Positions 1 through 64,000 of a stretch of 64,000 bases of DNA are shown piece by piece. The first letter of the stretch is position 1, and every line of letters starts with the position of its first letter. The position numbers and the translations under genes were made by a program. The notes beneath the pieces are model-generated. The model had not been told where the DNA came from, did no database searches, and saw nothing but the letters and a program-made list of their open reading frames with translations. Source of the stretch: Hyphomonadaceae bacterium (GTDB lineage Bacteria; Pseudomonadota; Alphaproteobacteria; Caulobacterales; Aquidulcibacteraceae); contig JAIELJ010000009.1 in assembly GCA_019753105.1 (NCBI GenBank), positions 124,001 to 188,000 on the forward strand, written 5' to 3'.

Positions 1-57
1 GGCATGCTGGCCGAGGTTCTGGCCGGCGGCGGCGTGAGCACGACTATTAGCGACTAA
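1..57 (+). CDS. pyrH: UMP kinase, C-terminal end (partial)
   Basis: The window opens inside a reading frame that runs 18 codons to a TAA. The tail, ending [10 protein letters not shown], has the shape of a UMP kinase C-terminus (a short helix, a glycine turn, then a Thr/Ile-rich last strand). The main support is position: pyrH directly precedes frr in most bacteria, and the frr ribosome binding site (AAGGA) overlaps this stop. UMP kinase makes UDP from UMP and ATP in pyrimidine synthesis. Too little is present to prove the family. Confidence 0.6.
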
Positions 58-68
58 GGACGACGACA

Positions 69-635
69 ATGGCTGCCTCTCCGCCCTTCAAACTCGATGA
101 TTATAAGAAGCGCATGGACGGCGCGATCACCGCGCTGCAGCACGAGTTCGGTGGTTTGCGCACCGGCCGTGCCTCGCCGGCTTTGCTCGATCCGATCAAA
201 GTGGACGCGTATGGCTCGGAATCGCCGCTGACCGCAGTGGCCAGCGTCAGCGTGCCTGAGCCGCGCATGATCGCGGTCAACGTCTGGGATAAGTCCGTGG
301 TTGGCGCGGTCGATAAAGCGATCCGTTCGTCGAACCTCGGCTTGAACCCGATCATCGATGGCCAAACGCTGCGCATCCCGATTCCGCCGCTCACGGGCGA
401 GCGCCGCCAGGAACTGGCGAAGATTGCGAGCAAGTACGCCGAACAGCAGCGCATTGCCGTGCGCAACATTCGCCGCGATGCGATGGAGCATTTGAAGAAG
501 CTCGAGAAAGAGCATCAGATCAGCGAAGACGAACACAAGCGCCACGGCACGGAAGTGCAAAAGGCCACCGACGACCACATCAAGAAGGTCGATGATCTGC
601 TCCGCCACAAGGAAGAGGAGATCATGCAGGTTTAG
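69..635 (+). CDS. frr: ribosome recycling factor
   Basis: 188-residue RRF, the usual length. With EF-G it splits the post-termination 70S ribosome. The protein has the family layout: an N-terminal helix ([17 protein letters not shown]), a small inserted beta domain around residues 30-105 with the [11 protein letters not shown] segment, then two long charged helices ending in [17 protein letters not shown]. The start ATG lies 8 bases after an AAGGA that overlaps the preceding stop, so it is probably translated together with the upstream UMP kinase gene. Identification is firm. Confidence 0.97.
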
Positions 636-640
636 GTTTT

Positions 641-706
641 GGGGATTGGGGACTGGGGATTAGGGGGCGTCGCGCTCTCGACTCGACCTCAACCAATCCC
701 CAATCC
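641..706 (+). repeat. G-run array and inverted repeat between frr and uppS
   Basis: Four G-runs (GGGG, GGGG, GGGG, GGGGG; 641-667) are separated by loops of 3, 3 and 4 bases, which fits the G-quadruplex consensus. The first part, GGATTGGGGACTGG (643-656), is also complementary to CCAATCCCCAATCC (693-706) with one mismatch, giving a 14-pair stem around a loop of about 36 bases. A third copy of CCAATCCC follows just before the uppS ATG. The element fills the whole intergenic gap. It is either a dispersed REP-like repeat or a structure controlling uppS translation. What is seen is the sequence pattern only. Confidence 0.6.
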
Positions 707-722
707 GCCGAACCAATCCCTC

Positions 723-1463
<741 letters not shown>

Positions 1464-1518
1464 TCCGGCGGCGGACGGCGCGAAGCGTTCGGAATGGTCC
1501 GATCTCGGTCCGCGCATT

Positions 1519-2310
1519 GTGTCGAGCCTAGTTCTGGCGAGCGGTGGTTTGGTCGCCGCTTATTTTGGCGGACCTTGGCTCGCTGGCGCGTGTGGCGCCG
1601 CCGTTGTCGCGATGAGCTGGGAATGGGCGCGCATGAGCGAGCCCGACAATCCCAACCCCGCGTTTATATTCGCGCTCGCCGGTTCGCTCGGCGCGGTTAT
1701 GTTTTCGAGTTGGATGTATCTCAGTTACGCGGTGGCGTGGCTGGCGCTCTGTTGTGTGCTCTCCGCTCTCCGGCGGCGTACGATTGCGGGCGTTATCGAA
1801 ACGGCCGGCGGCGCATTCTATATCGGTCTGCCGGCGGCGATCTTCGTGTGGCTGCGCGATCGCGCGCCCGAAGGGCTGGAGACGATCCTCGCACTCTTCG
1901 CGATCATATGGGCGTCCGACGTCTTCGCGTATTTCGGCGGCAAGATCATTGGCGGGCCAAAGATTGCGCGGGGCCTTTCGCCCAACAAAACCTATTCCGG
2001 AATCGTCTCGGGGATCATCGCGGGGGCTGCCGCGGGTTTAGGCTGCGGCATACTGTTTCACGTCGATCCGCAGTATCACGTGGCATGGTTGATTATCGGC
2101 GCGGTGATCGCGTTTACGGGACTCATGGGCGACCTGTTCGAATCCTTCCTGAAACGCCGCTTCGGCGTGAAAGACGCAAGCCGCCTGATCCCAGGTCATG
2201 GCGGTGTGCTCGACCGCATCGATAGTTTGATGGCGGCGTCGCTACTGGTTGGCGCCGCGCTCGCGTTCGGGCCGCGCGCGACAGCGCTTTTGTTCGGGAC
2301 GGGCCTGTGA
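1519..2310 (+). CDS. cdsA: phosphatidate cytidylyltransferase
   Basis: CDP-diacylglycerol synthase, a polytopic membrane enzyme supplying all phospholipid head-group reactions. The C-terminal signature is complete: GDLFESFLKRRFGVKD, then PGHGGVLDRIDS. About eight hydrophobic stretches are visible. The start is uncertain. GTG 1519 is the first standard start in frame, but the frame continues upstream as WSDLGPRIVSSLVLAS, and the WSDLG-R segment resembles the usual alphaproteobacterial N-terminus. Between the in-frame stop at 1405 and 1519 there is no ATG, GTG or TTG. A CTG at 1450, eight bases after GGGGGA, would include it. The gene follows uppS closely and overlaps dxr by GTGA. Confidence 0.92.
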   Translation: MSSLVLASGGLVAAYFGGPWLAGACGAAVVAMSWEWARMSEPDNPNPAFIFALAGSLGAVMFSSWMYLSYAVAWLALCCVLSALRRRTIAGVIETAGGAFYIGLPAAIFVWLRDRAPEGLETILALFAIIWASDVFAYFGGKIIGGPKIARGLSPNKTYSGIVSGIIAGAAAGLGCGILFHVDPQYHVAWLIIGAVIAFTGLMGDLFESFLKRRFGVKDASRLIPGHGGVLDRIDSLMAASLLVGAALAFGPRATALLFGTGL

Positions 2311-3503
2311 CGCACGCTGGCCGATCCGTTTCGATCCTCGGGGTCACTGGCTCGATTGGCGAGTCCACGATCCAGGTGATCGAAGAACTTCGCGCTCAAG
2401 GCGCGGATGTTCCGGTCGAAGCCGTGACGGCCGGGCAAAACCTCAAGGTGCTGGTTGAGGCTTGCCGGCGCCTAAAGCCGCGTTTCGCCGCTGTTTCCGA
2501 TCCGACTCAATTGGCCGCCGCACGAGAGGCGCTGGCGGGGCTCCCGGTTGAGGTGGGCGCCGGCCCTTCGGCATTGGAGGAGGCAGGCGCGCGACCGTCG
2601 GACTGGGTGATGTCGGCCATCGTGGGTGCGGCCGGACTGGCCCCGACAATGGCCGCGGTGCGGCGTGGGGCGCTTGTTGCACTGGCGAACAAGGAATGTC
2701 TCGTCTGCGCCGGACCGCTCTTCATCGAGGCGGCCCGCGCCCATGGCGCGACGCTGCTGCCGGTCGATTCGGAGCACAACGCGATCTTCCAGGTGCTGAC
2801 GCACCCCGAGCGGGTCGAAAAGCTGACGCTTACGGCTTCTGGCGGCCCGTTCCGAACCGCCACGCGCGAGGCGATGGCGCGGGCGACGCCGGACGAGGCG
2901 TGCAAGCACCCGCGCTGGAGCATGGGGCGCAAGATTTCAGTCGATAGCGCCACCCTGATGAATAAGGGGCTGGAGCTGATTGAGGCGTCTTATCTCTTTG
3001 GTTTTCCGTCGGAAAAGATCGACATTCTGATCCATCCTGAGAGCACGGTGCACAGCTTCGTGCATTACGTGGACGGGTCCGTACTCGCCCAGTTGGCGAG
3101 CCCCGACATGCGGGTGCCGATCTCCTACACTTTGGCCTGGCCAGATAGAGCCGCTGTATCGGCTGGGCGCTTGGACCTCGCGAAAGTCGGCGCGCTCAAC
3201 TTCGAGTCGCCCGATTTGAGCCGGTTTCCGGCTTTGGACCTCTGCCGAAACGCTCTCCAACGCAACGCGGCCGCAACCACTGCGCTAAGTGCCGCCAATG
3301 AGGTCGCTGTGGACGCATTTCTGGAGAGCCGGATAGGTTTTCTCGACATTTGCCGCATAGTCGAGGAGGCTATGACGGTGCTGGAGGAGGGCGACGCAGG
3401 TCTTATCGCAAAATCGCCTTCATCGTTCGCTGAAGTAGTGGCGGTGGATCAGGCCGCGCGAGCCGCGGCGCAACGGATTGCGGCGAACCTTGCGGCAGCC
3501 TAA
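2307..3503 (+). CDS. dxr: 1-deoxy-D-xylulose 5-phosphate reductoisomerase
   Basis: 398-residue DXR, the first committed step of the MEP isoprenoid pathway (DXP to MEP with NADPH). The NADPH loop is LGVTGSIGEST (residues 11-21). The metal-binding motif is PVDSEHNAIFQ (Asp154, Glu156). The flexible substrate loop includes HPRWSMGRKISVDSATLMNK, with later glutamates in GLELIEASYLF. The GTG start overlaps the cdsA stop in the GTGA arrangement, so translation is probably coupled. Together with ispDF elsewhere in the window it supplies precursors for UppS. Confidence 0.97.
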   Translation: MTHAGRSVSILGVTGSIGESTIQVIEELRAQGADVPVEAVTAGQNLKVLVEACRRLKPRFAAVSDPTQLAAAREALAGLPVEVGAGPSALEEAGARPSDWVMSAIVGAAGLAPTMAAVRRGALVALANKECLVCAGPLFIEAARAHGATLLPVDSEHNAIFQVLTHPERVEKLTLTASGGPFRTATREAMARATPDEACKHPRWSMGRKISVDSATLMNKGLELIEASYLFGFPSEKIDILIHPESTVHSFVHYVDGSVLAQLASPDMRVPISYTLAWPDRAAVSAGRLDLAKVGALNFESPDLSRFPALDLCRNALQRNAAATTALSAANEVAVDAFLESRIGFLDICRIVEEAMTVLEEGDAGLIAKSPSSFAEVVAVDQAARAAAQRIAANLAAA

Positions 3504-3553
3504 AGGCTTGCGGCGCTCCAAAAATTTTACCGCGCGGGAAGGAAACGGACGAC

Positions 3554-4765
3554 ATGGACGTGCTGCAAGGCATCCAGAATATCGTTGTCTATGTGGCGGC
3601 GTTTGTCGTCGTTCTCAGCGTCGTCGTTTTCGTTCACGAGTTTGGCCACTTTCAAGTCGCGCGCTGGCGCAAGGTTGCGATCGACACCTTCTCCATCGGC
3701 TTCGGCAAAACCCTGCTGAGCTGGCGCGACCGCCAGGGTGTTGAGTGGAAGATCGGCGCGCTGCCGCTCGGCGGCTATGTGAAGTTCGCGGATGATGCCG
3801 ACGCGATGTCGACTGGTCCGCGCGAACAGATCAACGATCCGGCGGCGTTGGCGGAAGCACGCAGCAAAGGCCTGTTTCACGCGCAGTCATTGAGCACGCG
3901 GGCAATGGTTGTGGCGGCAGGGCCGGTCACGAATTTTATCTTCGCGGTGCTGGCGTTTGCAGCGCTGGCGTTGATGGCCGGGCGCGATGTAACCGATCCC
4001 GCGACGATCCCCGCACGCATCGCAGCGGTGGCGCAGGGCGGCGCAGCTGCCAACGCGGGTTTGCAGCCAGGTGACGTCATCGTCAGCATTGATGGCGCGC
4101 CGATTGCGAACTTTGAAGCTCTACGCGCGCGCGTAAGCAGCGCTGCGGATACGCCTTTGGCGTTGGTGATCGAGCGCGACGGCGCACAACAAACTTTGAG
4201 TGTGACGCCGACGCGCGCTCCTGCCGATCAGGGTGAAGTTCGCGCCGGGCAAGGCTTGCTGGGCGTGAGTGGTCCGATGCCGCTGAGCTCGGAGCGTCAG
4301 ATCGAATCGATCGGCGTCGTCGAGGCGTTCAGCATTGGCGCGCAGAACACCTGGGGCATTATCGCGCAAACGGTTTCGTACATCGGTGCGATCTTCCAAG
4401 GTCGCGAGTCGGGCGATCAGATCGCGGGTCCGCTCGGCATCATCAATGTTTCGGGGCAGGTTGCGACGAACGCCATTGATGGCCCTGGTGACGATTTGGG
4501 CGCAAAGATCGGCATGCTGGGTCTTGCGCTGCTGAGCTTGATGGCCGTGCTTTCGGTGGCCGTTGGTTTTGTGAATTTGCTGCCAATTCCGATCCTGGAT
4601 GGCGGCCACTTACTGTTCTATGGCATCGAAGCGGTGCGTGGGGGCAAACCCATTCCCGCTATGGCGCAAGAATGGGCTTACAGGGCTGGATTCGCCGTGA
4701 TGGCGAGTTTGTTTCTGTTCGCTACCTGGAATGACATCACACGGCTCTTCCCAGGAGCACAGTGA
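3554..4765 (+). CDS. rseP: RIP metalloprotease, site-2 protease (RseP/MmpA type)
   Basis: 403-residue intramembrane zinc protease. HEFGH (His28, Glu29, His32) lies in the first membrane helix, and the second metal site is NLLPIPILDGGH near residue 350. One PDZ domain is visible around residues 130-215 (AAANAGLQPGDVIVSIDG). Family members cut membrane-bound anti-sigma factors. In Caulobacter the orthologue MmpA cuts the polarity factor PodJ. The position between dxr and bamA is the standard alphaproteobacterial order. The 50-base gap before it holds an AT-rich patch but no clear promoter. Confidence 0.95.
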   Translation: MDVLQGIQNIVVYVAAFVVVLSVVVFVHEFGHFQVARWRKVAIDTFSIGFGKTLLSWRDRQGVEWKIGALPLGGYVKFADDADAMSTGPREQINDPAALAEARSKGLFHAQSLSTRAMVVAAGPVTNFIFAVLAFAALALMAGRDVTDPATIPARIAAVAQGGAAANAGLQPGDVIVSIDGAPIANFEALRARVSSAADTPLALVIERDGAQQTLSVTPTRAPADQGEVRAGQGLLGVSGPMPLSSERQIESIGVVEAFSIGAQNTWGIIAQTVSYIGAIFQGRESGDQIAGPLGIINVSGQVATNAIDGPGDDLGAKIGMLGLALLSLMAVLSVAVGFVNLLPIPILDGGHLLFYGIEAVRGGKPIPAMAQEWAYRAGFAVMASLFLFATWNDITRLFPGAQ

Positions 4766-4850
4766 ACAGCGCCTCGTCCTTGTGTTTCATGACAGGATGG
4801 GGTCTTAAAAACGCGGCGCTGGGGAGCGTCGTGGGAGCGTCGAGGGCTTG

Positions 4851-7319
4851 ATGAAGCGGGTTCTGCGGGATGTCGTGGTGAGCGCGGTGAGCGCTGTCGC
4901 CACGGTCGGCGTCGGTTCGGGTGCGCTGTTGGCGTCATCGGAGGCGCTGGCGCAAGATTCAGGCGCGACGGCGACGCCGCAGACGCAAAGCGGCGTCGCG
5001 ATCCGGCGTGTCGTCGTTGAAGGCAACCAACGGATCGAGCCGGCGACGATTGCGTCGTATCTGCTCGTGCGTCCGGGTGACACGTTCGATCCCGAACGGA
5101 TCGACTTGTCCCTGAAGACGCTGTTTGCGACAGGCCTGTTCGCTGACGTGAACATCACACAGCGCGACGGCGACCTCGTCGTCTCGGTGATCGAAAACCC
5201 GATCATCAACCGCGTCATCTTCGAAGGCATGCGCACGCTCGACGAGGAAGACCTCGAAGACGAAGTGCAGGCGCGGCCGCGATCGGTGTTCACCGCCGCA
5301 CGCGCGCAAGCCGACGTGCAGCGCATCATTGAAGTTTATCGCCGCGCCGGCCGCTTCGCCGCGCAGGTGACGCCGCAAGTGCGCGAACTCGATCAGAACC
5401 GCGTTGATCTGATTTTCGAAGTCGACGAAGGCCCGGTCACGGGCGTGCGCGACGTGAACTTCATCGGCAACGAAGCCTTCTCTGACCGCACGCTGCGCGA
5501 CGCAATCGCGACCAGCCGTTCGAGCTGGTGGAATATCTTCAACGCGAACGACAATTACGACCCCGATCGTCTTGAGTACGATCGCGAACAGCTTCGCCAG
5601 TTCTACGCGAACCGCGGCTATGCCGACTTCCGTATTGTCTCTGCCGTCGCCGAACTGACGCCGGATCAAACCGACTTTTTCATCACCTTCACCGTCGACG
5701 AGGGCGATCGCTACGAGTTCGGTGAGATTGGCGTTGAGACCGAGCTCAATCGTCTTTCCGAGGAATTGCTGCTCGCCGCCGTGCCGATCCGCAGCGGCAG
5801 CGAGTTCCGTGGCGATCTGGTCGAGGATTCGATCGACTCGATGTCGTACTTGGCCGGCACCGTCGGTTACGCGAACGTCGATATCGTGCCGCGCGTCGAC
5901 CGCGACCGCGAGACGCGCCGCGTCAACATCACCTTCGAAGTGAACGAAGGCGCCCGCAGCTTCATCGAGCGCATCGACATCGTCGGCAACACGCGCACGC
6001 TTGACGAAGTCATCCGCCGCGAAATGCGCGTCAGCGAAGGCGACGCCTTCAACCGCGTTCTCTTGGACCGCTCGCGTCAGCGCGTGCAGGCGCTCGGCTT
6101 CTTTGAGACCGTCACGGTCGAAGACGGCGAAGGCACGACGCCGGATCGCTCGGTGGTTACGGTTACGGTCGAAGAGCAGTCCACCGGCGAACTCGCGTTC
6201 GCGGCTGGTTACTCGTCGAACGAGCAGCTGCTTTTCGATGCGTCGATCACGGAGCGCAATTTGCGCGGCCGCGGCCAGTTCCTCCGCTTGCGCGCCTCCA
6301 CGAGCGCGCAGCGTCAGCAAATTGACCTGCGCTTTACCGAGCCGCGCTTCATGGGCCGCGAGCTTGCCGCTGGTTTTGATCTCTACTCGCTGCGCACCGA
6401 CTTCCTCAGCCAGTCGTCGTTTGAAAACCAATCGACCGGCTTGGGCTTACGCGCGAGCTTCCCGGTGGCCGAGCGCACCAGCCTTGGCCTTACCTACTCG
6501 TTGATCCAGGACGACACCGAGATCGCTGACGTGTTCATCGATCATGATGCCAACGCGGGAACGGCTGCGATCAATCAGTGCGATCCGCGCCCCGACAATC
6601 TCTCGCGTCCGCTGATCTGCGATCAGGAAGGCGCGTTCCTGACCTCGGTGCTCGGCTTCACGGTGAACTGGGATCGCCGTAACGACCCCATTTTCGCCAC
6701 ACGCGGATTCGATCTGTCGCTCAGCCAGGACGTTGCCGGTCTTGGTGGTGAAGTGAACTACCTCCGTACGGAACTCGAGGGCGGCCTCTATTACGGGCTG
6801 CCCTGGCAGGGATGGCGGCTCAGCGGCCGGCTTTCGGCCGGTTACATCATGGGATGGGGAGGCGATGATGTTCGGATCAACGATCGCTTCTTCAAAGGCG
6901 GCGCATCGTTCCGCGGCTTTGACGTTGCCGGTATCGGCCCGCGTCAGCTGCTTGTTGACGATGTCACGGGCGAACTTGTGCAGGAAGGCGATGCGTTGGG
7001 GGGCAACCTCTTCGCCGTCGGCACGATCCAGCTCGACGTTCCGCTGCCGTTGCCGGATTCCTATGGCATCGGCGCGGCGCTCTTCACTGAATTCGGCACG
7101 GTCGGCCTGGTCGATTCCGCAAGCCGCGGGATCGTCAACGTGCCGGGCGACAACAGCATCATCGTCGAAGATGACGCTTCATTGCGGGCGGTCGCCGGCG
7201 TCACTGTCTATTGGGACTCGCCATTCGGTCCCGTTCAGTTCGACTTCGCGCATCCGTTCCAGAACGAAGAATACGATCAAGTCGAAGAGTTCCGGTTCTC
7301 ATCCCGGACCCGTTTCTAA
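4851..7319 (+). CDS. bamA: outer membrane protein assembly factor BamA
   Basis: 822-residue Omp85 protein that folds beta-barrels into the outer membrane. An N-terminal signal peptide of about 34 residues ends SSEALAQ. Five POTRA domains follow to about residue 420, starting IRRVVVEGNQRIEPATI, and then a 16-strand barrel. The last residue is Phe (SSRTRF), the usual C-terminal aromatic of outer membrane barrels. I chose ATG 4851 over the adjoining TTG 4848. GAGGG lies a few bases upstream. It comes directly before its periplasmic partner, the OmpH/Skp chaperone, 15 bases downstream. Confidence 0.96.
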   Translation: MKRVLRDVVVSAVSAVATVGVGSGALLASSEALAQDSGATATPQTQSGVAIRRVVVEGNQRIEPATIASYLLVRPGDTFDPERIDLSLKTLFATGLFADVNITQRDGDLVVSVIENPIINRVIFEGMRTLDEEDLEDEVQARPRSVFTAARAQADVQRIIEVYRRAGRFAAQVTPQVRELDQNRVDLIFEVDEGPVTGVRDVNFIGNEAFSDRTLRDAIATSRSSWWNIFNANDNYDPDRLEYDREQLRQFYANRGYADFRIVSAVAELTPDQTDFFITFTVDEGDRYEFGEIGVETELNRLSEELLLAAVPIRSGSEFRGDLVEDSIDSMSYLAGTVGYANVDIVPRVDRDRETRRVNITFEVNEGARSFIERIDIVGNTRTLDEVIRREMRVSEGDAFNRVLLDRSRQRVQALGFFETVTVEDGEGTTPDRSVVTVTVEEQSTGELAFAAGYSSNEQLLFDASITERNLRGRGQFLRLRASTSAQRQQIDLRFTEPRFMGRELAAGFDLYSLRTDFLSQSSFENQSTGLGLRASFPVAERTSLGLTYSLIQDDTEIADVFIDHDANAGTAAINQCDPRPDNLSRPLICDQEGAFLTSVLGFTVNWDRRNDPIFATRGFDLSLSQDVAGLGGEVNYLRTELEGGLYYGLPWQGWRLSGRLSAGYIMGWGGDDVRINDRFFKGGASFRGFDVAGIGPRQLLVDDVTGELVQEGDALGGNLFAVGTIQLDVPLPLPDSYGIGAALFTEFGTVGLVDSASRGIVNVPGDNSIIVEDDASLRAVAGVTVYWDSPFGPVQFDFAHPFQNEEYDQVEEFRFSSRTRF

Positions 7320-7334
7320 GGGAGACTACGCGTT

Positions 7335-7994
7335 ATGCGTTTGCTGAATTCTATTTGCGCAGTCGCGGCTATCGCGGCGGCGGCGGTTGTTGCCGCGCCT
7401 GAAGCCCAGGCGCAGCGCGGCCGCAACAACCAAGCCACCACTGTTGTCGTCATCGACTATCAGCGCGTTCTGGCGGAATCGGCCCTCGGCCGCGACATCC
7501 AAGCGCGCCTCCAAGCTGTTCGCACCGAGATCAGCGCTGAAGCGCAGACGCTTCAACCCGAGCAACAAGCGATCGAAGCGGAAAGCCAGCGTCTGCAAGC
7601 GGGCACGCGCAACATGACCCCGGAGCAAATCCGCAACAACACGACTTGGGGTCCGCAATATCAGGCTCTCGCGCAACGCCTGGAAGCGTTCCAGCGTCGC
7701 GGCCAAGGCCTGCAAGGCGATCTTGAGTGCACGCAAGCGATCGCGCTGCGCGACTTTGACACCACGATTTCGCCGGTCGTCCGCCGGGTCATGGAAGAGC
7801 GCGGCGCCGGTGTGGCGCTCGACTCGCGCAACGTTCAACTCACGCTGCCGACGTTCGACGTCACCAACGTCGTCATCCAGCAGCTGGACCAGAACGCTGC
7901 CACGCGGACGGCTAACGTGACGCGCCGTCCGGTCGCTGAGTGCGCCGCGCTGATGCAACAGCAGCAGCAAGCGCCTGCGCCGGCTGCCCAGTAA
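7335..7994 (+). CDS. ompH: OmpH/Skp family periplasmic chaperone
   Basis: 219-residue secreted protein. The signal peptide is clear (hydrophobic AVAAIAAAAVVAAPEAQAQ), and is followed by VVVIDYQRVLAESALG, the typical first strand and helix of the OmpH family. The middle is long, polar and helical, fitting the coiled-coil tentacles of Skp. A glutamine-rich QQQQQAPAPAAQ tail closes the protein. Skp trimers hold unfolded outer membrane proteins for BamA, its upstream neighbour. Spacing to bamA is 15 bases and both are surely co-transcribed. Confidence 0.9.
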   Translation: MRLLNSICAVAAIAAAAVVAAPEAQAQRGRNNQATTVVVIDYQRVLAESALGRDIQARLQAVRTEISAEAQTLQPEQQAIEAESQRLQAGTRNMTPEQIRNNTTWGPQYQALAQRLEAFQRRGQGLQGDLECTQAIALRDFDTTISPVVRRVMEERGAGVALDSRNVQLTLPTFDVTNVVIQQLDQNAATRTANVTRRPVAECAALMQQQQQAPAPAAQ

Positions 7995-8036
7995 TCTGGC
8001 AGTGACATCGGGCGGTAGCGGCGCCAAAAGGCACGC

Positions 8037-9041
8037 ATGATCGACCCACGTTTCTACGCGGCGCTCGGACCGGTCACGGTCCGGGCGCTTGCGCCTTCGG
8101 GCGAGATTGGCGGCGACGCCGACAAGACGCTCACCGGCGCTGCGCCGGCGGAGCGGGCAGGGCCGGACGACCTCTGTTACTTCGAGGGCAAGAAGGGCGC
8201 GACGGCGCTCACAAGCTCTCCGGGCGCATGCATCATCACGCCGGCGCAAGCCCATCTCGCGCCCAACGCCGCGGCGCTCATTCTGACGGAACGTCCGCGA
8301 GGCGCGTTCGCACGGCTGGTGCCGTCTTTGCTCCGCCCGCGCGGGTTCGCCGCTGGCGCGCCAGCAATCGATCCGAGTGCGCGTTTAGAGGAAGGCGTCG
8401 TCATTGGGCCGGGCGCCGTGATTGGGCCGGACGCGCAGATCGGCGCAGGCGCTGTGATCGGCCCTAACGCAGTGATCGGCCCGGGCGTCACCATCGGGCG
8501 ACGCACGAGTATCGGGCCGCGCGCCACCATCTATTTCGCGCTGATTGGTGATGACGTGAACATTCTTGCGGGCGCCGCAATCGGCGAGCAGGGCTTTGGC
8601 GTCGCCGGCGACGCATCAGGGCCGGTCGATGTGCCCCATCTCGGGCGTGTGATCGTCCAGGACCGGGTTACGATCGGCGCCAATTCCTGCATCGACCGCG
8701 GCGTCTTCGACGACACCGTGATCGGCGAGGGCGCCAAGATCGATAATCTCTGCCACGTCGCGCACAACTGCACGATCGGCCGCGGCGTGCTGATCGCGGC
8801 CTTCGGAGGCATCTCAGGCTCGACCGTGGTGGGCGATGCTGCGACTTTGGGCGGCCGCGTCGGCATCGCCGACCATCGCAAGATCGGCGCTGGCGCTACG
8901 CTTGCCGGTGGCGCGGCAGTGTTCCAAGACGTGCCGCCAGGCGAAGTCTGGAGCGGCTACCCGGCAAAACCACTAAGAAAATGGCTGCGCGAAGCGGCTT
9001 GGATCAGCCGCAAGGCGGGGGCGCGCAATGAAGGCGAATGA
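8037..9041 (+). CDS. lpxD: UDP-3-O-(3-hydroxyacyl)glucosamine N-acyltransferase
   Basis: 334-residue trimeric left-handed beta-helix acyltransferase, the third step of lipid A synthesis (adds the N-linked hydroxyacyl chain from ACP). The N-terminal UDP-sugar domain (residues 1-105) has DDLCYFEGKK. A long run of hexapeptide repeats follows from about residue 110 (VIGPGAVIGPDAQIGAGAVI). The catalytic His is in NLCHVAHNCTIG, and GYPAKPLRKW closes the protein. The end overlaps fabZ by 14 bases. Confidence 0.96.
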   Translation: MIDPRFYAALGPVTVRALAPSGEIGGDADKTLTGAAPAERAGPDDLCYFEGKKGATALTSSPGACIITPAQAHLAPNAAALILTERPRGAFARLVPSLLRPRGFAAGAPAIDPSARLEEGVVIGPGAVIGPDAQIGAGAVIGPNAVIGPGVTIGRRTSIGPRATIYFALIGDDVNILAGAAIGEQGFGVAGDASGPVDVPHLGRVIVQDRVTIGANSCIDRGVFDDTVIGEGAKIDNLCHVAHNCTIGRGVLIAAFGGISGSTVVGDAATLGGRVGIADHRKIGAGATLAGGAAVFQDVPPGEVWSGYPAKPLRKWLREAAWISRKAGARNEGE

Positions 9042-9513
9042 CCTAACCGAACAGCAGAAGACGACCGATGACGTCATCGAGATCGGTGAGATCTTGCGGC
9101 GCCTGCCGCACCGCTATCCGTTTCTCTTGATTGATCGCGCTGTCGATTATGTTCCCAACAAGTCGATCCGCGGCATCAAGAACGTGACAATCAACGAGCC
9201 GTTCTTTCCGGGCCACTTTCCGGGTGCGCCGGTGATGCCTGGCGTGTTGCAGATTGAGGCCCTGGCCCAGACGGGTGCGGTGCTCATGTCCAAGACGCTC
9301 GAAGCCGATATCTCGAAGCACCTCATCCTGTTTATGTCGGTCGAGAACGCCCGTTTCAAAAAGCCGGTGATGCCTGGCGACACGATGGAGATGGTCGTCG
9401 AGGTGCTGTTTGCGCGTCGTAACATTTTCAAATTCCGCGGCCGTGTTGAGGTGCGCGGTGAACTCGTCACCGATTGCGAGTTCGCAGCGATGAAAGCGGA
9501 TCGTCCATCGTGA
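9028..9513 (+). CDS. fabZ: 3-hydroxyacyl-[ACP] dehydratase FabZ
   Basis: 161-residue hot-dog-fold dehydratase of fatty acid elongation. The catalytic His sits in LPHRYPFLLIDR and the catalytic Glu in PGVLQIEALAQTGAV. FFPGHFPGAPVMPG is the family signature. It shares the hydroxyacyl-ACP pool with LpxA and LpxD, which explains its place between them. The start overlaps the end of lpxD by 14 bases, and the stop overlaps the lpxA GTG (GTGA). Confidence 0.97.
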   Translation: MKANDLTEQQKTTDDVIEIGEILRRLPHRYPFLLIDRAVDYVPNKSIRGIKNVTINEPFFPGHFPGAPVMPGVLQIEALAQTGAVLMSKTLEADISKHLILFMSVENARFKKPVMPGDTMEMVVEVLFARRNIFKFRGRVEVRGELVTDCEFAAMKADRPS

Positions 9514-10301
9514 GTGCAAAAATCCATCAGATGGCCGTCGTCGATACGAGCGCCGAGTTTGGCGAAGATGTCGAAATAGGCCCGGGCTGTGTGATCGGCC
9601 CGAACGTGAAACTGGGCGATCGCACCAAGCTGATCGCGCACGTCTTCATTGAAAGCCACACCGAGATTGGCAAGGACAACACTGTCTTCCCGTTCGCAGG
9701 TCTCGGCGGCACGCCGCAGGATTTGTCCTACAAGGGTGAACCGACGCGGCTCGTGATTGGCGACAACAACGTCATCCGCGAACACGCGACTTTGCACCGT
9801 GGTACGGCGCGCGGGCGTTCGGTGACGACGATCGGCGATAACTGCCTGATCATGGGCAATTGCCACGTCGCGCACGATTGCATCGTCGGCAACAACGTCA
9901 TCATGGCGCAGACCGCCACGATCGGCGGCCACGTGCAGGTTGGCGACTACGCGTTCCTGGGCGGCCTCTCGGGCGTCCACCAGCATGGGCGCGTTGGCCG
10001 CTTTTCGTTCGTTGGCGCGTCAGCGCTGATGACGACGGATCTGATCCCGTTCGGTTCGGCCATCGGCAATCACGCGCACCTTGGCGGGTTGAATGTCGTC
10101 GGTCTGAAGCGTCGCGGTTATACGCGTGAGCAGATTCACGATCTGCGCGCGGCGTATCGCCTGTTGTTTGCGGAAGAAGGCACGTTCCAAGAGCGCGTGG
10201 AAGATTGCGTCGAGGCCTATGCGAGCAATCCCCACGTGATGGAAATCGTTGAGTTCATCCGCGCGGATGCGGCGCGTCCGCTCTGCATGCCGCGAGACTA
10301 A
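9510..10301 (+). CDS. lpxA: UDP-N-acetylglucosamine O-acyltransferase
   Basis: 263-residue beta-helix acyltransferase, the first step of lipid A synthesis. Hexapeptide repeats run from residue 10 to about 185, with the catalytic His in GNCHVAHDCIVG and the acyl-chain ruler region around GGLSGVHQHGRVG. The C-terminal helical domain includes LKRRGYTREQIHDLR, typical of LpxA. GTG 9510 overlaps the fabZ TGA and gives the expected IHQMAVVD start. An upstream GTG at 9474 would add 12 residues lying inside fabZ and is unlikely. Confidence 0.96.
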   Translation: MSAKIHQMAVVDTSAEFGEDVEIGPGCVIGPNVKLGDRTKLIAHVFIESHTEIGKDNTVFPFAGLGGTPQDLSYKGEPTRLVIGDNNVIREHATLHRGTARGRSVTTIGDNCLIMGNCHVAHDCIVGNNVIMAQTATIGGHVQVGDYAFLGGLSGVHQHGRVGRFSFVGASALMTTDLIPFGSAIGNHAHLGGLNVVGLKRRGYTREQIHDLRAAYRLLFAEEGTFQERVEDCVEAYASNPHVMEIVEFIRADAARPLCMPRD

Positions 10302-10305
10302 ATTC

Positions 10306-11163
10306 ATGGCGGGCTGGTCAAAGCTCGGCGTGATGGCGGGCGGCGGCGAATTGCCGGTCGTGCTGGCGGAGCATTTGGCGGCGAGTGGACGGCCATACTT
10401 CATCGCGCGTGTTGAAGGGATGGCCGATCCGGCGCTTGATGCACATCCTGGCGAGACGTTTGGGCTGGGGCTCATGGGCGCTCGTATCGACGCGGTGCGT
10501 GCGGCCGGATGCGATGCGATCACGATCATTGGGCAAGTGTCACGGCCTGATCTATCAACTCTAAAGCTCGATGAAGCCGCCTATCAGATGATGCCAGCGA
10601 TCCTGGCGGCGATGTCGCAAGGCGATGATGCGTTGCTGCGCGCCGTATTGAGTGAGCACGAGAAGGCGGGCTTTCGTGTCGTCGGCGTCGATGAAGCGAT
10701 GAGCGACTTGCTGGCGCCTGCAGGCGTGTGGGGCGACGTGCAGCCGACGGCAAAGCAACTCAATGACGTGAAGAAGGCCGCGCGCGTGGCGGCGGCCGTT
10801 GGCTCGTTCGATATCGGCCAGGGCGTTATCGTTTGCGACGGACTAGTTTTGACCGTCGAAGCGCAAGAAGGCACGGACGCGATGCTGAAGCGCGCAGCCG
10901 AACTGCCGCTCACTATCCGTGGCAGCGAAACAGCGCGGCGCGGCGTGCTGGTGAAGCGGCCGAAGCCGATCCAGGAACGCCGCATCGATTTGCCGACAAT
11001 CGGTGTGCGTACGATTGAAGGCGCAGCACGCGCGGGTCTTGCTGGTGTGGCCGTTGAAGCCAATGGCGCGCTCGCAGTGCGGCGCGCGGAGATCATCGCG
11101 GCGGCGGATCGCGCCGGCCTGTTCGTTTATGGCTTCACGCCTGAAGAAGCAGATGCGCCTTGA
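10306..11163 (+). CDS. lpxI: UDP-2,3-diacylglucosamine pyrophosphatase LpxI
   Basis: 285-residue DUF1009 protein, the alphaproteobacterial replacement for LpxH, hydrolysing UDP-2,3-diacylglucosamine to lipid X. Family features are the N-terminal LGVMAGGGELPVVLAEH, the central DALLRAVLSEHEKAGFRVVG, and the C-terminal catalytic domain with GQGVIVCDGLVLTVEAQEGT and VKRPKPIQERRIDLPTIG. ATG 10306, four bases after the lpxA stop, is preferred over an upstream in-frame start inside lpxA. Its placement between lpxA and lpxB is diagnostic for this lineage. Confidence 0.95.
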   Translation: MAGWSKLGVMAGGGELPVVLAEHLAASGRPYFIARVEGMADPALDAHPGETFGLGLMGARIDAVRAAGCDAITIIGQVSRPDLSTLKLDEAAYQMMPAILAAMSQGDDALLRAVLSEHEKAGFRVVGVDEAMSDLLAPAGVWGDVQPTAKQLNDVKKAARVAAAVGSFDIGQGVIVCDGLVLTVEAQEGTDAMLKRAAELPLTIRGSETARRGVLVKRPKPIQERRIDLPTIGVRTIEGAARAGLAGVAVEANGALAVRRAEIIAAADRAGLFVYGFTPEEADAP

Positions 11164-12296
11164 GCAAACGCATCTTCCTCGTCGCAGCCGAATCCTCCGG
11201 AGACACTCTGGGCGCCGATCTCGCGCGCGCCTTGAAGGAACGCGACGCTTCGCTTGAGCTGATGGGAGTCGGCGGCGCGCGTATGGCCGAGGAGGGCATC
11301 GAGAGCCGCGCTGACATTTCCGGCCTCGCTGTATTGGGTTTCATCGACGGCTTGCTTGCGTACGACCGCGTGAAACGGGCGGTGGCGACGACGGTCGCGG
11401 CCGTACTCGCGGCGAAGCCGGATGTTGTCGTGCTGATCGATTCTTGGGGCTTTACGCTACGCGTGGCGCTCGGCGTCCGCGCGGCTGCGCCGGAGATAAA
11501 GCTCGTCAAATATATCGGTCCGCAAGTTTGGGCGACGCGGCCGGGGCGGGCGAAGACGCTTGCAGCGGCCGTCGATCATCTGATTTGCATCCACGACTTT
11601 GAGGTGCCGTTCTACGAGCCGTTCGGCTTGCCATGCACGGTGTGCGGCCATCCCGCGCTCGGCCGCTTCAAGCCGGGCGATGGCGCTGCCCTGCGCGCAC
11701 GGCAGGGATTTTCGCGGAAGGATAAAGTCATCCTTGTTTTGCCAGGTAGCCGGCCCGCTGAAATTCGTCGCATCGGGCCGACACTTTGGCGGGCTGCGGA
11801 AATGCTGGATGCCGAGCGCGCTGACGTGCGCTTGCTGGTGGTTGCGGCCGGGCCGGTGCGTGAGGCTGTGGTGGCGCAGACGCCGCCAGCCGCGCGGATT
11901 GTCGATGAACGCGAGAAAGAAGATGCGTTTGCCGCAGCGACCGTGGCGCTGGCCGCCTCAGGCACGGTGACGACCGAAGTGGCGCTTCAAGGCACGCCGC
12001 TGGTTATCGGCTACAAACTCGGCTGGATCACGTGGGCGCTGATGCGCATGGTGCTGAAGGCAAAGTACGCGACTCTGATGAATGTCGCCGCCGACGCCGA
12101 GGTCGCGCCGGAGTTCCTGCAAACGCGCTTCACCGCTCACAATATCGCGCGCGCTGCGGCGCCGCTTCTCGACGACGAAGACGTACGCGAAGATCAAGTG
12201 CGCAAGCAGGATGACGCGCTGGCCCTAATGGGGCGCGGCGGCACGTCAGCGGCGGAGATCGCCGCTGACGCAGTGCTAGGCGTATTGCGCGCTTAG
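11160..12296 (+). CDS. lpxB: lipid A disaccharide synthase
   Basis: 378-residue GT-B glycosyltransferase joining lipid X to UDP-2,3-diacylglucosamine on the inner membrane. It has [20 protein letters not shown] at the N-terminus, [16 protein letters not shown] in the middle, [13 protein letters not shown], and [21 protein letters not shown] in the donor site. The start is TTG overlapping the lpxI stop (TTGA). The stop overlaps the stop of the convergent citrate synthase gene by four bases, so no terminator fits between the two genes. Confidence 0.96.
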
Positions 12297-13597
12297 CGCT
12301 TGTCGCAGGGCACGTAATCGCGCTTGGGCGCGCCGGTATAGACTTGACGCGGACGGCCAATCTTTTGGCTGGGGTCCTCCATCATTTCCGTCCATTGGGC
12401 GATCCAGCCGGTGGTGCGCGCAACAGCGAAGAGCACCGTGAACATCGAAGTCGGGAAGCCCATCGCGCGCAGCGTGATGCCCGAATAGAAGTCGATGTTC
12501 GGATAGAGCTTGCGGCTGATGAAATACTCATCGCTCAGCGCGATGCGCTCGAGTTCCTGGGCCACTTGCAGCGTCGGATTATTCTCGGCGCCGACTTCTT
12601 TGAGCACCTGGTGGCAGAGCTTCTGCATCGCGGTCGCGCGCGGGTCGTAGTTTTTGTAAACCCGGTGACCAAAGCCCATGAGGCGCACGTCGTCGTTGGG
12701 ATCCTTCACGCGCTTGATGAAGGCGGGGATCTTGTCGACCGTGCCGATCTCCTCAAGCATGTTGAGTGCTGCTTCATTGGCGCCGCCGTGCGCGGGGCCC
12801 CAGAGGCAAGCGATGCCCGACGAGATGCATGCGAATGGGTTGGCGCCGGAAGAGCCGGCGAGACGCACAGTCGAGGTCGAGGCGTTTTGCTCGTGATCGG
12901 CGTGCAGGATCAAGAACACATCGAGCGCGCGCGCCATCACCGGATTGATCTTGTAATCCTCCGCCGGCACCGCAAAGCACATGCGCAAGAAGTTCGACGC
13001 ATAATCCAGCTCGTTGCGCGGGCTGATGAAAGGCTGGCCGATTGAGTATTTGAAGGCGCGCCCAGCGATTGTCGGCATTTTCGCGATCAGGCGGTGGCTG
13101 GCGATCACGCGTTGGACCGGGTCGTTGATGTCTGTCGAGTCGTGATAGAACGCCGCCAGCGCGCCCACCGCGCCCACCATGATCGCCATCGGATGCGCGT
13201 CGCGGCGGAAGCCATCAAAGAAGCGATCGAACTGCGCATGCAGCATCGTGTGGTAGGTGATGTCGTGGGTGAAGCGCTTGAGTTCAGTCTGGTTCGGCAA
13301 CTCGCCGTTGGCGAGCAGGTAGCAGACTTCCAAAAACGTCGACTTCTCGGCCAGTTGATCGATCGGGTAGCCGCGATAGAGCAGCACGCCTTCATCGCCA
13401 TCGATGTATGTGATCTGGCTTTCGCACGATGCGGTTGAGGTGAAGCCCGGATCGTAGGTGAAGACCTTGCCGTCGCTGAAGACTTTGCGGATGTCGACAA
13501 CGTCCGGACCAACGGAGCCGCCATAGACCGGCAGCTCAAGCGTCTTGTTGTTCACGGTCAGCGTGGCCGGAGACTTCTTGGTGAGTTTGCTATCCAT
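12293..13597 (-). CDS. gltA: citrate synthase, hexameric type II
   Basis: 434-residue citrate synthase, entry to the TCA cycle. Conserved blocks are [40 protein letters not shown] (active-site His), [15 protein letters not shown] (second His) and [14 protein letters not shown] (third His and substrate Arg). The C-terminus RPRQVYTG is typical of NADH-regulated Gram-negative enzymes. It lies nine bases downstream of gltX on the same strand, the conserved alphaproteobacterial pair. Confidence 0.97.
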
Positions 13598-13606
13598 CGC
13601 GCGTCC

Positions 13607-14992
13607 TCAGATTTGATCGGCGATGCGCCCCAGCGCTTCGTCGCGTCCTAACAGTTCCAATGCTTGGCCCAGATCGGGCGCCGGCGCGCCACCAGTGAGC
13701 GCCGCCCGCAAGCCCGGGCCGATTTGACCCAATCCAACGCCTTCTTCGGTAGCGAAAGCCTTAAGCGCGCTGCCAAGGGAAACATGATCCCAGGCGGTCT
13801 CTTTTGAGAGGTGCGCGTGCAAGCGCTGGAGACGTTGTTTGAACTCGTCTTTCATCAGGGATTGCGCCTTCTCGTCAAGCGCAAGTGGTCGCTTGATGAG
13901 GACGAAGCGGGCTTGGTCGGCGAGGTCGGGAATGGTCTTTGCCCGCTTTTTCAGCACCGGAATGGCGTTTGCCAAAGCAATACGCTCCGCGCCGCCTAAC
14001 GTTACGCCATCGCGCTGTTCGATGTGTGCGAGGGTCAGTTTGGCGAGCCGCTGATCGTCCGCGAGCGCCATGAAGTGCGCGTTGACGGAGTCGAGTTTCT
14101 TGAAGTCGAGCCGCGAGGGCGCTTTGCCGACTTTCGCAAGATCGAACAGCGGCGCCGCTTCCTCTTTGGTTAGGTTCTCTTGGCCGGAGGTCCAGCCAAG
14201 GCCCATGAGGTACGAGTTCATCGCTTCGGGCAGGTAGCCCATATCGCGCCACTCATGGACGGCTTGGGCGCCGTGACGCTTTGAGAGCTTCTTGCCGTCG
14301 TCGCCGTGAATGAGGGAGACGTGCGCGAAGAGCGGCGGCGTCCAATTGAGCGCCCGATAGATCACGATCTGGCGGGCCGCATTGGTCAAATGGTCATCGC
14401 CGCGGATCACATGCGTCACGCCCATGTCGCGATCATCGACCACGACCGAGAGCATGTAGGTGGGATTGCCGTCGGCGCGAAGCAGGACGAGGTCATCAAT
14501 GTCGCGCGCTTTGATGCGGACGTCGCCTTGGATGAGATCGGCATTGAGCACATCGCCATCGTCAGGCGCTCTAATGCGCACTGTGTACGAAGCGTCCGGT
14601 GACGGCGGCGCTTTGCCATCGCGATAGGGCGAGCGCAGCGCGCGGCCTTCGGCGTGCGATTTCTCGCGCACGGCCTCTTGCTCCTCGGCGGTCATGTAGC
14701 AGTGGAACGCCGTACCGCGCGCGATCATCTGTTCGGCGGCTTCGCGGTGACGCGGGGCGCGCGCGAATTGGTAGGTGATCTCGCCATCGTGCTGCAGATC
14801 GAGCCAGTTCAGGCCGTCGAGGATCGCGTCGATGGCTTCAGGCGTAGAGCGGGCGCGGTCGGTGTCTTCGATCCGCAGCAGGTATTTGCCGCCCATTCGG
14901 CGGGCGTAGAGCCAGTTGAACAGCGCGGTTCGCGCGCCGCCAATATGAAGGTAGCCTGTCGGCGAGGGGGCGAAGCGTGTGACGACGCTCAT
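13607..14992 (-). CDS. gltX: glutamyl-tRNA synthetase
   Basis: 461-residue class I synthetase. The ATP motif is RFAPSPTGYLHIGGARTALF (HIGH-type HIGG at residues 16-19) and the second signature is GKKLSKRHGAQAV. The frame is open another 116 codons upstream, but that sequence lacks family similarity and lies inside the divergent comEC frame, so ATG 14992 ([11 protein letters not shown]) is the start. Alphaproteobacteria often carry two GltX paralogues, so it may charge tRNA-Gln as well as tRNA-Glu; that cannot be told here. Confidence 0.96.
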   Translation of the reverse strand: MSVVTRFAPSPTGYLHIGGARTALFNWLYARRMGGKYLLRIEDTDRARSTPEAIDAILDGLNWLDLQHDGEITYQFARAPRHREAAEQMIARGTAFHCYMTAEEQEAVREKSHAEGRALRSPYRDGKAPPSPDASYTVRIRAPDDGDVLNADLIQGDVRIKARDIDDLVLLRADGNPTYMLSVVVDDRDMGVTHVIRGDDHLTNAARQIVIYRALNWTPPLFAHVSLIHGDDGKKLSKRHGAQAVHEWRDMGYLPEAMNSYLMGLGWTSGQENLTKEEAAPLFDLAKVGKAPSRLDFKKLDSVNAHFMALADDQRLAKLTLAHIEQRDGVTLGGAERIALANAIPVLKKRAKTIPDLADQARFVLIKRPLALDEKAQSLMKDEFKQRLQRLHAHLSKETAWDHVSLGSALKAFATEEGVGLGQIGPGLRAALTGGAPAPDLGQALELLGRDEALGRIADQI

Positions 14993-17183
14993 CGGGGAGA
15001 ACGCAGGGTGGTCAAAGCGCGCGCGTGGTAGCACGCGGGAGCGCTTTTCTCCTAGCCGCGCCCTGAGCGAAGTTTGGGCGCTCCAACGAGACCGATGGCT
15101 CCTTTGGCTACCTGTCGGGATGATCACCGGGGCGGCAGCGTGGCTGCTGGCGCCGGCGGAGCCGGTTTCGTGGGTTGCGCCCGGCTTGGCGGTGGTCGCA
15201 CTGGCTGGAGCTATCGCGCTTTCGGTGTGGCCGAGCGGGCCTTTGAGCGGGGCTGTTTCGGCGCTGCGGACGCTGGTGGTTGCGATCCTGGCGCTCGTCG
15301 CCGCTGCCGCGCTTGGGTTCACGGCGGGGCAGATCCGCAACCTGACGGTGGCGCAGCCGGCTTATGTTGGCGCCGACGCGGCGGTGCGCGTTGAGGGCTG
15401 GGTGGTCGCCAATGACGCCAGCGATAATGGACCGCGTCTGCGGCTATTGGTTCAGAGCATCGAGGGCGTCGATGCGCCGCCGCGCTATGTGCGCGTGTCG
15501 GTGAGTGAGGCCGGATTGCTGACGGCCGGGCGCGCCGCCCGTTGCCGGGCGGTGCTCGGACCACCGGCTGGGCCGATGGCGCCGGGCGCTTACGACTTTG
15601 CGCGGCGCGCTTACTTCGAGCGCTTGGGTGCGACGGGGTTTGCTTTTGGCCGATGCAGGCCGATTGCGCTCGATGCGCCGCCCGATTGGCTCGATCGGCA
15701 GCGGCTCTATCTCGCAGCACTACGCGCGGATCTTGCGGCAGAGATCGTGAGTTCGGCGCCGGGGCGTGGCGGTGCGATTGCTGCGGCGCTGGTGACAGGC
15801 GATCGCTCCTCGATTGACGCCGACACGAACGCCGCTTTGCGCGACTCAGGCTTGGGGCATCTGCTTTCAGTGTCCGGCATTCATATGGGCGTTGTCGGCG
15901 GGCTCGTGTTTGCGATGGTGGTTTGGACGCTATCGCTCATCTCGCCGATCGCGTTGCGCTTTCCGGTGAAGAAGATTGCCGCTGTCGTCGCGCTGGTGAC
16001 GCTGGTTGCATACTTCGTGCTGTCTGGTTCAAGCGTGCCGGCGCTGCGCTCGCTCGTGATGGCATGTGTTGCGTTCGGCGCGATCCTGCTTGATCGGCCC
16101 GCGATCTCGATGCGCGGCTTGGCGCTCTCGGCGGTTATCGTTGTGCTGCTGTTGCCGGAGTCGGTGCTTGAGCCGGGCTTCCAGATGTCGTTCGCCGCGA
16201 CGATGGCGCTGGTGGCGCTATTCGAGATGCTGAAGCGTGCGCCGCACGAGCCGGCGTTGCCAACACCGGGGCCAATGATCGGCGCCATGCAAGCAACAAC
16301 GCGCGGCATTGGCGGCGTGCTGCTGATCTCGCTGGTCGCGGGCATCGCGACGGATCCGTTCGCAATCTATCATTTTCAGCGGTTTTCCATCTATTCGCTG
16401 CCGGCGAATTTGATCACTGCGCCGATCATGTCGTTTCTCGTTGCGCCTGCCGCTGCTGCTGCGGCGCTGCTTGCGCCATTTGGTTGGTCCGAGATTCCAC
16501 TGCAGATTATGGCGAGCGCGCTCGATCTCGTTGCAGCTGTCGGGCAGACCTTTGGCGAGCGGCCGGAAGCGGTTCGCGCTGTACCGCGGCCGCCGGATGA
16601 AGCGTTTGCGCTGTGTGTGGCGGCGCTGCTGTGGGCGTGTTTGTGGCGCGGCGCTCTGCGTTGGGGCGCCCTGCCGATGTTTGCTGCGAGTATCTGGCTT
16701 TATGTGAGCGCGCCGCTGCCGGTGATGGCGTTCGACGCAGACCTGCGCGCCATCTACGCGCGATCCGACAGTGGCGGCGAGCGTTGGTCGCTGATTGCGG
16801 CGGGCGGGCGATCTACGTACGCGCGTGATCGTTTGGGTTCGACGCTTGGCTTATCGCCACCACTCATCGAGCGTCTCGCCGCCCCGGAATCCTGCGGAGA
16901 GGTGAGCTGCGTGTGGCCTTGGCAGGGCCGGACGTTTGCGTTCGTGCGTGACGAGCAGGGATTCGCGAACGCCTGTGTCAGCGGCGCGATCGTTCTGGCG
17001 CGTATTGCTGCACCGGCGGAGTTTGCACGTGAGTGCAACACCGCCGCCCTTCTGGACGCGCACGATCTCGCCGCGCGCGGCGGCGGGTACATTTATGCGG
17101 ACGCAGATGCGCTTCGCATCGAGCGCGCGCGGACCTCGGGCGTGAACCGACCTTGGACGCCGCGCGGTGTAGCTCAGGAATAG
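14979..17183 (+). CDS. comEC: ComEC/Rec2 family DNA-uptake channel protein
   Basis: 734-residue membrane protein of the competence family, which moves single-stranded DNA across the inner membrane. It shows an N-terminal pair of membrane helices, a soluble OB-like DUF4131 region (about 110-235), and a competence domain with [19 protein letters not shown] and many membrane helices (about 290-560). A soluble C-terminal part follows. The start is uncertain. GTG 14979 is the only standard start before residue 48, and it overlaps the divergent gltX start by 14 bases. The end overlaps the convergent lexA stop by 10 bases. Whether this organism is transformable is unknown. Confidence 0.85.
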
Positions 17184-17845
17184 CGGCGGATCATCGCCAC
17201 CAGCTTGCCCTGGACGCGCACACGGTCAGGACCGAAGATGCGGGTCTCGTAGGCAGGGTTGGCGGCTTCGAGCGCGATGGAATTGCCGCGCTTGCGCAGA
17301 CGCTTCAGCGTCGCTTCCTCGTTATCGACCAGCGCCACGACGATATCGCCGCTCTCAGCTGTATCGGTGCGTTTGATCAGCACGACGTCGCCATCGAGGA
17401 TCCCGGCGCCGATCATGGAATCGCCTTTGACCTCCAGCGCGAAGTGCTCGCCGGAGCCAAGCAAATCTTCAGGCGGCTGGATGCGGCCGATTTCGGTCTG
17501 CAGTGCTTCGATGGGCACGCCGGCAGCGATCTGGCCGAGGATTGGGATGCCGCCACCGCCATTGCGGCCTTCGCCGACGACGCTGGGGCGGAATGTTGAC
17601 CGACCCTTGGGCGGCGCAGCCGGGGTCATGCTATCGGGCAGCTTCAACACTTCGAGCGCGCGGGCCCGGTGGGGCAGGCGTCGCAGAAAGCCGCGCTCCT
17701 CGAGCGCTGTGATCAGCCGGTGGATGCCGGACTTGGACGCCAGGTCCAAAGCTTCCTTCATCTCATCGAAGGAGGGCGAAACGCCTGACTCTTTGATCCG
17801 CTCGTGGATGTAGAGCAGCAGTTCTTTTTGTTTCGCAGTCAGCAT
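17174..17845 (-). CDS. lexA: LexA repressor
   Basis: 223-residue SOS repressor and S24 self-cleaving protease. The N-terminal winged helix (residues 1-65) has [20 protein letters not shown] and the typical [15 protein letters not shown]. The cleavage site is IAAGVPIEA (Ala108-Gly109). The catalytic dyad is Ser143 ([14 protein letters not shown]) and Lys181 ([10 protein letters not shown]). A glycine-rich hinge lies near residues 90-100. A GTTC-N7-GTTC box 31 bases upstream indicates autoregulation. It is the last gene after trpC on the same strand, with its own promoter region of 71 bases. Confidence 0.97.
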
Positions 17846-17875
17846 GACCTGAGACCAAATAGTGAACGATGTCGT

Positions 17876-17890
17876 GTTCTATATCCGTTC
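17876..17890 (-). promoter_or_regulatory. SOS box (LexA operator), direct-repeat type
   Basis: GTTC, seven bases (TATATCC), GTTC, a perfect match to the GTTC-N7-GTTC operator described for alphaproteobacterial LexA. It lies 31 bases before the lexA start. On the coding (minus) strand it reads GAAC-N7-GAAC. An extra GAAC is found closer to the gene at 17864-17867. Autorepression of lexA is the natural reading. Confidence 0.85.
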
Positions 17891-17916
17891 CGGGCGGCGG
17901 GTCAAGGACAGTTTGG

Positions 17917-18699
17917 TTAACGGCCAAGTAGTGAGCGCGTGGCTGCTTCAACGTCGTCTTGGCGCATTAAACTCTCGCCGACGAGGAAGGCGCGCGCGCC
18001 GGCGTTTTGCAGACGGGCGATATCGGCGTGCGTGAAGATGCCGGACTCAGAGACAAGGAGCACATCCGGCGGTGTGCTCTTGGCCAGCTCTTCCGTGATG
18101 CCGAGATCTGTTTCGAACGTCGCGAGCGAGCGGTTGTTCACGCCGATGAGTTTTGCGTCGAGCTGAAGCGCGCGCATGAGTTCGGCGCGATCGTGCACCT
18201 CGACGAGCACCGTCATGCCGCACGCGCGAGCAGCCTCGTAAATTGCCAAGTCTTGCCCTGCCTCGAATGCGGCCATGATGAGCAACACCGCATCCGCGCC
18301 CAGCGCGCGCGCCTCGTAGACTTGCCAGGGATCGACAATGAAATCCTTGCGCAACACTGGGAGTGAGCAGGCTGCTTTGGCTTGCTGCAGATACTCGTCC
18401 GCCCCTTGAAAGCTCGGGCCGTCAGTCAGCACGGAAAGGCACGCGGCGCCGCCGCGCTCATATGCGAGCGCGAGTTCGCCAGGTTTGAAGTCCGCGCGGA
18501 TGAGACCCTTTGACGGACTCGCTTTCTTGATTTCCGCGATGAGCGCCGGGCGATCTTCGACCGTGTCGAGGGCGGCGAAGAAGTCGCGTGGCGGCGCTTG
18601 AGCGAAGGCTTCGCTCTCGATGACGCCCCATGGCTTCACCGCTTTGCGCGCGGCGACTTCGTCGCGCTTATACGCGAGGATGCGTTCTAGGACGCTCAT
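17917..18699 (-). CDS. trpC: indole-3-glycerol phosphate synthase
   Basis: 260-residue TIM-barrel enzyme closing the indole ring in tryptophan synthesis. Diagnostic strands are [20 protein letters not shown] (catalytic Lys), [68 protein letters not shown] and [20 protein letters not shown] overlaps the trpD stop (ATGA). In many alphaproteobacteria moaC and moeA follow; here lexA does, 71 bases on. Confidence 0.97.
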
Positions 18700-19706
18700 G
18701 GTGCGCTCTGGGTAACGGCGACGAGTTTCTCAAGCGCAGCTTTCGCGGCGCCACTTGAGAGCGATTGCTCGGCGATCGGGTGGGCTTCGGGGATGTTGCC
18801 GGCACGGCCCGCAACGACGAGTGCTGCGGCGGCGTTGAGCGTGACTGCAGCGCGGTGTCCTGGGCGGCCGCCGCCGTTGAGCAGCGCGCGCATTTCCTCT
18901 GCGTTCTCGGCGGCCGTGCCGCCGCGAATATCAGGGTTGATCTCGGCGTCGACGGTGGCGCTTACGCGCGTGACTGCGCCGTTGTCGAGGATGGCGACGT
19001 TGTTGGCGTCGCGATGTTGGGCGGAGAGTTCATCCAGCCCGCCGGCGCCGTGAACGGCCCAGGCTTTTTCGCAGCCGAGTTCGCGGAGTGCGTTGGCGAC
19101 AGGTTCGAGGAAGTCGGCGCTGAAGACCCCGACGAGTTGGCGCTTCACGCCCGCCGGATTTGAAAGCGGTCCGAGCAGATTGAAAATGGTGCGCTTGCCG
19201 ATCTCGCGGCGCGCGAGTGCGACGTGGCGCATGGCGGGGTGATGGTTTTGCGCGAAGAGGAAAGCGACATTGGCTTCGCGCAAAGCGCGTTCGAGTGTTG
19301 GAATATCGTTGGTGAGCTTGACGCCGAGCGCTTCGAGCACGTCGGCGGCGCCGGATTTGGAGCTCATGGCGCGGTTGCCGTGCTTGGCGACAGGCACGCC
19401 GCAGCCGGCGACGACGAAGGCGACGGCGGTTGAGATGTTGAGCGTGTGGGCGCCGTCACCGCCTGTGCCGCAGACGTCGATAGCATCTGCGGGCGCAGTG
19501 ATGCGCACCATGCGTGAGCGTAACGCGCGGGCGCCAGCGGCGATCAGTGGCGCGTGGCTCATCAGTGGCATGGTGAGCGCGAGAAATTGTTTGATGTCCT
19601 CGTGAGCGGCCGCGCCATCCATGATGTCGTCGAACGCGCCGTCAATGTCGGCGGCCTGGATGACGGCGCCGTCTTTCAAAGCGGAGAGTGCGGACGCGAG
19701 GCTCAT
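18696..19706 (-). CDS. trpD: anthranilate phosphoribosyltransferase
   Basis: 336-residue transferase joining anthranilate to PRPP. The glycine-rich PRPP site [18 protein letters not shown] is intact, followed by [23 protein letters not shown] and [15 protein letters not shown]. It overlaps trpG upstream and trpC downstream by four bases each (ATGA), so trpG, trpD and trpC form a tightly coupled operon. Confidence 0.97.
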
Positions 19707-20278
19707 CGGACGCCCGCTGCGCCGAGGAAGTTGCCGACGATGGCGTGGCCGTGTTCAGAGGCGATCGATTCTGGATGGAATTGCACGCCGAACACGGGGC
19801 GCGTTTTGTGCGAGAGGCCCATGATCTCACCGTCGGCGGTTTCGGCGTCGATGGTGAGCGTGGCAGGGAAAGTTTCGCGCTTCACGGCGAGCGAGTGATA
19901 GCGCGTCGCGTTGAAGGGCGAGGGCAGGCCGCGGAAGACGCCGCCGCCGCGATGCGTCACGGGCGAGACTTTGCCGTGCATGATCGCCTTGGCGCGGATG
20001 ACATCGCCGCCGAAGGCTTGGCCCATGGCTTGGTGGCCGAGGCAGACGCCGAGGATAGGCAGATCGTTTGGCGCTTCGGCGAGAAGTTGGAGGCAGATGC
20101 CGGCCTCGTTCGGCGTGCACGGGCCGGGCGAGAGCACGATCGCGCGCGGCTTCATCTTCAGCGCATCGCGCACGGAGAGTGCATCATTGCGCACGACTTC
20201 GGTTTTGGCGCCGAGGTCTTCGATGTAGTGAACGAGGTTGTAGACGAAGCTGTCGTAATTATCGATGACGAGGATCAT
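19703..20278 (-). CDS. trpG: anthranilate synthase component II (glutamine amidotransferase)
   Basis: 191-residue class I amidotransferase that supplies ammonia to TrpE. The catalytic Cys is in LGVCLGHQAMGQAFGG, and His and Glu in GVQFHPESIASEHG. VLSPGPCTPNEAGICLQLL is the usual oxyanion region. It may also serve p-aminobenzoate synthesis, as in other bacteria with a single subunit. A 135-base gap separates it from trpE; I see no leader peptide or clear attenuator there. Confidence 0.96.
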   Translation of the reverse strand: MILVIDNYDSFVYNLVHYIEDLGAKTEVVRNDALSVRDALKMKPRAIVLSPGPCTPNEAGICLQLLAEAPNDLPILGVCLGHQAMGQAFGGDVIRAKAIMHGKVSPVTHRGGGVFRGLPSPFNATRYHSLAVKRETFPATLTIDAETADGEIMGLSHKTRPVFGVQFHPESIASEHGHAIVGNFLGAAGVR

Positions 20279-20413
20279 TGAGCGGCCCCAGGGCGAGCGC
20301 GAGTGGACGAAGCGATTAGCGTTCGTTCGCGCGCCATCGGGAAATGGGGTGAGGCCGGGTCGTCATGCGGGGTGCACCTTAGCGGAAAAACGGAAACTGC
20401 AAACGGGGTTCGC

Positions 20414-21955
20414 TTAGGCGTAACGCCACGCTTCGGCCGCCGCCCGGAAAAGTGCGCGGGACTTGTGAAGCGTTTCCTGCAACTCTGCTTCCGCGTCGCT
20501 ATCGAGCACAACGCCGCCGCCTGCCTGCACATTGAGCGCGCCGTCCTTCACCACAGCGGTGCGCAGCGCGATGCAGGTATCCATGTCGCCGCCGGCGCCG
20601 AAATAGCCGACGCCGCCGGCATAGACGCCCCGTTTGTGCGGCTCGACTTCGTTGATGATTTCCAGGGCGCGGATTTTGGGCGCGCCGGTCACGGTGCCGT
20701 GCGGAAAGCCGGCCATCAGGGCGTCGAGCGCGTTTAGGCCTTCGGCCAATTCGCCTTCGACGTTCGAGACGATGTGCATGACGTGGCTGTAGCGCTCAAT
20801 GGTGAAGCTCTCGGTGACGCGGACGTGGCGTGAGCCGGCGGAAGCGCCTGCGCTATTGCCGCCGCCGCCGCGTTTGGCGACACGGCCGAGATCGTTGCGC
20901 GCGAGATCGACAAGCATCAGGTGCTCGGCGCGTTCCTTCGGATCGGCGAGCAAATCTTCTTCGTGCTGATGATCTTCCGCCGGCGTCGCGCCGCGCGGGC
21001 GTGTGCCAGCAATAGGCCGGATGGTGACGGTGTCGCCCCGCAGGCGCACGAGGATTTCCGGGCTCGAGCCGACGAGGCTGAAATCGGCAAAATTGAGATA
21101 ATAGAGGAAAGGCGAGGGGTTGAGGCGCCGCAGCGAGCGATAGAGAGCAAACGGCGGCAGCTTGAACGGCGCGCTGAAACGCTGGCTTGGGACGACTTGG
21201 AAGATGTCTCCACTGCGTGTGTAGTCTTTGCACTTTTCCACGAGCGCGCGGTACGCGTCTGGCGTTGTGTTGGAGCGGGGCTCTGGCGGCTCGGGCGTTT
21301 GCTCCGCGTCGGGTTGCCGCGGCAGGGGGCGATCGAGTTTGCGCAGAACGGCATCGAGGCGCGCGATCGCGGCTTCGTAAGCTTGCGCGGCGGTTTGATT
21401 GGATCGCGCGCGCGCGGGTGTCACCAGCGTGATCTCACTCGTCACGTTATCGAACACGGCGATCACGGTCGGACGCATGAGCAGTGCGTCGGGCGTGCCG
21501 AGTGGATCGGGCGCGTGATCCGGCAGGCGCTCGATGAAGCGCACCATGTCGTAGCCCAGATAGCCGAAGAGGCCCGCCGCCATAGGCGGCAAAGGGCGCG
21601 GCAGCTCTAACGCCGATTTCGCGAGCAGCTTGCGCAGGCTCTTCAGTGGTGCATCGCGTTGCGGACGGAAACTTGTGTCAGCGAAGCCGCCACGGCTGGT
21701 TTCCGCTCGGCCATTCTTCACGCGCCAGACGAGATCTGGCTTCAAGCCGATGATCGAATAGCGGCCGCGGAAATCGCCGCCTTGCACGCTTTCGAGCAGG
21801 AATGTGCCTGGCTTGTCTGGTCCGAGCTTTAACAGCGCCGAGACAGGCGTTTCGAGATCGCTGATCCGGCTCGTCCAGACGACGCCGCCGCCGCTGGCAT
21901 AGGCGCGCGCGAAATCCTCCGGCGATGGAGAATACACGCGCGCCGTCTGCGTCAT
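20414..21955 (-). CDS. trpE: anthranilate synthase component I
   Basis: 513-residue chorismate-using enzyme. The C-terminal catalytic half has FQVVPSQRFSAPF, SPEILVRLRGDTVTIRPIAG, LMLVDLARNDLGRVA, SHVMHIVSNVEGEL, FPHGTVTGAPKIRALEII and YAGGVGYFGAGGDMDTCIALR. Its ATG overlaps the ppiD-like stop (ATGA), so tryptophan synthesis starts within a transcript shared with an envelope foldase. An Ala/Gly/Ser-rich insert (GGGGNSAGASAGSRH) lies before the SFTIERYSHV segment and probably forms a loop. Confidence 0.96.
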   Translation of the reverse strand: MTQTARVYSPSPEDFARAYASGGGVVWTSRISDLETPVSALLKLGPDKPGTFLLESVQGGDFRGRYSIIGLKPDLVWRVKNGRAETSRGGFADTSFRPQRDAPLKSLRKLLAKSALELPRPLPPMAAGLFGYLGYDMVRFIERLPDHAPDPLGTPDALLMRPTVIAVFDNVTSEITLVTPARARSNQTAAQAYEAAIARLDAVLRKLDRPLPRQPDAEQTPEPPEPRSNTTPDAYRALVEKCKDYTRSGDIFQVVPSQRFSAPFKLPPFALYRSLRRLNPSPFLYYLNFADFSLVGSSPEILVRLRGDTVTIRPIAGTRPRGATPAEDHQHEEDLLADPKERAEHLMLVDLARNDLGRVAKRGGGGNSAGASAGSRHVRVTESFTIERYSHVMHIVSNVEGELAEGLNALDALMAGFPHGTVTGAPKIRALEIINEVEPHKRGVYAGGVGYFGAGGDMDTCIALRTAVVKDGALNVQAGGGVVLDSDAEAELQETLHKSRALFRAAAEAWRYA

Positions 21956-23862
21956 TGCGCGCCGTCTTCGCCTTCAGCGTTGCTGGGCCGGAAGGCGCTT
22001 TCCAGGAGCCGCTGGTTACGGCTCACATTGGCGCGCGCAATGATCTCGTCCTGCAGCGCATCACCAAATCCAGTCACGGCGCTTTCGCTCATCTGCATCC
22101 GCAGAGCTTCGATTTCTTGGGGATGCTCGGCGAGGACGGGACGGTTGATCTCCTGGACCACCGCGACAAAGACAGCGCCGCCGTCTGCGCGAACGTCGGT
22201 CACGGCTGCGCCCTCGCTCGCCGCGAAGATTTGCGCGGCAAGACCGCGGGCGGGAATTTGCGAGGCGCCGCGGCGATCGATGGCGCGTGAGCCGACGATG
22301 ACGTTGAAGCGTGCGGCGCGGGCAGCGGCATTGAAGTCTTGGCCGCCAGCGACAGAAGCAACCAGGCTCTCGCCCATTTCGCGCAAACGCGAAGCGCGCT
22401 CACGCGCGGTCCAGGCCCGCACCAAGTCCTCGCGCACTTCTTCGATTGGGCGCACGCGCTCTGGCGTTACGCTGTTGACTGCGACAACCACGTCAGCATC
22501 GCCGACGGGGATGAAGTCGCTGGCTTCGCCTTCGGGCGTTTGGAACGCCGTGCGAAGGACCTCTTCGTGACCTTCCAGCGCGGCGATCGGCTGTTGGTTC
22601 ACGTCGCGGCCCTGCGCCTCTACGGCTGGAACGGTAACGACAGTGAAGCCCACTTGACGTGCGGCCGCATCGACGCTGGCGCCGCTGGCGCGCGCGTCTT
22701 CGAAGGCGCTGACGGCGGCGTTCAACAACTCGGAGGCCTCGTCGAGGGCGATGGCCTGGCGGGATTGTTCGCGCACTTGCGCCATATCCGGCGCGACGGC
22801 CGCCGTGACGGCGTCCAGACGTACGACGACGAAAGGCGAGAGCGACCCGCGCACGACCCGCGTCTGGCCGCGCTGCATCGAGAACACAGCCTCCGCAACG
22901 GCGGTGTCGGTCACTTCGGTGCGCATTTGGTTTTCCGCGTTCACCGCGGGCACGCCAAGCGCGGAGCCGATCGCGCTTGGCGCGTCTCCGCGTGTCAGAC
23001 GAGCGGCGATGTCATTGGCTTGCTGTTCATTCTGCGCGGTAATACGTGCGAACGTCCGGCGCTCCGGTTGTGTCGTGGCGGCGCTGCGCGCTTCCACCTC
23101 TTCCTGCAAGCGTTCTTCCGGAATCTCCACGCGGCTGACGAAATCCGCCGCCCGCGCATAGACAAGCGTCAGCGCGCGGAACTCGGGAACGCGCAGGTTA
23201 TCTTGCTGCTCTTGCCAAAACTGCTGGATCTGTTCGTCCGTCGGCGCTGCTATGGCGCCCACAGCGGACGCCGGCGCCTCGGCGATGCTGACGACACGCG
23301 ACTCCGACTCATACACGTAAGCCATTGCGCCGAAGCTCGATGGCGCACGCGTGCCGGCAACCATTGCGTTCAGCAACATCGCACGCGTGAGATCGCCGCG
23401 GACATCTTCTTCGAAATCGCCTTGGCTGTAGCCCAGTTGCTGCAGGAACTGCGCATACGCCATCTGATCGAGCGAGCCCGTTATCGGGTTGTTGACGGCA
23501 GGAATTTCCATGATGCGTTCAGCGACCATGCGGTTGCTGGCGTCGACGCCAATCTTCTGCGCGTAGGCATAAGTCGCGTGGCGGCCGATGAGGCCCTCCA
23601 ACAGGCGCAGATGAAAGCCTTCATCGATCGCTTCCTGACGCGTGATCGTCACACCTTGCTGTTGCTGTGTGCGGAGCGTGAGATCGAGTTCGCGCGTGAG
23701 CTGCGCGGGCGTAACGTTGCGGCCGCCGACGCTGGCGAGGTGCTGCGAACCTACGCCGGTGAAAATGTCGTTGATGCCCCAGATGGCGAAGGCGATCGTC
23801 AGCAGGAACAGAAGAACGTAGGCGATCCAGCCGCGCGTCAAATGTCGCAATTGTGAGAGCAT
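21952..23862 (-). CDS. ppiD: SurA/PpiD-type periplasmic peptidyl-prolyl isomerase
   Basis: 636-residue inner-membrane-anchored foldase. One N-terminal helix (GWIAYVLLFLLTIAFAIWGI) follows MLSQLRHLTR. A SurA-N-like region with GRNVTPAQLTRELDLTL follows, then a parvulin-like region near 240-390 and a long C-terminal part. ATG 23862 is chosen because the open frame upstream carries no family features. PpiD proteins help fold exported proteins at the Sec translocon. The family call is good; whether the parvulin domain is catalytically active cannot be told. Confidence 0.85.
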   Translation of the reverse strand: MLSQLRHLTRGWIAYVLLFLLTIAFAIWGINDIFTGVGSQHLASVGGRNVTPAQLTRELDLTLRTQQQQGVTITRQEAIDEGFHLRLLEGLIGRHATYAYAQKIGVDASNRMVAERIMEIPAVNNPITGSLDQMAYAQFLQQLGYSQGDFEEDVRGDLTRAMLLNAMVAGTRAPSSFGAMAYVYESESRVVSIAEAPASAVGAIAAPTDEQIQQFWQEQQDNLRVPEFRALTLVYARAADFVSRVEIPEERLQEEVEARSAATTQPERRTFARITAQNEQQANDIAARLTRGDAPSAIGSALGVPAVNAENQMRTEVTDTAVAEAVFSMQRGQTRVVRGSLSPFVVVRLDAVTAAVAPDMAQVREQSRQAIALDEASELLNAAVSAFEDARASGASVDAAARQVGFTVVTVPAVEAQGRDVNQQPIAALEGHEEVLRTAFQTPEGEASDFIPVGDADVVVAVNSVTPERVRPIEEVREDLVRAWTARERASRLREMGESLVASVAGGQDFNAAARAARFNVIVGSRAIDRRGASQIPARGLAAQIFAASEGAAVTDVRADGGAVFVAVVQEINRPVLAEHPQEIEALRMQMSESAVTGFGDALQDEIIARANVSRNQRLLESAFRPSNAEGEDGAQ

Positions 23863-23960
23863 GTCGGGTTCCGGTAAGCGTGAGGCGCCGGACCATAGAG
23901 ACGCCCCCCGGCTGGGGCAATCGCCGGAACAGCCGAGAAACCTGCCGAAGGGAGAGACGC

Positions 23961-24716
23961 ATGGCCGCGCGCAAGCCATTGATCGCCGGAAACTGGAAAA
24001 TGTTCGGACGTATGTCCGATCTGGGCGAAATCGCGGCTTTGGATGCGGCTATCGGCGCGGTCGCGTCCAAAGTGGACGCGCTCATCTGCCCGCCTGCGGC
24101 GTTCATTTCGGCTGCGGCTTCCTTAGCGAAAGGGAAGGGCGTGCTGATCGGCGCGCAGGATTGCAGCGCCGTCTCAGCGGATTCGGCGAGAACGGGCGAA
24201 TTGAGCGCCGGGATGCTGGCCGACGCTGGCGCTGCCTATGTGATCGTCGGGCATTCGGAGCGCCGCACACAGCATGGTGAGGGCAATGAGACTGTCCGCC
24301 AGAAGGCTGACGCGGGGCTGGCTGCTGGCCTCACGCCCATCGTCTGTGTTGGCGAAACGCGCGCCGAACGTGATGGCGGCCGCGTGGCTGAGGTGATTGG
24401 CGCGCAGGTGCGCGAAAGCGTGCCGGCGGGCGCGGGTATCGTGGTGGCCTACGAGCCGGTCTGGTGCATTGGTGGGGACCGCACGCCGACTGCAGCCGAG
24501 ATCGGCGAGGTCCACTCGCTCATCCGGAGCGTGCTGAGCGAGCGGTTCGGCGCTGAGGCGAATGGCATCAGGGTGCTTTATGGCGGGGCGGTTGCCCCGA
24601 AGAACGCCGCCGAAATCTTTGCGGTAGAGGGGGTCGACGGCGCCCTTGTCGGCCGTGCGAGCCTGAAAGCAGCGGACTTTTCGGCCATCATTCTCGCCCA
24701 TCCTGCTGCGTCCTGA
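23961..24716 (+). CDS. tpiA: triosephosphate isomerase
   Basis: 251-residue glycolytic TIM barrel. Active-site residues are Asn11 and Lys13 (AGNWKMFG), the His in VIVGHSERR and the Glu in VAYEPVWCIGG. YGGAVAPKNAAEIF binds the phosphate. ATG 23961 follows AAGGGAGA at good spacing. The open frame further upstream belongs to the promoter region shared with the divergent ppiD gene (98 bases). Confidence 0.97.
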   Translation: MAARKPLIAGNWKMFGRMSDLGEIAALDAAIGAVASKVDALICPPAAFISAAASLAKGKGVLIGAQDCSAVSADSARTGELSAGMLADAGAAYVIVGHSERRTQHGEGNETVRQKADAGLAAGLTPIVCVGETRAERDGGRVAEVIGAQVRESVPAGAGIVVAYEPVWCIGGDRTPTAAEIGEVHSLIRSVLSERFGAEANGIRVLYGGAVAPKNAAEIFAVEGVDGALVGRASLKAADFSAIILAHPAAS

Positions 24717-24830
24717 GGGTGCACAGAGGCGGGCTGGCGTTTAAGATCGGGCTCGGCTATTGAGCGCCCTTTCGCGCGCGCCCATGTGAGGCGCGGGCAG
24801 CGAATGCGCGGGAGCGGATAGGCAACACGC

Positions 24831-25526
24831 ATGGTAACGGTCGTTCTCATCATCCACTTACTGGTCAGCATCTGCTTGATCGGGCTCGTTTTGTTGCAGC
24901 GTTCGGAGGGCGGCGCTCTCGGAATGGGCGGCGGCGGCGGTGGATCGCTGATGAGCGGGCGCGGTGCGGCTGACGCGCTCGCCAAGATGACGTCGGTTGC
25001 CGGCGGCTTCTTCCTCGTCACGTCGCTTGGTCTAACAGTCCTGTCTGGCGCCGCATCGGGCTCTGGCCGCTCGGTTTTTGACCTTCTGCCGCAAAATGGC
25101 GCTCCGGCCGTGACCGCGCCGCCTTCGCTCACGCCGGAAGAGCCGGCGCCCTCGACCGCGCCGGACCCGACTGAGAGCAGCGCGCCGCAAGCCGCGGAGA
25201 CGCAACTGGCATCCGTTTCGCCGTCCACCACAGCTCAGCCCGCCGCTGCAGGCGCTGCGCCCCCGCGGGCGGCGCCGCTCACTCAGCCGGCGGCCACGCC
25301 GGTTCGCCAGCCAGCGGCTCCTGTGAGCACGCCAGCTCGTTCCGCAACGCCAACGACGGTGCCTGCCAGCACCCAAACGCGCGCCCCCGTCATCCCAACG
25401 ACCCCGGGCAGCAGTGTTTCGGGCATCAATCTGGAAGGTGATGATCCATCCGCCGCCGAATCGATTGAGATTGCGCCGGTTGGGGTTCAGCCCGTGCGCC
25501 GTGAACGGGCCGGTCCGGACCAATAA
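24831..25526 (+). CDS. secG: SecG translocase subunit with long C-terminal tail
   Basis: 231-residue SecG. The first 75 residues are ordinary: two membrane helices and the LVLLQRSEGGALGMGGGGGG loop. From about residue 77 there is a low-complexity Pro/Ala/Ser/Thr-rich tail of some 150 residues, ending near VRRERAGPDQ, which E. coli SecG lacks. Alphaproteobacterial SecG proteins often have shorter Ala/Pro tails of this kind. Function of the tail is unknown. A 114-base gap before it holds no clear gene. Confidence 0.9.
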   Translation: MVTVVLIIHLLVSICLIGLVLLQRSEGGALGMGGGGGGSLMSGRGAADALAKMTSVAGGFFLVTSLGLTVLSGAASGSGRSVFDLLPQNGAPAVTAPPSLTPEEPAPSTAPDPTESSAPQAAETQLASVSPSTTAQPAAAGAAPPRAAPLTQPAATPVRQPAAPVSTPARSATPTTVPASTQTRAPVIPTTPGSSVSGINLEGDDPSAAESIEIAPVGVQPVRRERAGPDQ

Positions 25527-25537
25527 AGAAGTTTCGC

Positions 25538-27211
<1,674 letters not shown>

Positions 27212-27251
27212 GCGGTCGACAAGCGCGCGCGCCGCTGCCAGGGTTTGCGAC

Positions 27252-27803
27252 ATGACGACTCCCGATCCAAGTACGGTGGCCTCTGACGGCGGTTCAGGCG
27301 CAGCGCTCGCGCTGATTATTCTTATTGCCGCTGTCGCTGGCTGGATCGGGCTGCGCCAATTCGTGCAGGGTTTGCGCGCGCAGAAGACGCGCACCGCGGT
27401 TGGCGATGATTTTGGCAAGTACGCCCTCGAAGCGTTGACCAATGCGGCCAAGATCGACGGCCGGGTTAGCGACACCGAACAGGCCGCCATCACTCAAGCG
27501 ATGCGCGATCTGACTGGTGCGTCTTTCGATGCGGCGGCGATCGGGCCGGCTTTAGCCAATGCGCGTCTCAGCAAGGATGAACTCGTCGCGTATTTGGCGG
27601 CGAAGTCGCGTGTGTTTTCGCGCGAACAGAAAACGGCGCTGCTAAAGGCGCTCCTCTCTGTGTTTTCCGCGGATGGGCGGTTTGATGAGGTCGAGCACGC
27701 GGCGCTGGTGGACTACACGGCTGCTGTCGGCTTCGACCGGCAAAGCGCGCCAGAAATGCTCCGCAGCATCGCGCGCGATTTTCAGCGCGGGCGCATAACC
27801 TAA
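27252..27803 (+). CDS. TerB-like domain membrane protein
   Basis: 183 residues. After a short polar start there is one membrane helix (about 17-38), then a helical soluble domain with a duplicated acidic pattern, AAKIDGRVSDTEQAAITQAM and VFSADGRFDEVEHAALVDYT. This pattern is the one seen in TerB and in the DjlA N-terminal domain (D-G-x-x-x-x-x-E). The role of this domain is poorly known; metal binding at the acidic patch has been proposed for the family. The stop overlaps the convergent hydrolase gene by four bases. Confidence 0.7.
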   Translation: MTTPDPSTVASDGGSGAALALIILIAAVAGWIGLRQFVQGLRAQKTRTAVGDDFGKYALEALTNAAKIDGRVSDTEQAAITQAMRDLTGASFDAAAIGPALANARLSKDELVAYLAAKSRVFSREQKTALLKALLSVFSADGRFDEVEHAALVDYTAAVGFDRQSAPEMLRSIARDFQRGRIT

Positions 27804-28660
27804 GCTGCGGCGACGCGGCTAACGAATGCTGCGATATCGGCGAGCACAGGCGCGCGGCCTCTGAAAGGGCGCGAAATCGCGAGCAAAATGTCGATGTGAT
27901 CGACGCCGGGATAGGTCTTGGCCTCGACCTCACCATCCGCAGCCCGCTGAAGGCGCGTCAGGCTCTCGAGATTGCGGCGTCCAACGGTCGTATCGTCCTC
28001 ACCCCAAAGCAGGAGGAGGGGCGGCGCATCGGCGCGGACGAATGTCACCGGCTGCGTCTGTGCCGAGTCAGGCCAGGCGCCGAACGCGTTTCGTGTGGCG
28101 TCCACGTCAAACGGCAGAAAGTCGTAAGGCCCTGCGAGGCCCACCGCGCCGCGAATGTTTCGTGCATTGACGGAGGCCGCGCTCAAATACTGCGGCGCAA
28201 GCGCCAGCATGAGAGCGTTGTAAGCGCCAGCCGAGTGGCCGCAGAGAACTACCCGCGCGGCATCTCCGCCGTGACTGGCGACGTTGTCCTGCACCCAACG
28301 TGCCGCCGCAGCGCAATCCTCAACGAACGCCGGAAAAGCGACCTCAGGCACAAGCCGATAATCTGGCACGGCGACGACAAAGCCCTGAGCCGCGAGTGCT
28401 GTGCCGAGCCACTCGTAATCGTTCTTGTCTCCGGAACTCCAGGAGCCGCCATAATAGAAAATCACGACCGGTGCGCCTGCCGCATCGCTCGGCGCGTAAA
28501 GATCGATCCGCTGGCGCGAATGTTCGCCGTAGGCGGCGTCGCGCACCACGCGGCGCGCCCCGGGATCGCGCGGCGCGACGGCGTCGAACGTGCCAAGCGT
28601 TGGCGCGCAGCCGGCCAGGACTGGAAGGGCGGCGGCGAGGAGCAGGGTACGGCGGTGCAT
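27800..28660 (-). CDS. alpha/beta hydrolase, predicted lipoprotein
   Basis: 286 residues. The N-terminus MHRRTLLLAA...PVLAGC gives a lipobox with Cys18, so it is probably a lipoprotein. The fold is carboxylesterase-like: oxyanion region FYYGGSWSSGDK (in place of the usual HGGG), nucleophile elbow GHSAGAYNA, acid in LLWGEDDTTV and His in YPGVDHIDI. This arrangement resembles the kynurenine formamidase/BD-FAE group of small esterases. Substrate is not predictable. No operon partner on its strand. Confidence 0.75.
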   Translation of the reverse strand: MHRRTLLLAAALPVLAGCAPTLGTFDAVAPRDPGARRVVRDAAYGEHSRQRIDLYAPSDAAGAPVVIFYYGGSWSSGDKNDYEWLGTALAAQGFVVAVPDYRLVPEVAFPAFVEDCAAAARWVQDNVASHGGDAARVVLCGHSAGAYNALMLALAPQYLSAASVNARNIRGAVGLAGPYDFLPFDVDATRNAFGAWPDSAQTQPVTFVRADAPPLLLLWGEDDTTVGRRNLESLTRLQRAADGEVEAKTYPGVDHIDILLAISRPFRGRAPVLADIAAFVSRVAAA

Positions 28661-28790
28661 GACGGGTCATACGTGTAGGCCCGCCGGGTCGGATGACAAA
28701 GGCGGTCCGCGCTGCATCCAAAGCCCACGGCTTTCGCATCCCTGATCCAGAGCTCAGGACACGTGCGTCCATTTTGGCAGGGGAACGTTC

Positions 28791-29411
28791 ATGAAAGCTG
28801 TTTTTGCCGCGGGCGTGGCGGTTTTGGCATTGGTAGGGACAGCTTCGGCGGAACAGCGTCAGCTTTCCGGCTTTACCCGCGTCGCCGCGAATGCCGGGAC
28901 CGACGTCGAGGTTATCGTAGGCCCCTCATTTAGCGTCGATGTCACCGGCCGGGACGCCGACCGCGTCGTGACGCGCGTTAGCGGCGATCAGCTCATCGTT
29001 GAGCCCGTGCGCGGCAATTGGTTTCAGCGTGGCCCGCGCGACGCGCGGGTTCGGGTGACGATGCCGCGGATTGAGGCGCTTTCCGCGTCGAGCGGGGCCG
29101 ACCTCACCGCGACCGGCGTCGACAGCGCCAACATCGAGCTCGACTCGTCTTCCGGCGCTGATCTGCGCGTAAGCGGGCGTTGCGGCACGTTCACCGCTGA
29201 CGCGTCAAGCGGCAGCGACATTCACGCGCAAAACCTCCGCTGCGAGAATGGCAGCGTTGATGTGTCTTCAGGCGCGGACGCCAAGGTCTATGCGACTGGC
29301 CGCCTAAACGTCGATGCGTCGAGCGGCGGCGGCGTGGTTGCCTACGGCAATCCGGGCCTTGGCGATGTCGAGACTTCATCCGGCGGCGCCGTCCGTCGCG
29401 CCAGCCGCTAA
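28791..29411 (+). CDS. secreted GIN/DUF2807-type protein (SSG version)
   Basis: 206 residues with a signal peptide cut near TASA-EQ. The N-terminal half (FTRVAANAGTDVEVIVG, VTGRDADRVVTRVSGDQL) matches the start of the GIN or DUF2807 head domain, which forms a right-handed beta-helix. The C-terminal half contains a turn motif SSG at residues 100, 120, 139, 159, 177 and 196, a period of 18-20 residues, as expected for one motif per coil. RBS is AGGGGAAC. It is 12 bases from a paralogue. Function is unknown; a cell-surface or periplasmic place is inferred. Confidence 0.75.
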   Translation: MKAVFAAGVAVLALVGTASAEQRQLSGFTRVAANAGTDVEVIVGPSFSVDVTGRDADRVVTRVSGDQLIVEPVRGNWFQRGPRDARVRVTMPRIEALSASSGADLTATGVDSANIELDSSSGADLRVSGRCGTFTADASSGSDIHAQNLRCENGSVDVSSGADAKVYATGRLNVDASSGGGVVAYGNPGLGDVETSSGGAVRRASR

Positions 29412-29423
29412 GGAGTTTGACTC

Positions 29424-30041
29424 ATGCGGATATTGTTGATCGCCAGCGCTGCGGCCATCGCACTCTCTAGTGTTGCGAGCGCTGAAGTGCGCAATCTCGC
29501 CGGCTTTACGAGCGTAAGCACGTCGGACCGTATCCCTGTCGAAGTGCGACAGGGGGAAAGCTACCGCGTCGAAGTTCTCGGCAGCGATGCCGGGCTCGTG
29601 CGCACTCAACTGGATGGACGCGCGTTGGAGATTCGCCAGCGCAACCGCCCGTGGTTTGGCGAACCGCGCCGCATCGACGCGCGTGTTGTCGTAACCGCAC
29701 CTAACTTCCAGGCCCTCGCGGCATCCCGTGGCGGCAGCATCCGCGCTGAAGGGCTGCGGGTAAGTGATATGTCGCTCGCAGCGTCCATGGGTGGATCAAT
29801 TGATGCGACTGGCGAGTGCCAGGCGCTATCGGCATCCGCCTCGATGGGCGGCTCGATCGATGCCGATAATCTTGAGTGCCAGACCGCAAACATCTCCGCC
29901 TCGATGGGCGGAGATGCACAGGTCTTCGCCTCGCGCACCTATAACGCATCGGCTTCGATGGGTGGGGCGGTGCGCATTGAGGGTAACCCGCAGAGCGGTG
30001 AAACCTCGGCCTCGATGGGCGGCTCCGTTTCGACAGATTGA
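29424..30041 (+). CDS. secreted GIN/DUF2807-type protein (SMGG version)
   Basis: 205 residues, tandem paralogue of the preceding gene with the same lay-out: signal peptide ending ASA-E, then NLAGFTSVSTSDRIPVEVRQ, then coils. The turn motif is S-R/M-G-G at residues 101, 121, 140, 160, 178 and 197, the same register as the SSG motifs of the neighbour, shifted by one. At DNA level this appears as near-repeats of TCGATGGGCGG. The two are one operon (12-base gap) and probably work together or as a hetero-oligomer; this is inference. Confidence 0.72.
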   Translation: MRILLIASAAAIALSSVASAEVRNLAGFTSVSTSDRIPVEVRQGESYRVEVLGSDAGLVRTQLDGRALEIRQRNRPWFGEPRRIDARVVVTAPNFQALAASRGGSIRAEGLRVSDMSLAASMGGSIDATGECQALSASASMGGSIDADNLECQTANISASMGGDAQVFASRTYNASASMGGAVRIEGNPQSGETSASMGGSVSTD

Positions 30042-30089
30042 TACAGCGCCGAAGGGAACCTGCGCGGGTGAAGCGCGTTGGGTTCCCGA

Positions 30090-31010
30090 ATGGAACCGGA
30101 TTCTGATCTCGCTGCGCTGGCCGTAGCACCGCCTACGCGCGCCGTGCCGCCCGCTGCAAAAGCGCTCGTCTTTTTCAATGAGAAGGCGGGCAGTGTCGGT
30201 CCGAACGATCGCGAGAAGCTCGTCGCTACGCTCAACGATGCCGAGATCGGGCAATACGCGCTGATTGACGCGGAAAAAATTTCGCCGGAGCTATTCGCAC
30301 ACGCCAGCGACTTTGACGTGATCATCGTGCTCGGTGGCGACGGCACTGCGCGCGCGGCCGCAGAACTGGCGCCGCGAGATGGGCCGCCGCTCGTGCTGCT
30401 GCCCGGCGGCACGCTCAACATTTTGCCAAAGGCGCTCTATGGCGAGCTGGCGTGGCCGGAGGCGCTGAAGGCTGCGCTTGAACGTGGTGTCGAGATGCGT
30501 TTGCCGCTGGGCCGCGCGAACGGCGAAGCGTTTTATGTCGCGGCGCTCTTCGGCGGCACGACAATGCTTGTGCATGCGCGCGAGGCTGTTCGTGAGGGTA
30601 GGCCGCTGACGGCATGGCGGCGTCTCCGTGTGGCGTTCCGGCGCTCTTTCATGCGCTCGCTACGCGCGCGCAAAGGCGTGGAGCGCATGAGCAAGGTCGA
30701 AGCGCTTGGCGTGCTGCTGCCGAGTTTCTCTGGGGGCATCGAAGCTGATGATCTTGAATGGGTGCGGCTGGAAGCGCGCCACATCTTCGACCTGGCGCGT
30801 GTCAGCCTACGCGCGATCACAGCCGGCTGGCGCAACGACCCGGCCGTGCAAGTCTCCCATACCAAGAGCGGCGACGTCGATAGCCCGATGGGTTACGTTC
30901 ACGCGACTCTTGATGGTGAACCCCGGCGCTTCTATTCGCGCGTCCACATCAAGTATGACGCCAATGGCCCGCGTGTGTTGGCGCTGACGCCGCAAGAGAG
31001 TGCAACTTAG
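30090..31010 (+). CDS. diacylglycerol/lipid kinase-family protein
   Basis: 306 residues from ATG 30090 (a TTG at 30078 is also in frame). The DAGK catalytic domain is clear: VLGGDGTARAAAELAPRDG, then LLPGGTLNILPKALYG, where GGDGT binds nucleotide and GGTLN is the second loop. A C-terminal beta-sandwich follows. Members phosphorylate diacylglycerol, sphingosine-type or related lipids. Substrate is not predictable. It shares one base with the next gene, a phosphoesterase, so kinase and phosphatase-like proteins may be produced together. Confidence 0.8.
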   Translation: MEPDSDLAALAVAPPTRAVPPAAKALVFFNEKAGSVGPNDREKLVATLNDAEIGQYALIDAEKISPELFAHASDFDVIIVLGGDGTARAAAELAPRDGPPLVLLPGGTLNILPKALYGELAWPEALKAALERGVEMRLPLGRANGEAFYVAALFGGTTMLVHAREAVREGRPLTAWRRLRVAFRRSFMRSLRARKGVERMSKVEALGVLLPSFSGGIEADDLEWVRLEARHIFDLARVSLRAITAGWRNDPAVQVSHTKSGDVDSPMGYVHATLDGEPRRFYSRVHIKYDANGPRVLALTPQESAT

Positions 31011-31825
31011 TGCAGCTTGTTCATCTGACGGATCTGCATTTCGGGTGCGAAGACAAGACAGCACTGGCTGCAGCGGCGCGTTACGTCAGCGAACATAAGC
31101 CGGATGCGGTCATCATCACCGGTGATATTTCTAAAGATGGGCTTGCGTCCGAGCTGAACAATGCTTGCGACTGGATGCGCGACTTGGGCGTGCCCGTGAT
31201 GCTCACGCCCGGCAATCATGACGTCCCGTACTATGAGATGTGGGGGCGGCTCGCCTATCCGTGGAAGCGCTTCGAGCGCGCTGCGGAGGGTATTCAAACT
31301 GCGCCTTGGCATACGGACGCTTGGAGCATCGTGCCGGTCAACACAGCGCGCGCCTGGCAAGTCAGGATGAACTGGGCTCAGGGCGAAATCTCGCGAGGGC
31401 AGACGGCGATCGCTGCTGCAGAGTTGCAGCAGGCAAAGCCCGATGCCTTGCGCATCGTGATCACGCACCATCCGCTCGATTGGCCTAACGACGCACCGAT
31501 CAAGGGTTTGACGCGCGGCGGGCAACGCGCCTTGGACAAGCTTGTCGATGCGGGCGCCGAGCTTTTTCTCGCGGGACATCTCCACTTCGCTTCCGCGCGG
31601 CTTTATCGGCGCAAGGCGCTGAGCGTCGTCAGCGGCACGCTTTCTCAGCGTGTCCGCCATGAACCGTGTGCGTTCACGGTCATTCGGCGTCCGCTGAAGG
31701 ACATTATCGAGACGGAGGTCGTCTACATTGTGCAGGGGCTCTGCGAGACGGCGAGCATCCGCCAGTTCCGGCTGAACGCGCCAGCGGAACCGGGCGCGCC
31801 GGCGGAAATTCACGCGAACGTCTGA
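31010..31825 (+). CDS. metallophosphoesterase (calcineurin-like)
   Basis: 271 residues. All five metal-site blocks are present: HLTDLHFGCED, IITGDISKDGLASE, LTPGNHDVPYY, VITHHPLDWP and LAGHLHFASAR. This pattern is like that of class III cyclic-nucleotide phosphodiesterase-like and UDP-diacylglucosamine hydrolase-like enzymes. There is no signal peptide. The GTG start uses the last base of the upstream stop, so expression is coupled to the lipid kinase. A phospholipid or phosphorylated lipid substrate is an inference from that pairing only. Confidence 0.8.
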   Translation: MQLVHLTDLHFGCEDKTALAAAARYVSEHKPDAVIITGDISKDGLASELNNACDWMRDLGVPVMLTPGNHDVPYYEMWGRLAYPWKRFERAAEGIQTAPWHTDAWSIVPVNTARAWQVRMNWAQGEISRGQTAIAAAELQQAKPDALRIVITHHPLDWPNDAPIKGLTRGGQRALDKLVDAGAELFLAGHLHFASARLYRRKALSVVSGTLSQRVRHEPCAFTVIRRPLKDIIETEVVYIVQGLCETASIRQFRLNAPAEPGAPAEIHANV

Positions 31826-31919
31826 GTCCGAACATCGTGAAGGATCGCACGCTCGTCGCTGAGGGCTGGCACACGATGCATTGAGTGCGCTCACTCACCC
31901 CGGGATCAGGAGTGCGGCG

Positions 31920-33155
31920 ATGAAATCGTATCTGCTTGCGGCAGCGGCTCTTTTTGTGGGTTCGGCGCCGGCGATTGCTCAGGTGCGTTTCGAAGATGTC
32001 ACCCAAACGCACTTGCCGCCACCGCCGCAGAACGGTTTGGCCAGCATGGATGCGGCGGCGGTCGACATCGATGGTGACGGCGATCTCGATCTCATCTTGC
32101 CGCAAGAATGGCGCGCTAATCGCATGCTAATCAACGATGGCGCGGGCCGCTTTACACTGAGACCCAACGCGTTTCCCGCGCCGCCAGCGGCAGAGCTCGT
32201 TCGTCCGGCCCAAATTCAGCAGCCACTTCAGAAGGATTCCGAGGACGTTTCCGTTGCCGATTTCAACGGTGACGGCATTCTCGATATTATCATGGTGGTG
32301 GAGGACGACGTCACGTTCGGCCGCACGAATGTTCACCAGTATTATCGCGGACGCGCTGATGGTTCGTACGAGCGTATCTATGGCGCGTTACCAGATACGA
32401 TCGCCAACGCCGTCGCGCATGCGGATATAAACGGCGATGGCGCGCCCGACGTCATGATCGCCGGCGGCGGTCAGGATCGGCTGCTGATCAATGACGGCGC
32501 TGGCGGCTTTGCAGACGAAACCGCGCAACGTTTGCCGCGCGAGGCGGCGACGGCGCAGGATGTCGAGTTTTTCGACGCGGATGGTGACGGCGACTTCGAT
32601 CTGGTGCTGGGCCTCGAAGGCGGCCACGCGCTTTGGATCAATACTGGCGCGGGCGTGTTCGTGGACGAGAGCCAAGCGCGTCTGCCTCGACCCGGCAATG
32701 TCGAAGCGCGCAAGGTAACGCCCGCCGACATCGATGGTGACGGCGATCTCGATCTTTATTTCGCGCATGTCTCATGGCAGGGCCGCGAACCACAGGACCG
32801 TATCTATATCAACGACGGCCAAGGGCGCTTCACCGATGAAACCGAAGCGCGTCTGGGCGCGGAGGATCGTCTTTCGCTCGACGCCAAGTTCGCCGACCTT
32901 GATGGCGATGGCGATTTGGATCTCGTGCAAGGCAATGCTGGCTCGGTCCGAAGCTACCTGAACGACGGCACGGGCCGCTTTAGCGACGTCACCGAAGCTG
33001 CCTTCGCGTCGCGAGCGGACGTGCCAGGGCTTTCCATCAGCATTGAACTCGGGGACTTCAACGGCGACGGCCGGATCGACATTTTTGTCGGCCAGCTTGC
33101 TAATCCGAATGCGCCGCAATCGTTCGACCGGCTCTTCCTGTCGCGCGAGCGCTAA
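31920..33155 (+). CDS. secreted FG-GAP/VCBS repeat protein
   Basis: 411 residues from ATG 31920, which gives a clean signal peptide (SYLLAAAALFVGSAPAIAQ). The rest consists of about seven repeats with calcium-loop sequences such as DIDGDGDLDLILP, DFNGDGILDIIMV, DADGDGDFDLVLG, DLDGDGDLDLVQG and DFNGDGRIDIFVG. These make a seven-bladed propeller of the integrin-alpha type. No catalytic domain is seen. It is probably an exported, calcium-stabilised binding protein. An in-frame TTG at 31881 would put 13 residues before the signal peptide and is disfavoured. Confidence 0.8.
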   Translation: MKSYLLAAAALFVGSAPAIAQVRFEDVTQTHLPPPPQNGLASMDAAAVDIDGDGDLDLILPQEWRANRMLINDGAGRFTLRPNAFPAPPAAELVRPAQIQQPLQKDSEDVSVADFNGDGILDIIMVVEDDVTFGRTNVHQYYRGRADGSYERIYGALPDTIANAVAHADINGDGAPDVMIAGGGQDRLLINDGAGGFADETAQRLPREAATAQDVEFFDADGDGDFDLVLGLEGGHALWINTGAGVFVDESQARLPRPGNVEARKVTPADIDGDGDLDLYFAHVSWQGREPQDRIYINDGQGRFTDETEARLGAEDRLSLDAKFADLDGDGDLDLVQGNAGSVRSYLNDGTGRFSDVTEAAFASRADVPGLSISIELGDFNGDGRIDIFVGQLANPNAPQSFDRLFLSRER

Positions 33156-33171
33156 TCGCCCGCGACGCACA

Positions 33172-33615
33172 TCACGCGCGTCCCTCGATGGCTTGGCTGC
33201 GCTCGCCGCCAGGTTGGGTGATGCCTTGTAGCGCCTCGCCGGCATTTTCTCCGGAGAGCGTCGCGATGTCGGCGAGTGAGACGATGCCGACCAAACGCTT
33301 GTCGACGTCAACCACGGGCAAGCGACGGACCTGTTTTTCGCCCATGTTGCGCGAGACGTGATCGATATCCTCATCCTCGTGGCAGTAGAGAACGTCAGAC
33401 GTCATCACCTCCCCGACGGTCGTCTCTGGCCCTTTACCGATGGCGATGGCCCGAATGGCGATGTCCCGGTCGGTGACCATGCCGGCTAGCCGGTCGCCGG
33501 CGGCGACGGGGAGGGCGCCCACATCGGCATCGGCCACGAGGCGGGCGGCTTCCTTTATGGTGGTTTCCGGCCCGACGGTCTGGACGTCGCGGCTCATTGC
33601 GTCTCGTACAATCAT
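33172..33615 (-). CDS. CBS-domain pair protein
   Basis: 147 residues made of two CBS domains (about 7-60 and 72-125), with the usual VTDRDIAIRAIA and VDVDKRLVGIVSLADIA. Tandem CBS pairs bind adenosine nucleotides. No effector domain is attached, so it is a stand-alone regulator of the kind common in alphaproteobacteria. ATG 33615 is used; the longer open frame upstream overlaps the rpmF promoter region. Confidence 0.85.
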   Translation of the reverse strand: MIVRDAMSRDVQTVGPETTIKEAARLVADADVGALPVAAGDRLAGMVTDRDIAIRAIAIGKGPETTVGEVMTSDVLYCHEDEDIDHVSRNMGEKQVRRLPVVDVDKRLVGIVSLADIATLSGENAGEALQGITQPGGERSQAIEGRA

Positions 33616-33771
33616 GGGGTTTAAGCTCCCGGAAAGGCTGTTTTGCCCCAGCCCCTGGCCAACGCGACGTTTCGGCAGGGGTTCCGGCAGAACCGAGGCT
33701 TGCCCCAAACCCGGCTTTGGCCTATCAGCCCCGCTTTCCCGGACGCCCCGGGACCCAGGAGTTTACCGGCT

Positions 33772-33954
33772 ATGGCCGTTCCGAAGCGAAAAACCTCGCC
33801 GTCGCGTCGCGGCATGCGCCGGGCTCACGACAAGCTCGCCAAGAATACCTACGTCGAAGACGCGGAATCCGGCGAACTGCGCCGCCCGCACCATATCGAC
33901 CTGAAGAGCGGCCGTTATCGCGGCAAGCAAATCCTGAAGGCCAAGGAAGACTGA
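33772..33954 (+). CDS. rpmF: 50S ribosomal protein L32
   Basis: 60-residue L32 beginning [20 protein letters not shown], the invariant start of the family, and ending [15 protein letters not shown]. This form lacks the four zinc cysteines, as is usual in alphaproteobacteria. AGGAG lies 10 bases or so upstream. A strong hairpin terminator follows. Here rpmF stands alone, not beside plsX as in enteric bacteria. Confidence 0.96.
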
Positions 33955-33999
33955 CCTCGCGAGGCGCTCGATGCGCCTCGTCAGTGATGCGGTCTTGCA

Positions 34000-34028
34000 G
34001 CCGAGGCTCCCACCGAGCCTCGGCTTTT
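34000..34028 (+). terminator. Rho-independent terminator after rpmF
   Basis: GCCGAGGCT (34000-34008) pairs perfectly with AGCCTCGGC (34016-34024) across a 7-base loop, followed by TTTT. It is the best intrinsic terminator in the window. A smaller hairpin (GAGGCGC/GCGCCTC, 33961-33979) precedes it. It separates rpmF from the enolase promoter. Confidence 0.85.
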
Positions 34029-34058
34029 GCGCGTCTTTTGTCGCGCAGAAAGGGCTGA

Positions 34059-35423
<1,365 letters not shown>

Positions 35424-35469
35424 GAGCGGCTCATTGCGCCAGCGCGAATCTCTTGGCTAATTTTAGTTC

Positions 35470-36528
35470 ATGAGTCTCCCGCGCAGACAGAACCGCTCGC
35501 GAAAGCGAGAACCCGCGTGGGCGTCCTGTTCGGAAGCGGATTTGCTCGCGCTCCGGTTCAAGGATCTGAAGCTTTCCATCTCAGGAACGTGGCTTGAAGA
35601 GCGGCTGGACGCTCTGCACGGGGAGCTAGACGCGCGCGGTATTCGCGTGCGCGCACATGCTTGGCTCTCCACCGAATGGTTCAGCCCGCACGACACGCCA
35701 GGGATCGCCATCCCGTTCTACCTCGCGCACCCGCGGCTGGCGCGGCTTGAACGCAAGATGGTGCTGGAGGTTGAGGGCGGCACGCAGCGCGAGTGCATGC
35801 GCATTCTGCGTCACGAAGCAGGGCACGTGGTGCAGCGCGCCTATGGTCTGCATCGCCGCGCCGCGTGGCGCAAAGTGTTCGGCAGCGCAGCGAAGCCTTA
35901 TCCGGAATTCTATCGCCCGAACCCGACGAGCAAAAATCACGTGCAGCACCTGCGCCGTTGGTACGCGCAGTGCCACCCGGACGAGGATTTCGCCGAGACG
36001 TTCGCTGTCTGGCTGACGCCACGCTCAGGCTGGCGCAAGCATTACGCGGAATGGCCGGGAGCTCTGAAGAAACTTGAATATGTCGATGAGCTTATGAGCG
36101 AACTTGCCGGTGTGCGGCCGCCAGCGAAGCCGCGCACCAAGATGGAGCCGCTCTCGGCGCTCACCACGACGCTTCAGGAACACTATGAAGAAAAGCGAGC
36201 GCGGTTCTCCGTGGAGACACCACACGTGCTCGATCGCGATCTGACGCGGATTTTTTCCAAGGAGAGCCGCAGTCGCGCTGCGCCTCCGGCGGCGTCCCTC
36301 ATTCGCAAGCACCGCAACAAGATCATGCGCTCAGTGGCGCGTTGGTCGGGCGAGTATCCGTTGGCTTTGGATCATGCAATTGACGACATCATCGATCGGA
36401 CGCGCGCTTTGAAGCTGCGGGCGGCGGGCGGTGAAAAGCGCATCCGCGATGAACTCACCGAGTTGCTCACCGCGAAATCTGTGATGTCGCTCTATAGCTC
36501 CGGTCGTCGGCAGACGTTCGCGGTATGA
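35470..36528 (+). CDS. putative zinc metallopeptidase, coupled to ATP-grasp gene
   Basis: 352 residues, not a family I can name with certainty. The zinc motif HEAGH (His115, Glu116, His119) is in CMRILRHEAGHVVQRAYGL. Glu176 in DEDFAETFAVWLTP, 57 residues on, fits the third ligand of a gluzincin. There is no signal peptide or membrane helix, so it is cytoplasmic. The first 15 residues are very basic. The C-terminal 120 residues are helical without a known motif. Its TGA overlaps the ATG of the following ATP-grasp ligase (ATGA). A cytoplasmic peptidase paired with a peptide-bond-forming enzyme suggests make-and-trim processing of a peptide; that is inference. Confidence 0.6.
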   Translation: MSLPRRQNRSRKREPAWASCSEADLLALRFKDLKLSISGTWLEERLDALHGELDARGIRVRAHAWLSTEWFSPHDTPGIAIPFYLAHPRLARLERKMVLEVEGGTQRECMRILRHEAGHVVQRAYGLHRRAAWRKVFGSAAKPYPEFYRPNPTSKNHVQHLRRWYAQCHPDEDFAETFAVWLTPRSGWRKHYAEWPGALKKLEYVDELMSELAGVRPPAKPRTKMEPLSALTTTLQEHYEEKRARFSVETPHVLDRDLTRIFSKESRSRAAPPAASLIRKHRNKIMRSVARWSGEYPLALDHAIDDIIDRTRALKLRAAGGEKRIRDELTELLTAKSVMSLYSSGRRQTFAV

Positions 36529-37553
36529 AAGAGAACCTTCGCGTCCTCGTTCTTTGCCATCCGGACGGCGTGCCGCCGGCGACGATGGAAGGTCTCTCGC
36601 CCAAAGAGATCGACTTCTACAAAACTGAATACGACGTCATCACCACGCTCTGCGAACTCGGCCACGAAGTGCGCGTGTTGGGCGTTCAATACGATCTGAA
36701 ACCGATCCGCGACACGATCGAGGATTGGAAACCGGATGTGGTTTTCAACCTGCTGATCGAGTTTCACGGCGAGGCGGTCTACGGCCAAAACATCGCAAGC
36801 TTCCTTGAGCTGATGCGGGTGCCGTACACCGGCTGCAATCCGCGCGGCCAAGTGTTGGCGCAGGGCAAGGATCTGTCGAAGAAGCTTCTGAAGTACCACC
36901 GCATCGCGACGCCAGCTTTCGCTGTGTTCAATCCAGGGCGCGTTGTGCGCCGGCCGGGTAGGTTGCGTTTTCCGTTGATCGTGAAGAGCACGATTGAGGA
37001 TGCCTCGATGGGTATTTCGCAGGCGTCCGTGGTCGAGAGTGATGAAAAGCTCGCCGAGCGGGTCAAGTTTGTCCACGAACTGTGCGGCACGCCAGCGATC
37101 GCCGAGCAATACATCGACGGTCGCGAGATATATGTTGGCGTGTTCGGCAATGAGCGGCTGAAGGCGCTCCCCGTCTGGGAGTTGCAGTTCGAGAAGCTGA
37201 CACCGGGCACGCTGCCGATCGCGACCGAACGCGTGAAACGAAACATTCGTCACCAAGAGCGCATCGGCCTAGCGCAAGGGCCTGCGCTCGATTTGTCGAA
37301 CGGGCAGGGCAATCGTATTCGCGAAGCCGCGAAGCGCATTTGCCGGGTGCTCGATCTCGACGGCTATTGCCGCATCGACTTCCGCTTGGGGCGCGACGGC
37401 GTGCCGTATTTCATCGAAGCTAATCCCAATCCGGAAATCGCGCGCTCGGAAGAGTTCGCGCAATCTGCTGCGCACGATGGCGTCCAGTATCCCGAACTGA
37501 TCAGCCGCATCCTCGCGCTCGCTATTTCGCGGACGGGCGCTGAGGTGGAATAA
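36525..37553 (+). CDS. ATP-grasp ligase, D-Ala-D-Ala ligase-like
   Basis: 342 residues. ATP-grasp features in order: LIEFHGEAVYGQNIASFLEL and PYTGCNPRGQVLAQGKDLSK (Ddl-type substrate loop region), PLIVKSTIEDASMGIS (ATP lysine 154), AEQYIDGREIYVGVFG (Glu194), YCRIDFRLG (Asp285) and YFIEANPNPEIA (Glu298, Asn300, metal ligands). It is close to D-Ala-D-Ala ligases but lies outside the mur/ftsZ cluster, and its partner is a putative peptidase. It is therefore more likely a ligase for another amino acid or peptide. It ends two bases before a convergent amino acid permease. Confidence 0.75.
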   Translation: MKENLRVLVLCHPDGVPPATMEGLSPKEIDFYKTEYDVITTLCELGHEVRVLGVQYDLKPIRDTIEDWKPDVVFNLLIEFHGEAVYGQNIASFLELMRVPYTGCNPRGQVLAQGKDLSKKLLKYHRIATPAFAVFNPGRVVRRPGRLRFPLIVKSTIEDASMGISQASVVESDEKLAERVKFVHELCGTPAIAEQYIDGREIYVGVFGNERLKALPVWELQFEKLTPGTLPIATERVKRNIRHQERIGLAQGPALDLSNGQGNRIREAAKRICRVLDLDGYCRIDFRLGRDGVPYFIEANPNPEIARSEEFAQSAAHDGVQYPELISRILALAISRTGAEVE

Positions 37554-37555
37554 CG

Positions 37556-38965
37556 CTACTTCTGCGCCAACGCGCTCTTGTGCCCGCCCCAGAGCAGATA
37601 GACCGGTATCCCGATCGCCATCCAAATGAAGAAGCGCACGATCGTCCCTTCGTTGAGACTGGCGAAGAGATAGAGGCAGCCGACAATCGCAAGCGGCGCG
37701 ACGATCCATGCAAGCGGCGTTCGGAACGGGCGCTCACGGCCAGGCTCGCGGCGGCGCAACACCATGAGCGAAAGCGCCACCGCGATGAACGCGGCGAGCG
37801 TGCCGGCATTGGCCAGCGATGCGATCTCACCGAGCGTGAGCAGGCCAGCGAGGATCGAGCAGACGACCGCCGTCAGAATGGTCACAAAGATCGGCGTGCC
37901 TAGCTTGGGATGCACGCGCGACCATGAGCGCGGCAGCAGGCCGTCGCGCGCCATGACGTAGAAGATGCGCGTCTGGCCGTAGAGGAACGCGAGGATCACG
38001 GTTGGGATCGCAATCGACGCGACGCCGCCAATGATGAGGGCCGCTTCTGGCTGGCCGAGCGAGCGCACGATAAGAGCAATCGGCTCGCCGCTGACGGAGA
38101 ACTCGCGGAAATCCATCGCACCGATCGCGGCTGCGCCGATGGCCATATAGAGCAGCGTGCAAATCACCATCGAGCCGACGATGCCGATGGCTAGGTCGCG
38201 GCCGGGGTTCTTGGCTTCTTCGGCCGCGGTGGAGACGGCGTCGAAGCCATAGAAGGCAAAGAACATCACCGCAGCGCCGGCCATGATGCCGATGTTCGTG
38301 CCGGTCTCGGTTGGCGTCGAGCCCCAGCCGAATGGCGCAAACGGCGTGAAGCGCGAGATGTCGAAGGCGGGAAGCGCGATCGCAAGGAAGAGGATCAGCG
38401 CGGCGATCTTGGCGACGACGAGAATGGAATTGATCCAGGCGCTCTCGCGCGTGCCCAAGATGAGCAGTCCCGCCACGACAAAGATGATGAAGATCGCCAG
38501 CGGATTGATGTGCAGCGCGTGGCCGGCGACTTCGCCGAGCTGAATCATCTGAGGCACATCGATGCCCCACCCGGTGAGCACGCCGGAGAAATAGCCGGAC
38601 CATCCAACGGCCACAGCACTCACGACGACCGAATACTCCAAGATCAGCGCCCAGCCGACGATCCAACCGACGAGTTCGCCAAGGGCTGAGTAGGAATAGG
38701 TGTAGGCGCTGCCCGAGGCGGGCATCATTGTCGCGAGTTCGGCGTAGCAGAGCGCGGCGCACGCGCAGACGATGCCGGCTACTGCAAACGAAACGATAAT
38801 GCCGGGCCCGGCCATACCAGCGCCCTGGCCAATCAGAGCATAGATGCCCGCGCCGACGATGGCGCCAACACCAAGCGCTAAGAGATGCGGCCACGAAAGC
38901 GTGCGCTTCAAATCTTGATGCTGCGGCGCCTCGATGGGCTTCCGCCGGTTCCAGAACGCCATCAT
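37556..38965 (-). CDS. APC-superfamily amino acid permease
   Basis: 469 residues with about twelve membrane helices. The N-terminal signature LALGVGAIVGAGIYALIGQG (helix 1 with the unwound GxG substrate site), CYAELATMMPASGSAYTYSY, and AFYGFDAVSTAAEEAKNPGRD mark the cationic amino acid transporter/YfnA branch of the APC superfamily. Specificity is not determinable. A double ATG opens the protein. The gene is divergent from ftsB across a 291-base regulatory region. Confidence 0.85.
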   Translation of the reverse strand: MMAFWNRRKPIEAPQHQDLKRTLSWPHLLALGVGAIVGAGIYALIGQGAGMAGPGIIVSFAVAGIVCACAALCYAELATMMPASGSAYTYSYSALGELVGWIVGWALILEYSVVVSAVAVGWSGYFSGVLTGWGIDVPQMIQLGEVAGHALHINPLAIFIIFVVAGLLILGTRESAWINSILVVAKIAALILFLAIALPAFDISRFTPFAPFGWGSTPTETGTNIGIMAGAAVMFFAFYGFDAVSTAAEEAKNPGRDLAIGIVGSMVICTLLYMAIGAAAIGAMDFREFSVSGEPIALIVRSLGQPEAALIIGGVASIAIPTVILAFLYGQTRIFYVMARDGLLPRSWSRVHPKLGTPIFVTILTAVVCSILAGLLTLGEIASLANAGTLAAFIAVALSLMVLRRREPGRERPFRTPLAWIVAPLAIVGCLYLFASLNEGTIVRFFIWMAIGIPVYLLWGGHKSALAQK

Positions 38966-39058
38966 TCCCCCCGTTTGCCCATAAGCTTAAGAGGAGGCGG
39001 CGCCATTGCGCCAGAGCGGCCCGAAGACTGCGTAGAGGTGAGCAAATCTGCCAGCACC

Positions 39059-39074
39059 GCAAAAATATTTTTGC
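39059..39074. promoter_or_regulatory. perfect 16-bp palindrome, candidate operator
   Basis: GCAAAAATATTTTTGC reads the same on both strands, with an all-A/T core of 12 bases in a GC-rich genome. It lies about 95 bases before the permease ATG and 183 before ftsB. Its T-run end is also the right arm of a second inverted pair (TGAGCAAA / TTTGCTCA). No T-tract follows outside the stem on either strand in a way that would make it a strong terminator. Confidence 0.5.
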
Positions 39075-39085
39075 TCAGCGCCAGG

Positions 39086-39227
39086 GACTCCATCTGGGAG
39101 TCGCCCGACTAGCGCTCCACCACATCTTGGGGCGATTTGCTAAATCGCTGATTCACAACGATTCTTTGGACTCGTTTTGTTCCGCAAGCCCCTGATTCCG
39201 TAAAGATTTCATTAAGGATCGGGACTC
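39086..39227. promoter_or_regulatory. cluster of seven GANTC (CcrM-type) sites before ftsB
   Basis: GANTC starts at 39086, 39098, 39150, 39160, 39169, 39194 and 39223. A single site would be expected about every 300 bases at this base composition. CcrM methylates GANTC in alphaproteobacteria, and GcrA uses methylated GANTC in promoters of cell-cycle genes, including division genes. The last site is 30 bases before the ftsB ATG. Confidence 0.65.
39132..39148. promoter_or_regulatory. inverted repeat GCGATTT-GCT-AAATCGC
   Basis: Perfect 7-base arms with a 3-base spacer, directly before the densest part of the GANTC cluster. This size and symmetry fit a dimeric repressor or activator site. No regulator is assigned. 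Confidence 0.4.
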
Positions 39228-39256
39228 ATTTTGCCCGCCTCTAAGAGGTCGGTTCG

Positions 39257-39547
39257 ATGGCGAAACACGGCGCAACGGCGCTCAGTATCGGGTTGGGGGC
39301 AGCAATCCTGTACCTCGGCGCGCACGCCGTTACGGGCCGCCAGGGCCTCGTCGCGTACGTAGATCTGCAGGCGCAGCAACGTACCCTGGAGAGCCGCCTC
39401 GATGCGGTTGAGGCCGAGCGCGCTGAGCTTGAAGCGCGCGCCGCGCGCCTGCGGGCTGAGACGCTCGATCTTGATTACCTCGACGAGCGGGCGCGCGTGA
39501 CGCTTGCCGCGGGCGACAGTGAAGAGATCGTGTTCGCGCTCGACTAA
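39257..39547 (+). CDS. ftsB: septum formation initiator FtsB/DivIC
   Basis: 96 residues: a short cytoplasmic start, one membrane helix (about 9-27), then a periplasmic coiled coil with heptads from residue 37 (QQRTLESRLDAVEAERAELE) and the family ending LDYLDERARVTLAAGDSEEI. FtsB joins FtsL and FtsQ to signal activation of septal synthesis by FtsWI. The place between eno and pdhA is standard in alphaproteobacteria. Four-base convergent overlap with the TIR gene. The promoter is rich in GANTC sites. Confidence 0.92.
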   Translation: MAKHGATALSIGLGAAILYLGAHAVTGRQGLVAYVDLQAQQRTLESRLDAVEAERAELEARAARLRAETLDLDYLDERARVTLAAGDSEEIVFALD

Positions 39548-40707
39548 AGCCGTAGCGGCGCGCCATCCGCCGTCACCAGGACGTCGTCGCGCGCCCAGCC
39601 GGTCTGGCCAGTTTCGAGTTGCAGCTGATACCAGCGATGCTCGCCCTGCTGGATGCGGCCAGTCACAACGACAGTCGCGCCCGCCTCCAACCGCACGATC
39701 CGCGGCGCCCGCGTGCCGGGGCGGGTGCGGACGTTCGCGCCGGCGCGGCCTGTGCGCGCTTCAACGGAGGGTTCAATGGGTGTCACGCCGGCGATAGGAC
39801 GCGCCGCCGCCGCCGCTTGGTTCACCGCCACGCTTTGATGCACGAAGCCAACGCGGCCGTCGTCGAGCACGACGCGGAACCACCAATCGCCTTGCACTTG
39901 GATGCGCCCGTTGACATTCAGCGGCGCATTCGCAGGCAGCTCCTGCAGAATAGTGGCGCTCGGCAGCGGATAATTACGCACGTTTGCGCCGCCACGGCCG
40001 GCCATTAGCGGGCGCTCTGGCGTGTATTCGTGCGCTGAGACATTGCTGCCGTCGGGCGGTGCTTCGTCGCGTTGTGGTGCAAGCAAAATTGAAGACGCCT
40101 CAGCCCACATCCCCCCCAAGCCGTTGCGCACCGGCGTGCTGGTGGCGGCGAAATAAACAAAGCCAGCCGCCCCAAAGAGGATGCTCAAGCGCAGCCAGGG
40201 AATGCCGACGCGCCGGCGTGAACGCGGCGCATAATAGGGATCGTATGCCTCGCGCGGAGGCGGAGCGGGCGGTGAGGGGCGCGGCGGACGCAAGGTTACG
40301 CGGTCGCGTTTGGAGCGCAGCGCGGCTTCAAGCTGCTTTTGGCCCGCATAGAAGCCGGACTCGCGCACGACAGGATCGGAATAGAAGAGGATGTAGTTCC
40401 GTTCCGCCAAAAACTCTGGCGGGCGCCCTTCAAGTGGCTCCGGCAAGACGGGGATCACGCGCCGACCTAGGCGCTGCGCTTCGATGATCTCCCATTCGCA
40501 CTCGATCGCTTCAGCGGACGCGTCCGTGAGTACGAACACCACGGCTTCGGCCTCGGAGAGCGCGGCTGTGATGCGCGGCCGCCAGATGTCCGCCGAGCCA
40601 ACATCGCGATTGTCTATGATCGGCCTAAAGCCCCGGTCGCGCAGAAACGCGCAGACTTGGTAGGTCCAGTCGGAATCCACCCGTGTCGCGGAGACAAACA
40701 CCTTCAT
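39544..40707 (-). CDS. TIR domain, transmembrane, double SH3b protein
   Basis: 387 residues in three parts. Residues 1-130 are a TIR domain: MKVFVSATRVDSDWTYQVCA, then SEAEAVVFVLTDASAEAIEC and EWEIIEA, where Trp72 and Glu76 fit the W-x3-E pattern of the catalytic glutamate in NAD-cleaving TIR domains. A proline-rich, basic linker (140-166, ending PRSRRR) precedes one membrane helix (about 171-189). After it come two SH3b domains (about 236-298 and 318-387) with paired RGGANVRNYPLPSA and RAGANVRTRPGTRA. By the positive-inside rule the TIR is cytoplasmic and the SH3b pair periplasmic. No Shine-Dalgarno is obvious. A sensor of the cell wall tied to a cytoplasmic effector is inferred. Confidence 0.78.
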   Translation of the reverse strand: MKVFVSATRVDSDWTYQVCAFLRDRGFRPIIDNRDVGSADIWRPRITAALSEAEAVVFVLTDASAEAIECEWEIIEAQRLGRRVIPVLPEPLEGRPPEFLAERNYILFYSDPVVRESGFYAGQKQLEAALRSKRDRVTLRPPRPSPPAPPPREAYDPYYAPRSRRRVGIPWLRLSILFGAAGFVYFAATSTPVRNGLGGMWAEASSILLAPQRDEAPPDGSNVSAHEYTPERPLMAGRGGANVRNYPLPSATILQELPANAPLNVNGRIQVQGDWWFRVVLDDGRVGFVHQSVAVNQAAAAARPIAGVTPIEPSVEARTGRAGANVRTRPGTRAPRIVRLEAGATVVVTGRIQQGEHRWYQLQLETGQTGWARDDVLVTADGAPLRL

Positions 40708-40832
40708 GGGGAGGACAAAAGCTGCCGGGGAGTCATACCGCTAACATAGCTAGAGCCGCCGTCGGTCGGAACCAAGGCGGCTGGGACCCGTATCACTAGC
40801 GCCATCGGGATGAGTGCTAGATGAAGCGGACG

Positions 40833-40849
40833 GTGCTGCGTTGCAGCAT
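40833..40849. promoter_or_regulatory. inverted repeat TGCTGC-GTT-GCAGCA, copy 1
   Basis: Perfect 6-base arms (40834-40848) with a GTT spacer, in the 216-base gap between the divergent TIR and 2OG-oxygenase genes, 75 bases before the latter's ATG. The 15-base core is repeated exactly at 41549 before pdhA. It contains CTGC-N3-GCAG, the site described for the PhaR carbon-storage regulator of alphaproteobacteria. The rest of the gap holds one GANTC and no gene that I can support. Confidence 0.55.
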
Positions 40850-40923
40850 AGAGAGCAAAGGCGCAGTCACCAACGGGGTTGCGGACATAGCCAGTCCGAC
40901 GCTCTAATGCCCGGCTGGGACAG

Positions 40924-41547
40924 ATGATGTTGACGTTCAAAGACAATAAAATTGAGGTGGTCCGCGGCGCGGTAGAGCCGCAGATGCTGGGCGTTGCCCA
41001 ACGTATGGTTCGCCAGGTTCTCTGGAAGCTCGCCCGATCTCCAGCCCCCCATTTCAAGTCGGACGGGCAAGTTGCGTTACGCAATTACATCGGCCGCCTC
41101 AGCGTCACTGAAGCGTTGATGTACGCGCTCACACCGAGGGTATCGTCGATCGTCGGCGCTGAACTCGTGCCCACCTATTCATATCCAGTGATCAATTTTC
41201 CCGGTGCGGAACTGACGCGCCACACTGATCGCCCGGCATGTGAAGTCACGGCGACGCTGACCATTCTGAATGAGCCGGAAGAGATTTGGCCGATTTTCGT
41301 CGAGGAAAATGGGGTTGCGCATCAGATCGACCTGAGCGCCGGCGACCTGGCGATCTATGACGGCATTTCTCATCCGCACTGGCGCGAGCCCCAGACGGAG
41401 GGGCACTACAATATCTCCGTGTTCTACCATTACGTAGTGGTCGGTGGGCCCTTCGAGGAATGGCACAAGCGCGAGCTCACGGCGCACCCAGAACTCATGG
41501 CGCTCTACGCACCAGACCCGCTCCGTACTCTGTTCCCAAAGCCCTGA
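40924..41547 (+). CDS. 2OG-Fe(II) oxygenase-like protein
   Basis: 207 residues. The iron-binding pattern His100-x-Asp102 is in PGAELTRHTDRPACEVTATL, and a distal His (150 or 152) in DLAIYDGISHPHWREP, followed by strands to VFYHYVVVGG. This is the jelly-roll arrangement of prolyl-hydroxylase-type 2-oxoglutarate oxygenases. The first 85 residues are not recognisable. Substrate is unknown. Base composition appears slightly more AT-rich than the neighbours, so recent transfer is possible. The next inverted repeat begins one base after its stop codon. Confidence 0.65.
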   Translation: MMLTFKDNKIEVVRGAVEPQMLGVAQRMVRQVLWKLARSPAPHFKSDGQVALRNYIGRLSVTEALMYALTPRVSSIVGAELVPTYSYPVINFPGAELTRHTDRPACEVTATLTILNEPEEIWPIFVEENGVAHQIDLSAGDLAIYDGISHPHWREPQTEGHYNISVFYHYVVVGGPFEEWHKRELTAHPELMALYAPDPLRTLFPKP

Positions 41548-41564
41548 ATGCTGCGTTGCAGCAT
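41548..41564. promoter_or_regulatory. inverted repeat ATGCTGC-GTT-GCAGCAT, copy 2 (before pdhA)
   Basis: Perfect 7-base arms with a 3-base spacer, 110 bases before the pdhA ATG, in its only upstream gap (126 bases). It contains CTGC-N3-GCAG. Its core is identical to the copy at 40834. A carbon-flux regulator such as PhaR acting on pyruvate dehydrogenase would make sense; this is inference from motif and position. Further downstream the gap has the pdhA RBS GGAGGAAAT. Confidence 0.6.
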
Positions 41565-41673
41565 CGCAAAGCTTTCTGGCTAGCCAAGTCATTCCCGCAT
41601 AAGAGAAGCGCGCCGCGACCTGTGGACCGTTCAACCTGTCTCAGGCTTTACCTAGCGGCGGAGGAAATACGGA

Positions 41674-42669
41674 ATGGCCAAAGCCAACGGGAAGCATGCC
41701 GCCGAAGCAACGAAAGCTGAGTTGCTTCAGTACTATCGCGACATGCTGCTGATCCGCCGCTTCGAGGAGCGCGCCGGCCAGCTCTACGGCATGGGTCTGA
41801 TTGGCGGCTTCTGCCACCTCTATATCGGCCAGGAAGCGGTCGTAGTCGGCATGCAAGCGGCGTTGAAAGACGGCGACCAGGTCATCACCGCCTATCGCGA
41901 TCACGGCCACATGTTGGCGGCTGGCATGACGGCAAACGGCGTTATGGCGGAATTGACGGGCCGGAGCGGCGGCTACTCAAAAGGCAAGGGCGGTTCGATG
42001 CACATGTTCAGCATCGAGAAGGCGTTCTACGGCGGCCACGGCATTGTTGGCGCGCAAGTCTCGCTCGGCACCGGCCTCGCCTTCGCCAACAAGTATCGCA
42101 GCGATGGCAAAGTCTGCCTCACCTATTTCGGTGACGGCGCTGCCAACCAGGGCCAAGTCTACGAGAGCTTCAACATGGCGGCGCTCTGGAAGCTGCCGTG
42201 CGTCTACATCATCGAGAACAATCAGTACGCGATGGGCACGTCGATCCAGCGCTCATCATCGGAAACGCATCTCCACAAGCGCGGTGTGAGCTTCAACATT
42301 CCGGGCGAGGAAGTCGACGGCATGGATGTCGTCGCGGTGCGCGAAGCCGGCGCACGAGCGGTTGAGCGCGCGCGAGCGGGCGAGGGCCCGTATCTCTTGG
42401 AGATGAAGACCTATCGCTATCGCGGCCACTCGATGTCCGATCCGGCGAAGTATCGCACCAAGGAAGAGGTCGAGGAGCAAAAGACCAAGCACGATCCGAT
42501 CGAGCGCGTGAAGAAGCTGCTGATCGATGCCGGTCATGCTGACGACGCGAGTTTGAAGGATATCGACCGCGAGATACGCGCTGTCGTCAGCGAAAGCGCC
42601 GAATTCGCGCAATCGAGCCCCGAGCCCGATCCGAGCGAGTTGATGACCGATATCTACATCGAGGCATGA
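41674..42669 (+). CDS. pdhA: pyruvate dehydrogenase E1 component, alpha subunit
   Basis: 331-residue E1-alpha that decarboxylates pyruvate with thiamine diphosphate and works as a heterotetramer with PdhB. Signatures are MLLIRRFEERAGQLYGMGLI, GFCHLYIGQEAVVVGM, the TPP motif GDGAANQGQVYESFNMAALW ending in NN, and YRYRGHSMSDPAKYR. RBS GGAGGAAAT is strong. It is the first gene of an interrupted pdh operon whose other parts are pdhB, pdhC, lpd and the nearby lipA. Confidence 0.97.
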   Translation: MAKANGKHAAEATKAELLQYYRDMLLIRRFEERAGQLYGMGLIGGFCHLYIGQEAVVVGMQAALKDGDQVITAYRDHGHMLAAGMTANGVMAELTGRSGGYSKGKGGSMHMFSIEKAFYGGHGIVGAQVSLGTGLAFANKYRSDGKVCLTYFGDGAANQGQVYESFNMAALWKLPCVYIIENNQYAMGTSIQRSSSETHLHKRGVSFNIPGEEVDGMDVVAVREAGARAVERARAGEGPYLLEMKTYRYRGHSMSDPAKYRTKEEVEEQKTKHDPIERVKKLLIDAGHADDASLKDIDREIRAVVSESAEFAQSSPEPDPSELMTDIYIEA

Positions 42670-42670
42670 G

Positions 42671-43165
42671 GTGGTCGCTCGCGGTGTGTTCTTCGCGCTG
42701 ACGCCCGAACAAGAAACCGGGGTGCTGTCGCGCGCTGGCAAGCATCAAGAACTAGTGGACTACGTCGTGAGTTCGATCGAGGAGCGCTGGGACGAACCTT
42801 GGTTGGCGGAGACTGACAAGACGTGGGACGCCATGCATCGGGCGTTAGGCGACGACGTGTTTGACTATGAGCTGAGATCGCCGCTTCACGGTGCTGTGCT
42901 AGGCGGCAGGCTACTGACCACCGAGGATTGGTACATTGTCGTATACAAGGGCGCCGACCAGGTTCGTGCGATCGCTCAAGCGGTTGGCGCCGTGTCAGAC
43001 GTCGAAATGCGCGCCCGCTACTTTGCCATCGATCAGAGTCTTTACGACTACGACAAGGATGAAGAGGATTGTCAGGCGACGGTCGGATGGTTCAACGAAG
43101 TTCGTGACTTTTATCAACGAGCTGCCGCAGGCGGGCGTTCCGTCATCTTTGCGGTGGATCAGTAG
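42671..43165 (+). CDS. DUF1877/YfbM-family protein
   Basis: 164 residues with a typical YfbM pattern: GVFFALTPEQETGVLSRAG, SIEERWDEPWLAETDKTWDAMHR (split here as EERWDEPW and ETDKTWDAMH), SPLHGAVLGGRLL and ARYFAIDQSLYDYDKDEED. The family is widespread, of unknown function. The GTG start is one base after the pdhA stop, which makes co-expression with pdhA very likely. No signal peptide. Confidence 0.75.
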   Translation: MVARGVFFALTPEQETGVLSRAGKHQELVDYVVSSIEERWDEPWLAETDKTWDAMHRALGDDVFDYELRSPLHGAVLGGRLLTTEDWYIVVYKGADQVRAIAQAVGAVSDVEMRARYFAIDQSLYDYDKDEEDCQATVGWFNEVRDFYQRAAAGGRSVIFAVDQ

Positions 43166-43174
43166 AGGGCGCAC

Positions 43175-43573
43175 ATGACTGCAGAACTCACATATCTTGC
43201 TTACACGATCGCGCTCTTCTTTGTGGTTGTGCTGGTGCAGGCATCGACCGGTATCCAGAATAATGGCGGGTTGGCGATGGCCAACAACCGCGACAACCTG
43301 AAGCCGCCAACCACGATGCAGCTGCGGGCCAAGCGCCTCGTCGACAATTTCCGCGAGAACCTTTGGTTCTTCGCCCCGCTGGTGCTGATCGCCAACGCCG
43401 CCGACATCTCCAATCAATGGACGGTGCTGGGCGCGCAGCTCTTCTTCTGGTCACGTTTGGCGCACGCCGTTTGGTACATCGCCGGCTGGCCGATCGTGCG
43501 TCCGCTGCTCTGGCTCGCCGGCATCGTTGCTTGCGCGCTCATCTTCCTTTCTCTGTTCGGGATTCTCGCCTGA
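43175..43573 (+). CDS. MAPEG-family membrane protein
   Basis: 132 residues with four hydrophobic stretches. The MAPEG signature is visible in the first loop ([20 protein letters not shown]) and in the third helix region ([19 protein letters not shown]). Eukaryotic MAPEG proteins are glutathione-dependent lipid or detoxification enzymes; the bacterial ones are little studied. AGAGGG precedes the ATG. The stop overlaps the pdhB start (TGATG). Confidence 0.8.
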
Positions 43574-44937
43574 TGACGCAAATCCTCATGCCTGCGCTTT
43601 CTCCGACGATGGAGGAGGGCAATTTGGCCAAATGGCTGGTGAAGGTCGGCGACCGAATCGAGCCAGGCCAAGTCATCGCCGAGATCGAAACCGATAAGGC
43701 GACGATGGAAGTGGAGGCCGTCGATGAAGGCACGGTGACGGCGCTGCTCATCGAAGAGGGCGCGCAGGGGGTGAAGGTCAACACGCCGATCGCGGAGCTT
43801 GCTGGTGAGGGTGAAGCGTCGGCGCCGAAGCAGGAGGCGAAGACAGCGCCGTCGCAACCGGACATGCGCGAGGAGCCGGTCAAGACCCGCCCTGAACCGA
43901 GCCGAGTATCCGTACCTACGCCGCAAACCGATCCAGAGATTCCGGCTGGCACGCAGATGGTGAAGATAACCGTGCGCGATGCATTGCGTGACGCCATGGC
44001 CGAGGAGATGCGCCGCGACGCGAGCGTGTTCGTTATGGGCGAAGAAGTCGCGGAGTATCAGGGCGCTTACAAAGTCACGCGCGAACTGCTGCAAGAATTC
44101 GGCGCGCAACGCGTTGTCGATACGCCGATCACGGAGCATGGCTTTGCGGGCCTCGGCGTTGGCGCTGCGATGGCGGGGTTGAAGCCGATCGTCGAGTTCA
44201 TGACGTGGAATTTCGGCATGCAGGCCATCGACCACATCATAAACTCCGCCGCCAAGACGCTCTACATGTCCGGCGGCCAGATCAAATCAAGCATCGTATT
44301 CCGTGGGCCGAACGGCGCAGCATCACGCGTCGCGGCGCAGCACAGCCAGGATTATTCGTCCTGGTACAGCCATGTGCCGGGTCTTATCGTGATCGCGCCG
44401 TACGATGCGGCAGATGCGAAGGGCTTACTCAAAGCCGCGATCCGCAATCCGAATCCGGTTGTCTTCCTCGAACACGAAATGCTCTACGGCGTTGAGTTCG
44501 AGATTCCCGACGTGAAAGATTGGATCGTGCCGATCGGCAAGGCGAAGATCCGCCGCACGGGCTCTGATGTCACGATCACGGCGCACTCGCGCATGGTGGG
44601 GCTGGCGTTGAAGGCCGCTGACCAACTCGCGGACGAAGGCATCGACGCCGAAGTCATCGATCTTCGCACGCTGCGGCCGTTGGATAGCGACACAATCATC
44701 GAAAGCGTGAAGAAGACGAACCGCATCGTCACGGTTGAGGAAGGCTGGGCGCAATCGGGTGTCGGCGCCGAGATCGCCGCACGGGTGACGGCGGAAGCGT
44801 TCGATTATCTCGACGCGCCGCCAACGCGCGTGCACCAAGTCGACGCGCCGCTCGCTTACGCCGCCAACCTAGAAGCTTTGGCGCTGCCAAACGTCGACAA
44901 GATCGTGGATGCCGTGAAAGCGGTCACCTATCGTTAA
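43573..44937 (+). CDS. pdhB: pyruvate dehydrogenase E1 beta subunit with lipoyl domain
   Basis: 454 residues. The N-terminal lipoyl domain (1-80) carries the attachment lysine 42 in [17 protein letters not shown], then an Ala/Pro/Glu linker, then the E1-beta domain from about residue 130: [51 protein letters not shown], and [21 protein letters not shown]1-beta with its own lipoyl domain is an alphaproteobacterial trait. ATG 43573 overlaps the MAPEG stop. The domain is nearly the same as that of pdhC. Confidence 0.96.
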
Positions 44938-44951
44938 GGGGGAGCGCCGCT

Positions 44952-45392
44952 ATGAGCGAGGGCGAAGTGATGGAGCAGATCGTGGGCTATATGAGCCTGC
45001 TGCTGCTCGGCGTTTCGATCATATTCACGGTCGTTTCGACATACATTGTCGCGCTGAATTACTTTGTTGGCGACGCGCAGCTGATTGCGCGCGTGGGCGC
45101 ATTTGCCTTCGTTTCGCTGATCCTCGCGCTCCTGCTGGTCGTTATGGTCGGCGCCCAGACGGCGCACGATGGCCTGATCGAACGCTTGCGCGAACTGCAA
45201 GCGGAAGGCGGGCTTACTGCGGCCGGTGAAGCGGCTCTGCGAAACGCCGCAACAGGTGTCGATAGCGCTGTGCGCCTACTCACTTGGCTCGGCATGAGCG
45301 CTGTCTTTGCCGCGCTCGGCTACATGACCTTCCTCCATCGTTGGAAGCCGGACATTGTGAACGTCCAGCTGCAATCGAAAAGAGCTTCGTAA
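44952..45392 (+). CDS. small membrane protein of unknown function
   Basis: 146 residues. Three membrane helices are visible: about 12-38 ([20 protein letters not shown]), 44-67 ([20 protein letters not shown]) and 108-128. A soluble helical segment between (residues 70-105) has [17 protein letters not shown] recognise no family. It lies between pdhB (14 bases) and pdhC, whose ATG overlaps its TAA by one base, so it is expressed with the complex. Confidence 0.65.
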
Positions 45393-46681
45393 TGTCGACA
45401 CAGATCACCATGCCCGCGCTGTCGCCGACGATGGAGGAGGGCAACCTTGCCAAGTGGCACGTGAAGGTGGGCGACGCGATCGAGCCGGGCCAGGTCATCG
45501 CCGAGATCGAAACCGATAAGGCGACGATGGAGGTTGAGGCGGTCGATGAGGGCGTGATCGAGGAAATTCTGGTGCCGGAAGGCAGCCAAGGCGTGAAAGT
45601 GAACACGCCGATTGCGACGCTGAAGGGCGAAGGTGCGCCGGCCAAAGCGCCGCCAAAGCAAGACGCGAAGCCCGCGCCGAGCGCGGCGAAGCAACAAGCG
45701 TCGGCGCCATCATCAGAGCGCAAGCCGACGCCGCAAACTGTATCGACTGCGCCGGGCGAGCGGGTGCTTGCGTCACCGCTGGCGCGCCGCCTGGCCGAGC
45801 AAGGTGGGATCGATCTTGCTGGTCTGAGTGGTTCGGGCCCGAACGGCCGTATCGTGAAGGCCGACATTGAGGCTGCCGCAAAGTCGCCGCGCGCCGCGCA
45901 AGCGCCGCAGCAATCGCGCGAAGTTGCGCGCCCGGCGGTGCAGCAGGCGCCTGCGCCATTCAAGTCGCTGGAGAGCCAAGGCATCCGCTCCGGCAGCTAC
46001 GATCTCGTGCCGCTCGACATGATGCGCAAGACGATCGCCAAGCGCATGACGGAATCCTTCCGCGACGTGCCGCACTTTCCGCTGACGATCGAAGTTGAGC
46101 TGGACGCGCTCTTGAAGGCGCGCGGCGAGATCAACAAGCGCTTCGCCGACAACGGCGTGAAAATTTCCGTCAACGACATGTGCATCAAGGCAGCGGCTTT
46201 GGCGCTGAAGCTCGTGCCGGAGGCCAATGCGAGCTACACGCCGGACGGCATCGCGCTGCACCATCACGCTGATGTTGCTGTCGCCGTTGCCATCCCTGGT
46301 GGCCTGATCACTCCAATCATATGGCAAGCCGAGACCAAGGGCCTCGCGCAGATCAGCGCTGAAATGGCCGATCTGGCGCAGCGCGCGCGTGAGAAGAAAC
46401 TGAAGCCCGAAGAGTTTCAGGGCGGCACGTTCTCGATCTCGAACATGGGCATGCTCGGCATCAAGAGCTTCGCTTCGATCATCAACGAGCCGCACGGCAT
46501 GATCATGTCGATCGGCGCCGGCGAAAAGCGCCCGGTCGTGAAGAATGATGCGCTCGCGATCGCGACCATGATGACGGTGACGGTGACCTGCGATCACCGC
46601 GTCGTCGACGGCGCGCTCGGTGCGGCCTTCTTGAAAGCGTTCCGGAGCTTCCTGGAAGATCCGATGGCGATGTTATTGTAG
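45392..46681 (+). CDS. pdhC: pyruvate dehydrogenase E2, dihydrolipoyl acetyltransferase
   Basis: 429 residues. Lipoyl domain 1-80 with Lys43 ([17 protein letters not shown]), Ala/Pro linker, peripheral-subunit-binding domain near 128-163 ([18 protein letters not shown]), second linker, then the catalytic core from about 205 with [20 protein letters not shown] and, near the C-terminus, [19 protein letters not shown] (active-site His and Asp). The start overlaps the preceding stop by one base; alternative longer open frames upstream are inside the membrane protein gene. Confidence 0.97.
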
Positions 46682-46702
46682 TCAGTTTGCGGTGGGGGAC
46701 GC

Positions 46703-47143
46703 ATGCGCATCGATCTCGAAAGGCTGATTGACGAACTCTCGCGCAATGCGGGCGATCTTTGGTTTTTGGCCGTGGTCGGATCGTTTTTCGTGATGGTCTG
46801 CGAGGCGGCGAAGCCGAAGCCTGGCGAGGGGGAGAGCAAGGCAGCGCCGGAAGGATTGCCGCTGCTGGTCATGATCTTGAGCTTGATCACGCCACTTCTG
46901 CTGTTCTTTCATGCCTTCCTGACTGCGAGCGGCGCGCTGATCGCCATCATCGCGCTGATTGGCGGGGCCATCATCAGTTCTGCCCTCATCGGCTGGATCA
47001 TCGGCGCCGCAGCGCCAGACGTCGGGCGCACGCTCAATCGCGCGGCGCCGTTTCTGGCCATCGCGGTGTTCGCACTGACCGCTTACGTCACGTGGCGGAC
47101 GGTGTTCGAGTTCGTGAACGGGATCGTGACGGGCCGCGCTTAA
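46703..47143 (+). CDS. small membrane protein of unknown function
   Basis: 146 residues with about four membrane helices: near 17-34 (DLWFLAVVGSFFVMVC), 50-69 (LPLLVMILSLITPLLLFFHA), 71-95 (SGALIAIIALIGGAIISSAL) and 113-130. No family is recognised and it is not an obvious copy of the other membrane protein in this run, despite equal length. It follows pdhC by 21 bases and overlaps the convergent receiver-domain gene by four bases. Confidence 0.6.
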   Translation: MRIDLERLIDELSRNAGDLWFLAVVGSFFVMVCEAAKPKPGEGESKAAPEGLPLLVMILSLITPLLLFFHAFLTASGALIAIIALIGGAIISSALIGWIIGAAAPDVGRTLNRAAPFLAIAVFALTAYVTWRTVFEFVNGIVTGRA

Positions 47144-47979
47144 GCGGCGCGGCCGAGCTTCTTGGCGACCAGCTTTTCCAGTTCGCTCGTTACCGTGCGG
47201 CGGATCTCATAGGCGCAGTTGGGCAACTCGGCCAATTGCAGGATCGCCTGCAGGTGCGCTTCGACGACGCTGCGGTTCATCTGACCGCCGCCGACGGCGC
47301 GGATGTAGTTCGAGAGCGAGAACGTGCCCGAGATCAGGAGCGGTTCTTTAAGGTCGTTCGCCAGGACGTTCAGCTGCGCGCAGGTGAGCTTGAACTCGCG
47401 CGCGTCGCCGTCGGGGGCGAGTGCGGTCAGCATGGCCATCAACCGCTCGACATACATGCGGACGAGACCCTTTCGGATCTGCACTTCGGGGCTGTCGTCG
47501 TTCGGGCCGCGGCCCTCGGCGTAGGCCTGCTTCAGCTGGATCGACTTGATGCGCTTCTGAACCGTGAGCACCGAGAAGGGGCGCACGACAAACTCGTCCA
47601 CACCGGCATGACGGGCAGCGTTGACATCGCGCTGACGCCGATGCTCGGCAAGCATGACGATCGGCAGTTTGCGGCAGCCATCACCGGCCTGACCGGCGCG
47701 GATTTGGCGCACGAGGTCAAGGCCTGTGTTGGAAGCGAACTCCCAGTCGAGGAATAGAACGTCTGGCGGGCCGATGCGAAGATAGGACACGCATTCTTCG
47801 ACCGTTGACGCATAATCGATGGAGGCGCGCCCAAGTGAACGCAGCGCGTCAGTCATCAGACGGCGCTCGAAGGGGCGCTCGTCTGCGACGAGGAAGCGAA
47901 GCCCCGTCTCTTGCGGTTCGGCTAGGGTCGTCAAGAACACAGCCGCAACGTATGCGACTACCTTTAATTTTCCGGCCAA
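47140..47979 (-). CDS. receiver-domain protein with degenerate switch residues
   Basis: Up to 279 residues. The receiver (about 26-145) begins LRFLVADERPFERRLMTDAL and has the phospho-acceptor Asp78 in VLFLDWEFASNTGLDL. The usual switch Thr is replaced by Ala (IVMLAEH) and the invariant Lys before Pro by Arg (FVVRPFS). The C-terminal 130 residues are helical and not a known DNA-binding domain. The start is uncertain: TTG 47979, GTG 47940 and TTG 47934 are all in frame and none has a clear ribosome site. No kinase gene is adjacent. Confidence 0.7.
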   Translation of the reverse strand: MAGKLKVVAYVAAVFLTTLAEPQETGLRFLVADERPFERRLMTDALRSLGRASIDYASTVEECVSYLRIGPPDVLFLDWEFASNTGLDLVRQIRAGQAGDGCRKLPIVMLAEHRRQRDVNAARHAGVDEFVVRPFSVLTVQKRIKSIQLKQAYAEGRGPNDDSPEVQIRKGLVRMYVERLMAMLTALAPDGDAREFKLTCAQLNVLANDLKEPLLISGTFSLSNYIRAVGGGQMNRSVVEAHLQAILQLAELPNCAYEIRRTVTSELEKLVAKKLGRAA

Positions 47980-48030
47980 TCGTCTGTAGTTTCAGCGTAA
48001 ACAGGGGATGAATCGGTTAAAGGCCATTAG

Positions 48031-48672
48031 ATGCTCTCGTTGCTGCTCGCCTCGTTCGTGACCTTCTTCGTCGCCATTGATCCCGTGGCGATGGCGCCGA
48101 TGTTCACGACCATGACGGCGCGCATGACGCCGGAATGGCGTCGCAAGATGGCGATCAAGGCGGTGACGATCGCGACCGGAATTCTGATGGCTTTTGCGTT
48201 CGGTGGCGCCTGGTTGCTCGAGCAGATCCATGTCTCGATCGATGCGTTCCGGATCGCGGGCGGCATCCTGCTGTTCTTGATTGCCGTCGATATGCTGTTT
48301 GAGAAGCGTTCGGAACGGCGTGACGAGCGGGCCGAAAAGGTGGCCGCGGAACAAGCCAAGCACCCAGAGCATCAGGACGATATCTCGGTCTTCCCGCTGG
48401 CCATCCCGCTGATTGCGGGGCCGGGAGCAATCGCTTCGATCATGCTCTTTTTTGCCGAGCATGAGGGCCTCGCTGAGCGCGGCATGGTCCTGCTTGGCGT
48501 CGGCGCGAACTTGGCCCTCTGCCTCATTGCCTTCCTGATGTCAGGGCCGCTCTCGAAGATTATGGGGCCGACCGTTGGTTCGATGCTGACGCGCGTGTTC
48601 GGCATCTTGCTGGCGGCGCTGGCGGCGCAGTTCGTGGTGGACGGCATTAAGAACGCGTTTGGGCTTGGCTAA
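48031..48672 (+). CDS. MarC-family membrane protein
   Basis: 213 residues, six membrane helices. Family segments are FVTFFVAIDPVAMAPMFTTM at the start, FRIAGGILLFLIAVDMLF in the middle with a charged loop (EKRSERRDERAEK), and FPLAIPLIAGPGAIASIMLF. The MarC family was once linked to multiple antibiotic resistance, but no transport substrate is established. It lies 65 bases before lpd and may share a transcript with it. Confidence 0.9.
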   Translation: MLSLLLASFVTFFVAIDPVAMAPMFTTMTARMTPEWRRKMAIKAVTIATGILMAFAFGGAWLLEQIHVSIDAFRIAGGILLFLIAVDMLFEKRSERRDERAEKVAAEQAKHPEHQDDISVFPLAIPLIAGPGAIASIMLFFAEHEGLAERGMVLLGVGANLALCLIAFLMSGPLSKIMGPTVGSMLTRVFGILLAALAAQFVVDGIKNAFGLG

Positions 48673-48688
48673 TTTCGCATCGCAGCAT
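48672..48688. promoter_or_regulatory. partial copy of the GCAGCAT element before lpd
   Basis: ATTTCGC-ATC-GCAGCAT: the right arm is identical to the element before pdhA and the spacer length is kept, but the left arm matches only at its ends (AT and GC). It lies in the 65-base gap between marC and lpd, 50 bases before the lpd ATG. A second regulatory site for the same regulator is possible but weak. Confidence 0.3.
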
Positions 48689-48737
48689 CGCCATTGAGCG
48701 CCTTCACGCCGCGTCTCGGCCTGCTAAGTAGCTCTCC

Positions 48738-50144
48738 ATGAGCACATCTTTCGACGTCATCATCATCGGTTCCGGCCCTGGGGGCTACGTTACCGCAATC
48801 CGCGCAGCACAGCTCGGGATGAAGGTCGCTATCGTCGAGCGCGACCGGCTTGGCGGCATTTGCCTCAACTGGGGCTGTATCCCGACCAAAGCGCTGCTGC
48901 GAAGCGCTGAGGTCTATCGCAACTTCAAGCACGCGAGCGAATACGGGCTCTCCGCAGAGGGCGTGAAGTTCGATCACGAGGCGGTGGTGAAACGCTCGCG
49001 CGGTGTGGCTGGACGCATGGAGAAGGGCGTCCAGTTTTTGATGAAGAAGAACAAGATCACCGTGATCGAAGGCGAAGCGCGTCTCGATAAGGGCAGCGCT
49101 GCGCCGAAAGTGATCGTGAAGAAGGACGGCAAGGATACGTCGCTTGAGGCCAAGCACGTCATCCTCGCGACAGGCGCACGCGCGAGAGAGATTCCGGCCG
49201 CCGGTCTCAAAAGTGACGGGAAGCGTATCTGGACTTACCGAGATGCGATGGCGCCGCCGGAGTGGCCGGAATCGCTGCTGGTGTTCGGCTCGGGCGCCAT
49301 CGGCATCGAGTTTGCCAGCTTCTATGCGGCGTTCGGCGTCAAGGTGACAGTAGTTGAGCTGCTGGATCGCGTGCTGCCAGTTGAGGACGAAGAAATCTCG
49401 GCGTTCGCCAAGAAGCGCTACGAGAAGGAAGGGCTAACCATCCGCACCTCCACGGAAGCCAAGTCGCTGAAGGCGACGGCGAAGGGTGTTGAGGCGGTTG
49501 TCTCTTCGAAGGGCAAAGAAGAGACGCTGTCAGCCACACACGCGATCGTGGCGGTTGGCATAACCGGCAACATCGAAAACCTTGGTCTTGAGGGTCTCGG
49601 CGTAAAAACTGATCGCGGCCACATCGTCACGGATGGTTATGGAAAGACGAACGTCGCTGGTCTCTATGCCATCGGCGATGTCACCGGCGCGCCGTGGCTG
49701 GCGCACAAAGCCTCGCACGAGGGGATCATTTGCATCGAAGCCATCGCCGGCAAGAAACCGCACGCGATGATCAAGGAACGCATTCCAGGCTGCACGTACT
49801 CGCACCCACAAGTCGCCAGCGTTGGTTTGACTGAAGCGAAGGCGAAAGCTGCGGGGCGTGAGGTCAAGGTCGGCCGCTTCCCGTTTGTCGGCAACGGCAA
49901 GGCGATCGCGCTTGGCGAAGATCAAGGCATGGTAAAGGTTGTGTTCGACGCCAAGACCGGCGAACTCCTCGGCGCGCACATGATCGGCGCTGAAGTCACC
50001 GAGCTCATCCAAGGCTACGCCATCGCGATGCAGACGGAGACCACCGAGCAAGAGCTCATGGAAACCGTGTTCCCGCACCCGACGCTTTCAGAGATGATGC
50101 ACGAAGCTGTGCTAGATGCTTACGGTCGCGTGTTGCACGTTTAG
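48738..50144 (+). CDS. lpd: dihydrolipoyl dehydrogenase (E3)
   Basis: 468-residue flavoprotein that reoxidises the lipoyl groups of the dehydrogenase complex. FAD site IIIGSGPGGYVTAIRAAQLG, redox-active disulfide in GGICLNWGCIPTKALL (Cys42, Cys47), NAD site VFGSGAIGIEFASFYAAFG, second FAD segment GLYAIGDVTGAPWLAHKASH, and the C-terminal catalytic dyad TVFPHPTLSEMMHE. The WGC form is the one usually tied to the pdh cluster, while the 2-oxoglutarate complex often has its own E3. Confidence 0.97.
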   Translation: MSTSFDVIIIGSGPGGYVTAIRAAQLGMKVAIVERDRLGGICLNWGCIPTKALLRSAEVYRNFKHASEYGLSAEGVKFDHEAVVKRSRGVAGRMEKGVQFLMKKNKITVIEGEARLDKGSAAPKVIVKKDGKDTSLEAKHVILATGARAREIPAAGLKSDGKRIWTYRDAMAPPEWPESLLVFGSGAIGIEFASFYAAFGVKVTVVELLDRVLPVEDEEISAFAKKRYEKEGLTIRTSTEAKSLKATAKGVEAVVSSKGKEETLSATHAIVAVGITGNIENLGLEGLGVKTDRGHIVTDGYGKTNVAGLYAIGDVTGAPWLAHKASHEGIICIEAIAGKKPHAMIKERIPGCTYSHPQVASVGLTEAKAKAAGREVKVGRFPFVGNGKAIALGEDQGMVKVVFDAKTGELLGAHMIGAEVTELIQGYAIAMQTETTEQELMETVFPHPTLSEMMHEAVLDAYGRVLHV

Positions 50145-50153
50145 GAGAGCGCT

Positions 50154-50624
50154 GTGGCCGAGTGGCCTGAACCAGAAGCTGATCCGGAAGAGAGGCAGCG
50201 TTGGTGGGGCAGGCTGGCCTTAGCCGGCGTCGTGGGTGCGGCAGCGATCCTGTTGATGAACAGCGGCGATGAACCCGGGCAATGGCAGCTGCCGGACTTC
50301 GACTTGCCGACGGTCGACATGCCGGAAATCTCTCTGCCAGATCTGCGCGGACGCGAGGTCACCAACCCCGCGCCAGCGCCGGGCACTGCCACCGATCCGA
50401 TAGGCGTCGTGTTTGCCGACCCTCCAACCGATGGCTCGCCATTGGTTCAGACGGTGTCCTTTGAAGATTGCAGACGGACTATCGACGGCGCGTCACAATC
50501 CTTCGGCCCGCCCGCAGTGCTACAGGACACATCGGCGCGCTATGTCGCGCGGTTCAAACTGGCCGAAGGCGCAATTACGATTACGTGCGCCGATGGTGCG
50601 ATGACGATCGAGCAGGGCGGCTAA
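50154..50624 (+). CDS. hypothetical single-pass membrane protein
   Basis: 156 residues. An acidic N-terminus (MAEWPEPEADPEERQRW) is followed by one membrane helix (GRLALAGVVGAAAILLM, about 19-36), a linker with repeated DLP/DMP/SLPD segments, and a small C-terminal domain with two cysteines (FEDCRRTIDG and TITCADGAMTIEQ) that may pair in the periplasm. No family recognised. AGGAGAG lies before the GTG start, nine bases after lpd. Four-base convergent overlap with the acyl-ligase gene. Confidence 0.6.
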   Translation: MAEWPEPEADPEERQRWWGRLALAGVVGAAAILLMNSGDEPGQWQLPDFDLPTVDMPEISLPDLRGREVTNPAPAPGTATDPIGVVFADPPTDGSPLVQTVSFEDCRRTIDGASQSFGPPAVLQDTSARYVARFKLAEGAITITCADGAMTIEQGG

Positions 50625-52189
50625 GCCGCCTCAGCCCGCGCCACCAAGTCCGCCGCCATACGCCCAAGCGCGACGTAATCCGTCTTGCCGGTGCCGAGCA
50701 ACGGGATGTCTTCGACGTGGATGATCTTCTTCGGCACGGCGATGTCTTGCACGCCGTTGGCTTTACACCACGCGACGAAGGCGCTCGACTCGGCGTTAGA
50801 CTGGCTCGTGAAGAGGATGATCTTTTCGCCCTTGCGCGCGTCCGGTAGCGCGATCGCCGCATGCATGGCGCCCGGCCACACTTGTTGGGCATAGCCTTCG
50901 ACAGCGTTCAGCGACACCATCTCGCCGCCCACCTTAGCGAAGCGCTTCACGCGGCCGAGGATGCGAATGAATCCATCTTGATCGACATCGACGACGTCGC
51001 CTGTGTCGTGCCAACCGCCAGGCAGGAGATCGATGCCGAACGGTTTGGTCGGATCGAGATAGCCGCGCATGACATTCGGCCCGCGCACATAAAGCTTCTG
51101 ACCGCCTTCGATGCCCGGCACTGGTTCGAGGCGCCATTCCAGATCGGGCACGAACTGGCCGACGCTGCCGTGACGGTTTCGGCCGGGCACGTTCACTGAG
51201 ATCAGGGGCGAGGCCTCGGTCGCGCCATAGCCTTCGAGCAATTCGACGCCGAAGCGCTTCATGTAGGTTTCGCGCGTTTCTGGGCGCACACGCTCGGCGC
51301 CGAGCACCATGAGCTTGATGCCCTTCATGTCTTCGTCTTCGGCGTTGCGCGCATATTGCTGCGCGAACGTGTCGGTGGCGAAAACGACGTTGGAGCCGGT
51401 GTCCTTGATGAGCTTTGGTATCTCTTTCACCGCCAACGGTGACGGGAAGAGGAAGGTCTTGTGGCCGGTAAAGAGCGGCAACAGCACCCCGCCGAGCAAG
51501 CCGAAGCAATGGAACATCGGCAGTGGCGAGAAGAAGCTGAAGTCCGGCTCAAACGGAACGTGCGCGTAGCCTTGCTCGACATTTGCCACGAGATTTGCGT
51601 GGCTTAGCACTGCGCCCTTTGGCGTGCCGTACGAGCCTGAAGTGAAGAGAATGACCGCAGTGTTGTCTGGATCGCCTTTCGCTGCAAAGGCGCGCGGCAT
51701 TTTGCTTTTGGCCAACGCTACGATCTTATCGCCAAGGTCGATCGATTTGCCGACGTCTTCGAGATAGATGAGCTTGGCGAACTTCGAGAGCTCGGCTTCG
51801 AGCGTTTCAAGTCCGGCCTTCTTGATGAAGAGGCGCGAAGTCAGAATCTTTTTGACGTTCGCTGCTTCGCACGCAGCGCGAAGGTTCATGATGCCGGCGG
51901 TGAAATTGAGCATGGCAGGTGTGCGGCCAAAGGCATGCAGCGCAAAGAACGTCACCACCGCGCCTGCGCCGGTCGGCAACATGATGCCTGCGGTCTCGCG
52001 GCGCTTGATCAACCCGTCGAGCTTGCCGCCCAACGCAAAGACGCGGACCAAGATATCGTCGTAAGACAACACCTTGCGTTCGTGATCTTCGAGAATGGGA
52101 TGCTTGCCGCCGCGTTGATCGCGGGCCCTCAGCAGCGCTTCGAACAAGGTGACACGTGTGCGCGCCAGCTCGAACGGACGATGGGCCAT
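50621..52189 (-). CDS. AMP-dependent acyl ligase, Aas-like, without acyltransferase domain
   Basis: 522-residue adenylate-forming enzyme. Core motifs are ILFTSGSYGTPKGAVLSH (P-loop), GYGATEASPLISVNVPGRNR, GWHDTGDVVDVDQDGFIRIL, GRVKRFAKVGGEMVSL and the C-terminal lysine in LLGTGKTDYVAL. The best resemblance is to the ligase half of Aas (acyl-ACP synthetase/lysophospholipid acyltransferase), for example in VLLPLFTGHKTFLFPSPL. Aas carries an N-terminal acyltransferase that is absent here. It probably activates fatty acids for CoA or ACP. It is divergent from lipA, which also uses acyl-ACP. Confidence 0.82.
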   Translation of the reverse strand: MAHRPFELARTRVTLFEALLRARDQRGGKHPILEDHERKVLSYDDILVRVFALGGKLDGLIKRRETAGIMLPTGAGAVVTFFALHAFGRTPAMLNFTAGIMNLRAACEAANVKKILTSRLFIKKAGLETLEAELSKFAKLIYLEDVGKSIDLGDKIVALAKSKMPRAFAAKGDPDNTAVILFTSGSYGTPKGAVLSHANLVANVEQGYAHVPFEPDFSFFSPLPMFHCFGLLGGVLLPLFTGHKTFLFPSPLAVKEIPKLIKDTGSNVVFATDTFAQQYARNAEDEDMKGIKLMVLGAERVRPETRETYMKRFGVELLEGYGATEASPLISVNVPGRNRHGSVGQFVPDLEWRLEPVPGIEGGQKLYVRGPNVMRGYLDPTKPFGIDLLPGGWHDTGDVVDVDQDGFIRILGRVKRFAKVGGEMVSLNAVEGYAQQVWPGAMHAAIALPDARKGEKIILFTSQSNAESSAFVAWCKANGVQDIAVPKKIIHVEDIPLLGTGKTDYVALGRMAADLVARAEAA

Positions 52190-52258
52190 GAAACTGAAGC
52201 CTCCGGTTTGACCGCCACAGCGCCCCTTGAGGAGAGGCGCCGACCGACCCCGTGATTA

Positions 52259-52280
52259 TTGTTTCACGGTTGTAACACAA
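52259..52280. promoter_or_regulatory. imperfect inverted repeat in the acyl-ligase/lipA gap
   Basis: TTGTTTCAC-GGTT-GTAACACAA, with seven of nine arm positions paired, in the 206-base divergent region and about 70 bases before the acyl-ligase start. The size would fit a TetR- or FadR-type regulator of fatty acid genes. No regulator gene is adjacent. The remainder of the gap holds no gene I can support. Confidence 0.35.
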
Positions 52281-52395
52281 ACTAGCGGCGCAAATAGGGC
52301 TGGGCAAGCCAGGGCGCCACTAAGCCTCTGACAGCGCAGGAGAGGAATCCGCTCCGGGCGTTGCAGGCCAAGGCTGGGAGGGTCATGTTCGGGGC

Positions 52396-53370
52396 ATGCC
52401 GACGCTGATTGATTTGCGCCAAGGAAGCGAGAAATCCGACGAAACTCGCCCGCGCCACCCCGAAAAGCAGGGGCGGCCGGATAATGAGAGTCCACGCAAG
52501 CCAGACTGGATCCGTGTGAAGGCGCCGACGAGCCTCGGCTACCATCAGACCAAAGAATTGGTTCGCGACCTAAAGCTGCATACCGTCTGCGAAGAAGCGG
52601 GCTGTCCGAACATCGGCGAGTGCTGGAGTCAGAAGCACGCGACCTTCATGATCCTCGGCGGGATCTGCACGCGCGCTTGCAGCTTTTGCAATGTCGCAAC
52701 CGGCAAGCCGCTCCCGCTCGATGCGAACGAGCCCGAGAACGTGGCGTTCGCCACGGCGCAGATGGGCTTGAAGCACGTGGTCATCACGTCGGTCGATCGC
52801 GATGATTTGGAAGACGGCGGCGCTGATCACTTTGTGCAAACGATCCAAGCCGTGCGGCGCGCGGCGCCTGAGACGACGATCGAAATTCTGACGCCCGATT
52901 TCCTGCGTAAGCCAGGCGCCGCCGAGCGCGTCATCGATGCGGCGCCGGACGTGTTCAATCACAATCTTGAAACCGTGCCGCGGCTCTATCACTCGATCCG
53001 GCCAGGGGCGCGTTACTATCAATCGCTGCGCCTGCTGGACTCGGTGAAGCAGCGCGATCCGAACCAGTTCACCAAGTCTGGGCTTATGGTCGGCCTTGGC
53101 GAAGCCAGGGATGAAGTGCTGCAGGTGATGGATGATCTGCGCGTCGCGGGCGTCGATTTCCTCACTATCGGCCAGTACCTGCAGCCGACCAAGAAGCACG
53201 CCGCCATCGACCGATTTTGGACGCCGGACGAATTCAAGGCGCTGGAGACGATCGCCTACGCCAAGGGCTTCTTAATGGTCTCGGCCTCGCCGCTGACGCG
53301 CTCATCGCACCATGCCGGCGACGATTTCGCGCGGCTGAAAGCGGCGCGTTTGGCGCTATCTAAAGCCTGA
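52396..53370 (+). CDS. lipA: lipoyl synthase
   Basis: 324-residue radical SAM enzyme that inserts two sulfurs into octanoyl groups on E2 and GcvH proteins, so it matures PdhB and PdhC here. The radical cluster is CTRACSFC (Cys91, 95, 98). The auxiliary cluster is C-x4-C-x5-C (Cys65, 70, 76) in [14 protein letters not shown]. Further family segments are [31 protein letters not shown] and [10 protein letters not shown]. It follows the pdh-lpd run, as in other alphaproteobacteria. Confidence 0.97.
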
Positions 53371-53371
53371 G

Positions 53372-53836
53372 ATGGCCCGCACAATAATCGAAGCCTCCCG
53401 CGTTCTGCCGTACGCGCCAGATGATTTGTGCCGGCTCGTCGGAGACGTCCGCGTCTATCCTGAGTTCGTGCCGTTTCTGAAGACGCTTCGCGTGATCAAG
53501 GAGGAGCGGCGTGATGCCGGTGGCTGGGAAGGAATCGCGGAGGCCGACGTCGGCTGGCAAGCCATCAAGGTGACCTTCGCAACTTCGGTTCGCTGCGAGC
53601 CGCTGAAGGGAGAAGTGGACGTGGAGCTGGTTAAAGGGCCGCTGCACGCGTTGCAAAACCGCTGGCGCTTTCGGCCCCATGAGAATGGCGCTTTGGTCTC
53701 TTACTGGATCGCCTACGAGTTCAAGAATCCGGTTCTTCAAGCCGCGATCTCAGCCAACAAGGACAAACTTGCCGGCCGGATCATGGCCGCCTTCGAGCGT
53801 GAGGCAAAACGCAGGCTGCCTCAGTCGAGAACCTGA
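53372..53836 (+). CDS. Coq10/RatA-type START-domain protein
   Basis: 154 residues: SRVLPYAPDDLCRLVGDVRVYPEFVPF in two blocks (LPYAPDDLCRLV, YPEFVPFLKTLRVI), then VELVKGPLHALQNRWRFRPH and the closing amphipathic helix. This is the polyketide-cyclase/START fold of Coq10, which binds ubiquinone in respiration; the E. coli relative RatA was named as a toxin. In alphaproteobacteria a quinone-related role is the better guess. The ATG is one base after the lipA stop. Its end overlaps the cinA-type gene by 16 bases. Confidence 0.85.
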   Translation: MARTIIEASRVLPYAPDDLCRLVGDVRVYPEFVPFLKTLRVIKEERRDAGGWEGIAEADVGWQAIKVTFATSVRCEPLKGEVDVELVKGPLHALQNRWRFRPHENGALVSYWIAYEFKNPVLQAAISANKDKLAGRIMAAFEREAKRRLPQSRT

Positions 53837-54312
53837 GACATCAACGCGAACGCAGCCAGCACCGTTTGCAACTGAATCTCGTGCCGACCCAGATCGCCGA
53901 AACGCTTTTCCTCGTGCAGACGCGGCCCCTCACGGCGGGCGACAGCAATGTGCACGAGCCCAACCGGTTTCTCAGCGCTGCCGCCACCAGGCCCCGCAAT
54001 ACCCGTAACGGCCACAGCGATGTGCGCCGGGCTGTGCTTCAGCGCGCCTTCGGCCATTGCAAGCGCGACTTCGCGGCTCACCGCGCCGCGCGCAGCGATC
54101 AAATCAGCGGGCACACCGAGAAGTTCTGTCTTGGCTTCGTTCGAATAGGTGACGAACCCGCGCTCCAGCACTGCCGACGCCCCGGGCACCGCCGCTAGCG
54201 ACGCCGCGATCAGGCCGCCGGTGCAACTTTCGGCAGTGACGATCAGCAACCCGCGCGCTTTAGCCCCGTCGAGCAGTGAGCGTGCTTCATCGTATCCCGG
54301 ATGCGAAACCAT
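53821..54312 (-). CDS. pncC: CinA C-terminal domain, nicotinamide-nucleotide amidase
   Basis: 163-residue stand-alone CinA-C (PncC) protein that deamidates NMN to NaMN in the pyridine nucleotide salvage cycle. Signatures are VTAESCTGGLIAASLAAVPG (nucleophile Ser), FVTYSNEAKTELLGVP, GAVSREVALAMAEGAL and AVTGIAGPGGGSAEKPVGLV. The N-terminal molybdopterin-binding-like domain of full CinA is absent. ATG 54312 is chosen; the open frame upstream is antisense to the next gene's leader. Confidence 0.9.
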   Translation of the reverse strand: MVSHPGYDEARSLLDGAKARGLLIVTAESCTGGLIAASLAAVPGASAVLERGFVTYSNEAKTELLGVPADLIAARGAVSREVALAMAEGALKHSPAHIAVAVTGIAGPGGGSAEKPVGLVHIAVARREGPRLHEEKRFGDLGRHEIQLQTVLAAFALMSQVLD

Positions 54313-54401
54313 CGCGCAGCGATAACGCGAGCGTGCAGCAAAAGTCCATTCCACCGGGCGCGGTCCGGTGGCAGAAGCGCGGGCGCGACAGGGGAGAAGA
54401 G

Positions 54402-57107
54402 ATGGAAGCCATAGCGCGACGGGCGGCGGCGCCAATATTTACGTTGGCGCTGTTCTCCAGCGCGGCGCTCATATTCGTGTTGCAGCCGCTTTTTGCGCGG
54501 ATGGTGACGCCGCTGCTCGGCGGAAGCCCGCAAGTATGGAACGCCTCGATGGCGTTCTTCCAGATCGCGCTGCTCGTTGGCTATCTCTACGCGCACCTGC
54601 TCGCGCGCGTGAAGGACCTGCGCATCCAGGCCGCCATCCACGCCGTTGTGCTGGTCGGCGCTTGGTTCGTGTTGCCGATCCATGTCACGGGGGCGCTTGG
54701 CGCGCCGAATTCAGAACAACCGGTGCTTTGGCTTCTCGGCGTGCTTACGCTCTCGGTCGGTGCACCGTTTGCCGCCGCGTCTGCGACAGCGCCGCTGCTT
54801 CAAGCCTGGTACGCCCGCAGCGGCCGCGCTGACGCGCATGATCCGTATTACCTCTACGCGGCCAGCAATCTCGGCAGCTTCGCCGGCTTGCTGGCCTATC
54901 CTATTTTGATTGAGCCGCTGCTCGGCGCGCAGGCACAGAGCGCCGCGTGGTCGATGGCGTACATCGCCGTGGGCGCCATGATCCTGATGTCAGCGGCGTC
55001 CGTGATCGCCGCCCACGCGGAGCCGCCGAAGCCGCTTGAACATACTGGCGTCGCGCCCACCTGGCGCCAGCGTCTCTATTGGATCGCTGCGGCTGCCGTG
55101 CCTTCCGCGATGTCGATGGGCGCTACGTTGCATATCTCTACCGACGTCGCGTCTGCGCCGATGCTGTGGGTTATCCCGCTCGCGCTCTATCTCGGTACGT
55201 TCGTGCTGGCGTTCATGAAGAACAGCGAGCGGATCACGCCAGCGACCTTGTTCGTCCATCCGATCGCCGTCGCGCTGATGCTGGCGTCGTACTATTTGGC
55301 CTCGAACTGGGTTCTGACTGCTTCGCTCATTCTGACGAGCTTCTTCTTCAGCGCGCTCATCTGTCATTTGGCGCTCTCTCATTCACGCCCGAGCGCGGAT
55401 CGGCTGACGGAATTCTATCTCTACGTCTCGCTCGGGGGCGTGCTTGGCGGCGCCTTCGCCGGGTTTCTTGCGCCAGTGATCTTCAACAATGTCTACGAGT
55501 TTCCGTTGGCGATGGCGGCGGCATGTCTGTTTAGACCGCGGATGAAGTCGGACGTGCCGCGCTTGGAGGATGCCGCTTTTGCTGCCGCGATTGCGGTGGG
55601 CGTCCTTGCAGTGGTTTCGCTTCGCCTTCCGATGGTCGAGGCGATCATCGTCATTGCAGCGCTCGGCGCGGCGGCGGGCATGGTGGCGGCAGGCTGGAGC
55701 GACGAGAACAAGCCGCTGGCCTATCGCTACACGCTGCTGGCCGTTGCCGCTGTTCACGCGGCGCTGGTGATTTATGTCGCGTTCGCGCGTGAGACGGTCA
55801 TAGCGCGCACAGTGGTCGAAGGCGCGCCCGTTTTGACGTTCGGCGATCCCTGGGGTTGGCTGCTCGGTCTCTCAAGCTTCGCCATGCTGATCTTCGCAGT
55901 GCACGGCACGATCCAGCCGCGCCGTGACAACAAACGGCTCTTCGATTTGATGCTGGGCGCTATGTTGCCCACCGTCATTGTGCTGCTGTTGCTCATCGTC
56001 ATCGGCGCGCGCTTCGACAATCCAGAAGCGGTCGTGCCGATGAGCTTGCTCTTCTGCGGGCTGGCGATTTTCCTCAACCGGGGCCGTCCGATTGTCCTTG
56101 CCGCCATCGTGTTGACGGGCTTCGCGATCGTGTTCTTGGACGACGCGCGTGGTGCGCGCATCGTTACGCAGGAGCGCACTTTCTTCGGCGTGTTACGGAC
56201 GCGCCTCTACGAAATCGCCGATCCATCCACGCCGCCACTGCGTGTGCTCATGCACGGCACGACGCTGCACGGTGCGCAGATCCCGACACCTCAATACTCC
56301 CGCGAGCCGCTGACCTATTATCACCGGGGCACAGCGCTTGGAGAAGCGATCTCGGCGGGCCTCGAGCTTCACACCAATGCACGTCTCGCGCTGATTGGCT
56401 TGGGCACTGGCTCAACGGCTTGCCTCATGCGGCCCAATGACGAACTGACGATTTACGAGATCGACCCAGCGGTGGTGCGTTTATCTGCGTCGCCCCAGGC
56501 CGAGTTCACCTTCGTGCGGGAGTGCCAGCCGAACGCCGCCGTCGTTGTTGGCGACGCACGCTTGCGGATCGCAGATGCGCCCGATGGCGCTTATGACGTC
56601 ATCGTCGTGGATGCGTTCTCGTCCGACGCTATCCCAGCGCACCTGCTGACGCGCGAGGCGATTGCGCTCTATCTTTCAAAACTCAGCGAGAATGGCGTTG
56701 TCGTCCTGCACCTCTCGAACCGGCATCTAGCACTTGTTTCCGAGGCAGCGCGCGTCGCCCGCGATCTCAACGCACCGACGCTTTACCGCGTCAGCCGTCA
56801 GTTCGACACCGAGCCGCGCGTGCCGTACGGCGCCTCCGCTGCGAGTGTCATGATCGTTGCGCGCAATCCTATGACGCTTTCGATGCTGCCGACGACAAGC
56901 GGCGAGTGGATCGACTACCGGGCGCCGCCAGGGCCGGGGTGGACAGACGATTACATCAATATGCCGCGCGCATTGTGGGATGGCCTTACAGGCGCCGAGG
57001 AATGTCGGATCTACACCTACTTGCCGGAGTGCGCCGGTGAAGGTGGTGCGGTGAGCGGCGCGGCGCCTGCTGAAGAGACTACGCCGGCCGATCCAACGTC
57101 GCAGTAG
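54402..57107 (+). CDS. large membrane-fused spermidine synthase-like protein
   Basis: 901 residues. The first 620 or so hold many membrane helices in blocks separated by short loops. The soluble C-terminal domain (about 640-850) is an aminopropyltransferase/methyltransferase fold: LALIGLGTGSTACL, ELTIYEIDPAVVRLS, then DVIVVDAFSSDAIPAHLLTR. GGGGAGAAGAG before ATG 54402 is a strong ribosome site; an earlier in-frame start lies inside the divergent amidase gene. Family members are called fused spermidine synthases, but activity and substrate of membrane forms are mostly untested. Tail overlaps ispDF by 29 bases. Confidence 0.8.
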   Translation: MEAIARRAAAPIFTLALFSSAALIFVLQPLFARMVTPLLGGSPQVWNASMAFFQIALLVGYLYAHLLARVKDLRIQAAIHAVVLVGAWFVLPIHVTGALGAPNSEQPVLWLLGVLTLSVGAPFAAASATAPLLQAWYARSGRADAHDPYYLYAASNLGSFAGLLAYPILIEPLLGAQAQSAAWSMAYIAVGAMILMSAASVIAAHAEPPKPLEHTGVAPTWRQRLYWIAAAAVPSAMSMGATLHISTDVASAPMLWVIPLALYLGTFVLAFMKNSERITPATLFVHPIAVALMLASYYLASNWVLTASLILTSFFFSALICHLALSHSRPSADRLTEFYLYVSLGGVLGGAFAGFLAPVIFNNVYEFPLAMAAACLFRPRMKSDVPRLEDAAFAAAIAVGVLAVVSLRLPMVEAIIVIAALGAAAGMVAAGWSDENKPLAYRYTLLAVAAVHAALVIYVAFARETVIARTVVEGAPVLTFGDPWGWLLGLSSFAMLIFAVHGTIQPRRDNKRLFDLMLGAMLPTVIVLLLLIVIGARFDNPEAVVPMSLLFCGLAIFLNRGRPIVLAAIVLTGFAIVFLDDARGARIVTQERTFFGVLRTRLYEIADPSTPPLRVLMHGTTLHGAQIPTPQYSREPLTYYHRGTALGEAISAGLELHTNARLALIGLGTGSTACLMRPNDELTIYEIDPAVVRLSASPQAEFTFVRECQPNAAVVVGDARLRIADAPDGAYDVIVVDAFSSDAIPAHLLTREAIALYLSKLSENGVVVLHLSNRHLALVSEAARVARDLNAPTLYRVSRQFDTEPRVPYGASAASVMIVARNPMTLSMLPTTSGEWIDYRAPPGPGWTDDYINMPRALWDGLTGAEECRIYTYLPECAGEGGAVSGAAPAEETTPADPTSQ

Positions 57108-58221
57108 CTTGCGCGGCCAGGCCTTCCTCTCGACCAAGGAAGCCCATCCGCTCTGTCGTGGTGGCTTTCACGCTGACGCGTTCAAGCGGTAGACCGAGCA
57201 CGTCGGCAGTTCGCTGGCGCATGCGCTCACGATGTGGGCCGATCTTCGGGCGCTCACACAAGAGCGTGACGTCCACATGCACAATCCGCGCGCCAGCGGC
57301 ATCCGCAAGATGCGCGGCGTGACGCAAGAAGCGTTCTGAGTCCGCGCCCTTCCATTGCGGATCGCTGGGCGGAAAGTGAGCGCCGATATCACCTTCGCCC
57401 AGCGCGCCGAGAATGGCGTCGACCAGCGCGTGCCAACCGGCATCGGCATCGGAGTGGCCCACAAGGCCTTTGCTATGCGGAATGTTGACCCCGCACAGTG
57501 TCACGTGATCGCCTTCGCCGAACCGATGCGCGTCCACGCCGTTACCGACACAGACAATGCGATCGCCGCCCATAATGCGCTCCAGTAATGCGAAGTCTTC
57601 GGGGTAAGTCAGCTTCATCAAGCGCGCATCACCCGGAACAGTGACGCACACGCCGCCATGCGCGCGCACGACCGCGAGATCGTCTGTGAAGCTTTGGTCG
57701 TTGCTGATAGCGGCGTAGGCGTCACGCAGAGCGCCAGCGCGAAAGGCTTGCGGAGTCTGTACCCGAACTAGTCCATCGCGCTCGACATCGGCGACGACCC
57801 TGGCGCCGTCGACGCGGCGCAAGGAATCCGCAACCGCGATCGCGGGGGCGGCACCTTGAGCGCCTGCCTCAATCGCGCTTGCCAGCGTTTCAACGATCGC
57901 AGGGAAGAGGCCCGGCCGCGCCGCGTCGTGGACGAAGATGAGATCGGCTTCACCGATCGCCGCGAGCCCTGCGCGGACGGATTCGGTTCGGGTTGCTCCC
58001 CCAAGCACGGCAGTGACGCCAAGCCCTTCCGTTGCGGCGCCAAAGAGTTTGGCGTGTTCGGCAGCCGTTACGACGACAATTTCTGAAACGCCGGCGCGAC
58101 GCAGCGCTTCAACCGACCATCGCAGCACTGGCCGACCTAGTAATGTCCTGTATTGCTTGGGGATCTCACCGCCTGCGCGGTCGCCACGACCAGCCGCCAC
58201 GATGACTGCCGCACGCTTCAT
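57079..58221 (-). CDS. ispDF: bifunctional IspD/IspF enzyme
   Basis: 380 residues joining two MEP-pathway enzymes. The N-terminal cytidylyltransferase IspD (1-220) has VIVAAGRGDRAGGEIPKQY and DAARPGLFPAIVETLASAI. The C-terminal MECDP synthase IspF (from about 225) has GVDAHRFGEGDHVTLCGVNI, GHSDADAGWHALVDAILGAL, DIGAHFPPSDP and VKATTTERMGFLGR. The fused form is typical of alphaproteobacteria. IspE, which acts between the two steps, is not in this window. Divergent from dusB. Confidence 0.96.
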   Translation of the reverse strand: MKRAAVIVAAGRGDRAGGEIPKQYRTLLGRPVLRWSVEALRRAGVSEIVVVTAAEHAKLFGAATEGLGVTAVLGGATRTESVRAGLAAIGEADLIFVHDAARPGLFPAIVETLASAIEAGAQGAAPAIAVADSLRRVDGARVVADVERDGLVRVQTPQAFRAGALRDAYAAISNDQSFTDDLAVVRAHGGVCVTVPGDARLMKLTYPEDFALLERIMGGDRIVCVGNGVDAHRFGEGDHVTLCGVNIPHSKGLVGHSDADAGWHALVDAILGALGEGDIGAHFPPSDPQWKGADSERFLRHAAHLADAAGARIVHVDVTLLCERPKIGPHRERMRQRTADVLGLPLERVSVKATTTERMGFLGREEGLAAQATATLDRPA

Positions 58222-58244
58222 TTCAGGCGACCTTCGGCGTTTAA

Positions 58245-58261
58245 ATGTTGCATCGCAGCAT
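58245..58261. promoter_or_regulatory. inverted repeat ATGTTGC-ATC-GCAGCAT, ispDF/dusB gap
   Basis: Six of seven arm positions pair, with a 3-base spacer, 24 bases before the ispDF start and 59 before dusB. The right arm GCAGCAT equals that of the pdhA element. Further on, two GGCGCC boxes (58271-58276 and 58286-58291) around a T-rich loop could form a hairpin in the dusB leader. Confidence 0.4.
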
Positions 58262-58319
58262 AAAGTCCTTGGCGCCTGCTTTTTGGGCGCCTTAAGGTCC
58301 TCGAGAAGACGGGGGCCGT

Positions 58320-59303
58320 ATGGCCGGTTTGAACGAATTTCCGCCGCTTGTCTCGCTGGCGCCTATGGCCGGCGTGACCGACGTGCCGTTCCGGCGGCAG
58401 GTTAAGGCCTTCGGCGGCCGCTATTGTGTTTCCGAGATGGTCGCCTCCGACCAACTCGCGCGAGAACGCATCGACATGGTCCGCCGCGCCATGGGCGCAG
58501 GCGCGCTGTCGCCACTCGTCATTCAACTCGCTGGGCGTGAAGGCCGTTGGATGGCGGAAGGCGCGCGCCTCGCGGAGGCTACCGGTGCGGACATCATCGA
58601 CATCAATATGGGCTGCCCGTCGAAGAGTGTGACGAGCGGCTTCTGCGGTTCGGCGCTAATGCGCGATCCGGACCATGCCTTGCGTTTGATTGAAGCCACT
58701 GTTGCGGCGACGAAGCTGCCGGTCACTTTGAAAATGCGTCTCGGCTGGGATCACGCCTCGCTCAATGCGGCCGATATTGCACGCCGCGCTGAAGAAGCGG
58801 GCGTGCGCATGCTCACCATCCATGGCCGCACGCGCCAACAATTTTTCCGCGATCACGCCGATTGGTCGCTCATCCGGCCCGTAGTCGATGCGGTGCGCAT
58901 CCCGGTGAGTGCCAACGGTGATATCGGCACTGCAGCTGATGCGCGCGAAGCGTTGAGCCAATCTGGCGCTGCTGGCGTGATGGTTGGCCGCGCCGCGCAA
59001 GGCAAACCTTGGCTGCCTGCCGCCATTGAGCACGCACTGCAAAACGGCGGCGAAGTGGCGCCGCCATCGCGCGACATTCTGCTGGAGAGCCTTCTCGCGC
59101 TCTACGAAGACACTCTGGCCTTCTACGACGTCGGTCTGGGCCTCCGCGTCGCACGCAAGCACATTGCCTGGATGATCGATGCGGAGCTGGGCGCCTCAGC
59201 GCGTGAGGCCCGCAAGCACATTTGCACGCTTGAAGATCCAGCATCGGTGCGCTCAGCGCTGATCGCCTTGTTCGATGCTCCCCGAGTGGCGGAGGCGGCA
59301 TGA
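58320..59303 (+). CDS. dusB: tRNA-dihydrouridine synthase (DusB/NifR3)
   Basis: 327-residue FMN-dependent enzyme reducing uridines in the tRNA D-loop. The barrel begins VSLAPMAGVTDVPFRRQ. The active-site Cys is in GFCGSALMRDP after INMGCPSKSV. RLGWDHASLNAADIARRAEE, LTIHGRTRQQFF and SANGDIGTAADAREAL are also typical. It is the first gene of the alphaproteobacterial nifR3-ntrB-ntrC run and overlaps ntrB by ATGA. Confidence 0.96.
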   Translation: MAGLNEFPPLVSLAPMAGVTDVPFRRQVKAFGGRYCVSEMVASDQLARERIDMVRRAMGAGALSPLVIQLAGREGRWMAEGARLAEATGADIIDINMGCPSKSVTSGFCGSALMRDPDHALRLIEATVAATKLPVTLKMRLGWDHASLNAADIARRAEEAGVRMLTIHGRTRQQFFRDHADWSLIRPVVDAVRIPVSANGDIGTAADAREALSQSGAAGVMVGRAAQGKPWLPAAIEHALQNGGEVAPPSRDILLESLLALYEDTLAFYDVGLGLRVARKHIAWMIDAELGASAREARKHICTLEDPASVRSALIALFDAPRVAEAA

Positions 59304-60382
59304 GCGATCCGGTGCTCCGTTCCGCGCCTGTGCGCATCTCGCAGCCCGATGCGGAGCGTTGGCTTGAAGCACTGCCTGCGCCGGTAATTGGCATTGATCC
59401 CGGTGAGCGCATTCGCTTTGTGAATGGCGCCGCGGCCGAGCTGCTTGCAGGCGTTGGACGCGGGTTACTCGGTCGCAAGCTCGATGAAATCTTTGGGCCA
59501 GATGCGCCAATGACAGCGCTGGCGCGCCGTGCGCTGAGCGGCGTTTCAGGCGTTGCCGAGAATGACGTAGCGCTCGTCGGTCCAGGCTTTGCGCTGGGCC
59601 GCGCGAGCGTGGCGGCGGCGCCGGTGGGAGAGAACGGCTACATCGCGCTGGTGCTGACGCGCGTGCCACGCGCACGCACTGCGCCCTCAGCAACGGAGCA
59701 TTCCGCTGCGCGCACACTCGCCCACGAGGTCCGCAATCCGCTGGCGGGCATCCGCGCAGCGGCGCAACTCATCGCGCGAAGCGGCGATGGCGAGTCCTCC
59801 ACGCTTGCGAAACTGATCTGCGATGAGGTCGATCGTATCCATCGCCTCACTGACCGCATCGATCCGTTCGGCGCGTTCGAGCCGCCGCGCTTTGACCGCT
59901 TCAATATCCACGAAGCGCTCGATCGCGTGCGCAAACTGATTGGTTCCAGCGCGCCGCATGTCATGCTGATCGAGCGCTACGATCCGAGTTTGCCTGCCGT
60001 CCGCGGCGATCTCGATCAGCTCATTCAGGCATTCCTCAACATCGCCAAGAATGCCGCGGAAGCGATCGCCGATCAGACGGATGGCGAGATCATCATCTCC
60101 ACATCTTTCCGGTCAGGCGTTCGGTTTCGCTCCGCCGCCAGCGGCGCGGCGCGTGCGCAGCTCGAAGTGCAGATTGTCGATAACGGACCTGGCCTTCACC
60201 CAGACGTAAGCGACCGGTTGTTCGAGGCGTTTGCGACGACGAAAGCCGGCGGCATGGGCCTTGGCCTCACCGTCGCCGCCGACATCATCGCGCGCCATGA
60301 TGGCCGCATCGAAGTTGAAAGCGCGCCGGGCAGAACCGCCTTCCACATCCTCCTCCCCATCGAACCGGAAGACACCCCATGA
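59300..60382 (+). CDS. ntrB: nitrogen regulation sensor kinase NtrB
   Basis: 360-residue soluble histidine kinase that responds to PII. A PAS domain (about 20-125) comes first: LPAPVIGIDPGERIRFVNGA. The phosphorylated His142 is in TLAHEVRNPLAGIRAAAQLI. The ATP domain has FLNIAKNAAEAIAD (N box), IVDNGPGLHPDVSDRLFEAF (G1) and TTKAGGMGLGLTVAADII (G2). It overlaps its partner ntrC by ATGA. Confidence 0.95.
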   Translation: MSDPVLRSAPVRISQPDAERWLEALPAPVIGIDPGERIRFVNGAAAELLAGVGRGLLGRKLDEIFGPDAPMTALARRALSGVSGVAENDVALVGPGFALGRASVAAAPVGENGYIALVLTRVPRARTAPSATEHSAARTLAHEVRNPLAGIRAAAQLIARSGDGESSTLAKLICDEVDRIHRLTDRIDPFGAFEPPRFDRFNIHEALDRVRKLIGSSAPHVMLIERYDPSLPAVRGDLDQLIQAFLNIAKNAAEAIADQTDGEIIISTSFRSGVRFRSAASGAARAQLEVQIVDNGPGLHPDVSDRLFEAFATTKAGGMGLGLTVAADIIARHDGRIEVESAPGRTAFHILLPIEPEDTP

Positions 60383-61761
60383 ACGCACGCATCCTCCTCG
60401 CGGACGACGATTCATCGCTGCGGTTTGTTCTGAGCCAAGCGCTCGGAAAGGAGGGCTACAATGTGCGCGCAACCGGCAACGTCGCGACGCTCTCGAAATG
60501 GGTGCGTGACGGTGAAGGCGATCTGGTTTTGAGCGACGTCTATATGGGCGACGAATGCGTATTCGACGCACTGCCGGCGATGCGCACGGCGCGTCCAACT
60601 CTTCCTGTAATCGTCATGAGCGCGCAATCGACAGTGGCCACCGCGCTGTCTGCGGCCAATGCGGGCGCTTATGATTATGTGCCGAAGCCGTTCGATCTTG
60701 ATGTTCTCTTGGCTGCGGTGAAACGCGCTCTTGATGGTGCGCCCGACGCCAAGACGCGCGCGACCGCCGCCAAGGCGCAGAAGGACGAGAAGCTGCCGCT
60801 CATCGGACGCTCCGCTGCGATGCAGGACGTCTATCGCGTTATGGCCCGCGTTTCCGGCACCGATCTCACGGTGCTGATCGAAGGGGAGAGCGGCACGGGC
60901 AAAGATCGTGTCGCGCGCGCGATCCATGATCATAGCAGGCGGGCCTCGGCGCCTTTCGTTGCCGTGAGCCTCGCCGGAATGCCGAGCGCCCAGATCGACA
61001 AAGAATTATTCGGCCCCACCGGCCGCTTCGCGCAGGCGCAAGGCGGGACAATTTTTCTCGAGGATTTGGATGAAATGCCCTCAGAGGCGCAGACGCGTCT
61101 CGCGGGCTTGCTCCATTCTGACGATCAGAGCGAACGTCCCAATGTTCGCATCATCGCCGCGGCCCAGCGCAGTCTCTCCGCGCTCGTGCGACAAGGCTCT
61201 TTCCGTCAGGACCTCTTCTATCGCTTGAACGTCGTCGCCATTCGCTTGCCGCCACTGCGCGAGCGGCTCGATGATGTTGCCGATCTCGCGCGATCGTTTC
61301 TCGTTCGGGTAAAGCGTGAGGGACTGCCGGAAAAGTCGATCGACAGCGCCGCGATTGAGCGGCTCAAAGCGCACAGCTTTCCCGGGAACGTGCGCGAACT
61401 TGAAAACTTACTCCGCCGTGCCGCGGCTCTGAGCCCCGCGTCGGTTATCACCGCGCGCGAAATTGGTGAAGAACTTGGCCAAGCCGCGCGCGAGGAGGCC
61501 GTGGTGGAAGAGACTGCAGACGGTCTCGAGTTCGCCGTGAACCGCCGTCTGGCCGGGGAATTCGCTGCAGCTAGCCCTGGACTGCCGTCGGCTGGGCTCT
61601 ACGATCGGCTTCTGGCTGAGGTTGAGCGGCCGCTGATCCTGCAGGCGCTCTCCGCCACCCGCGGCAACCAGATCCGGGCCGCAGCGGTGCTTGGGATCAA
61701 TCGGAATACCCTGCGGAAGAAAATCCAGACCCTCGGCATCCGAACTGGGCGTGGCGATTGA
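60379..61761 (+). CDS. ntrC: nitrogen regulator NtrC lacking the GAFTGA loop
   Basis: 460 residues. Receiver 1-120 with Asp53 (LVLSDVYMG) and Lys103 (YVPKPFDL). AAA+ domain from about 138 with Walker A GESGTGKDRVARAI (Lys175) and Walker B GGTIFLEDLDEMP. Where sigma-54 activators read ELFGHEKGAFTGA and a further short stretch, this protein goes straight from ELFG (209-212) to PTGRFAQAQGG, so the sigma-54-contacting loop is missing. Arginine-finger region FRQDLFYRLNVV and a Fis-type helix-turn-helix (AAAVLGINRNTLRKKI) are intact. It probably works without sigma-54, as shown for Rhodobacter capsulatus NtrC. Confidence 0.93.
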   Translation: MNARILLADDDSSLRFVLSQALGKEGYNVRATGNVATLSKWVRDGEGDLVLSDVYMGDECVFDALPAMRTARPTLPVIVMSAQSTVATALSAANAGAYDYVPKPFDLDVLLAAVKRALDGAPDAKTRATAAKAQKDEKLPLIGRSAAMQDVYRVMARVSGTDLTVLIEGESGTGKDRVARAIHDHSRRASAPFVAVSLAGMPSAQIDKELFGPTGRFAQAQGGTIFLEDLDEMPSEAQTRLAGLLHSDDQSERPNVRIIAAAQRSLSALVRQGSFRQDLFYRLNVVAIRLPPLRERLDDVADLARSFLVRVKREGLPEKSIDSAAIERLKAHSFPGNVRELENLLRRAAALSPASVITAREIGEELGQAAREEAVVEETADGLEFAVNRRLAGEFAAASPGLPSAGLYDRLLAEVERPLILQALSATRGNQIRAAAVLGINRNTLRKKIQTLGIRTGRGD

Positions 61762-61785
61762 CGGGACCGTGATATTGGTTCAACA

Positions 61786-61809
61786 CCATGTTGCCTTCTT
61801 GCAACATGG
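61786..61809. promoter_or_regulatory. perfect 9-bp inverted repeat at the ntrY start
   Basis: CCATGTTGC-CTTCTT-GCAACATGG in the 44-base ntrC-ntrY gap. The right arm includes the ATG at 61806 that could start NtrY. As RNA it would hide that ATG in a stem; as DNA it could be an operator for NtrC, NtrX or another dimer. No T-run follows, so it is not a terminator. Confidence 0.55.
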
Positions 61810-64000
61810 GATACCGCGTGACGCTACCGCTGACCGCCCCGAATTCCGCAGAAGCCGAGCCGGCTGACGCAGCGGTACTGAGCGATCAGCCGCAGAGCCG
61901 CAGCGCTTTGATCTTCATTGTCGGCCTCGTGGCCGCCGGCGCGCTGACCATCCTCGCGACTGTAATGCTGCTGCTCGGTGAGGGCATCGCTGGCCAAGCG
62001 AGCGGTGCGATCCGAACGCTGCTGATCGGTAGCTTGGTGATCTCGGCGGGGCTCGCCGGCGTGCTGACGCATCGCCTGGTTCGCGTTGCACGCGCATGGC
62101 GCGCGGCCGCGACTGGCGCGCGCCTCCACATCCGCTTCGTTACGCTCTTCAGCCTCGCAGCACTTGCGCCGGTGGTTATCGTCGCGGCGTTTCTCGGCTT
62201 CACGTTCAGCCAAGGTCTCGAGCGTTGGTTCAGCCAACGCGTCGAAAGCACGATTGAAAACGCGGCGGACGTCGGCCGTGCATACGTCAATCTGGCTTCG
62301 GGCGGACTTGGCGCCGAAGTTCAAGCCATGAGCGAGGATCTAAATCTCGCGCAGCGTGGGCTCACCGACGAGTATGAGCGCTACGTGGCATTCCTTGGCG
62401 CGCAGGCGGAACGGCGCGAGCTTTCGTCCGCCTTCGTGATCGATAGTCTGGGCCGTGTCCTCGCGCGCTACGAACAGGACGCAACGCCTGCCGATGATTA
62501 TGCGCCACCGTCGCGCGATGCGTTCAACACCGCCGATCAAGGGGAGGTCAATGTTCTGTTCGATCAGGACAATGACCGTCTCGTCGCTCTTTATCGTCTC
62601 TCGGCATACGATAACGCCTACCTCTACGTGTCGCGCGCAATCGAGCCCGGTCTCGTCGCGCAATTGCGCGATTTCGACCAATCAGTGGTCGATTACCGGG
62701 CCGCGCAGCGCCAGCAAGCTTCGCTGCGCGGCCTCTTCACGATGGCGTACGTATCGACCGCCTTGATCGTTCTGCTTGCGGCAGGGTGGGTCGGCCTCAC
62801 GAGCGCTTCGCGTGTCGCCGAGCCGATCGGGCGGCTTGTCGGCGCATCACGCCGTGTCGCGTCTGGCGATCTCAAAGCGCGCGTTACGATCGGCGAAGAG
62901 CGCGACGAAGTCGATGCGCTGGGCGCCGCCTTCAACCGCATGACGGCGCAGCTCGAAACGCAGCATCGCGAACTGGTCGAAGCACAAGAGGAAGCGGAGA
63001 ACCGCTCAGCCTTCATTGAGGCCGTGTTGGGCGGCGTCAGCGCCGGCGTACTTGGTCTCGATAACAACGGCCGCATCACCGCCTCCAACGCGTCAGCGGC
63101 GCACTTGCTCGGTGTCGGCGGTGGCGACCTCGTTGGCCGGCGTCTGATCGATGTGGCGCCCGAGTTTGCTGATCTGCTGAACCAGCCGGTCCCGGCTGGC
63201 GAGACGCCGCCACAGCGCGTCGACATCGTGCGGGAGAGCAGCTCCGCGAATCTTAGCGTCCGCATGAGCCCAGACTCCGATGGTGGTCTGGTCCTTACGT
63301 TCGACGACATGACCAAACTCATCGCCGCCCAGCGGCAAGAGGCGTGGAAAGACGTCGCGCGCAGGATCGCACACGAGATCAAGAATCCGCTGACGCCGAT
63401 TCAGCTCTCCGCCGAGCGGTTGCAGAGAAAGTATGCCGAGGAGATCAAGTCTGACCCTGAGACGTTCGGCAAATGCACCGATACGATCTTGCGTCAGGTC
63501 GCCGACATCGGTCGCATGGTCGATGAATTCTCGTCGTTCGCGCGTATGCCCGCGCCGCGTATGGCGTTCGCCGACATGAGCGAGATGGCGCGTGAAGTGG
63601 TGTTTGGTCAGCGCCTGGCGTTTGCCGATATGCGTGTGGATGTCGAAGGCGTCGACACGCCGATCGGCCTCGTCTGCGATGGACGCCTGATCTCGCAGTG
63701 CCTTCTCAATTTGGTGAAGAACGCCGCTGAGAGCGTTGAAACACGGCGCGCACGCGACGGCGAGCCGAAGGAAGGTCACGTCACTGTACGTCTGCGCGAT
63801 CTTGATTTCGGCGTGCAGTTTGAAGTCATCGACAACGGCACGGGCTTTCCAGAGAAGGATCGCCTGCGCCTGATCGAACCATATTTTACGACGCGCTCTA
63901 AAGGCACGGGGCTTGGGCTCGCCATCGTGTCGCGCATCGTGGAGGACCACGGGGGGCTGATTGAGTTGGACGACGCACCAGGCCCTGGGCCGGGCGCGGT
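61806..64000 (+). CDS. ntrY: nitrogen regulation sensor kinase NtrY (partial, runs off window)
   Basis: 731 codons are visible with no stop before the window edge. Membrane helices lie near residues 36-60, 72-92 and 115-137, followed by a periplasmic sensor part, another helix near 313-335 and a HAMP domain (SRVAEPIGRLVGASRRVASG). A PAS domain follows (FIEAVLGGVSAGVLGLDNNG), then the phosphorylated His in RIAHEIKNPLTPIQLSAERL, LLNLVKNAAESVE (N box), FEVIDNGTGFPEKD and SKGTGLGLAIVSRIV. NtrY pairs with NtrX, expected just downstream. Start may be ATG 61806 or GTG 61818, the latter having GGGA upstream. Confidence 0.93.
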   Translation, partial: MGYRVTLPLTAPNSAEAEPADAAVLSDQPQSRSALIFIVGLVAAGALTILATVMLLLGEGIAGQASGAIRTLLIGSLVISAGLAGVLTHRLVRVARAWRAAATGARLHIRFVTLFSLAALAPVVIVAAFLGFTFSQGLERWFSQRVESTIENAADVGRAYVNLASGGLGAEVQAMSEDLNLAQRGLTDEYERYVAFLGAQAERRELSSAFVIDSLGRVLARYEQDATPADDYAPPSRDAFNTADQGEVNVLFDQDNDRLVALYRLSAYDNAYLYVSRAIEPGLVAQLRDFDQSVVDYRAAQRQQASLRGLFTMAYVSTALIVLLAAGWVGLTSASRVAEPIGRLVGASRRVASGDLKARVTIGEERDEVDALGAAFNRMTAQLETQHRELVEAQEEAENRSAFIEAVLGGVSAGVLGLDNNGRITASNASAAHLLGVGGGDLVGRRLIDVAPEFADLLNQPVPAGETPPQRVDIVRESSSANLSVRMSPDSDGGLVLTFDDMTKLIAAQRQEAWKDVARRIAHEIKNPLTPIQLSAERLQRKYAEEIKSDPETFGKCTDTILRQVADIGRMVDEFSSFARMPAPRMAFADMSEMAREVVFGQRLAFADMRVDVEGVDTPIGLVCDGRLISQCLLNLVKNAAESVETRRARDGEPKEGHVTVRLRDLDFGVQFEVIDNGTGFPEKDRLRLIEPYFTTRSKGTGLGLAIVSRIVEDHGGLIELDDAPGPGPGA

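Follow-up and report, generated by a model that had tools for sequence, protein, structure and literature searches.

What is a TIR protein that ends in two SH3b domains doing beside a cell division gene? Most bacterial TIR proteins of known role act in defence or virulence. The protein analysed here, of 387 amino acids, is encoded next to ftsB in a 64,000-nucleotide stretch of a Hyphomonadaceae genome (contig JAIELJ010000009.1, positions 124,001 to 188,000; hereafter, the window). The features under discussion are, in window coordinates:

39257..39547, plus strand: ftsB (DivIC family), the convergent neighbour (Pfam 40.8 bits, cut-off 28.9)
39544..39547, no strand assigned: overlap of the two stop codons, 4 nt (ORF coordinates)
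39544..40707, minus strand: TIR-(TM)-SH3b-SH3b protein, 387 aa (ORF call and Pfam; orthologs)
39589..39741, minus strand: SH3b domain 2, residues 323-373 (SH3_3, 41.3 bits)
39832..39993, minus strand: SH3b domain 1, residues 239-292 (SH3_3, 33.0 bits, cut-off 27)
40147..40203, minus strand: marginal membrane helix, residues 169-187 (Kyte-Doolittle 1.50)
40213..40314, minus strand: linker rich in Pro and Arg, residues 132-165 (own and ortholog sequences)
40378..40701, minus strand: TIR_2 domain, residues 3-110 (Pfam 60.3 bits, cut-off 28)
40489..40491, minus strand: Glu73, a conserved catalytic-type Glu in the context Cys70-x-Trp72-Glu73 (Glu in 35 of 38 aligned TIRs)

The TIR domain and the two SH3b domains named in the initial annotation were both recovered by Pfam over cut-off, SH3_3 matching in two stretches with 65.6 bits against a cut-off of 27. 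Across the whole of the same genome (G000), SH3_3 gives three matches with E up to 0.01; the window protein accounts for two, and the third scores below cut-off. TIR_2 gives 19 matches at E up to 1, of which 16 have E up to 0.001. The domain order is common to the orthologs and under purifying selection, and so is not a product of chance.

Orthologs were found in 10 of the 30 genomes of the genus, and full-length relatives within this genus alone: among 385 sampled genomes of the class, with up to four candidates scored in each, no further full-length match was obtained and two matches covered the TIR only. The gene adjoins ftsB in all ten carriers, lying downstream of and convergent to it in three (G000, the window genome, G011 and G001) and upstream of and divergent to it in seven (G003, G004, G007, G041, G044, G020 and G024). 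Mapped onto a tree of eno, ftsB and pdhA, presence of the gene in the ten carriers takes a single change, and so does each of its two positions, downstream and upstream; the branch uniting the ten is weakly supported (26/57; 22% of bootstrap trees). This distribution agrees with a single gain and a single change of position without loss, on a count that cannot separate gain from loss.

Selection was assessed as pN and pS, dN/dS being unreliable where pS exceeds about 0.7 and is saturated. Between G011 and G001, pN was 0.000 both in the TIR (pS 0.19, 131 codons) and in the first SH3b domain (pS 0.33, 60 codons), and between G003 and G004 it was 0.042 and 0.030 respectively; a distant pair, G003 and G024, was less conserved (TIR pN 0.286, pS 0.60). 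Purifying selection is strong and both ends of the protein are kept, unlike in a decaying or fast-diversifying immune gene. Taken together, these analyses identify a real, conserved and genus-restricted gene product.

The initial annotation had read this product as a wall-to-cytoplasm signalling or suicide device. In a phage-defence suicide system, the SH3b domains would sense damage done to the wall by injection or lysins, the TIR would deplete NAD+ and the cell would die. TIR domains are common effectors of defence systems, and two relatives within the genus, L061 (TIR-nSTAND1-TM-FGE) and L057, are built in the style of the conflict systems presented in passages of PMC7159879 and PMC8195603. 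We scanned the window protein and eight of its neighbours, ftsB not among them, with PADLOC. The protein itself returned weak TIR matches alone (E 0.0052 and 0.027), while an amino-acid permease two genes away matched the candidate-defence model 'AA transporter' (55.9 bits, E 1.3e-15), a further point for suicide; the same gene reads as an ordinary permease in Pfam. The earlier statement that no known defence partner lies nearby thus holds in so far as none was clear among the eight PADLOC-scanned neighbours, with the permease as a qualification. That lack of a clear partner speaks against suicide, as does the lack of an NTPase domain in the window protein by Pfam; among eight Pfam-scanned neighbours, this time with ftsB included, no STAND or MoxR-type match exceeded its cut-off. 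Strong conservation and a one-branch distribution that fits vertical descent also weigh against it. Searches of plasmids, phages and viral contigs found no relative, in collections that cannot prove absence, and a mobile or phage origin was accordingly set aside. Because the gene is present in one branch and has no mobile relatives among those searched, unlike a mobile defence gene, a vertical and non-defence reading is favoured, and we regard suicide in phage defence as unlikely.

Membership of Thoeris was likewise rejected. The likeness to ThsB is the TIR, on which the window protein scores weakly (PADLOC E 0.027); it reaches 17 bits against a cut-off of 220 on the NCBIfam model ThcB4, and a ThsA-like neighbour is absent among the eight genes scanned.

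A single membrane helix with the TIR inside and the SH3b domains outside had also been proposed. As a measure of the helix we used the highest Kyte-Doolittle mean over 19 residues around its expected position, compared with 500 shuffles of the part that follows the TIR. The seven upstream-type orthologs gave means of 2.71, 2.47, 2.63, 2.25, 1.87, 2.38 and 2.52, reached by 0 to 21 of 500 shuffles. The window protein gave 1.50, reached by 92 of 500, and G011 and G001 gave 0.77 each, reached by 464 and 485 of 500. The proposed helix is therefore strong in seven of the ten orthologs; in the window protein it is marginal, and neither G011 nor G001 shows one. Basic residues are more numerous before the helix than after it in 10/10 orthologs, charges that favour an N-in orientation. 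The TonB_C domain works in the periplasm, and it lies over the Pfam cut-off beyond the SH3b part in two kin of the window protein, L056 and L157, which supports an outside location for SH3b. SH3b relatives without a TIR, from other genera of the family (L132, L141, L146 and L148), also carry SH3b after a membrane helix. The best-supported reading of the family is an envelope sensor with its TIR predicted inside and its SH3b domains outside; for the window protein itself, whose helix is uncertain, the same topology is plausible and somewhat probable.

The weak hydrophobicity of the three-genome branch raises an alternative confined to the window's lineage, namely that the helix has decayed, leaving a cytoplasmic or peripheral protein whose role has changed or is failing. 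The means of 1.50, 0.77 and 0.77 would agree with this, and in a comparison of G000 with G011 the TM region exceeds every other domain in pN (0.366). However, the TIR and the first SH3b domain are still constrained in this branch, a P-W-[LF]-R boundary motif is retained, and about 15 hydrophobic residues remain in the window protein, so that we consider such decay very improbable.

A catalytic W-x3-E pattern had been assigned to Trp72 and Glu76. We aligned the TIRs of the ten orthologs with 28 others, comprising the 18 other TIR matches of the same genome and ten from relatives. The column of Glu73 is Glu in 10/10 orthologs and in 25/28 other TIRs, the three exceptions (D, D and L) being divergent, weaker matches of the own genome. 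That of Glu76 is Glu in just eight of the ten orthologs (A in G003, H in G007) and in two of the 28 others, which led us to reject Glu76 as the catalytic residue. Weak matches to TLR2/15 and to SARM1/TIR-1 (E 0.015 to 0.15 for the latter) both set the canonical Glu on residue 73. Since the conserved and canonical Glu column is 73, the Trp72/Glu76 pair is a coincidence three residues out of register; a conserved acidic position exists, at another residue than the one first named. The canonical Trp position, 69, is Glu in the window protein and E, L, V, M or Q across the ten orthologs; it is Trp in 11 of the 28 other TIRs, where with Glu at 73 it forms the canonical W-x3-E. The correction has a practical side, in that the Glu76 mutant proposed earlier would test the wrong residue.

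The bacterial TIR NADases (AbTir, TcpC and Brucella BtpA/BtpB) and SARM1 have the TIR profile in common with the window protein, whose conserved Glu stands in register with their catalytic Glu of helix C. Unlike them, it has no canonical WxxxE Trp and carries fused SH3b domains, its NADase activity is putative, and one ortholog (G020) has, by alignment, lost the BB-loop region. Passages in PMC11374754 state that the Glu of WxxxE is needed by most bacterial TIR NADases, and that conservation of the Trp is strong where cyclic ADPR is made and weaker in TIRs that are non-catalytic or yield non-cyclic products. Because the canonical Trp is missing, the TIR, if active, would more likely make plain ADP-ribose than cyclic ADP-ribose. 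Two orthologs have lost parts of the domain: of the 112 TIR positions aligned, 17 are missing from G020, around strand B, the BB loop and helix B, and nine from G024, the remainder being retained in each. By alignment, the BB loop and helix B are present in the window protein, shortened in G024 and lost in G020. Enzyme activity may therefore not be general in the family.

These losses also bear on a non-enzymatic explanation, in which the TIR would be a module for self-association or docking and the protein a scaffold linking a partner in the cytoplasm with the envelope or with the site of division. The absence of the canonical Trp is consistent with a scaffold, as is the shortened TIR core of G020 and G024 beside a retained SH3b part; identity to the window protein is higher in the first SH3b domain than in the TIR in 7/7 orthologs compared, and adjacency to ftsB in every carrier would suit a role at the division site. 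Nevertheless, Glu73 is kept in all ten orthologs, G020 and G024 included, and the linkage to ftsB may be accidental. We therefore view a scaffold as possible, if doubtful.

The neighbourhood of ftsB was compared across the genus, where an ftsB match was present in 29 of the 30 genomes. The stop codons of ftsB and the TIR-SH3b gene do overlap, as the initial annotation stated, in positions 39544-39547, and the layout of the window recurs in G011 and G001, where the ftsB match runs to +287 and that to TIR-SH3b starts at +290. A search for the same domain order and neighbours, suggested at the outset, thus returned ten genus genomes with the gene beside ftsB in each, and the overlap in three only. 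Since the gene sits on the opposite side of ftsB in the seven other carriers, the overlap in itself says little, and a functional meaning for this trait of three close genomes was discarded. The linkage itself is no proof of a functional link, because the interval between eno and ftsB holds different ORFs in other species (ORFs called mechanically).

Several other genes of this region deserve mention. At least four of the seven upstream-type carriers have a membrane kinase of MASE1-HisKA-HATPase type in the interval from eno to the TIR-SH3b gene, identified by Pfam in G004 (L052:7035-8642, plus strand) and by similar N-termini in G007, G024 and G044; in G004 a cysteine-dioxygenase-like gene stands between the kinase and the TIR-SH3b gene, and G020, the fifth carrier compared, has other genes in the interval. 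Within the window, at 35470-37553 (plus strand), a Peptidase_Mx-like gene overlaps by 4 nt a gene for a D-Ala-D-Ala-ligase-like ATP-grasp protein. The two occur together near ftsB in 4 of 29 genomes by tblastn, and are possibly a small modification system. A 207-aa protein (40924-41547, plus strand) is found in the ftsB region of the own genome only, among the 29, and has no match in Pfam, NCBIfam or PADLOC; by eye it shows an H-x-D ... H pattern that we take to be like that of 2-oxoglutarate oxygenases.

The pairing of TIR and SH3b is not confined to the ftsB locus. In all, 13 TIR + SH3b proteins were found, in 12 of the 30 genus genomes. Besides the ten orthologs these are L057 (TIR-nSTAND1-TM-SH3b) and L056 and L131/L157 (both TIR-TM-SH3b-TonB_C), which have TIR, SH3b and the predicted TM in common with the window protein but are longer and end in a TonB_C or TonB_C-like tail; that of L057, taken alone, scores 18.7 bits on TonB_C against a cut-off of 24.6 and is unlisted in the whole-protein scan at E 0.01. 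There are three SH3b domains each in L056 and L057 and one in L157, compared with two in the window protein. Each of the three was found once, and in none of the three genomes does it share a contig with ftsB. L157:3520-5904 (plus strand, in G007) encodes 794 aa with TIR, DUF6232, SH3b and TonB_C over cut-off, and with hydrophobic helices. Against the SH3b part of the window protein, those of L057, L056 and L131 score 106, 87 and 39 bits. Outside the genus, SH3b loci were fetched from an order sample of 200 genomes (up to 17 candidates scored in each) and a phylum sample of 398 (up to eight in each); their SH3b parts score 57 bits at best, and no TIR was found in the loci tested, using a profile made here.

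A TIR tree of 29 rows and 139 columns was built from the ten orthologs, L131 and 18 other TIRs (eight of the 18 other matches of the own genome and ten from relatives). In it the ten orthologs cluster together (97/95) and L056 is placed next to them (97/94); L057 falls with L061, the TIR-nSTAND1-TM-FGE protein (96/85), and L131/L157 with a TIR of the own genome (95/84). The TIR + SH3b label changes at least three times on well-supported branches. If these changes are gains, TIR and TM-SH3b were joined on three occasions; a history of one gain plus two losses needs just as many changes.

Domains of this kind beyond a membrane segment have a precedent. Kaur et al. 2020 (PMC7159879) deal with conflict systems where a TM segment is followed by SH3, PEGA, OmpA, PASTA or Sel1 domains presumed to contact the wall, and the NTPase systems treated there combine intracellular signalling domains, a TM segment and peptidoglycan-type domains beyond it, as predicted here. 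The window protein differs in having no NTPase domain, no vWA/MoxR partner seen and a stand-alone gene. Searches of the open-access literature for TIR with SH3 or SH3b, for membrane- or wall-linked bacterial TIR and for TIR expansions gave no account of such a domain arrangement among the entries listed. The principle is already known and was anticipated by Kaur et al. 2020; those searches brought up no stand-alone TIR-TM-SH3b protein free of an NTPase. Peptidoglycan binding is established for the SH3b domain of lysostaphin (PMC6461655), a domain that may differ in ligand from those of the window protein.

We tentatively propose, as the best explanation, a vertically inherited chromosomal envelope sensor with a TIR output, which retains the signalling half of the original proposal and leaves its suicide half less favoured. 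Both SH3b domains would lie outside the inner membrane and bind peptidoglycan or another periplasmic ligand; loss or gain of that ligand would alter how the chains associate across the membrane, and the TIR domains on the inner side would be brought together to act, with NAD+ cleavage through Glu73 as the likeliest reaction. The domains, orthology, linkage, constraint and recurrent pairing on the tree are observed; we infer the topology, ligand, trigger, enzyme activity and physiological role of this sensor. A sensor is favoured by domains that exceed their cut-offs, by strong constraint, and by a Glu73 and a surplus of basic residues before the helix that are each common to 10/10 orthologs; by the recurrent pairing of TIR with SH3b, the kin with TonB_C and the SH3b that follows a helix in TIR-less relatives; and by the precedent of SH3, PEGA and Sel1 domains beyond TM segments in NTPase conflict systems, as passages of PMC7159879 present them. 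It is weakened by a helix of only marginal strength in the window protein, with none detected in G011 or G001, by the absence of the Trp in 10/10 orthologs, by the TIR losses of G020 and G024, which speak against obligatory NADase activity, and by the low support of the carrier branch (26/57); SH3b-type domains may, moreover, bind proteins rather than wall.

The TIR repertoire of the genus is broad. All 30 genomes searched carry TIR_2 matches (E up to 0.001), 8-25 in each. Among the architectures, Pfam shows TIR-DUF805, TIR-nSTAND1-TM-FGE and TIR with Sel1 (the TIR below cut-off), and others with TPR-like or WD40-like parts were read by eye. Tandem TIR matches about 1 kb apart occur in at least 25 of the 30 genomes (counted by eye); in G000 (C2:375994-377295, L034) the first of the pair is TIR-DUF805.

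With 8-25 TIR_2 matches per genome, the genus is a natural place to ask about roles of TIR outside immunity. We offer as a speculation, and think it rather doubtful, that the genus repeatedly built Toll-receptor-like proteins, with wall-binding SH3b domains on the outer side, a single membrane helix and a TIR enzyme on the inner side, that would turn envelope damage into an NAD-derived signal in ordinary growth and division and not in phage defence, of which the ftsB-side member became fixed in one branch. A vertically kept TIR with wall-binding-type domains would give a handle on TIR signalling in ordinary envelope biology.
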